A DNA stretch of 33,244 bases from an uncultured Chlorobiaceae bacterium (GTDB taxonomy: Bacteria; Bacteroidota; Chlorobiia; Chlorobiales; Chlorobiaceae). Position 1 is the stretch's first letter. Every line of letters starts with the position of its first letter. The notes under the pieces are model-generated. The model ran no database searches, was not told the DNA's origin, and saw nothing but the letters and a program-made list of their open reading frames with translations. Location: NCBI GenBank assembly GCA_903942355.1, contig CAJAOR010000122.1, positions 1-33,244 of the forward strand, in the 5' to 3' direction. Below, piece by piece: positions 1-33,244 of the stretch. The position numbers and the translations under genes are program-made.

Positions 1-366
1 CGTGATTGACCCTGTTTTGGTCTTTTCAACAGAAAAAAGTACCGTCATAAATGACCAAAATTAAAAAATAAGGTCACTTGCAGCTTACGGGTCATATCAT
101 TGTTTTTTTATGCTAAAAAGTCAATTCCGACAGGCTGCTAGGTAACTGCAAAAAACGTGGTGTTGGGCAACCTTAAACCTCACCCCCTGAATCAGGCACA
201 ATGCGAAAAAGTTCCCGATGATGCAGGGAGCCATTAGGGGAGTTGCCAAGCAGAAGCAGCCCACATGAATCCATCTGCAGGCTTTGCAATTTATTGGAAT
301 GTTTTTGCATTTCTGCGGATCAGTCTTTACAGATACGGATCAGTGGCTGATTGCAAATCGTCCAAG
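1..366. other. Left intergenic stretch, mostly without a gene
   Basis: No convincing full gene is visible here. The only open frame with protein-like character is a 45-codon minus-strand frame (173-310) listed separately. I see no transposon end, tRNA or clear terminator. Confidence 0.5.
173..310 (-). CDS. Possible 45-residue ORF or gene fragment
   Basis: A minus-strand ATG at 310 opens 45 codons ending at TAA (173-175). An in-frame TGA lies four codons upstream of the ATG, so it cannot extend. The product contains LLLLGNSPNGSLHHRELFRI, which reads like a conserved segment of a larger protein rather than random sequence, but I do not recognise the family. There is no obvious ribosome-binding site. 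It could be a relic or chance. Confidence 0.25.
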   Translation of the reverse strand: MQKHSNKLQSLQMDSCGLLLLGNSPNGSLHHRELFRIVPDSGGEV

Positions 367-714
367 TTATTGACGCTCAAACTTGCAATTGACATCGACC
401 GACCACGCCTTGCTCCGATCGGCACAGATGAATGAGCCTATGCGGAAGTGCTGTTCATTGGCAGCCAGAGGAATCGGGCCAGATGTTACGGCGCCATTCA
501 CATTTTCTTGAGAGGTGATGTACGGGAATGCGTAAATAGGTTCATTAATATTGGTGCTAACAAAGAAATTAGCGCCATAATTATAGCCGTCGGAATCTGT
601 CAGGTATTCAACATCAACGGTACCACCGCTAACGGCTGCTAACGTAACTGTTGAATGCATTACAAATACGAAAGCGAAAAACGCCATCAAAAGAAACCTT
701 GCAGGGTTTTTCAT
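367..714 (-). CDS. Small secreted hypothetical protein
   Basis: 115 residues. The N-terminus is a classical signal peptide: basic MKNPAR, a hydrophobic core at about residues 8-24, and a likely signal-peptidase cut after TLA (residue 26). The mature part of about 88 residues is polar, rich in beta-prone and aromatic residues, and has two cysteines (in FICAD and VNCKF) near the C-terminus that could form a disulfide. It should therefore act in the periplasm or outside. The ATG at 714 fits the signal peptide. I do not recognise the family. The neighbouring toxin-antitoxin remnant is on the same strand but appears unrelated. Confidence 0.6.
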   Translation of the reverse strand: MKNPARFLLMAFFAFVFVMHSTVTLAAVSGGTVDVEYLTDSDGYNYGANFFVSTNINEPIYAFPYITSQENVNGAVTSGPIPLAANEQHFRIGSFICADRSKAWSVDVNCKFERQ

Positions 715-741
715 GGGATGTTTTTGTTTATAAGTTATTGA

Positions 742-912
742 TTAACTGCGCTTTATTGTAACCTGAATCTGCCGAATCTCTAAGGTTATGCATAGGCTAT
801 ACAATAGTTCTCGTGCTGAATAATAAGAGCGGGCTTGATTTCCTGAGTATTCGTGTCCAAAGCTTGGATCAAAATATACCAGCCATATCTGAGCACATTG
901 AAAGGTTTTCAT
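742..912 (-). pseudogene. Truncated MazF/PemK-like toxin remnant
   Basis: The frame begins MKTFQCAQIWLVYFDPSFGH, which matches the N-terminal signature of MazF/PemK endoribonuclease toxins (xIWxVxFDPxxGHE). It continues through EYSGNQARSYYS, where an intact toxin has roughly RPALIIS, then loses all similarity and stops after 56 residues. Intact members are about 105-115 residues. The ATG overlaps the stop of the upstream frame by ATGA, the usual antitoxin-toxin coupling. The second half of the domain is missing, so it is most likely dead. The family call rests on motif recognition by eye. Confidence 0.55.
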
Positions 913-1079
913 AATTCTTTCAGACTCAAATAATAACTGAACTCTTCCCTGAAAAGAAAATCCGTTGGGTTATCGTTGCGAACAGCAAGCCCCTTGTCGA
1001 ATTCAGAGGCTTCTGTTTCATTGTTGCCACTCAATACTTGTTCGGATTGCTCTTTTTGTTGTAATAAAATACGCTTTTT
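909..1079 (-). pseudogene. Probable antitoxin remnant upstream of the MazF-like fragment
   Basis: The frame is open from 1079 to a TGA at 909-911 that overlaps the toxin ATG (ATGA). It has no ATG; a TTG at 1034 would give 41 residues. The C-terminal part is acidic and polar (NDNPTDFLFREEFSYYLSLK), the composition expected of the toxin-binding tail of an antitoxin. Its N-terminal DNA-binding half is absent, and the frame starts abruptly just beyond the lysS terminator. The call depends largely on its coupling to the toxin fragment. Confidence 0.4.
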
Positions 1080-1084
1080 CTATC

Positions 1085-1109
1085 AAAAAACCCGGTTTTA
1101 CTCCGGTTT
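1085..1109 (-). terminator. Intrinsic terminator overlapping the lysS stop
   Basis: On the minus strand AAACCGG and CCGGGTTT flank a seven-base loop that contains the end of the lysS reading frame, followed by a T6 run. The stem is short, with a one-base imperfection, but position and T-tract suit a Rho-independent terminator for lysS. Confidence 0.5.
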
Positions 1110-2633
1110 CAGATGGGGGAAGAAGATGACCTCCCTGATGGAGTCCTGACCGGTGAGGATCATGACAAGTCGGTCGATGCCGATGCCGATGCCGGCGCAG
1201 GGGGGCATGCCGTATTCGATGGCGCGGAGGAAGTCTTCGTCGACAATCATGGCTTCTTCGTCGCCGCGCTGCCTCAGTTTTGCCTGCGATTCGAGCCTTT
1301 CGCGCTGGATAACGGGGTCGTTCAGTTCGGAGAAGGAGTTGCAGACCTCTTTGCCGCCGATGATCAGCTCAAAGCGCTCAACAATGCCGGGCTGTGAGGG
1401 GTGCTCCTTGGCAAGGGGAGACATTTCGGTGGGGTAGTCGATGATGAAGGTTGGCTGAATGAGCTTTGGCTCAACAAATTCACCGAAAATTTCGTCGATA
1501 ATCTTGCCGATGCTGATTTTGGGGTCGAGTTCGAGGCCGAGATCCTTGGCGGTGTAGCGAAGCTGCTCTTCGGATTGGCCGGCAATATTCTTGCCGGTGT
1601 ATTCCGTAATGGCGTCGATAATGCTGAGGCGGCGGAAGGGTGGCTTGAGGCTGATTTCGTTGCCGAGAAAGGTGGTGACTTCGTTCTTGTTGACCGCCAG
1701 GGCGGTTCGACAGAAGAGCTCTTCGACCATTGTCATCATCCAGTTGTAATCCTTGTAGGCAACGTAGAGTTCAACCTGGGTAAATTCAGGGTTGTGGAAG
1801 CGGTCGATTCCCTCGTTGCGGAAATCCTTGGCAAACTCAAAGACGCCGTCAAAGCCGCCGACGATGAGGCGCTTGAGGTAGAGTTCGTTGGCAATGCGCA
1901 GGTAGAGCTGCATATCGAGCGCATTGTGGTGCGTGGTGAAGGGACGGGCAGCGGCGCCGCCGTAGATGGGCTGCAAAATGGGGGTTTCAACCTCGAGCCA
2001 TCCGTTGCCCGCAAAAGCGTTGCGCATGAAGGAGACGATGGCGCTCCGCTTGATAAAGGTCTCTTTGACTTCCGGATTGACGATGAGGTCAACATAGCGC
2101 TGGCGGTAACGAAGTTCCTTGTCGCTGAAGGCGTCAAAGACAACCTTTTCGCCGTCAACCTCTTTCTCCTTGGCGACGGGGATGGGGCGCAGTGATTTGG
2201 TGAGCAGCTCAAGCGATTCGGCGTGGACGGAGATTTCGCCGGTTCTGGTTTTGAAGGTAAAGCCCTTGACGCCGATGATATCGCCTATATCGAGCAGCTT
2301 GAAGGTGTCGTAGGTGGCGTCGCCGACCTCATCCTTTTTCATGTAGATCTGGATTCGGCCTGCTGAGTCCTGGAGATGGAAAAAGGAGGCTTTGCCCATC
2401 TTTCGGATGGTCATGATGCGTCCGGCCACAGAGACCGGCGTTTTGGCCTCCTCCACGAAATTTGTAATGATCTCGCCGGAGGAGTGGGTGACCTCAAAAT
2501 GGGTGGGGTAGGGGTTGACTCCGGCTTCCATAAGCTGCTGGCGCTCTTCAAGACGGCGCTGCATCTGGTCGTTCAGCGAAATCGGGGCTGGCTGTTCCTG
2601 GTTGTTCTTATTCGGTTCGTTCTCTTTATGCAT
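1098..2633 (-). CDS. lysS: Lysyl-tRNA synthetase (class II)
   Basis: 511 residues from the ATG at 2633, the usual length. It charges tRNA-Lys with lysine in the cytoplasm. An N-terminal OB-fold anticodon-binding domain (about residues 45-160; [20 protein letters not shown]) precedes the class II catalytic core. Motif 2 is seen as [18 protein letters not shown] and motif 3 as [14 protein letters not shown] near the C-terminus. A frame extension to a TTG at 2681 adds 16 residues unlike the family, so the ATG is preferred. A polar linker of about 20 residues ([13 protein letters not shown]) precedes the conserved part. crtB lies about 100 bp upstream on the same strand. Several long plus-strand frames opposite this gene are antisense shadows. 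Confidence 0.96.
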
Positions 2634-2732
2634 GATAGTTTGGTAGCCTGTAGAATTCTGTAAATGAAAAAATATGGTCAAATTATACTTTGTTCTCTGA
2701 TGGGCAGTTTTATTGCAAGATGTTGCTGCCTT

Positions 2733-3665
2733 TTAGCATGATATGTATGTTTTATACCAGACGTAAGGAATGGTGCTGATTTTCTGGAAAAAAGAGCGAT
2801 AGGCCCTTTTTGAAAAGACGTCGTACTGGTTTTTTTCGATTGCGGTTAAAATGTTGCCGTAGTTGACGCTGCTGATGGCAACACCAAAACGGCTCCGCTT
2901 TTCAAGCATCGGGATCCCTTTTTCGGAAGAGCGGTAGTAGCCTCTTGCCCGTTCTATCTGGAACTTCATCAGATTGATGAAGTTATCGTTCCTCCTCTTT
3001 TGCATGAGCTCTTCGCTTGAATAGTTGAACCGGCGCAGATCCTCAAGCGGAAGATAGATTCTGCCCCGGTCAACATCTTCGCCGACATCGCGGAGGATGT
3101 TGGTCAACTGCATGGCAATGCCGAGCTCTATGGCATGTTCCAGTGCCTGGCGGTCGCTGTAGCCGAAAATTTCGGAGGTCATCAGCCCTACGACCGCTGC
3201 GACCTTGTAGCAGTAAACGTAAAGCTCGTCGAAGGTTTCAAAAGTTTTGAAGTCGATATCCATGGCAACGCCGTCCATCAGGTCAAGCGGGAGCTCTATC
3301 TGGATCGAATGGCATTTCAGGGTGTCGTGCCAGGCCATCATGATCGGGTCATTGTCGGTGTCCCCGCTGTAGCACGCCTGAAGCTTTGACTTCCAGCCTT
3401 CAAGCATCCTTTGGATCTCTTCGCCGGTAATAAGGCCGTTGATCAGTTTAACTTCCGCCGTGTCGACGATGTCATCAACCGTACGCAGCAATGCGTAGAT
3501 GGCAAAAATCGGGTTCTGCTGTTTTTTTGGCAGAAACATGCTGGCAAGGTAGAAGGTTTTTGCATGATCTTTTGAAATCTGCCGACAGTAGGTATAGGCA
3601 TCTTCAAGTGTTATCAGCTTTTCAGCCTGCGGCTTTGCGTTGCTTCCGTTATCGTTGTGATTCAT
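2733..3665 (-). CDS. crtB: Phytoene synthase (squalene/phytoene synthase family)
   Basis: 310 residues, typical length. It condenses two geranylgeranyl diphosphates to phytoene, the first committed step to the carotenoids of the photosynthetic apparatus. The first Asp-rich substrate motif is DDIVD (residues 64-68); the second is DVGEDVDRGRIYLP, diagnostic of head-to-head prenyl synthases. YCYKVAAVVGLM matches the conserved YCxxVAxxVGxM helix. A squalene or dehydrosqualene synthase is the main alternative. A likely phototroph and the absence of other hopanoid genes nearby favour crtB. It is divergent from hflX across about 200 bp that should hold both promoters. Confidence 0.82.
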   Translation of the reverse strand: MNHNDNGSNAKPQAEKLITLEDAYTYCRQISKDHAKTFYLASMFLPKKQQNPIFAIYALLRTVDDIVDTAEVKLINGLITGEEIQRMLEGWKSKLQACYSGDTDNDPIMMAWHDTLKCHSIQIELPLDLMDGVAMDIDFKTFETFDELYVYCYKVAAVVGLMTSEIFGYSDRQALEHAIELGIAMQLTNILRDVGEDVDRGRIYLPLEDLRRFNYSSEELMQKRRNDNFINLMKFQIERARGYYRSSEKGIPMLEKRSRFGVAISSVNYGNILTAIEKNQYDVFSKRAYRSFFQKISTIPYVWYKTYISC

Positions 3666-3868
3666 TTGCCATGGGCGCTTATATTAGCCTGTTCTGGTCA
3701 TCACAGCTTTTTTACCCGTTTGCGGTGTGGGGTGAAAGCAAAAATGTGTACCTTTTTAAAGACAGAGTACGTTTTCCAAGAATGAGCTGTCAAGATAAAA
3801 CAATGGTTGTAATATAGCAACATGCCAAGTTCCAGCTCTTTATCATTCAAATACTTACGTTACGACTG

Positions 3869-5173
3869 TTGAATACTGTTGAACCTGAAAATAGAAGGGA
3901 AAAGGCTGTTCTTGTAGGCCTCTGTTCCCCCCCTGAAACGCCAAGATCACTTGTTGAGGAGTATCTTGATGAGCTTACTTTTCTTGCCGATACCGCCGGA
4001 GCGGATGCGGTGGAATCGTTCATACAGGACAAAAAGCTGCGTGATCCGGCTTACTGTATCGGAAAAGGCAAGGTTGAGGAACTTGTTGTGTTTGTCAAGG
4101 AGAAGGAGATTGATCTTGTGATTTTCGATGACGATCTGACGCCTGCCCAGGCAAGAAACCTCGAAAAGAAACTTGAGTGCAAGGTTATTGACCGTACGGG
4201 CCTTATCCTGCAGATTTTTGCCATAAGGGCTCAGTCGGCCCAGGCAAAGATGCAGGTGGAACTGGCCCAGCTCGAATACATGCTTCCCCGTCTTTCGGGA
4301 CAGTGGACGCATTTGTCGAAGCAGAAGGGAGGAATCGGCAACAAGGGACCTGGCGAAACCCAGATCGAGACTGACCGCCGTCTGGTACGCAACCGTATTT
4401 CACTGCTGAAAAAGAAGCTTCAGGAGGTGTCGCTGCAGCATGAGACCCAGACTCGGGGACGGCAGACTGTGCCGAGAGTTTCACTGGTTGGCTATACCAA
4501 TGCAGGCAAGTCGACCCTGATGAACGCTCTTTGCCCGGAGGCTGAGGCTTTTGCCGAAAACAGGCTTTTTGCCACGCTCGATACCAAAACCCGCCGTCTG
4601 GAACTGAACATCAACAAGCTGGTGCTGCTTTCGGACACGGTCGGGTTTATCCGCAAACTCCCGCATACGCTGGTCGAAAGTTTCAAATCGACCCTTGACG
4701 AGGTGCTCCAGGCCGAATTTCTGCTTCATGTTATTGATATCAGTCATCCCGGTTTTGAGGATCAGATGCACGTCGTCCGTGAGACGCTCAAGGAGATTGG
4801 CGTTGAGCACGAAAACATCATTGAGGTTTTCAACAAGATTGATGCTCTTGAGGATCCTTCAGTTTTGCAGGAAATGAGCGAGAAGTATCCGGATGCAGTT
4901 TTTATTTCTGCCATCCGGGGACTCAATATTTTACGCCTCAAGGAGATTATTGCCGAGCAGATTGACCGCGATTACACGGAACGCAAAATCAGCGTGCATG
5001 TATCCAACTACAAACTGATTACCTATCTCTACGAACATACGGAAGTTATCGACAAGCGCTATGTGGATGAAGAGGTTGAGCTGACCTTCAGGGTACGTAA
5101 AAATCAGCTCAAGCATATTGATGCTCTTATCAACTCATCACAAATCATCCACGATGATGCTACAGATTCATAA
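3869..5173 (+). CDS. hflX: GTPase HflX, ribosome-splitting factor
   Basis: 434 residues. HflX binds the 50S subunit and splits stalled ribosomes under stress using GTP. The N-terminal HflX domain (residues 12-150) begins EKAVLVGL and includes LDELTFLADTAGA. The glycine-rich linker GGIGNKGPGETQIETDRR (154-171) is a family hallmark. G1 is GYTNAGKST (208-216), G3 DTVGF and G4 NKID. No ATG lies upstream in frame; the TTG at 3869 puts the conserved domain about 12 residues in, as usual, so it is the best start although no ribosome-binding site is clear. ybeY starts inside its 3' end, implying translational coupling. Confidence 0.93.
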   Translation: MNTVEPENRREKAVLVGLCSPPETPRSLVEEYLDELTFLADTAGADAVESFIQDKKLRDPAYCIGKGKVEELVVFVKEKEIDLVIFDDDLTPAQARNLEKKLECKVIDRTGLILQIFAIRAQSAQAKMQVELAQLEYMLPRLSGQWTHLSKQKGGIGNKGPGETQIETDRRLVRNRISLLKKKLQEVSLQHETQTRGRQTVPRVSLVGYTNAGKSTLMNALCPEAEAFAENRLFATLDTKTRRLELNINKLVLLSDTVGFIRKLPHTLVESFKSTLDEVLQAEFLLHVIDISHPGFEDQMHVVRETLKEIGVEHENIIEVFNKIDALEDPSVLQEMSEKYPDAVFISAIRGLNILRLKEIIAEQIDRDYTERKISVHVSNYKLITYLYEHTEVIDKRYVDEEVELTFRVRKNQLKHIDALINSSQIIHDDATDS

Positions 5174-5576
5174 CACCACCAAAAGGGAGATTCCGGAGCA
5201 GCAGCTTGAGAAGGCCGTTTTGATGGTTCTCGAAAATGAGGGCTTCAGCGTTGATTCGATTGTTGGCGTTTACTGTGGCAACAAAATGATACAGCGCATC
5301 AACAGGGAGTTTCTCGGCCACGATTACCCTACCGATACCATTACGTTCCGGTACAGCAAGGAGAGCGATATTGATGGCGAGTTTTATATTTCGCTTGATG
5401 TGGTCAAGGAGAATGCTGCCAGATTCGCGGTGGATTTTCAGCAGGAACTTTTGCGCGTCACCTTCCATTCAGCGCTTCACCTTATCGGCTATGACGATCA
5501 GACGCCTGATGATCGCACGTTGATGCAGGAAAAAGAGAGCTTCTATCTCCATCTTATTGGAGACGCAACTTCATAA
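5157..5576 (+). CDS. ybeY: Endoribonuclease YbeY (rRNA maturation factor)
   Basis: 139 residues from the second of two tandem ATGs (5154 and 5157), overlapping the hflX end by 17 bp. YbeY is a metal-dependent single-strand RNase for 16S rRNA 3' processing and ribosome quality control. The metal site appears as HSALHLIGYDDQTPDD. The first two His of HxxxHxxxxxH are present, while the usual third His position is Asp; I recall the same variation in Bacteroidetes homologues, so this need not be inactivating. LGHDYPTDTITFRY is the conserved central segment. The overlap with hflX fits a shared role in ribosome stress. Confidence 0.92.
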   Translation: MLQIHNTTKREIPEQQLEKAVLMVLENEGFSVDSIVGVYCGNKMIQRINREFLGHDYPTDTITFRYSKESDIDGEFYISLDVVKENAARFAVDFQQELLRVTFHSALHLIGYDDQTPDDRTLMQEKESFYLHLIGDATS

Positions 5577-5590
5577 CCGTCATCTACAAC

Positions 5591-6133
5591 ATGGAAAGCA
5601 ACAATGATGTTCAGGAAATGCAACGGCCAAAGCCATCCTTTTGGAAACGGTTTCTTCTGATCACGATCCCTTTCGTTATTGCTTTGCTTGTTGGAGGGAT
5701 TTTTTTGACGCGTTATGAGGGAGAGCAGAAGCTGCAGCAACTTGCAGAGCTCGGGAAGAGCGGTTCCGTGATTATTCAGCGCCAGGACATTCAGCTCTTT
5801 GCCATGCCGCTTGCCTGGTCGGTGCGCAAAGAGCTGATGCGTTCCAATTATGAACAGATCGATGAGTATTTCAACGAAATGATCCGGCGAAAAGGGTTTG
5901 GCCTTATCATGCTGGTTGATCCGTCCGGCATGATCAAGATATCGACTGACCGAAAGCTTCAGGGGAGCTCTTTTTTGCTGAGTTATCCCCGCATGAAACT
6001 TGGAGCGTCAGCCATTGTTTCCTACGCGATGCCGGAGGGGAAGAGCATGTTTCTTGTTCCGGTTATGGGATTGAACGAAAGGATCGGTACCATTGCCTTT
6101 ATCTACAGCTACCGGGAGCTTTTGCTTCCCTGA
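5591..6133 (+). CDS. Single-TM membrane protein with periplasmic sensor-like domain
   Basis: 180 residues. A basic N-terminus (about 1-20, with FWKR) is followed by one transmembrane helix at about residues 22-41 (ITIPFVIALLVGGIFL) and then an extracytoplasmic domain of about 135 residues. That domain has a PAS/Cache-like rhythm (GFGLIMLVDPSGMIKISTDR, then MFLVPVMGLNERIGTIAFIY) but no cytoplasmic output domain, so it would be a bare sensor or structural protein. It lies 14 bp after ybeY and is probably cotranscribed with it. The start follows no clear ribosome-binding site. I do not recognise a named family. Confidence 0.75.
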   Translation: MESNNDVQEMQRPKPSFWKRFLLITIPFVIALLVGGIFLTRYEGEQKLQQLAELGKSGSVIIQRQDIQLFAMPLAWSVRKELMRSNYEQIDEYFNEMIRRKGFGLIMLVDPSGMIKISTDRKLQGSSFLLSYPRMKLGASAIVSYAMPEGKSMFLVPVMGLNERIGTIAFIYSYRELLLP

Positions 6134-6193
6134 TGATCAGCTTGCCCTGGAAGCGGCGTTTCTGAAGGGATTAATGATAAAATATTATTCTAT

Positions 6194-7207
6194 ATGACTC
6201 TTGTTATCAATGATATTCACTGTGATGCCTTGCTTGGTCAGACACTGGGCAAGGCAGCCAGGCTTAACCATAGCCATGTTGGTTACCTGTGCAGAGGGCA
6301 TGGTATTTGCCAGACTTGTTATGTAACGGTTCAGGAGGGGAGAGAGTGCCTTTCACCGCTCTCGGAAATTGAACATGCTTTTTTGTCCGAACGCCAGATC
6401 CTCGGCGGCGGACGTCTTGCCTGTCAGGCTGTTATTGAGCATGAAGGTTCCATTGCCATTCTTTCGCGTCCTGAAGAGGTTCGGAGGTTGCTGTTCAGCA
6501 ACCCGCTGGCTCTCTTTACCTACGGTGCGGAGATGGGACGCGATACGGCTTCGAGAATTCTTCCCGGTATAGCCAACCTTGCAGGCCGGATAGTAAGGGG
6601 AGCGGTGAGCACAAAGGATGCGCCCGGAGATATTCTGGTGGCTGCTGAGACCACCTTAGAGCTAGCTGTGGCAGCAGGATCGCAGGCGATTCCTTTTATT
6701 GGTCTTTTGTCTGATCGTAAGGCTTCTGTAAAAGCGGAACCGGTAGTGCTGAAGGTGAGCCCTCCTCCAGTCACGGCGGTTGCGGCTTCAGCCAAAAAGA
6801 GTGACCAGCCTCTCGGCTCTCTTGAAGGCATTGATGACGAAAATGGGTTGAAGCTGATTGCGGCTGGCGTGACAAGCCTTGTGCAGCTTCTTGAAAAAGG
6901 AGGTAACAAGGGCGGGCGCAAGGAGCTTGCTGTTGCAACCGGCATCAGTGACGAATTGCTCCTCAGGCTGGTCAATCGGGCTGATCTTGCAAGGGTAAAA
7001 GGGGTAGGAACGGACTATATAGAGCTGCTTGAAGCGGTCGGGGTTGATACCCTGTTTGAACTTGCACAGCGGAACCCGGTGAACCTTTCCGCCAAAATGC
7101 AGGGAGTCAACAAACTGAAAAAACTGGTCCACCTGCTTCCGTCGGTTGATCAGGCAAAAGAGTGGATCAACCAGGCAAAAAACCTGCCTCGCATGGTAAT
7201 CCCCTGA
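6194..7207 (+). CDS. Chlorosome-envelope-like [2Fe-2S] protein with C-terminal helix-hairpin-helix extension
   Basis: 337 residues. The N-terminal 95 residues are an adrenodoxin-type ferredoxin domain with ligands Cys33, Cys39, Cys42 and Cys77 (C-x5-C-x2-C-x34-C; YLCRGHGICQTC and RLACQ). The following segment (ILSRPEEVRRLLFSNPLALF, then GAEMGRDTASRILPGIANL) resembles the chlorosome envelope proteins CsmI/CsmJ/CsmX of Chlorobi, whose Fe-S clusters are tied to redox control of energy transfer. Those proteins are about 220-245 residues. This one continues with an Ala/Val/Pro linker and a domain (about 205-330) with repeated helix-hairpin-helix character like DUF4332 (LEGIDDENGLKLIAAGVTSL; ARVKGVGTDYIELLEAVGVD). 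Which Csm paralogue is closest cannot be decided by eye. Confidence 0.8.
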   Translation: MTLVINDIHCDALLGQTLGKAARLNHSHVGYLCRGHGICQTCYVTVQEGRECLSPLSEIEHAFLSERQILGGGRLACQAVIEHEGSIAILSRPEEVRRLLFSNPLALFTYGAEMGRDTASRILPGIANLAGRIVRGAVSTKDAPGDILVAAETTLELAVAAGSQAIPFIGLLSDRKASVKAEPVVLKVSPPPVTAVAASAKKSDQPLGSLEGIDDENGLKLIAAGVTSLVQLLEKGGNKGGRKELAVATGISDELLLRLVNRADLARVKGVGTDYIELLEAVGVDTLFELAQRNPVNLSAKMQGVNKLKKLVHLLPSVDQAKEWINQAKNLPRMVIP

Positions 7208-7217
7208 CAACAGGAGA

Positions 7218-7258
7218 GCCGGGCCGTGACAAAGTTTCACCCGACCCGGCATTTTTTT
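7218..7258 (+). terminator. Intrinsic terminator after the Fe-S protein gene
   Basis: GCCGGG at 7218-7223 pairs with CCCGGC at 7245-7250, extended inward by further complementary bases (CCG/CGG-type and GTGA/TCAC), and is followed by ATTTTTTT. The T-tract is only on the plus-strand side, so it serves the gene ending at 7207. Its last bases overlap the stop codon of the convergent trmH. Confidence 0.88.
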
Positions 7259-7922
7259 AGGGAGGGCAGATGCCGCCTTCGGTGTCAAGTTGCGGATAGG
7301 GGCAACCTTTTTCCTGAAGCTCCCGGCTCAGACGGGGATAGGTGTACTCAAAGAGCATTCGTTCAAAACTCTTTGGATCAAGAAGAGGGTTGTTGTACAT
7401 CCCTTTTTCTGTTCTCTGGCGTTGTGCCTCAAAAAGAATGACCGCTGTGGCTACAGAGACATTCAGTGATTCCACCATCCCAAGCATCGGCACCGTAATG
7501 GCATGGTCAGCTCCTTTGATGGCCTCTTCTGAAATGCCGTCCCATTCGGCGCCGACTACCAGTGCCGTTGGGATAGTATAATCGATTTCTCTGAAATCCA
7601 TGGCACCCTCCTTGCCGGTTGCGACCAGGATCTGCATGCCGGACTCCGATACTTTTCTGTATGCTGTTGGAAGATCTGTATAGAGGTTCATTGTAAGCCA
7701 TTTGCTTGCACCTGCAGCAGCATTCTGTTCTGTATGGATGTACTTGCGGTATGAAACTGCATGAATTTCATTGATGCCGACACCATCACAGCTTCGGATA
7801 ATGGCCGACAGGTTGTGAGCCTTGTTGACGTTATCCATGATAACCGTCAGGTCAGGCTGGCGATGAAGCAGCATGTAACGGATTTTGCGGAATCGTTCGG
7901 GAGAGATCAAGATGGTTGCCAA
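7257..7922 (-). CDS. trmH: tRNA (guanosine-18-2'-O)-methyltransferase, SpoU/TrmH family
   Basis: 221 residues. It methylates the ribose of G18 in the tRNA D-loop using S-adenosylmethionine, with a SPOUT trefoil-knot fold. The N-terminus RFRKIRYMLLHRQPDLTVIM closely follows the TrmH pattern. Motif 1 is NLSAIIRSCD, with the conserved Asn and catalytic Arg; motif 2 is VGAEWDGIS; motif 3 is PMLGMVESLNVSVATAV, forming the cofactor knot. The C-terminal extension (YTYPRLSRELQEKGCPYP) is as in TrmH. The gene is convergent with the Fe-S protein gene and has no cotranscribed neighbour. Confidence 0.93.
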   Translation of the reverse strand: MATILISPERFRKIRYMLLHRQPDLTVIMDNVNKAHNLSAIIRSCDGVGINEIHAVSYRKYIHTEQNAAAGASKWLTMNLYTDLPTAYRKVSESGMQILVATGKEGAMDFREIDYTIPTALVVGAEWDGISEEAIKGADHAITVPMLGMVESLNVSVATAVILFEAQRQRTEKGMYNNPLLDPKSFERMLFEYTYPRLSRELQEKGCPYPQLDTEGGICPP

Positions 7923-8131
7923 AAAGATTGATGAGCTATTGTTAGACGGATGTTGTGCACAAGAAAGCTAATTTTTGCTCTTTTTTCAATTGCCTTTGAA
8001 AAAGGGGGGATTTTCATGCCATGCAACGGGGTGCAATCTTGCGAGGGTTACATTTTTTAACTATATCTTCAATAAGTCTGTGCTATAAAATACTAAAGAC
8101 TTTGGACAGAGAGTTGAACAGTTGTACTACT

Positions 8132-9205
8132 ATGAGTCTTAAGTATAAAAAACATCCCTATCTTGAGCGCCTGCTTAAAAAAGCAAGGTCGATTAATCTT
8201 GATTCTTCGTCAAAAGTTCTGATTCTCAGCGATCTGCATATGGGCAATGGCGGCAGGCGCGACGAGTTCAGGCGGAATGCTGAACTGGTCAGAACCATGC
8301 TTGGAGGCTATTATCTGCCTGAAAAATACAGTCTTGTTTTAAATGGAGATATTGAAGAGCTGTTCAAGTTTTCTCTTGAGAGCATCGTCTCGAAGTGGGG
8401 TGACTTGTATGAGCTTTTTTTGAAGTTTGAGCAGAACGGCTTTTTCTGGAAAACCTATGGCAACCATGATGCTGAGCTGCTTGATGAGAAAGAGTACCGG
8501 CTTGCTTCATCGATGGTTGAATCGCTTAAGTTTTATTACGGAAAAGAGACCCTCCTGCTCTTTCACGGCCACCAGGCATCGGTGCTGTTGTGGGAAACCT
8601 ACCCGATGGTCAGCCGTGCCATTGTTTTATTTATCCGCTATATCGCAAAGCCTTTAGGGATAAGAAATTTTTCTAAAGCCTACAACAGTACCCGAAGATT
8701 CGCTATCGAAAAATCGATTTATGAGTTCTCCAACAATGCAAAAATTGTTTCAATAATAGGCCATACCCATCGGCCATTGTTTGAATCACTCTCGAAGGTT
8801 GATTTTCTGAACTACCGGATCGAAGAGCTCTGTAGGGCCTATCCGGCAGCGGACGATGAGAAACGCGCCATTATTGAACGTAAAATTGCGGCGTTGAAAA
8901 TTGAGCTTGATGCCTGTTACGAGCAAGGCAATAAAATCGGCCTTCGGAGTGGTCTATACAACAATATTACCATTCCAAGTATTTTCAACTCCGGTTGTGC
9001 CATTGGAAAGCGCAGTATCACGGCTCTTGAAATTGAGGGAAACAAAATCAGGCTTGTTTACTGGTACAACGGCAAGCAAAGCAGGAAGTATACCAGCGAC
9101 AGGGATAACCGGCCAATGGAGCTCGGATCGACAGGCTTTTCAAGGATTGTGCTGAACGAAGACTCTCTTGATTATGTCTTTTCCCGCCTTCATCTTTTGG
9201 CCTAA
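8132..9205 (+). CDS. Calcineurin-like metallophosphoesterase
   Basis: 357 residues from the ATG at 8132; an upstream in-frame ATG at 8021 adds 37 residues without family character. The five metallophosphoesterase blocks appear in order: DLHMG (DxH), NGDIEE (GD), GNHD, FHGH and GHTH. It therefore binds two metals and hydrolyses a phosphoester in the cytoplasm. The substrate cannot be read from sequence. There is a coiled, charged insertion after GHTH (about residues 230-265; EELCRAYPAADDEKRAIIER). No signal peptide is seen. The exporter operon starts 40 bp downstream on the same strand, so cotranscription is possible. Confidence 0.85.
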   Translation: MSLKYKKHPYLERLLKKARSINLDSSSKVLILSDLHMGNGGRRDEFRRNAELVRTMLGGYYLPEKYSLVLNGDIEELFKFSLESIVSKWGDLYELFLKFEQNGFFWKTYGNHDAELLDEKEYRLASSMVESLKFYYGKETLLLFHGHQASVLLWETYPMVSRAIVLFIRYIAKPLGIRNFSKAYNSTRRFAIEKSIYEFSNNAKIVSIIGHTHRPLFESLSKVDFLNYRIEELCRAYPAADDEKRAIIERKIAALKIELDACYEQGNKIGLRSGLYNNITIPSIFNSGCAIGKRSITALEIEGNKIRLVYWYNGKQSRKYTSDRDNRPMELGSTGFSRIVLNEDSLDYVFSRLHLLA

Positions 9206-9245
9206 AGCGTTACGATCGGCTTGTTCATCGCCATATAATAAATCC

Positions 9246-10163
9246 ATGTGCAAGATATTGTTATCAGGAAGGATCGGATTCATGTTTTGCCTCTGCTTTC
9301 TTGCCTTTGCAGCTTGCCAGAAGAGTGAGCCGTCGGACGGGTATGGCAATTTTGAGGCAACAGAGATTATTGTTTCATCTGAGGCAAGCGGGAAGCTGGA
9401 AATGCTGAACGCTGAAGAGGGGAGCCATATGGCGGTTGGGAGTGTGGCTGCAGTTATTGATACCACGCAATTGCACTTCACCCGCTCCCAGCTTCAGGCG
9501 GAACGACAGTCGCTTGCGGCCAAGCGCCCCTCCCTTTTCGCCCGGATCGGTGTACTGCAGGAAGAGCGTCGGAACCTGAAACGCGATGATGAGCGTTACC
9601 GCAGGCTGGTAAACGAAGGGGCTGTCCCCTCAAAACAGCTTGAGACTATCCAGAACGGAATCGCTGTTCTCGACCGGCAGATCCGCTCTCTTGAAACGGA
9701 GAACCCGGGTATTGGCGGAGAGATAAGGGCAAAGGAGGCTCGTATTCGGCAGCTCGACGATCAGATCAAAAAAAGCGTCGTCCGAAATCCGGTTGACGGC
9801 ATCGTGCTGACCAGGTACGGCGAGAAGGGTGAGTTGACCGCTTACGGCAAGCCGCTCTACAAAATAGCTGATCTCCAGACCATGTTTTTGAGAGTTTACC
9901 TGAGCGGGGCGCAAGTGCCGAAGGTGAGGATTGGTGAAGAGGTTGAGGTGCTTATTGATGGTGACAAGGCTGCCGACAGGAGCCGGAAGGGTAAAGTAAC
10001 CTGGATCTCCGCAAAGGCCGAGTTTACGCCGAAAATCATCCAGACAAGGGAAGATCGGGTCAACATGGTTTATGCCGTGAAGGTGCAGGTCAATAATTTG
10101 GATGGTCGCCTTAAAATTGGGATGCCCGGAGAGATGAGGCTCCTTGGAAAGCGTGGCTCATGA
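9246..10163 (+). CDS. Lipoprotein membrane-fusion (HlyD/YbhG-type) adaptor
   Basis: 305 residues from the ATG at 9246. The signal peptide ends in a lipobox (LAFAAC), so the mature protein should be lipid-anchored in the periplasm. A split lipoyl/barrel-sandwich domain (ATEIIVSSEASGKLEMLNAEEG and KKSVVRNPVDGIVL) brackets a coiled-coil hairpin (about residues 75-180; LQAERQSLAAKRPSL, RRLVNEGAVPSKQLETIQ). A beta-barrel follows (GEEVEVLI to GMPGEMRL). As in YbhG/HlyD adaptors it would link the inner-membrane ABC transporter to an outer-membrane TolC channel, which is not in this window. Its stop overlaps the next gene's ATG (ATGA). An in-frame ATG at 9168 inside the previous gene is unlikely because it would bury the signal peptide. 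Confidence 0.88.
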   Translation: MCKILLSGRIGFMFCLCFLAFAACQKSEPSDGYGNFEATEIIVSSEASGKLEMLNAEEGSHMAVGSVAAVIDTTQLHFTRSQLQAERQSLAAKRPSLFARIGVLQEERRNLKRDDERYRRLVNEGAVPSKQLETIQNGIAVLDRQIRSLETENPGIGGEIRAKEARIRQLDDQIKKSVVRNPVDGIVLTRYGEKGELTAYGKPLYKIADLQTMFLRVYLSGAQVPKVRIGEEVEVLIDGDKAADRSRKGKVTWISAKAEFTPKIIQTREDRVNMVYAVKVQVNNLDGRLKIGMPGEMRLLGKRGS

Positions 10164-11092
10164 AAGAGGTGGTTCGGGTTGCCGGTGTCGGCAAGCGGTT
10201 CGGCGCTGTGCAAGCGCTTCGCGAAATGACGCTTTCCGTTTGTGAAGGAGAGCTGTTCGGTTTTATTGGCGCTGACGGGGCAGGCAAGACAACGCTCTTT
10301 CGGATTCTGGTGACCCTGCTTTTGCCCAGTGAGGGGAACGCTGAGGTGCTCGGACTTGACGTGGTGCAATCATACCGGGAACTTCGCCAACGTATAGGCT
10401 ACATGCCGGGCAAATTTTCACTCTATCCTGATCTGAGCGTCGAAGAGAATCTTCGTTTTTTTGCCTCGGTTTTTGGAACGACGGTTGAAAAAAACTATGA
10501 GCTGATTCGCGAGATCTACAGTCAGCTTGAGCCCTTTAAAACCAGGAGGGCAGGCAAGCTGTCGGGCGGGATGAAGCAGAAGCTCGCGCTCTCCTGCGCT
10601 CTGGTGCACCGGCCAGAAGTGCTTTTTCTTGATGAACCCACCACCGGCGTCGATGCCGTTTCACGCAAGGAGTTCTGGCAAATGCTCGCCCGTCTCCGGG
10701 AGCAGGGGATGACGATTCTTGTCTCAACACCCTACATGGACGAGGCTGTGCTCTGCGACCGTATTGCCTTTATGCAGGAGGGAAAGATGCTTGCGCTCGA
10801 TACGCCAGTGGGCATCAGTACTCTCTTTCGAAAACCTCTTTTTGCCATCCGTGCCCGCGAAACATGGCGTCTGCTCTGCACTTTGCGTGCATCTCCCCAT
10901 GCTGCTTCTGTCTACGCTTTCGGCAGCTCACTGCACTATACCGACAATCGTTCCTCAGTGAGGGCTGATGAACTGCTTCTCTCTCTCCAGGCTGAAGGGT
11001 TTATTGATGTGGAGGTATCGCAAATTCATCCTGGCATTGAAGATACCTTTATCGCACTCATGGAGGAGAAACAGGGCGTTGCCCATGAGTGA
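10160..11092 (+). CDS. ABC transporter ATP-binding protein (YbhF N-half type)
   Basis: 310 residues, starting in an ATGA overlap with the adaptor gene. Walker A is GADGAGKTT (unusual Asp for Asn), the signature is LSGGMKQK and Walker B is VLFLDEPTTGVD, with an H-loop replaced by STPYMDEA (Ser-Thr-Pro where His is usual). The last 80 residues are an ABC-2-type C-terminal extension ending PGIEDTFIALM. In E. coli YbhF two such ATPase halves are fused in one chain; here this protein corresponds to the first half and the next gene to the second. It would power export together with the two permeases downstream. Confidence 0.92.
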   Translation: MKEVVRVAGVGKRFGAVQALREMTLSVCEGELFGFIGADGAGKTTLFRILVTLLLPSEGNAEVLGLDVVQSYRELRQRIGYMPGKFSLYPDLSVEENLRFFASVFGTTVEKNYELIREIYSQLEPFKTRRAGKLSGGMKQKLALSCALVHRPEVLFLDEPTTGVDAVSRKEFWQMLARLREQGMTILVSTPYMDEAVLCDRIAFMQEGKMLALDTPVGISTLFRKPLFAIRARETWRLLCTLRASPHAASVYAFGSSLHYTDNRSSVRADELLLSLQAEGFIDVEVSQIHPGIEDTFIALMEEKQGVAHE

Positions 11093-11822
11093 GCTGGTTA
11101 TCCATACCGACAAGCTGAGCAAGCGGTTTGGCGATTTTGTGGCGGTTGATGCGCTTTCACTTGATATTTCAGGCGGAGAGATTTTCGGGTTTATTGGAGC
11201 AAACGGTGCAGGCAAGACTACGGCCATCAAGATGTTGACCGGTCTTCTTGCTCCTACTTCAGGCAAAGCTACCGTTGCTGGATTCGACCTCTACACTGGC
11301 TCGGAAGGGATAAAGCGGAACATCGGTTACATGAGCCAGCGCTTTTCCCTCTACGACGACCTGACGGTGCGTGAGAACATTCGCTTCTTTGCTGGAATTT
11401 ACGGGCTCAGCAGTCAAGCCATAAAGGAGAAGAGCAAGCTGCTTCTTGAAACGCTTAAACTGGCGGAGGTTGCTGATACACGGCTTGCATCGCTTCCCCT
11501 TGGCTGGAAACAGAAGCTTGCCTTTTCTGTGGCCATCCTGCATGAGCCGAAGATTGTCTTTCTTGACGAGCCGACAGGCGGTGTCGATCCGGTTACAAGA
11601 CGACGCTTCTGGGACATGATTTATGAGGCTTCCGGGCGCGGATTGACCATCTTTGTCACCACACACTACATGGATGAGGCCGAGTATTGCGACCGTCTCT
11701 GCATCATGGTGGACGGCAGGGTAGCGGCGCTTGACCGGCCAGAGGCAATGAAGCAGCGCTACGGGGCTGAGAGCATGAACGAGGTCTTTATCCAGCTTGC
11801 CCGACCCAACAAAACGGAGTGA
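11085..11822 (+). CDS. ABC transporter ATP-binding protein (YbhF C-half type)
   Basis: 245 residues from the ATG at 11085, overlapping the previous stop by 8 bp. An in-frame ATG at 10968 lies well inside the upstream gene and is rejected. Walker A is GANGAGKTT and Walker B IVFLDEPTGGVDP. The signature loop reads LPLGWKQK instead of LSGGQxQ, the same degeneracy known in the second half of YbhF/YhiH. The H-loop THYMDEAEYCDR is intact. The pair therefore probably forms an asymmetric ATPase heterodimer with one canonical and one degenerate composite site. Confidence 0.92.
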   Translation: MSELVIHTDKLSKRFGDFVAVDALSLDISGGEIFGFIGANGAGKTTAIKMLTGLLAPTSGKATVAGFDLYTGSEGIKRNIGYMSQRFSLYDDLTVRENIRFFAGIYGLSSQAIKEKSKLLLETLKLAEVADTRLASLPLGWKQKLAFSVAILHEPKIVFLDEPTGGVDPVTRRRFWDMIYEASGRGLTIFVTTHYMDEAEYCDRLCIMVDGRVAALDRPEAMKQRYGAESMNEVFIQLARPNKTE

Positions 11823-11828
11823 ATAGGA

Positions 11829-12929
11829 ATGCACAGTTTCAGAGGGTTTGTGCTCAAGGAGTTTTATCACATTTTTCGTGACCGCAGAACGGCGGCCATT
11901 CTTTTCGGGATGCCGCTTATCCAGCTGCTGCTCTTTGGCTTTGCCATCCGTAATGAAATTCAGGAGGTTAATCTTGGGATTTTTGACCAGTCGCATGATT
12001 CGGTCACTCGTGAAATTACTGACAAGCTTGCCTCGTCGGGGTACTTTGTCATGACGAAAGAGCTGCATTCAACAGAGGAGACTGAGGAGGCTTTTTCGGA
12101 AGGGAGTATCGCCGAGGCGATTGTTTTTGAGCCGGGTTTTGCTTCACGAATGATTCGGGAGGGGAAGGCAACCGTGTCGGTGATTACCGACGGGTCAAAC
12201 CCAAATGTTTCGAAAATCATAACCGGCTACACCGCATCGGTGCTTCAGGATTACCGGAACGATACATTCAGGACCGCACAGGTGGGTGTTGAAGCGGTGC
12301 CGCTCATGATGTTCAACCCTGAGCTGAAAAGCGTTTACCTTTTTGTTCCGGGGCTGATGGCGCTTATTCTCATGCTGGTTTCGGCGCTGATGACCTCCAT
12401 CAGCATTACCCGGGAGAAGGAGAGCGGTACTATGGAGGTGCTGCTGGTATCCTCGCTCAGGCCGGTCGAGATCATAGTAGGCAAAGTGGTCCCCTATTTT
12501 CTGCTATCCTTCGTCAATGTAGTGACGGTGGTGGCGCTCGCCTCCTTTGTTTTCGGCGTGCCCTGTCGGGGGAGTGTTGTGCTGCTCATGCTGGAATCGC
12601 TGCTTTTTATTGTGACAGCGCTCTCGCTTGGCATCTTTATCTCCACCATTACTGACTCACAGCAGGTTGCCATGATGATCTCCCTGGCCGGGCTTCTCTT
12701 GCCGACCATCCTGCTTTCGGGTTTTATTTTTCCCGTGGAGAGCATGCCGCTGCCTCTGCGGCTGATCAGCAACCTTATTCCGGCAAAATGGTATTTGATC
12801 ATTGTCAGGGGAATCATGCTCAAAGGGACAAGCTTCGGCTATATCTGGAAGGAGACACTCATCCTTGCTGTGATGTCGGCGGTACTGATGGGCGCAAGTA
12901 TTAAAAAGTTCAAGACAAGGCTTCAATAA
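11829..12929 (+). CDS. ABC-2 type permease (YbhS-like)
   Basis: 366 residues, six bases after the ATPase gene, with GGAG overlapping that gene's stop as ribosome-binding site. The topology is ABC-2: one N-terminal TM helix (about 22-40, GMPLIQLLLFGFAI), a periplasmic domain of about 130 residues, then five or six helices from about residue 170 (VPGLMALILMLVSALMTSI onward). ITREKESGTMEVLLVSSLRP is the conserved cytoplasmic coupling-helix region of the family. It forms the export path with the next gene product. The substrate is unknown; related systems export drugs or other amphiphiles. Confidence 0.9.
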   Translation: MHSFRGFVLKEFYHIFRDRRTAAILFGMPLIQLLLFGFAIRNEIQEVNLGIFDQSHDSVTREITDKLASSGYFVMTKELHSTEETEEAFSEGSIAEAIVFEPGFASRMIREGKATVSVITDGSNPNVSKIITGYTASVLQDYRNDTFRTAQVGVEAVPLMMFNPELKSVYLFVPGLMALILMLVSALMTSISITREKESGTMEVLLVSSLRPVEIIVGKVVPYFLLSFVNVVTVVALASFVFGVPCRGSVVLLMLESLLFIVTALSLGIFISTITDSQQVAMMISLAGLLLPTILLSGFIFPVESMPLPLRLISNLIPAKWYLIIVRGIMLKGTSFGYIWKETLILAVMSAVLMGASIKKFKTRLQ

Positions 12930-12979
12930 TGGGGCGTCTCAAGTAATCGAGGATCACTGATAACCGAGGAGACAAGCCG

Positions 12980-14101
12980 ATGCGGACAATATGGTTTCTG
13001 GTCCAGAAAGAGTTTCTGCAGATATTCCGCAACCGGGGGATGCTGCCGATTATCATTGTCATGCCCTTTATCCAGTTGGTGATTCTCTCCAATGCGGCAA
13101 CCTTTGATGTCAAACAGGTGCCGATGCACCTGCAGGACAAGGATCACTCGACCCTTTCGGAGAGGCTGGTGGAGCGATTCACTGCTGCCGGATATTTCCG
13201 TACGACCGGTTTCTCATTTTCCGATCGGGAGAGCATCGGAGAGCTGCTCGGGCGCAAAGCTGACCTTGTACTCGTTATTCCGCATGATTTTGAGAGAGAG
13301 CTTACCACAACCGGCCACGCGAAGGTGCAACTGATGATCAACGCTGAAGACGGCTTTTCGGCAGGTGTTGTCCAGGCGTATGCCAGTGATATTATCGGCA
13401 GCTTCAACCGCGAAGAGATGCCGAAATCAGGGGGTGCGGGAACCCTTCAGGTTACGCCGGAGCTTGGCATGATCTCTTCAGGGTGGTATAATCCCGAACT
13501 TGAATACACCCATTACATGGTGCCGGGTATCCTCGTCATTCTCGTTACCCTGATCGGCCTTTTTCTATCGGGGATGAACGTGGTGCGTGAGCGGGAGATC
13601 GGCACTATCGACCAGATCAACGTCACCCCCATCAAGCGCTACCAGTTCATCACCGGCAAGCTGCTTCCGTTCTGGATTATCGGCCTCGCCGAAATGAGCA
13701 TTGGCCTCTTGATTGCCCGCCTTCTCTTTCATGTCCCCATGCTCGGCAGCTACTGGCTCGTCTATCTCGTTTCAGCCATCTACATGCTCGTCGTGCTTGG
13801 CATGGGGCTCCTCATCTCTACCGTTACCGAAACCCAGCAGCAGGCCATGTTCGTCGCCTGGTTCTTCATGGTCATCTTTACCTTGATGAGCGGCCTTTTT
13901 ACCGCCATTGAAAGCATGCCCCACTGGGCCCAGACCATGACCCTGTTCAACCCCGTCCGCCACTTTGTCGACATCATGCGCCGCGTCATGCTCAAGGGGT
14001 CAGGATTGATGGAGATTCGGGTGCAGTTGCTCTGGCTGGTCGGCTATGCCGCTGTGATGATTACGCTGGCGGTGAACCGGTACCGGAAGGTGGCGGTGTG
14101 A
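12980..14101 (+). CDS. ABC-2 type permease (YbhR-like)
   Basis: 373 residues, preceded by a good ribosome-binding site (GAGGAG at 12968-12973) after a 50-bp gap. It has the same layout as its neighbour: N-terminal helix (about 17-36, LPIIIVMPFIQLVIL), periplasmic domain, and a C-terminal helix bundle from about residue 178. The coupling region is VREREIGTIDQINVTPIKRY. It is paralogous to the preceding permease and likely its heterodimer partner. Part of a second, decayed copy of this gene lies at 14491-14606. Confidence 0.9.
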   Translation: MRTIWFLVQKEFLQIFRNRGMLPIIIVMPFIQLVILSNAATFDVKQVPMHLQDKDHSTLSERLVERFTAAGYFRTTGFSFSDRESIGELLGRKADLVLVIPHDFERELTTTGHAKVQLMINAEDGFSAGVVQAYASDIIGSFNREEMPKSGGAGTLQVTPELGMISSGWYNPELEYTHYMVPGILVILVTLIGLFLSGMNVVREREIGTIDQINVTPIKRYQFITGKLLPFWIIGLAEMSIGLLIARLLFHVPMLGSYWLVYLVSAIYMLVVLGMGLLISTVTETQQQAMFVAWFFMVIFTLMSGLFTAIESMPHWAQTMTLFNPVRHFVDIMRRVMLKGSGLMEIRVQLLWLVGYAAVMITLAVNRYRKVAV

Positions 14102-14233
14102 GCTGAACAAGGCAATGGCAGTTATGGAGATTTTTGGTGTGGGTTAAGTTTGATAAACTCTTTATCTTTTTATGACAGTAGAATATCCGAATAATCAGCG
14201 CCAGAAAAGCAACAAAAAATGAGAGGTCACAGT

Positions 14234-14446
14234 ATGAAAGTAATGCCTGATGATCCTGACATGCTGGAGGAATATGATTTCAGCAAGGGCGTAAAGGGTA
14301 AATATGCAACGAGATATTCCGAGGGAACAAATGTCGTTGTTATTGATCCTGATGTAGCCAAATATTTTCCTGATCACGACTCTGTCAACGAGGCATTGCG
14401 GTCACTTCTTCCGATAGTGAAAAGGCATGAAAAAAAGAGCGCTTGA
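14234..14446 (+). CDS. Orphan antitoxin-like small protein
   Basis: 70 residues from the ATG at 14234, with GAGAGG nine bases upstream; an ATG at 14219 would overlap that site. The sequence pattern (MLEEYDFSKGVKGKYATRYS, then NVVVIDPDVAKYFPDHDSVN and a helical ALRSLLPIV tail) is one I recognise from small proteins common in cyanobacteria and Chlorobi, often found beside toxin genes. No toxin lies beside it here: the downstream space is filled by a permease-gene remnant. The function as antitoxin is an inference from the family's usual context. Confidence 0.6.
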   Translation: MKVMPDDPDMLEEYDFSKGVKGKYATRYSEGTNVVVIDPDVAKYFPDHDSVNEALRSLLPIVKRHEKKSA

Positions 14447-14490
14447 TTATCCTGACTGGACTTTCCTGTGCAACCCCGAAATGTCATCAT

Positions 14491-14606
14491 AACCCTTCAG
14501 ACAACGCCGGAGATCGGCACCATCGACCAGATCAACTTCACACCCATCAAGCAATACCAGAGTTCATCACCGGCAAGCTGCTTCCGTTCTGGATTATCAG
14601 GCCTGC
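14491..14606 (+). pseudogene. Scrambled remnant of an ABC-2 permease gene
   Basis: Two blocks copy the gene at 12980-14101. Bases 14491-14512 match 13441-13462, and 14509-14606 match about 13594-13690 with few mismatches, including a perfect stretch covering the codons for FITGKLLPFWII. About 130 bp of the parent is missing between the blocks, the junction lying at a shared CGGAG-like sequence, and a two-base insertion (AG at about 14561-14562) breaks the frame. It is not translatable as a permease. Confidence 0.8.
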
Positions 14607-15103
14607 TTTTTTGATTTCCAGGGTTTAAGGATGGAAACAAATAGGGTGATGATCAGCACCAGAACCTGAACGGTGCCGAACATCAGATTCATCTGCTGAT
14701 TGTACAGGTACGCCGAATCAGTTAAGGATGCCATGCCGATTTTGCCGGAGATGTCCATCATTGCGGTTTCCCAGGGGCCGAGGAAAAATGTTCCGAACAC
14801 AATTGCGATTAGGGTCACAATCCATTTGAAGGTGAGCCAGTTGTGCTTGAAGAATCCCCAATGAGAGAATATGGAGTAGAGCAAACCGGTCAGAAGGCTC
14901 CCTATGGCACCGGGAATGACGACAATATCCATATCAACATGATGAATACTCTTGTTTATTCCGTACAAGACGCCGCCGTCAGTAACACCCTCTTTCAGGA
15001 AGTAAAGCGCCAGCAGGGAAGCAGCGCCTCCGATCCAGGAAGAAACGGCAATGAGGTGAAACCCTTTGAGCCATTTCAATCCTTTTGGTGAAAACTTTTT
15101 CAT
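14597..15103 (-). CDS. DUF2269-like integral membrane protein
   Basis: 168 residues with four predicted transmembrane helices at about 13-33, 54-76, 88-110 and 138-160. FHLIAVSSWIGGAASLLALY in helix 1 and the HH pair before helix 2 (SIHHVDMDIVV) match the DUF2269/CopD-like pattern, where such His residues may bind haem or metal; that role is not shown here. A basic tail (KPWKSKKQA) suggests the C-terminus is cytoplasmic. It begins about 75 bp after the Cache-channel gene on the same strand and may be cotranscribed. Its 3' end abuts the permease remnant. Confidence 0.72.
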   Translation of the reverse strand: MKKFSPKGLKWLKGFHLIAVSSWIGGAASLLALYFLKEGVTDGGVLYGINKSIHHVDMDIVVIPGAIGSLLTGLLYSIFSHWGFFKHNWLTFKWIVTLIAIVFGTFFLGPWETAMMDISGKIGMASLTDSAYLYNQQMNLMFGTVQVLVLIITLFVSILKPWKSKKQA

Positions 15104-15178
15104 GCGTCTTTCATTGTTATTGAAGCCTCAGTTTCTGCCGATGCATCCGATGGCGGTTGTTTGTCTTTTGGTGCCTTT

Positions 15179-17344
15179 TCAAGAGGTCCAGAAACTACAA
15201 AGGGTGACGATGTAGAGAATTCCGAGATAAAACGGCCAATATAGATAGCGGAAAATCAGTCCGTGGCGATATTGGAAAAGAATGAAGTTCTTTTGCTCGG
15301 TCACCCCTATAGCTACCGTAATGTTTGCCAAAATAGCAAAATAGATGATGAAGTAGATTTTTTCAACATAGAGGATCTCATTAGGTATAACCGCTCCTCT
15401 TATGTGCTGGCTTGCGATAACCAGGAAGATTATAAAGGTTGCGCCAATGATCGAGGTACGCATGGCATCGAAGTTAAACATTTTTCTCATTTTGGCATCA
15501 GTGGTGATCATGCGAATGCCCGAGAAGAGGATGTAGAAGATGACAAAGATAGGAATCAAAACTGATATGAAACTGCTGATCCAATCTCTGGTAAACGATA
15601 TGTTCAGCAAGATGTCCCTATAGTAGTGATAACCGTTTGCCGTTCGCAGGCCATAATCGATACCGTAGGTGTGTTGATATAATTTGTAATAGGTGTTATT
15701 GAGCTGCCACCCAGGGATATGGAAATTATCAGCAACCAATTTGCATGCTGACGGAGAAATTATCTTGTAGGACTCGATATCGGGCAGAAAGATAATCGAT
15801 GTAAAGTCCTCTGCCGGGCGTATTCTGAGCCGGATGTTGATGCGGTCGAACGGGTAGATGCTGGTTATGAAGTCTTGCCGGATTTTGGTTTTGAATGACC
15901 AGCCAACCACAGAGTACCCGTTTTCCTTTACCCGGTATTCTTCTTTAAAAGTTGTTTCAATTTCATCAGGAAACTTGATTCCAATCGTTTTTTTGATGGC
16001 AATACCGTCAGGAATTCTCTCCCAGATAATTCCATACAGGTCAACGTTTTCAAGCGATTCATCAATTCGTCCTGAACGTACAAGCGCGCCCAACTGGATG
16101 AATTCCGGAGGAGGTTTCAGGCCGTTCAGTGCATTTGCAATCTGTTCCTTTTTGTACTGTTCTATCTGTGGTAAGGTCGTGATGCATTGGTCGGCATATG
16201 GAGACTTATTGCCAAAATTGATTTGCAAAAACCATGTGGTGACAAGCGCGATTAAAAATACTGCCGAGCTGAACCATGCGATGCCGGCAATCTTGGCAAG
16301 ATCTGACCTTGATGATGTATAAAGAAAGAAATAAAATCCGGAGAGTACCAGAAAAATGGATGTCGCAGTAAGTATCTTATAATACTGTGTTTTTATAAGG
16401 CTATCCGGAATGGATAGTTCCTGCGTTATAAGGGTGATTCCCGTGACCCAACCAATAACGGGCACCGGTTCAAGGCGTATCATGGATAACTGCTGTGATA
16501 TGATGTTGTTGGTAAGGATTGTTACAGGGGTTTTATCGGCAAATGTGTGCTGAATCAGCTTCTGGTTGGCAACGGAATATGCCTTTTTGGCATTATCGAG
16601 GAAATTGTGTTTACTGACAACCAGTTCCTTGTTGGGATGGGATATCGTTGTGCCGTCTTCTTCTTCAATGAACCGGTAACCATAGCTTCCGAGATCGCGA
16701 TTGTTCAAAATCTGGTTTAGCTGACTTATGTTCATCTGTGCAGCTATCAGGCCGATTTGGATGTCATGGCCCGATAAGTCTTTCTTGTGCAGCGTACGCT
16801 GGTAGCAAACAGTCATGCCATGCTCTTCGTTGCTCCATTGAGCTTTTTGCCACCCAGAAGTCGGTTGTTGTTGTGAGATATTGGTTTGGAAAGCATATTT
16901 CGATTCAGAATCGAATACAGTTATATTGCCGGCCTTAAATATCTGTTCAAGTTCAGGTTTGTTTAATATTTGATTCCGGATTTTTGATCCGTTTTCGTTT
17001 AAATAAATATTTATAGAGCCCTTCCAGGGATTGTCGATTTGATGACGGGAGATCAATTCGAGAAGCTTATTTTTATTTAAGGTGTCAGCGGAAAACAAAG
17101 TTTCTATTTGACCTGTGCAGCCTTCAACCATCTTGGTATATTTGCTGATGCGCTTTGCGTCGGCCATTGTTCCGTTAATGGCTTTCGCTTCAATTGCTTT
17201 ATAGTTATTATCAAGGCTGATAACGAGTTCACCTATTAAAAGAAGAAGGGTAATTAACGCAGCAACTATCGTCAAGATCAGGGAGTACTTGATGATTCTG
17301 TGTGATCGGATCTTCACTTTCGATATTTCCGGCATACTTCCCAT
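15179..17344 (-). CDS. Cache-domain / pentameric ligand-gated ion channel-like fusion
   Basis: 721 residues (alternative ATG at 17335). A cytoplasmic N-terminus and TM helix (20-42) lead to a periplasmic domain (43-315) with dCache character (GYRFIEEEDGTTISHPNKEL). A TM hairpin (about 324-342 and 355-376) leads to a second periplasmic domain (380-585), then four C-terminal helices. This last part reads like a Cys-loop/Pro-loop receptor: YPFD at 497-500, the hallmark loop, then a beta-strand RINIRLRI; pre-M1 LNISFTRDW; M1 about 590-609 with LIPIF; short loop; M2 629-653; M2-M3 loop with P654; M3 656-681 starting ILYVEK; M4 696-718. No kinase, HAMP or cyclase domain exists, so a sensor-output kinase is excluded. 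The ligand and ion are unknown, and the channel call is by pattern, not by search. Confidence 0.7.
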   Translation of the reverse strand: MGSMPEISKVKIRSHRIIKYSLILTIVAALITLLLLIGELVISLDNNYKAIEAKAINGTMADAKRISKYTKMVEGCTGQIETLFSADTLNKNKLLELISRHQIDNPWKGSINIYLNENGSKIRNQILNKPELEQIFKAGNITVFDSESKYAFQTNISQQQPTSGWQKAQWSNEEHGMTVCYQRTLHKKDLSGHDIQIGLIAAQMNISQLNQILNNRDLGSYGYRFIEEEDGTTISHPNKELVVSKHNFLDNAKKAYSVANQKLIQHTFADKTPVTILTNNIISQQLSMIRLEPVPVIGWVTGITLITQELSIPDSLIKTQYYKILTATSIFLVLSGFYFFLYTSSRSDLAKIAGIAWFSSAVFLIALVTTWFLQINFGNKSPYADQCITTLPQIEQYKKEQIANALNGLKPPPEFIQLGALVRSGRIDESLENVDLYGIIWERIPDGIAIKKTIGIKFPDEIETTFKEEYRVKENGYSVVGWSFKTKIRQDFITSIYPFDRINIRLRIRPAEDFTSIIFLPDIESYKIISPSACKLVADNFHIPGWQLNNTYYKLYQHTYGIDYGLRTANGYHYYRDILLNISFTRDWISSFISVLIPIFVIFYILFSGIRMITTDAKMRKMFNFDAMRTSIIGATFIIFLVIASQHIRGAVIPNEILYVEKIYFIIYFAILANITVAIGVTEQKNFILFQYRHGLIFRYLYWPFYLGILYIVTLCSFWTS

Positions 17345-17643
17345 AGGTCATTAATTTTTTTAGCCAATTCATGACTACTGCAGGAATGATCTGGCAAAAA
17401 AACCGTAATTACAAAGATGAGCAGTGAGGATGTGCGTTAAGAGAACATTTTGTCCTTTGGTAACTATCCTATTATGATGTGCTCTCCTGCTGTAGGCGAA
17501 AATTTCATTTCCGCATATTTCGGCAATTAACGACCAGCTGCTTGACGTCGTTTAATCTACAAGCTTTCGGTCATAAATTGAAGCCATTTATTCATAAAAC
17601 GGCCTCTTATTTTAGGAAGGTTTGAACTTTGGTTATGTCGTTG
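17345..17643. other. Intergenic region between phoR and the Cache-channel gene
   Basis: About 300 bp, AT-rich, with no open frame of note and no clear terminator after phoR. It should hold the promoter of the Cache-channel gene, but I cannot place a convincing -35/-10 pair or Pho-box-like repeat in it. Confidence 0.4.
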
Positions 17644-19431
17644 TTATTTTTCGCCGTCATCCCCCTTTGCCATCCTCAAAAGCACAGTGAAGACCGAGCC
17701 GTGGTTGACGCGTGAGCGAACTTCGACGCTGCCTTTATGGGCGAGAACAATGTGCTTGACTATGGCAAGCCCGAGGCCTGTTCCTCCGCGCTGGCGTGAG
17801 CGGGCCTTGTCGACCCGGTAGAAGCGCTCAAAGATGCGTCCAAGATCGGATTTCGAGATGCCGATCCCGTTGTCTTCAATTTCCAGACGGATATCATTGT
17901 CGCTTCTGAAAGCCGAAATTCTGATCTTTCCGTTGTGGTCGTCAACATATTTGATGGCGTTGTCGAGGAGATTGCGGATGGCAATATCAAGATATCGGGC
18001 ATCGGCATAAACTGGCGGCAGATCTTTGCCAATATTTATATCAAGTCGGATCTTTTTTTTGTCGAGTGAAGGCTTCAGAAGCTCAACCGATTGTTGGACA
18101 ACACGCTTGATGTCAACAGCCGCGAATTGGTATTCAATGTAACCGGACTCAATTTTTGAGAGGTCGAGCACATCGTTGACGAGCGCGGTAAGCTGTTCAG
18201 TTGCCTGGCGGATGATCTGCAAAAAGGGTGCTGCATGCTCGGGCTCATGCATGGCGCCTTCGAGCAGTGTTTCGGTATAGCCCGTGATGATGCTGAGAGG
18301 CGTACGCAATTCGTGTGACACGCTGGAGACAAAATCGCGCCGTATTTGTTCGAGGTTACGAAGTTTGGTGATGTCGTTGAGTACAAAAACAGTTCCTTCA
18401 AAGCAGCCCTCTTTTGTGAGCGGCATGGAGCTGATCTGCATAATGCGTTCTCCTTTCGTGGTCATGAGCGGCAGCTCCTCCTTGCGCAACGTTACGCGGG
18501 TGCTGTGAACCCTCGCGAAAAGCTCCTGAAGTTTGCTGTCAGAAAGGTGGCGAATCGGGCGCGATTTGAACATGGTGCCATCAATGCGGAACATTCTCGA
18601 AGCTGCGGGATTGACCAGGATGATATCGCCGGCCGCATCGGTGACGATGATAGCCTCACGAATACCTGAAAAAACAGCGCGGAGCCACTCTTCACTGCGT
18701 TGCAGTTTTATGATTTCATCGGTCATGAAATTCAGAGTGCGGGCAAGCACTCCTGTTTCATCTTTGCTGCGAACAGGTATGGTGCCTGAGAAGTCGCCAT
18801 GAATTCTTTTTTGAGCGCTTTTGGCAAGAGTACGAAACGGTCTGGCCAGAAAAAATGCTGCCAGAAAACCTGCGGTCAGGGAGAGGAAGAGCGCCAGAAA
18901 TATCCCCTGGATAATCTCTCTTTGAATTCTGGTATCAAATATTCCGATATCGTAGAGTGGCTTGCCGAATCGAAGGATGGCGTAGGGTTTCGGAAAACCG
19001 ACAGGGATAGCCATATAGAGCATGTGCTCTTTTACGGTTTGACTGTACCGGGTTCTTTCGCCGTATCCTTTTGTCATTGCATCCTGTACTTCCGGCCTTC
19101 CCCAGTGATTTTCCATCGCGTAAAGTTTGCCGGGGGGGATAGAGGTGTCGGCGATGACATCTCCATAAAGATCTATCAGGGTGACTCGGATGTCAAGAGC
19201 GTGTCCGATCCGCTCTAACCATGCGTTGCCCTGCTCGGTTTTCAGCCATTCACGGGGTTTCTCTTCAAACATCTGTTTGTTGAACAGAAGATCGTGGTGA
19301 AGTTCCGTTTTTGTTGCTGTGACCAGTATCTCCGTCAACCGATGTTCAATCGAGAAATAGCTGATGACTACTGAAAAAAAAATAATTATCCCGATAACAA
19401 GACCAAGTTTGAAGGAGAGTTTACCCTGCAT
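17644..19431 (-). CDS. phoR: Phosphate-regulon-type sensor histidine kinase PhoR
   Basis: 595 residues from the ATG at 19431, chosen because GGGGAG lies six bases upstream; a TTG at 19455 is the longer option. Helix 1 (about 8-26), a periplasmic domain of about 145 residues, helix 2 (about 172-196), HAMP (RPFRTLAKSAQKRI onward), a PAS domain (about 248-345) and the kinase core follow. The phosphorylated His is in SVSHELRTPLS (H373). The N box is NLLDNAIKYV, G1 DNGIGIS and G2 GGTGLGLAIVKH. E. coli PhoR lacks such a large periplasmic domain, but Gram-positive PhoR and many others have one. The start overlaps the phoB end by 11 bp. Confidence 0.88.
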   Translation of the reverse strand: MQGKLSFKLGLVIGIIIFFSVVISYFSIEHRLTEILVTATKTELHHDLLFNKQMFEEKPREWLKTEQGNAWLERIGHALDIRVTLIDLYGDVIADTSIPPGKLYAMENHWGRPEVQDAMTKGYGERTRYSQTVKEHMLYMAIPVGFPKPYAILRFGKPLYDIGIFDTRIQREIIQGIFLALFLSLTAGFLAAFFLARPFRTLAKSAQKRIHGDFSGTIPVRSKDETGVLARTLNFMTDEIIKLQRSEEWLRAVFSGIREAIIVTDAAGDIILVNPAASRMFRIDGTMFKSRPIRHLSDSKLQELFARVHSTRVTLRKEELPLMTTKGERIMQISSMPLTKEGCFEGTVFVLNDITKLRNLEQIRRDFVSSVSHELRTPLSIITGYTETLLEGAMHEPEHAAPFLQIIRQATEQLTALVNDVLDLSKIESGYIEYQFAAVDIKRVVQQSVELLKPSLDKKKIRLDINIGKDLPPVYADARYLDIAIRNLLDNAIKYVDDHNGKIRISAFRSDNDIRLEIEDNGIGISKSDLGRIFERFYRVDKARSRQRGGTGLGLAIVKHIVLAHKGSVEVRSRVNHGSVFTVLLRMAKGDDGEK

Positions 19432-20131
19432 GGTCATCTCCCCTTTTTTCTTCAAATTTGTAACCGAGCCCCCGAACGGTTGTGATCATGCGGCCGGTTT
19501 CTCCGAGTTTTTCGCGGATTCTCGTGATGTGTGTATCGATGGTTCTTGTGTTGATGCTTTTATCGATATCCCAGACATCGCTGAGTAACCTCTCCCGCGA
19601 CTGTGCCTCTCCTTTTCTTTTCAGGAGGGCGACGAGAAGCTTGAACTCCATAAGGGTCACCACAAGTTCTTTGCCTTCAAGCGTCACAATGTGCCGTGTC
19701 AGATCGACTTCAAGAGCGCCAGCCTTGAGCAGTTCCTCCATTTTGCCGCTCTGCCGGTGATCCCGCTTGAGGATTGCCCGTATGCGAAGGGTCAGCTCAC
19801 GGGGGCTGAAAGGTTTGACCACATAGTCATCAATGCCGAGTTCAAATCCCAAAATCCGGTCGATTTCTTCCCCTTTGGCTGTCACCATAATGATTGGGAT
19901 ATCCTTGTAACGCTGATGCTGCCTTATTTTCCGGCAGAGCTCAAAGCCGTCCATCCCCGGCAGCATCACATCAAGCAAGATCAGGTCAAAGCTTTTTTGC
20001 GAGAGCTGCTCAAAAGCATCTTCGGCGGTGCCGGAGAGATGACTTTTATAGCCCGCTTTATTGAGATTGTATTCCAGCAGTTGAGCAAGGTTCAGGTCAT
20101 CCTCGACAACAAGCAGCAATGGATTTTGCAT
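19421..20131 (-). CDS. phoB: Response regulator PhoB/PhoP type (OmpR family)
   Basis: 236 residues from the ATG at 20131; a TTG at 20140 is the only alternative. The receiver domain has the acidic pair EDD near residue 10, the phospho-acceptor Asp54 in LILLDVMLPGMDG and the conserved Lys in VVKPFSPRE. An OmpR-type winged helix follows (about 135-230), with DVWDIDKSINTRTIDTHITR and RGLGYKF. It is coupled to phoR by an 11-bp overlap and begins 11 bp after arsA, so arsD, arsA, phoB and phoR look like one transcript. phoA, a typical target, lies upstream, supporting phosphate control over other OmpR-family roles. Confidence 0.88.
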   Translation of the reverse strand: MQNPLLLVVEDDLNLAQLLEYNLNKAGYKSHLSGTAEDAFEQLSQKSFDLILLDVMLPGMDGFELCRKIRQHQRYKDIPIIMVTAKGEEIDRILGFELGIDDYVVKPFSPRELTLRIRAILKRDHRQSGKMEELLKAGALEVDLTRHIVTLEGKELVVTLMEFKLLVALLKRKGEAQSRERLLSDVWDIDKSINTRTIDTHITRIREKLGETGRMITTVRGLGYKFEEKRGDDHAG

Positions 20132-20142
20132 GGTATTCAATT

Positions 20143-21918
20143 TTAAATTGTGTGCTCTCTCATCTGGCCATGGATGAGCTTCAGAAGCAGATCAGCCCCT
20201 GTTGGCTCTTCATTCAATAAAGGGACTACGGCGTAGCGTGTGGCATAAAGGTGGGCCACGGCGTCAATCTCTTTCAGTTCGTTTTGCGCTCGCCGCTTGA
20301 GAAGAGGGGAGTGTGGTCCAGCAGCGGCTATGCTGTTATTGATGATCCAGCCCCATGGTTCAATACCGGCCCTTCGCAACTCCGCTTGAAGATTGGCGGT
20401 TTCGAGCACAGGGGTGGTTTCGGCCAGCGTTACGAGCACAATGCTGGTACGCTCCGGGTCTTGCATTCGCGTCATCGGCGTGAGATGGTGCTGCTCTGTT
20501 TTTCCGCTTTGACGGGTGAATTCACGGTGATATGCACCGGTTGCGTCGAGCAGCAGCAGGGTATGACCGGTAGGGGCCGTGTCCATGACAACAAATTTTT
20601 GATCGGCCTCACTGATAATGCGTGAAAAAGCCTGAAAGATGGCAATTTCTTCGGTGCAGGGTGAGCGCAAGTCCTCTTCGAGCAGGGCAGTTCCTTCCGC
20701 GTCGAGCGTTATTGCCTTGGTACTCATTACCTGTTGCCGGTAGCGTTCGGTTTCGGCGCGGGGATCAATCCGGCTGACGGTGAGCGTTTCTATGGAGCCG
20801 TTCAAAGTCTCTGTGAGGTGGGCCGCTGGATCGGAAGTGGTAAGGTGCACTGGCAGGCCACGACGGGCAAGCTCCAGAGCTACTGCAGCCGCGAGGGTCG
20901 TTTTGCCAACGCCTCCTTTACCCATGAACATGACAAGCCCCTTGCCTTTGAGTGCTATTTCGTCAACCAGTGCAAGGAGGCCAGGAGCATTGAGTGTGAT
21001 GGGTTGTTCATCACGGTAAAAAGAGTGCTGATCTCCGTCCGAGAGTAACTGGCGCAGGGCTTCAAGGCCAACCAGATTGAAGGGCTTGAGAGCGACATGG
21101 TCGGTCGGCAATTCCCTGAGGCTCTCAGGCATGGTCGATAACGCTGCTTGCTCACGCGAAAAGAGTGCAGCCGCAAGTGCATCCTCTACCCCTTCTTTTT
21201 GGGGGAGTACGGCGTTGATGATGAGATAGTGCTGTGAGATGCCAATTGCGGCGAGCTCTTCACAGGTTCTGGCTACTTCGCGCAAGGGGGATTGCTGGGC
21301 CCGGGAGACCAGAATGAGGCGTGTACGCAAGGGGTCGTCCAAGGCTTCGAGAGCCTCCTTGTACTGCGAACGCTGTTTTTCAAGACCGGCCAGCGGGCCG
21401 AGGCATGAGACGTCACCTTTGCCCGCTTCAAGAAAACCGGTCCATGCGCCGGGCAGTTGCAGCAGCCGGATGGTGTGGCCGGTTGGTGCGGTGTCGAAGA
21501 TGATGTGGTCGAAGTCGGCGGTCAGGGCTGAGTCGGTCAAGAGGACGGTGAACTCGTCGAAGGCGGCAATCTCAGTCGTGCAAGCGCCGGAAAGCTGTTC
21601 CTCAATGCTCTTGACGATGCTCTCTGGCAGCATGCCGCGTACCGGTTTGACGATACGATCGCGATAGTTCTGTGCCGCTGCCTGCGGGTCAATTTCGAGC
21701 GCAAAGAGGCCCTTAACGGCCTCGACAGGTGTGATCTTGTTGCCGATAGTGATACCGAATACCTGGCCGACATTGGAGGCAGGGTCAGTGCTGACCAGCA
21801 AGATACGTCGCCCGGCTTCAGCAAGTTGCATGGCCGTTGCACAGGCAATTGAGGTTTTACCAACGCCTCCCTTTCCTGTGAAGAAAAGGAAGCGCGGAGG
21901 CTCTTTGAGAAATTTCAT
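20143..21918 (-). CDS. arsA: Arsenite-transporting ATPase ArsA, double-domain
   Basis: 591 residues from the ATG at 21918. Two homologous halves each carry a P-loop (GKGGVGKTS at 15-23; GKGGVGKTT at 333-341) and the signature DTAPTGHT. The three metalloid-binding cysteines known from E. coli plasmid ArsA (C113, C172, C422) are all present: C113 in GACTTE, C172 in SCLGPL and C421 in SPCTEE. So the full arsenite/antimonite-activated ATPase is intact. ArsA normally drives an ArsB or Acr3 efflux pump, and neither is in this window. arsD lies 17 bp upstream, phoB 11 bp downstream. A tail-anchored-protein-targeting (Get3) role is unlikely given the cysteines and the double structure. Confidence 0.93.
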   Translation of the reverse strand: MKFLKEPPRFLFFTGKGGVGKTSIACATAMQLAEAGRRILLVSTDPASNVGQVFGITIGNKITPVEAVKGLFALEIDPQAAAQNYRDRIVKPVRGMLPESIVKSIEEQLSGACTTEIAAFDEFTVLLTDSALTADFDHIIFDTAPTGHTIRLLQLPGAWTGFLEAGKGDVSCLGPLAGLEKQRSQYKEALEALDDPLRTRLILVSRAQQSPLREVARTCEELAAIGISQHYLIINAVLPQKEGVEDALAAALFSREQAALSTMPESLRELPTDHVALKPFNLVGLEALRQLLSDGDQHSFYRDEQPITLNAPGLLALVDEIALKGKGLVMFMGKGGVGKTTLAAAVALELARRGLPVHLTTSDPAAHLTETLNGSIETLTVSRIDPRAETERYRQQVMSTKAITLDAEGTALLEEDLRSPCTEEIAIFQAFSRIISEADQKFVVMDTAPTGHTLLLLDATGAYHREFTRQSGKTEQHHLTPMTRMQDPERTSIVLVTLAETTPVLETANLQAELRRAGIEPWGWIINNSIAAAGPHSPLLKRRAQNELKEIDAVAHLYATRYAVVPLLNEEPTGADLLLKLIHGQMREHTI

Positions 21919-21935
21919 TGGAGTTGTGTCGTGAA

Positions 21936-22301
21936 TTATCCGCAGCAATTGTTGTCGGAGCAGCAATTTTTGGCTTGTTTCGACTCTGCCGATGGCAGCG
22001 TGATGGATGCCCAGTCGGCAAGTTTTTCACGGCTTGGGTATTGGCCACTTAAGACAATTTCGCCATCAACAAGAATCAGCGGCAGTGCCTCCTCGCCCAA
22101 GCTTTCGAGGAACAATTTTACGGTTTGGTTTTCTGCGAAGGCCATCGGTTGCCGGGCCAGATTGAAGCGCTCTATTTGAGCCCCATTCTGTAAAGCCCAG
22201 TCAACGTCGGCCGAAAAGCTGACCAGGGCAGGGTCGACATTGATCCCGCAGACGCCACTGCTGCAGCACAATGCGGGATCAAAAACCTGAATTATAGCCA
22301 T
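21936..22301 (-). CDS. arsD: Arsenite metallochaperone ArsD
   Basis: 121 residues. ArsD carries As(III)/Sb(III) to ArsA. The essential vicinal set Cys12-Cys13-Cys18 is present in FDPALCCSSGVCG, matching the E. coli numbering, and both C-terminal pairs exist (CC at 113-114 and 119-120 in NCCSDNNCCG). The thioredoxin-like middle (LPLILVDGEIVLSGQYPSRE) is typical. It lies 17 bp ahead of arsA. No arsR is seen nearby. A Pho-box-like repeat lies about 145 bp upstream, so expression may follow phosphate rather than arsenite. Confidence 0.93.
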   Translation of the reverse strand: MAIIQVFDPALCCSSGVCGINVDPALVSFSADVDWALQNGAQIERFNLARQPMAFAENQTVKLFLESLGEEALPLILVDGEIVLSGQYPSREKLADWASITLPSAESKQAKNCCSDNNCCG

Positions 22302-22445
22302 TATGGATATTGTTAAATTTATTGAGCTTAAAAAAATTATTAAATATAATGCAGTTCAGGTGTTTCTAAATGTACAGCTAAAATGGAAACGTTTTTCGTA
22401 TAGAACATCCTGCCGGGTTCAGTATTTTGAGTTATTTGCTGTTTC

Positions 22446-22463
22446 TTAACAATTACGTAACAA
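22446..22463 (-). promoter_or_regulatory. Candidate Pho box upstream of arsDA-phoBR
   Basis: Read on the minus strand, facing arsD, the sequence is TTGTTACGTAATTGTTAA: two TTGTTA(C/A) heptamers with a 4-bp spacer (11-bp period), the architecture of PhoB boxes ((C/T)TGTNA(N)-N4-(C/T)TGTNA). It lies about 145 bp before the arsD start, between phoA and arsD. Similarity to the E. coli consensus is partial, and the Chlorobi PhoB motif is not known to me. Confidence 0.4.
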
Positions 22464-22507
22464 TCTTGCAATATTGTTGAACCCGGGCAGAGCTGATGAG
22501 GGTTAGA

Positions 22508-23977
22508 CTATTTTATAGAGGGTTTCAGTCCGGCGATCTGCATGATTTTTTTGGCGATATCAGTATTGTCGAAAAAGCCCTTGAATGCTTCAGCTCCACG
22601 CCCTATGGCAAAAACCTGAACCGGCACGGCAGTATGGACGTTGCTGTTCCAGCCGATTCCGGCTCTGTTGTTCAATATGCCGGTTACGGCTGGAGTAAAT
22701 GTATCAGGAATCTTTGTTCCGGCAGATTCGGTTTTCATGGTTTTCAAGTAGGCCTCCCGCAGTGTATTGCAATCTTTTTTGGAAAGTGCAAGTGCTGAAT
22801 CGGCATGAGCGAGGCTAAGTCCGTAAAAGGCCCTGACACTGTCGAGCGCCATGGGAAAGGTAACCAGGTCTCGTTTTTTCCATACGGAGAGCTTTTCGGC
22901 AAACCGTTGCTGCGAAATTTTCTGATGATGCAGAAGGTCAAAATGAGTTTCGTAGCCGTTTGTTGCGTTTCCAAGTGAAAGTCCGCCGCATTCGTGATCG
23001 GCGGTAACAACAATAAGGGTCTCCTTGGGGTGGTGGCGGTAAAAGACAAGTGCCTCCCCAATGGCTTTATCGAACGCTTCTATATCGTGCGCTACAGCAG
23101 CGGCATCGTTTGCATGGCAGGCCCAGTCGATTTTTCCCCCTTCAACCATCATGAAAAAGCCTTTAGGGTTATTGAGCAGTCGAATGCCCTCGCGGGTAAA
23201 TTCTGCAAGCTTATCCATCCCGTTACGGCGATCCATGGCAAAACTCAGCGCTCCTTTGCTGTCATAATCGCTGTATGCCCAGCAGTGCGCTCCCGGTTTT
23301 ATGGACGCAAGTTCTGTTGTGTTATGGGCGATCACATAATGGGATGATTGCATGAGAGCTGTAATATCTCCCCGAAAAGCTTTGCTTTTTGTCTGGTTTT
23401 CAGGAAAGTTTCCGGCTGAGTACCCGCCGCCAAAATAGTCAACACCGCTTGAAGCCATCTGAAGAGCAATGTCGTAGAGGTTGTTGCGTGATGCATTGTG
23501 TGCATAGAAACTGGCGGGTGTTGCGTCGTCAATTCCAACGCTGGAGACAATACCGGTTTTCATACCTTTTGCCTTTGCCATTTCAGGAATGGTTTTCAGT
23601 GTGTCGAGGTGGTTTCCTGCCATGGAAATAGTGCCGATGGTGGTTTTTTTGCCAGTTGCAAGTGCGGTGCTTGCGGCTCCGGAATCGGTGATAAGGTGGT
23701 CTGCCGAATGGGTCGTTGCCATACCGAGCACAGGAAAAGCAGTCATGGCAAGGGAGTGCTTATCCTGAAGCAGCACCTCGGAGAGTTTTACCTGTGCAGG
23801 CCCCATGCCATCTCCGATGAAGAGAAATACATAGCGAGCTTCTCTGGCAGCCTCCCTCGGAGCGGCTTGAATGGGCTTGTATGATGTTAAAACGGCGGCG
23901 GATACCATAATGATCAGCAGCAGCGCAAATTTCAGCGCTGAGTTTACGGTGCACTGTTGCCTATGATATTCCTTCAT
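22508..23977 (-). CDS. phoA: Alkaline phosphatase (PhoA family)
   Basis: 489 residues from the ATG at 23977. A basic N-terminus and hydrophobic stretch (about 14-34, ALKFALLLIIMVSAAVL) ending before IQA-APREA form a signal peptide, so it is periplasmic. It hydrolyses phosphomonoesters to free phosphate. Active-site features are FIGDGMG (metal Asp), DSGAASTALATG (nucleophilic Ser in the DSxAxxTA context), EGGKIDWACHAND (metal ligands), TADHECGG, and the C-terminal NVHTAVPV His. All the metal-site blocks are present. It lies 126 bp after the ParA-like gene, upstream of arsD. Its context with phoBR suggests induction on phosphate starvation, though I find no clear Pho box directly before it. Confidence 0.93.
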   Translation of the reverse strand: MKEYHRQQCTVNSALKFALLLIIMVSAAVLTSYKPIQAAPREAAREARYVFLFIGDGMGPAQVKLSEVLLQDKHSLAMTAFPVLGMATTHSADHLITDSGAASTALATGKKTTIGTISMAGNHLDTLKTIPEMAKAKGMKTGIVSSVGIDDATPASFYAHNASRNNLYDIALQMASSGVDYFGGGYSAGNFPENQTKSKAFRGDITALMQSSHYVIAHNTTELASIKPGAHCWAYSDYDSKGALSFAMDRRNGMDKLAEFTREGIRLLNNPKGFFMMVEGGKIDWACHANDAAAVAHDIEAFDKAIGEALVFYRHHPKETLIVVTADHECGGLSLGNATNGYETHFDLLHHQKISQQRFAEKLSVWKKRDLVTFPMALDSVRAFYGLSLAHADSALALSKKDCNTLREAYLKTMKTESAGTKIPDTFTPAVTGILNNRAGIGWNSNVHTAVPVQVFAIGRGAEAFKGFFDNTDIAKKIMQIAGLKPSIK

Positions 23978-24103
23978 GATGTTCTTCTTATAATTGATTG
24001 TTACGAGTTCCATGGCCTGTATATACTCATTATCGGTGTTTTAATCCGGAGGGCGAATGTTACCGCAGTGTGAAAATTGCAAGAGCATTCCTGGATGGGA
24101 GAC

Positions 24104-24838
24104 CTATTGCACGCTAAGCTCTTCCCAGAGGTTTCGATAGGCTTTTGATGCAGGGGAGTTGGGCAGAACCGCATTGAGCGGCGCTCGGTAAATGCCCATT
24201 TTTTCGACCTCGGAATTGTAGGGAATGGTTTGTGCGAGGAACCCTGGAGCATTACGGAATTCATCGATGATGTCGCAATGCAGCTTTTTCTTTTTTTCCA
24301 CCATTGAGAAAAAGGGGCGGATTTTTGAGCTGTCGAGCTTGTTGGCCTTAAAAAAATCCTTTAGCTGGAGGTAGGTGCGAATTGAGAGCGTGGTTGGAAT
24401 CAAGGGCACAAGAATGATATCGGAGGCAGCAAATACACTTTCCGAAAGGAGTGTCAGGTTTGGTGCACAGTCAAAAAAAACAAACCGGTACTCCTCACCC
24501 AGCTCTTCAATGTTTTTTTTGAGTTTTTTTTGAGGCTTTTTCTCTTCAGAGAGTTCGATATCAAGATTCCGGTAGGAAAAGTCAGAAGGGAGCAGATCAA
24601 GGTTTTCAAAGTCTGTTGCCTTGATATGCTGATAGATCTTTTTGTTTCCTTTCAGAAATTTGTCGCTGTTGTATTTTTTTGAGGCGGTAATCCTGAAATA
24701 GTAGGAGCTTGCTCCCTGTGGATCGAGATCACAAATGAGTGTTGGCAGCGAGAGACGGGAAGAGAGATAGGAGAGGTTGACCGCCGCAGCGGTTTTGCCC
24801 ACCCCGCCTTTAATACTGTAGAGTGCTATTGTTTTCAT
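24104..24838 (-). CDS. ParA/MinD-type ATPase coupled to a CHAD protein
   Basis: 244 residues. The deviant Walker A KGGVGKT (residues 10-16, both lysines present), A' motif CDLDPQGAS and Walker [12 protein letters not shown] define a ParA/Soj-type ATPase, which dimerises on ATP and binds the nucleoid to position cargo. No N-terminal HTH is present, as in small orphan ParAs such as McdA or PpfA types. There is no parB or parS nearby, so plasmid-type partitioning is unlikely. Its ATG overlaps the stop of the CHAD gene by ATGA, implying the two are made together. The CHAD protein and polyphosphate are thus the best candidates for its cargo, an inference from context. Confidence 0.88.
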
Positions 24839-26463
24839 GTAAGGCTGCTTGTCAGAAGATCGTGAAACAGTTGACTGGTTTTGTCATCGTCAAATGCCGA
24901 GAAGGTTTTGTGGAATGTACTGCGGGCTTCTTCCTGTTTTTGAAAAAGAGTTGCCATAAGAGCGCCCATTGATGCGGCAAGCAAGTTCTCTTCTTTGCCT
25001 GAAGGGATAGCTGTCAGCCGATCATGAAGAAAGTGAAGCTGAACGGCAAAATCAACAAAGTCACCGAGATTTTCCTGAAGCTCTTTCAGTTGCCTGATAA
25101 CAGGAGCAATGCTTTTATGAGGAAAAATCGAGGAGAAAAATTCGAGCAGATAACGGAGTTTCTTGCAGTCAATACGCAGGGCATGAAGTTCGGTATCAGT
25201 TGCTTCACTGCTGACCTGACGACCGTGCTGGATTACTTTTTTCCACGCTTTTTTTATGCTCTCAGTGGCAACACTCATGGTGGAATGGCAGGCTTTCGGG
25301 GATAGTTCAGGATCCGGAACTGATTGCCTGGTTGCAAAAGCATCCCACTCCTCAAGAAAGGATTGGTAACGGCTGGATGCAAGATAGTGGCAGAACTGCT
25401 TGTGCAGCTTTTTGCGGGATACCGCCATATTTTTGAAAAAGAGCTGAAGGGATGGCTGTAGAAATGGGGGAAGATAGCGGAAATAGGTTTCCTGCCGGAG
25501 AAGATAGACATCCCTGTCACGCAACTCATTGGTCCGTTTGCCAAGATCCCTGAAGAGATTGAGATAATAGGCGCTCTCCTCGGCATCAAAAACCCCTTTG
25601 AGCTGTTTCAGAATTGAACGGGTACGGCGAATGGCGACACGATAGTCGTGCAGAAATTCGGAATCGATATTCTTCTTGATTCCCTCTTCATTTGCACGCA
25701 TGACGGAAAAGGTGAACTGAAGCAACCGCCGGGCACTTTCATGAACAGGGGCATCGGCATCCAGCTCAAGTTTGAGTTTTGAAGAGTAATCCAGACAGTT
25801 CCTGCCAGCAGCAGTTATGATTAGCTCAAAAAGCTCCCTGAAATCAACGATGCTGCAAACGTTTTCATCGTTACACAATAATGACTTCTTGATCAGCTCC
25901 ATCTCATCTCCATATCCCTTGAGCGGAGAGAGTGAAAGAAGATGTGCGAATGGTTCAGGCTTCTTACTGTCGGCAAAGTATAATGATTCAGAGGTCAGTG
26001 TGGCGATGGTCTTTTCGTTATCGTTCAGAACGCTGTATGAAGATATGATTGCGTCAATGGAGCAAAGCTTTATGAATGCCCTGATATCACTTAATGAAGA
26101 GAGCTCTGCTTGCAGAGTGCCGGGATGAAGAGTGCCAGAGAAAAAAGAGGAAGGAGTTCCGGGGAATGGGAGGGATGCTTTTTCCTGGCCAGTGTTGAGA
26201 TCAGCAAGAAACAGGGTTTTCTTTTTTTTTATAACGGCAACCCCTTTTTCGAAAGCATGCCACTCGAAAGTATCGTAAAACTCACGACGCTCTTTCCAGG
26301 ATGAATTGGCCTTGAGTTGCCATCCAGCGAGAAGGAACTGTTCAGGCAGCGACTCACTGGAGAAGGTCTGATTCAATCCGAGATATACCGTATTTGGGGT
26401 AGTGTGCATTCGTGTCTTGCATAAAAATTGAAAAGCCCGATTAACGGCATGTTCAGGCTTCAT
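24835..26463 (-). CDS. CYTH-like/CHAD domain protein, predicted polyphosphate binder
   Basis: 542 residues from the ATG at 26463 (a TTG at 26496 is rejected). The C-terminal 300 residues are a CHAD domain, a histidine- and basic-rich helical fold that binds polyphosphate: [10 protein letters not shown], then [17 protein letters not shown] (about 270-286), and later [17 protein letters not shown]. The first 160 residues resemble a degenerate CYTH/triphosphate-tunnel domain ([20 protein letters not shown], then [11 protein letters not shown]), but the ExExK motif is not seen, so catalysis is doubtful. CHAD proteins are known to localise to polyphosphate granules. ParA follows by overlap, and ppk1 is 2 kb away. 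Confidence 0.85.
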
Positions 26464-26676
26464 CAAGATAGCATAGTTTAGCTTAAAGTAAGTCAATCAA
26501 TGCGATCAATGCAACCCGTCAAATGATTTGTCAATACTTTATAGATATCTTTTTTTGCCGGTTGCTTCTGGAAAAAGGGCGGAGAAATTTTCAGCAATGT
26601 AACAGAGTCTCTCTTGTCAGGTTTGCGAGAATTTGGTAGCGAAACAACGGTAACTTGGACGATGCTCATTTCGGGG
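26464..26676. other. Intergenic gap between CHAD and LRR protein A genes
   Basis: 213 bp. It should contain the promoter of the CHAD-ParA unit (minus strand). TTGACA and TTGACG occur on the minus strand around 26520-26540, but I cannot assign a matching -10 box with confidence. No terminator is evident after the LRR gene. Confidence 0.3.
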
Positions 26677-27840
26677 CTATTGATGTGCTTTACCGATATA
26701 ATTCCCTTTGATAGCAAAGGCGGCCAGAGCTTGTTTTTCATTGAATATCAAGGCATTTCCCTCGCAAATAAAATTTCCGCCAACTTTCTTGAGGGCTCCA
26801 TCAAGGGACGTAAGTTGATTCCCTGAACAATCGAAATCTCCCTTGACTTTTTTAGGAGCACCATCAAGCGAGGTCAATTGGTTATTCGAGCAATTAAAAT
26901 AACCCTTAACCTTTTTGGAGGCACCTTTGAGCGATGTCAACTGGTTGGCGGAACAATTGAAATTTCCGCTGACTTTATGAGGCGCGCTTTCGAGTGTTGT
27001 CAACTGATTGTTTGAACAATCAAAATCTTGAACATACTGAGGCGTACCTGCAAGTGAGGTCAGTTGGTTGCCTGAACAATTGAAATTTCCCTCAACTTCT
27101 TTAGGGGCACCCTTAAGTGAAACGAGCTTATGGTTTGAACAATCAAAGTTGCCATAAACAAAAATCGGCCCGCCTTTGAGGGATTTCAGCTGGTTTCCTG
27201 CGCAAAAAAAGTTGCCAATAATAAAACTGGGAGACCCTGTGAGTGAGGCCAGTTGATTGCCGGAGCAATCGAAATCTCCATGAACTTCATCCGGGCTTCC
27301 TTCGAGTGATGCCAAATGATTGTGTGAGCAGTCAAAATCACCAACTTCCTGAGGAGCACCCTCAAGAGTTGTCAACTGGTTGTCCGAACAGGAAAAATCA
27401 CCGCCAACTTTACGAGGCGCTCCTATGAGTGACGTCAACAGGTTATCTGAGCAAGAAAAATCACCACCAACTTTTTTTAGATAACCCTGGAGTGTCGAGA
27501 TCTGGTTTCCTGAACAATCGAAATTACCAGTCACCTTTTTTGGAACTCCATCGAGTGAGGTTAGTTGATTGCCGGAGCAATCGAAATCTCCATGAGCTTC
27601 CTCCGGTCCGCCTTCGAGTGTTGTCAGCAGGTTATTTGAACAAGAAAAATCACCGACAACGTTATGAGGCCCCCCCTCAAGTGTTGTGAGATGGTTCCCG
27701 GAACAATTGAAATTCCCTGCCACTATTCCCGGACAACCCTCAAGTGAGTTTAGTCCCATATTTGAACAATCTATATCGCCTTTTCCATCAAGCTGGCCCA
27801 TACTATCAGCGAATGTTATTTTCGTTACGTCTGTAGTCAT
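26677..27840 (-). CDS. 21-residue leucine-rich-repeat protein A with cysteine ladder
   Basis: 387 residues from the ATG at 27840. After a short cap (TKITFADSMGQLDGKG) come 16 tandem repeats of 20-21 residues, consensus G(D/N)F(D/N)CSxNQLTSLxGxPxxV, then a C-terminal cap (CEGNALIFNEKQALAAFAIK). The spacing F-x-C-x-x-N-x-L-x-x-L fits a bacterial leucine-rich-repeat solenoid, with Cys in the usual leucine position. Almost every repeat has this Cys, giving a buried ladder of about 16 thiols. There is no signal peptide or TM helix, so it is probably cytoplasmic. It is paralogous to the gene at 30898-31950; the two flank ppk1 and face away from each other. Function unknown; protein binding is typical of LRRs. 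Confidence 0.8.
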   Translation of the reverse strand: MTTDVTKITFADSMGQLDGKGDIDCSNMGLNSLEGCPGIVAGNFNCSGNHLTTLEGGPHNVVGDFSCSNNLLTTLEGGPEEAHGDFDCSGNQLTSLDGVPKKVTGNFDCSGNQISTLQGYLKKVGGDFSCSDNLLTSLIGAPRKVGGDFSCSDNQLTTLEGAPQEVGDFDCSHNHLASLEGSPDEVHGDFDCSGNQLASLTGSPSFIIGNFFCAGNQLKSLKGGPIFVYGNFDCSNHKLVSLKGAPKEVEGNFNCSGNQLTSLAGTPQYVQDFDCSNNQLTTLESAPHKVSGNFNCSANQLTSLKGASKKVKGYFNCSNNQLTSLDGAPKKVKGDFDCSGNQLTSLDGALKKVGGNFICEGNALIFNEKQALAAFAIKGNYIGKAHQ

Positions 27841-28325
27841 TTTTAATCTTTGCAAATAAATGATAGATATGAAAAGCATAATCAGTTTCGCTATATAAGT
27901 GAAATTAAAAAAATATCCAATCTGGTATCTTTCTTTAAGAAATATTAAAGAGAGTTCAGAACGCGTTATTAATAATTTCTTTTATAGAGATCGGTCACTA
28001 AATTGTATTTTAAGTGCTTGTTTTTATTGAATTTATCATTTTTCTAAAGAATGCTATTCTAAAAAAAGCCTTGTTTTATCCGCTCGTTGTTTAGTAGATG
28101 CTGTGTATTTGTTTTCAAACTTGTAACATGGGTATGTTGCTTTCTGACATCAAAGCCTATAAATTGATTTTCTGTTTAATTGAAATTGAATTCGGGATTA
28201 TACAAGCATGTAATTCATTTATTGTCTGCAAGCGGTAAAATTATTTTCGTTTTTTGGTGTTATGGTCGAAAATGGATTGTTGTGCAATTGTCAAAAGATT
28301 CAGCTAACGAAACCATTACACGACG
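27841..28325. other. AT-rich divergent promoter region before ppk1
   Basis: About 485 bp between the divergent LRR gene A and the ppk1 side. I find no gene. It is strongly AT-rich, as promoter DNA would be, and contains the Pho-box-like repeat at 28277-28294. Nothing else is assigned. Confidence 0.5.
28277..28294 (+). promoter_or_regulatory. Candidate Pho box upstream of ppk1
   Basis: TTGTTGTGCAATTGTCAA: two TTGT(T/C)-type heptamers with a 4-bp spacer, oriented toward ppk1. It agrees at 14 of 18 positions with the repeat upstream of arsD (22446-22463, minus strand). It lies about 240 bp before the ppk1 frame and 32 bp before a small ORF. Confidence 0.4.
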
Positions 28326-28499
28326 ATGCCAGAACGTCCGGTCCATGAGCTTATAAAAGAGCTCTCACAACTCCTTGTTCAACTCTCTGACAACGTCATA
28401 GGTAATTTATTCAATGCTCTTCATGCGGTGACACATCAGGACGAACAGGGCTCGTGTAGCAAGAGACCTGTTATTGTTATCCTATGCCGTCGGGGTTAA
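28326..28499 (+). CDS. Possible 57-residue ORF ahead of ppk1
   Basis: An ATG at 28326 opens 57 codons ending TAA at 28497-28499, just 19 bp before the ppk1 frame. The first 40 residues (VHELIKELSQLLVQLSDNVI) look amphipathic and helical; the tail (KRPVIVILCRRG) is less protein-like. There is no clear ribosome-binding site and no family I recognise. It could be a small leader protein or chance. Confidence 0.35.
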   Translation: MPERPVHELIKELSQLLVQLSDNVIGNLFNALHAVTHQDEQGSCSKRPVIVILCRRG

Positions 28500-28517
28500 A
28501 CCACAATATATTCTTTG

Positions 28518-30650
28518 ATGTTTTTTATAGAGAGAGAGGAGTACGGGAATGACAAAAATGAAGTTGTTCCTGATTTTATTGATACTTCCTATTATGTCAA
28601 CAGGGAATTGAGCTGGCTTTATTTCAATCAGCGCGTGCTTGAAGAGGCTCTTGATCCTGAAGCTCATCCGCTGTTGGAAAGAGTGAAATTCATCTCGATT
28701 TTCAGCTCAAACCTTGATGAATATTTCATGATCCGGGTTGCCGGTCTTGAGGATCAGTATGAAGCGGGCATCGGAGAACGGACTATCGACGGTCATACAC
28801 CATCCGAACAGCTTGAAAAAATCCGGCCGATGGTTTTGCAGCAGCTCAGCCAGCGGAACAAGTGCTTTTATCTTGATCTGGTGCCAGCTCTTCAGAAGGA
28901 GGGCGTTGAGTTTCTTCGGGTTTCAGATTTATCTGCAACGAAGCAAAAAGCACTAAGCATCTATTTTCGCAAGGAGATTTATCCGGTATTGACGCCACTT
29001 GCGTTCGATACCGGTCATCCGTTTCCTTTTATGTCGAATCTTTCGCTGAATCTTGCCATTGAAATTGCAGATGATGAAAGCAGCGCGCTGAAGTTTGCCC
29101 GTGTCAAAGTTCCAAGCATTCTCCCTCGACTTCTTCGGCTTAATGAAATCAGGGGCTTTGATGATAATGACGGTATCATCCGCTTTGTCTGGCTCGAAGA
29201 TCTTGTTGAAAACAACTTGGCGCAGTTGTTCCCCAAAATGAGGATAACCCGAGCGTATCTTTTCAGATTGATTCGCAATGCTGATGTTGAAATCGAGGAG
29301 GATGAAGCGGGAGATCTGCTCAAGACTATTGAAACGGGAATTCGCTCACGCCGTTACGGAAAGGTTGTTCGCCTTGACATTACTACGGCAATGCCGGTGC
29401 CGGTGAGAAAGCTTCTCATGAAAAATCTTGGTGTTGCCGAAAGAAACGTCTATGAAATAGATGGGGCTCTTGGACTCAGCTCTCTCATGGAACTTCTGAA
29501 AATTGAACGACCCTCTTTAAAAGATGAGCCCTTTGTGCAAAAAAACCCTATAGAAGAGCAGTCCAGTCCCGATATTTTCAGCGCCATAAAAGCTAAAGAT
29601 CAGATACTTTACCATCCTTACGATTCTTTTCAGCCTGTTGTCGATTTTATCAGCCAGGCCGCTCTTGATCCGGATGTGCTTTCGATAAAGCAGACACTCT
29701 ACAGGGTTGGCAGCAATTCTCCGATTGTCAAGGCCTTGATGAAGGCCGCTGAAGCGGGTAAACAGGTTGCTGTTCTGGTGGAACTGAAGGCAAGGTTTGA
29801 CGAAGGAAACAACATTATCTGGGCGCGGGCACTTGAAGATGTCGGGGCACATGTCGCCTACGGTTTTCCGGGGCTGAAAACCCACGCCAAGCTTACCCTG
29901 ATTGTGCGACGTGAGCAAAATAAGTTGAAGCGCTACCTCCATCTTGGCACAGGTAACTATAACCCTGCAACCGGGAAAATCTATACCGATTACAGTCTTT
30001 TTACTGTTAACGAGCAGCTTGCCAACGATGTGGCAGAACTCTTTAACGCCTTGACAGGCTACTCAAAACATACCGAGTACAGAAAACTGCTTGTCTCGCC
30101 GATCAATACCCGCAAAAGGATTATTGAGATGATAGAAAGGGAGGCTGAATGGAGCCGGAAGGAGAGCAAGGGAAGAATCGTTATGAAAATGAATTCCCTG
30201 GTTGATGCCAAAACCATCCGGGCACTATACAGTGCATCGTGCGAAGGGGTGAAGATTGATCTTATCATCCGTGGGATATGCTGTCTGAAGCCAGGTATTC
30301 CTGGAATCAGTGAAAATATCAGGGTCATCAGTGTTATCGGACGTTTTCTTGAGCATAGCAGAGCATACTACTTTCATAACGGCGGCAAGGAGGAGTTATT
30401 TCTGGGAAGTGCCGATATCATGCCGCGAAATCTTGATGATCGTGTGGAGACCCTTTTTCCGGTGTTTGATAAATCGATAATCCGGATTGTCAAAACTGAT
30501 CTTGATCTGATTATGAGCGATAATGTAAAGGCGTGGGAGATGAATGTTGAGGGACTTTACTCGAAGATCAGCAATGAGGGTCCAAAAGTTAACAGTCAGG
30601 CGCTCTTTTTAACCAGATTGGATCCGAAAAAAAATGTCATATCACTGTGA
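28518..30650 (+). CDS. ppk1: Polyphosphate kinase 1
   Basis: 710 residues, full length. PPK1 reversibly transfers the gamma-phosphate of ATP to polyphosphate chains. The N domain begins [17 protein letters not shown]; the head domain and two phospholipase-D-like C domains follow. The autophosphorylated His is H456 in [11 protein letters not shown], and the second catalytic His is H613 in [30 protein letters not shown] is the conserved end block. The annotated ATG at 28518 has no ribosome-binding site. A strong one (GAGAGGAG, 28534-28541) instead precedes an ATG at 28549 in the +1 frame, separated from the ppk1 frame only by an A5 run (see findings). A Pho-box-like repeat lies upstream. Confidence 0.96.
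28534..28551 (+). promoter_or_regulatory. Strong ribosome-binding site and ATG out of frame with ppk1
   Basis: GAGAGGAG, seven bases, then ATG at 28549-28551. This ATG reads 20 codons in the +1 frame ([11 protein letters not shown]...) and stops at 28611. With one extra A in the A5 run at 28554-28558 the same start would read M-T-K-N-E-V-V-P-D directly into PPK1. Confidence 0.6.
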
Positions 30651-30897
30651 AATAAACAATCAACTTAACTCCTAATTGAGCCGTAAAGTTATAACGGTGG
30701 CGGTTTATAAAATGAGCTATAAGATAATCAATGCATACAATATCACTGCGACAGCGGAGGGCGAGAATAGTTTTTGGACGACAGTTATATCCTGCGCAGT
30801 CTTTTTTCCGTAGCATAGTTGAAACATTTACTTAATATAATGCTGAATATCTTTTGTTGTTGGTTTCGTTAATTTGTTTTTCAAGGGAGATAGTAAG
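30651..30897. other. Intergenic gap between ppk1 and LRR protein B
   Basis: 247 bp without a gene. I see no strong terminator after ppk1. The promoter of LRR gene B may lie here, but no confident -35/-10 pair or Pho-box-like repeat stands out. Confidence 0.35.
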
Positions 30898-31950
30898 ATG
30901 ACCAAGAAAGTAACGTTCGCCGATGTCATGGGAGAGCTTGATGGAAAAAGTGACATCGATTGTTCCAATAAGGGATTAACGTCGCTTGAAGGATGCCCGG
31001 AGAGAGTAAAGGGAGATTTTAACTGTTCAGGCAACAAGCTCACCACACTTGAGGGCAGCCCCAAAAAAATTAAAGGAGATTTCAACTGCTCAGGGAACAA
31101 GTTGACCTCACTCGTAGGCAGCCCTGAGGAGGTTAAAGGGGACTTTGACTGTTCCGGTAATCAACTGACCTCTCTTTTGGGTTGTCCGGCTTTCATTATG
31201 GGTGATTTTTCTTGTGCCGGAAATCAGTTGACCTCGTTGAAAGGGGAGATTACTTCAAATACCGAAACCATTGTCTCGGGCTGTCCTGAGATAGTAGAAG
31301 GAGATTTCAACTGTTCCGGCAACCAGCTCACCTCACTTGAGGGCGCCCCGTTGATAGTAGGTGGTGATTTTTCCTGTTCAGACAATCAGCTTACTGTACT
31401 TGAGGGTTTGCCAAAAAAAGTGCAAGGGGATTTTGATTGTTCCTGCAACCAACTGTCATCACTGGCAGGCATGCCTAATACAATCAGAGGAGATTTTTTT
31501 TGTCCGGCAAACCGGTTGACCTTGCTTAAAGGCGGCCCTCGGGAAGTGCACGGCAACTTCGATTGCTCAGGCAATCAACTGACTTCGCTTAAAGGGGCTC
31601 CTAAGCAAGCTGGGACATTTGATTGCTCAGGTAATCAATTGACTTCCCTCAAAGGTGCTCCTCAGGTAGTTGATGCTTTTAATTGTTCAAATAATCAACT
31701 GAATTCACTCAAGTGGGCCCCTGAAAAGGTAAAGGGTAATTTTGATTGTGCATGGAATCAGCTTGCAACACTTGAGGGCGCTCCAAAAAAGGTCAAGGGT
31801 AATTTCGACTGCTCAGAAAACCAGTTGGTCTGCCTTGAGGGTTCTTTGAAGAGAGTTGGCGGAGACTGGATTTGCGGGCAGAACGTGCAATCCTTAAATG
31901 AGGAACAAGTCAGGTCGCTTTTTAATGTGAAAGGCAACTGTTTCTTGTAA
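30898..31950 (+). CDS. 21-residue leucine-rich-repeat protein B with cysteine ladder
   Basis: 350 residues from the ATG at 30898, with GGGAGA about nine bases upstream. Layout as in protein A: a near-identical N-cap (KVTFADVMGELDGKSDIDCS), 14 repeats of 20-21 residues (consensus DFDCSGNQLTSLxGxPxxVxG), and a related C-cap (SLNEEQVRSLFNVKGN). Repeat 5 carries a 12-residue insertion (EITSNTETIVSG). Two adjacent repeats near residue 240 are one residue short. A Cys again occupies the inward LRR position in every repeat. No signal peptide. Closest relative in the window is protein A, so one arose by duplication. A cytoplasmic scaffold or binding role is plausible but not shown. Confidence 0.8.
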   Translation: MTKKVTFADVMGELDGKSDIDCSNKGLTSLEGCPERVKGDFNCSGNKLTTLEGSPKKIKGDFNCSGNKLTSLVGSPEEVKGDFDCSGNQLTSLLGCPAFIMGDFSCAGNQLTSLKGEITSNTETIVSGCPEIVEGDFNCSGNQLTSLEGAPLIVGGDFSCSDNQLTVLEGLPKKVQGDFDCSCNQLSSLAGMPNTIRGDFFCPANRLTLLKGGPREVHGNFDCSGNQLTSLKGAPKQAGTFDCSGNQLTSLKGAPQVVDAFNCSNNQLNSLKWAPEKVKGNFDCAWNQLATLEGAPKKVKGNFDCSENQLVCLEGSLKRVGGDWICGQNVQSLNEEQVRSLFNVKGNCFL

Positions 31951-31969
31951 CATCATCTTTTCCATAAAA

Positions 31970-32007
31970 GGAATAAGGCAACAGCCTTCAGGTTATTGCC
32001 TTATTCC
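31970..32007. terminator. Bidirectional-looking terminator hairpin
   Basis: GGAATAAGGCAA (31970-31981) and TTGCCTTATTCC (31996-32007) form a perfect 12-bp stem with a 14-base loop. On the minus strand TTTTATGG follows, so it best terminates the minus-strand gene ending at 32084. It also lies 20 bp after LRR gene B. Confidence 0.75.
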
Positions 32008-32083
32008 CGGTTAACTGAAATAGGTGAGTTGCATGGGTTAAAGGAATGTTCTTATGATTCCCGGTTATCAAGACCGGTCTTTC

Positions 32084-32356
32084 CTAAATGAATAGTTTGA
32101 TTCTGTAACTGTTATCATTCTCATATTTTATGATCCAGTCACTGGCATATTCCGCTTCTTCAGGTACCTCAGTATCGATATAGTCGGTGTTCTTGAGCTT
32201 CCGCATTTCTGTGTCACCGTATATTTTATCCAGTTTATCATCAAGAAAAAGAAAATCCGGTTCACTGGAAGCAAAACCATTGCTTGCTGAAGCAAGGAAG
32301 AAGCCGCCAGAATCATAAGCTGTGACAAGCTCTCTCAGTGTCATGGTTTTGTGCAT
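32084..32356 (-). CDS. Small acidic hypothetical protein
   Basis: 90 residues (or 86 from the ATG at 32344). It begins MTLRELVTAYDSGGFFLASA and is rich in Asp, Glu and Tyr with no TM helix or signal peptide, so it is probably cytoplasmic. FLFLDDKLDKIYGDTEMRKL and EEAEYASDWIIKYENDNSYR suggest a small alpha/beta fold. I do not recognise the family. It lies 27 bp after the DUF6794-like gene on the same strand, so the two are probably an operon. Small acidic partners of this sort can be immunity proteins or antitoxins, but nothing here proves that. Confidence 0.65.
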   Translation of the reverse strand: MHKTMTLRELVTAYDSGGFFLASASNGFASSEPDFLFLDDKLDKIYGDTEMRKLKNTDYIDTEVPEEAEYASDWIIKYENDNSYRIKLFI

Positions 32357-32383
32357 TCGCTGTTATAATGAACCGTTCATTTT

Positions 32384-32737
32384 TTAATTTGGGACTGAGC
32401 CGTTCAGATATGCAAGCAGTTGCGTGTCAGGCGTTATCCTATTCAGCCTGTTCCAGATTGCTTCAAGGATTACCCCTGATGCAGAATCGGCATCATTAAG
32501 AAAAAAATAACTTTCAAAATTACCATGCTCTGAAATGGCGCACGCTCTTACCAAGGCATCGTTACCTTCGAGTAATCCAAGCTCAGTATGGAGGTATTTG
32601 CCGAGACTAAAGCGGAGTTTCTGCAACTTACCCTCTGGAATAGATCGGACTTTTGTCCTCTCTTTATCGTTCATTATCGCAATGATGCGTTCTGCAGCAT
32701 CATTGATTGTCTTGGGCCAGGGTGATCTATTATGCAT
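32384..32737 (-). CDS. DUF6794-like hypothetical protein
   Basis: 117 residues. WPKTINDAAERIIAIMNDKE followed by LRFSLGKYLHTELGLLEGND matches the pattern I associate with DUF6794 proteins (WPKTxxEAxxxI...FxxGxxIRNxxGL). A C-terminal helix (ASGVILEAIWNRLNRI) completes it. No signal peptide or catalytic motif is visible. Members are small and uncharacterised, often found in accessory or immunity-like clusters. It probably forms an operon with the acidic protein 27 bp downstream. Confidence 0.65.
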   Translation of the reverse strand: MHNRSPWPKTINDAAERIIAIMNDKERTKVRSIPEGKLQKLRFSLGKYLHTELGLLEGNDALVRACAISEHGNFESYFFLNDADSASGVILEAIWNRLNRITPDTQLLAYLNGSVPN

Positions 32738-33092
32738 AATTAGAATAAGGGTTATGATAGTTTTTATTATCGCATATCAGTGATAATTTATTGATATGCC
32801 AGAATTTTTTTACAAATATATGAAGACTATGAGTGAATATTCTTTATGCTCATCTTTGTTTTCAAATAATTAACATTCAGCATGAATTGCTGTTTTTCTT
32901 TTATATAATCTTTCGCTTGATTTTAAGCTAGCCGTCTCATGTTACAGAAGTGTAAAAAAAGTGGTGTGCTCTGCTGTCTAATAGTCATAATTCGGATATT
33001 CTTAATCGAACCAAATGGCTTCCGCGGGTTGAAATAATTGGGTTTGAAAAAAAATAAGTTTGCGTTTTTGTAACAAAAAAAGAGATTAAATT
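32738..33092. other. AT-rich intergenic stretch
   Basis: About 355 bp, very AT-rich, with no supported gene. Its right part leads into a small broken frame (ATG at 33093) and may contain that gene's promoter. Confidence 0.4.
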
Positions 33093-33110
33093 ATGGCTGA
33101 AAATCAGTAG
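33093..33110 (+). pseudogene. 5' end of a gene cut by the insertion sequence
   Basis: ATG GCT GAA AAT CAG TAG: five codons (MAENQ) after AGAGA nine bases upstream, then a stop made at the boundary with the apparent insertion-sequence end (TGTCCGG at 33111). It may be the start of an interrupted gene, or chance. Confidence 0.3.
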
Positions 33111-33244
33111 TGTCCGGTTAAAAGCAAAAAAGGTCTGAAAAACACTTGAGAAACGGTGATATTAAAAGTGACCAAACGATTGATATCAGCCCTATCCACA
33201 AGGAGTTCCAGACCATGAAACAAGTTACAACGATGCTTAGTGAG
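33111..33244 (+). mobile_element. Left edge of a probable insertion sequence (partial)
   Basis: TGTCCGGTTAAAAGC at the edge looks like a terminal inverted repeat (the TGTCCGGTTAA type seen in some DDE-transposase elements). About 100 bp later a strong ribosome-binding site (AAGGAG) and an ATG open a frame cut by the window end. The other end is outside, so the family (IS4-like is my guess) cannot be confirmed. Confidence 0.55.
33215..33244 (+). CDS. Transposase N-terminus (partial)
   Basis: ATG at 33215 with AAGGAG at 33200-33205. Only MKQVTTMLSE is inside the window. It is called a transposase only from its position just inside the putative element end. Confidence 0.5.
   Translation, partial: MKQVTTMLSE

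Follow-up and report, generated by a model that had tools for sequence, protein, structure and literature searches.

Proteins that join a bacterial sensor domain to a pentameric ligand-gated ion channel (pLGIC) have been described before. In 2004-2005, Tasneem et al. reported ART-LGICs fused to Cache and MCP-N domains in Methanosarcina, Cytophaga, and Microbulbifer, and for the bacterial pLGICs with Cache and MCP-N they proposed a role in chemotaxis (PMC549065). Their description of these proteins gives a signal peptide, extra domains, a ligand-binding domain (LBD), and four transmembrane (TM) helices; compared on that description, it mentions no TM hairpin between Cache and LBD, and Chlorobi do not figure in it. 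Elsewhere in the open-licence literature, our searches found Cache linked to pLGICs in no other work, and a search on ligand-gated channels or GLIC together with Chlorobium gave none with Chlorobium among the matches listed. DeCLIC shows that bacterial pLGICs are modulated by additional domains at their N-terminus (PMC12664993, PMC9897478). As its architecture is set out in those accounts, no helices are described between its N-terminal and receptor domains.

Our analysis concerns a gene in a window of 33,244 nucleotides, the whole stretch of DNA that was analysed, from an uncultured Chlorobiaceae bacterium. An open reading frame with an ATG start encodes a product of 721 aa, which a sequence-only reading had proposed to be a Cache-type sensor fused to a pLGIC. 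Profile searches, together with Foldseek searches of full-length and C-terminal-half models, bear this out as far as the fold is concerned. We give a probability of roughly 0.8 to the reading that the product is a divergent prokaryotic pLGIC subunit, most likely homopentameric, with seven TM helices per subunit. Its parts are as follows.

15179 to 17344, minus strand: Cache-pLGIC gene, 721 aa; an open reading frame whose orthologues are intact in 13 further genomes
17213 to 17287, minus strand: TM1, N-terminal membrane anchor, residues ~20-44; hydropathy peak in all orthologues and a model helix
16415 to 17212, minus strand: periplasmic dCache-type sensor domain, residues ~45-310; dCache_1 at E 1.7e-5 (under Pfam's own cut-off), orthologue profile at 6.9e-7
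16316 to 16393, minus strand: TM2, hairpin helix 1, residues ~318-343; hydropathy and a model helix at 314-342
16217 to 16291, minus strand: TM3, hairpin helix 2, residues ~352-376, immediately ahead of the receptor domain; hydropathy and a model helix at 346-376
15587 to 16192, minus strand: pLGIC periplasmic beta-sandwich (receptor) domain, residues 385-586; beta-rich in the model, Foldseek matches to pLGICs
15845 to 15856, minus strand: YPFD of the Pro-loop, residues 497-500; invariant in 14 orthologues
15503 to 15583, minus strand: M1, residues ~588-614, with invariant P598 and preceded by invariant R586; alignment and model
15392 to 15466, minus strand: M2, the presumed pore helix, residues ~627-651; model helix of low confidence
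15458 to 15460, minus strand: R629, at the cytoplasmic end of M2; alignment column and tree
15296 to 15367, minus strand: M3, residues ~660-683; hydropathy and a model helix
15188 to 15262, minus strand: M4, residues ~695-719, with invariant W703-P704; hydropathy, C-terminal-half model, and alignment

The layout of the protein in the membrane is seen by hydropathy and by the models, and it is the one that the sequence-only reading had discerned: an N-terminal TM helix, a hairpin, and four C-terminal helices. Seven hydropathy peaks (residues 23-41, 324-342, 352-370, 592-610, 627-648, 663-681, and 701-719) account for TM1, the hairpin, and M1 to M4, and the pattern is repeated in the 14 aligned orthologues, among which M4 often falls under the hydropathy cut-off used. 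On inspection, the predicted cytoplasmic loops are rich in Lys and Arg, and the topology therefore matches the positive-inside rule. The reading frame is intact in 14 genomes at 38-59% identity, which excludes a chance open reading frame, and the channel half is the best conserved part.

The C-terminal half is related in fold to pLGICs. A search with the Neur_chan models, to which the sequence-only reading had looked for confirmation, did not provide it: no curated pLGIC model of Pfam or NCBIfam matches this half, nor did its own profile match PDB sequences. The PF02932 search was likewise empty, but so were its controls, and hence it says nothing about absence. Because no curated model reaches the C-terminal half, homology was tested by fold search, a bridging family, and landmark residues. 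Structures were predicted with AlphaFold2 from the 14-orthologue alignment, for the full length and for the C-terminal half separately. Confidence was good for the beta-sandwich and low for the helices; by blocks, pLDDT was mostly 75-92 in the beta-sandwich of the C-terminal-half model and 40-53 from M2 onward. The best PDB match of the full-length model in Foldseek was DeCLIC (5.9e-10), followed by GLIC, GABA-A, GlyR, and ELIC, with a probability of 1.00; the matches listed for it were pLGICs, one entry, SsCl, not being recognizable by name. For the C-terminal-half model, GABA-A rho1 came first (2.4e-12), then GLIC and ELIC. Fold matches to DeCLIC, GLIC, and GABA-A were within 1e-9 to 1e-12, TM-scores against whole pLGIC chains were ~0.45-0.65, and in a viral library the single significant match was a Neur_chan_LBD protein. 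Since model confidence is low in the helices, it is mainly the beta-sandwich on which the fold match depends. Neither a C-terminal half devoid of beta-sandwich and four helices nor a best match to an unrelated family was seen.

The landmark residues of pLGICs are also in place. In the models, the receptor domain is a beta-sandwich and leads into four TM helices, the TM part being predicted at low confidence. There is a Pro-loop with P and D, of the YPFD type, lying exactly at 497-500 where the sequence-only reading had put it, and a basic residue stands before M1. Of the 14 orthologues, 13 have the Pro noted in the M2-M3 loop (P654), and the remaining one (L008) has Ala. No Cys pair of the animal Cys-loop type frames YPFD in the window protein, which on its residues is to be classed as the Pro-loop type, without the animal-type disulphide pair. 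P498, D500, R586, and P598 are invariant across the Chlorobiaceae protein and its relatives in Vibrio and Acaryochloris, and in the TM3 region W371 and P382 are invariant equally far.

Homology to established pLGICs runs through bridging paralogues and not through a single-model search. The same genus encodes plain pLGIC paralogues of 350-370 aa (L021-L028, L030-L039), whose profile matches a GLIC-GlyR chimera at 4e-18 and GLIC at ~6e-11, with GABA-A also matched; in the four scanned, they fall under Pfam's cut-off. Aligned with the window protein, these paralogues match residues 412-679 (hhalign probability 92, E 7e-7), and in a whole-genome search with their profile the window gene was the sole match (2e-7). 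They share with the window protein the pLGIC core, matching across the receptor domain and M1-M3, but they have a short hydrophobic N-terminus only, without Cache or hairpin, and their M1-M2 loop is shorter than that of the window protein by ~8-11 residues. A mixed alignment of the C-terminal half with the small paralogues (A3) was left out of structure prediction because the aligner had opened gaps in M2. Ten genomes of the genus have plain paralogues, and in seven of these ten the Cache form is found as well (hypergeometric p 2e-4, uncorrected for kinship). The Cache form with which they co-occur is that of the Glu clade described below. Mixed pentamers of a plain paralogue and the Cache form are possible.

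As judged by profile matches, the N-terminal half is a divergent Cache domain. The Pfam search gave dCache_1 at residues 197-256 and dCache_2 at residues 145-309 (E 3.1e-4), both under Pfam's cut-off, and the first takes in the GYRFIEE...HPNKE segment that the sequence-only reading had called Cache-like. A dCache_1 match at E <= 0.1 is given by 13 of the 14 orthologues, and the orthologue profile reaches solved dCache chemoreceptor domains. In the orthologues, the domain sits between TM1 and TM2, on what loop charges suggest is the extracytoplasmic side. It is the least conserved large part of the protein, with 8% invariant columns.

The full protein is conserved in 14 Chlorobiaceae genomes (13/65 of the genus and one of a sister genus). 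Samples of ~390 genomes of the phylum held no further member with the full architecture, and a PF02931 search of 394 genomes of the phylum recovered plain channels only, in two genomes, with frames of 319-372 aa. A truncated copy that hardly differs from the Chlorobiaceae gene in L005 lies on a contig labelled Chloroflexi (L006, CAIWRB010000310.1); this contig is probably mis-binned or chimeric. A search of plasmids by tblastn reached farther. A replicon of Vibrio sp. THAF191d encodes a protein of 692 aa (L099:2618-4696; dCache_1 6.8e-9) with the same order of TM, dCache, TM, TM, receptor domain, and four TM helices. Plasmid pREC1 of Acaryochloris marina encodes one of 486 aa (WP_012166950.1, L098:3980-5440) that is without Cache and has as its first element the TM helix in front of the receptor domain. 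Both are ~19-22% identical to the window protein. A phage collection yielded no match. Because 23 positions are invariant across the Chlorobiaceae, Vibrio, and Acaryochloris proteins, we regard them as a distinct pLGIC subfamily; on the strength of alignments, it is a divergent one that escapes curated models and occurs in at least three phyla.

Within the Chlorobiaceae, the tree groups the window protein with three others (L007, L008, L009) at a support of 1.0. At the cytoplasmic end of M2, the four members of this Arg clade carry R629, and the other ten, the Glu clade, carry E629. Likewise, position 621 is K in the Arg clade and E in the others, with Asn in one; no Arg or Lys is found there outside the Arg clade. 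Since R620 occurs in three Glu-type orthologues also, we count the charge swap at 621 and 629 alone. The register of M2 can be fixed only to within about three residues: residue 629 would be -2' if P654 is 23' and 0' by the polar face. It would be 1' if FDA is likened to the YEA motif of GLIC, a correspondence that we presume. Opposite selectivity is a fair prediction because under each register 629 lies in the segment that sets charge selectivity in known members; from these charges, anions would be expected to pass in the Arg clade (K621, R629) and cations in the Glu clade (E621, E629). A polar face of M2 is formed by T/S631 (12/14), T/S/A at 635, T638 (13/14), Q646 (13/14), and R649 (all). 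The helix was modelled as 627-651 in the full length and 627-647 in the C-terminal half, at low confidence. A Phe-lined pore was considered and, because of the uncertain register, is not claimed.

Gene neighborhoods differ between the clades. In nine of the nine Glu-clade loci with enough flank (L075, L077-L083, L002), the gene is followed on its own strand by a two-partner-secretion exoprotein gene (TPS/ESPR), in most cases accompanied by a ShlB-type transporter gene; one further Glu-clade contig ends too early to be counted. A UPF0114 gene often stands between the Glu-clade gene and the secretion genes. At the four Arg-clade loci, window included, there are no two-partner-secretion genes. 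Directly upstream in two Arg-clade genomes (L072:8148-9092, L073:7660-8562) is a 314-aa protein, the two copies 52% identical, with a TM helix at each end, a Cache-like look that Pfam did not confirm, and no obvious output domain; it recalls the Rhodopseudomonas Cache-pLGIC operon of Tasneem et al. (PMC549065). In the Arg-clade genome G057, a Bestrophin-like domain protein, possibly an ion channel, adjoins the gene on the same strand (L074:10854-11633). A scan for promoters and terminators gave sites no more frequent than in shuffles.

The window has a minus-strand run of CHAD, ParA, PhoA, ArsA, PhoB, and PhoR genes that closes with the Cache-pLGIC gene and, after it, a HemJ-like gene; PPK lies beyond the run. 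The last of the run (14597-15103, minus strand) encodes a HemJ/UPF0093-like membrane protein of 168 aa, 75 bases after the gene, and was not found near other orthologues. Two proteins that give weak leucine-rich-repeat and similar matches (26677-27879, minus strand; 30874-31950, plus strand) flank the polyphosphate kinase gene. From the phoBR, phoA, and polyphosphate neighbors, which are all there as PhoR-, PhoB-, ArsA-, PhoA-, ParA-, CHAD-, and PPK-like genes, the sequence-only reading had drawn the idea of coupling to phosphate or another nutrient. As a special case of the channel reading, the protein would sense phosphate or polyphosphate status and move counter-ions as pools change. The polyphosphate part of this neighborhood is partly shared by six other orthologues: three Glu-clade genomes have CHAD-ParA directly upstream, a fourth has ParA there, where its contig starts, and in two more PPK is near the gene. 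Against this, PhoB/PhoR-, PhoA-, CHAD-, and PPK-type genes were not found at the other three Arg-clade and four Glu-clade loci, apart from one response regulator with 26% identity, and the adjacency of phoBR and phoA is unique to the window. We regard a phosphate role as improbable.

Three further explanations would deny the protein its place among ion channels or give it another output. The most serious is that the pLGIC fold is retained without conduction, the Cache domain providing the input and the pLGIC module a scaffold, in a membrane sensor that signals via a partner protein. The bulky residues of M2 (F637 in 13/14 orthologues, F640 in 14/14) and the unusually long M1-M2 loop would fit such a protein, and the UPF0114 and two-partner-secretion genes beside the Glu-clade gene could supply the partner; yet there is no cytoplasmic output domain, the M3-M4 loop is short, and M2 has its polar face as well, so that we hold this to be unlikely. 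A chemotaxis receptor, following the published proposal (PMC549065), has in its favor that the nearest solved Cache domains are those of chemoreceptors. However, CheW is absent from 48/48 good-quality genomes of the genus, by a search that in a control found it in 7/14 known genomes, and on this ground we reject a chemotaxis role in this genus and give the idea very little weight. The sole CheW matches in the genus (G040:C220:4849-6793) lie in a fragmented genome, 82% complete, and are possibly contamination. Finally, it is highly improbable that an unrelated membrane family resembles pLGICs by chance: no curated model matches the C-terminal half, but two models searched against two fold libraries, the bridging paralogues, and the conserved landmarks all point to pLGICs.

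We return to the ligand-gated channel. Each subunit would run from TM1 through a periplasmic dCache sensor, the TM2-TM3 hairpin, and a periplasmic beta-sandwich to the M1-M4 pore module. On binding a solute from the periplasm, the Cache domain would shift the receptor domain, either by direct contact or via the hairpin that tethers the receptor N-terminus, and this shift would bias the opening of the M2-lined pore. The output would be an altered membrane potential or ion content and not chemotaxis. The fuller proposal, a seven-TM pLGIC subfamily with two periplasmic sensor modules and a hairpin-tethered receptor domain, one clade of which is selectivity-reversed via K621/R629 versus E621/E629, is tentative, and we would not yet wager on all its parts together. 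If the protein is a channel, it would be a natural two-sensor pLGIC, with an ordinary bacterial sensor domain of the chemoreceptor type coupled to a receptor channel, and it would offer a close pair of clades that predict opposite ion selectivity. In addition, curated models overlook an entire pLGIC subfamily, one with members in at least three phyla. As Cache-fused pLGICs are present in bacteria without detectable CheW, chemotaxis is not their general role.

How far, then, does this protein depart from known systems? The sequence-only reading had left open whether the architecture is described; in concept it is, and the Cache-pLGIC idea is not new, since Tasneem et al. described it (PMC549065). 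As they portray them, their proteins resemble the window protein in having a Cache-type sensor N-terminal to a receptor domain and four TM helices, and in being scattered among prokaryotes. The divergent version and its spread look undescribed. The TM hairpin before the receptor domain is apparently undescribed as well, and the same seems to hold for the reversal of charge that sets the two clades apart where M2 meets the cytoplasm, and for the two-partner-secretion genes linked to the Glu-clade gene. DeCLIC resembles the window protein in its large extra N-terminal periplasmic domain and its pLGIC core fold, but as characterized in the accounts of its structure that domain consists of two calcium-binding jelly-roll lobes and is not Cache (PMC12664993, PMC9897478). 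With GLIC, ELIC, and the animal GABA-A and glycine receptors, the window protein shares the beta-sandwich receptor domain, the Pro-loop, the Arg before M1, the Pro of M1, and four helices, at 10-16% identity in fold alignments; unlike them, it has an extra TM1, a Cache domain, a hairpin, and a longer M1-M2 loop.
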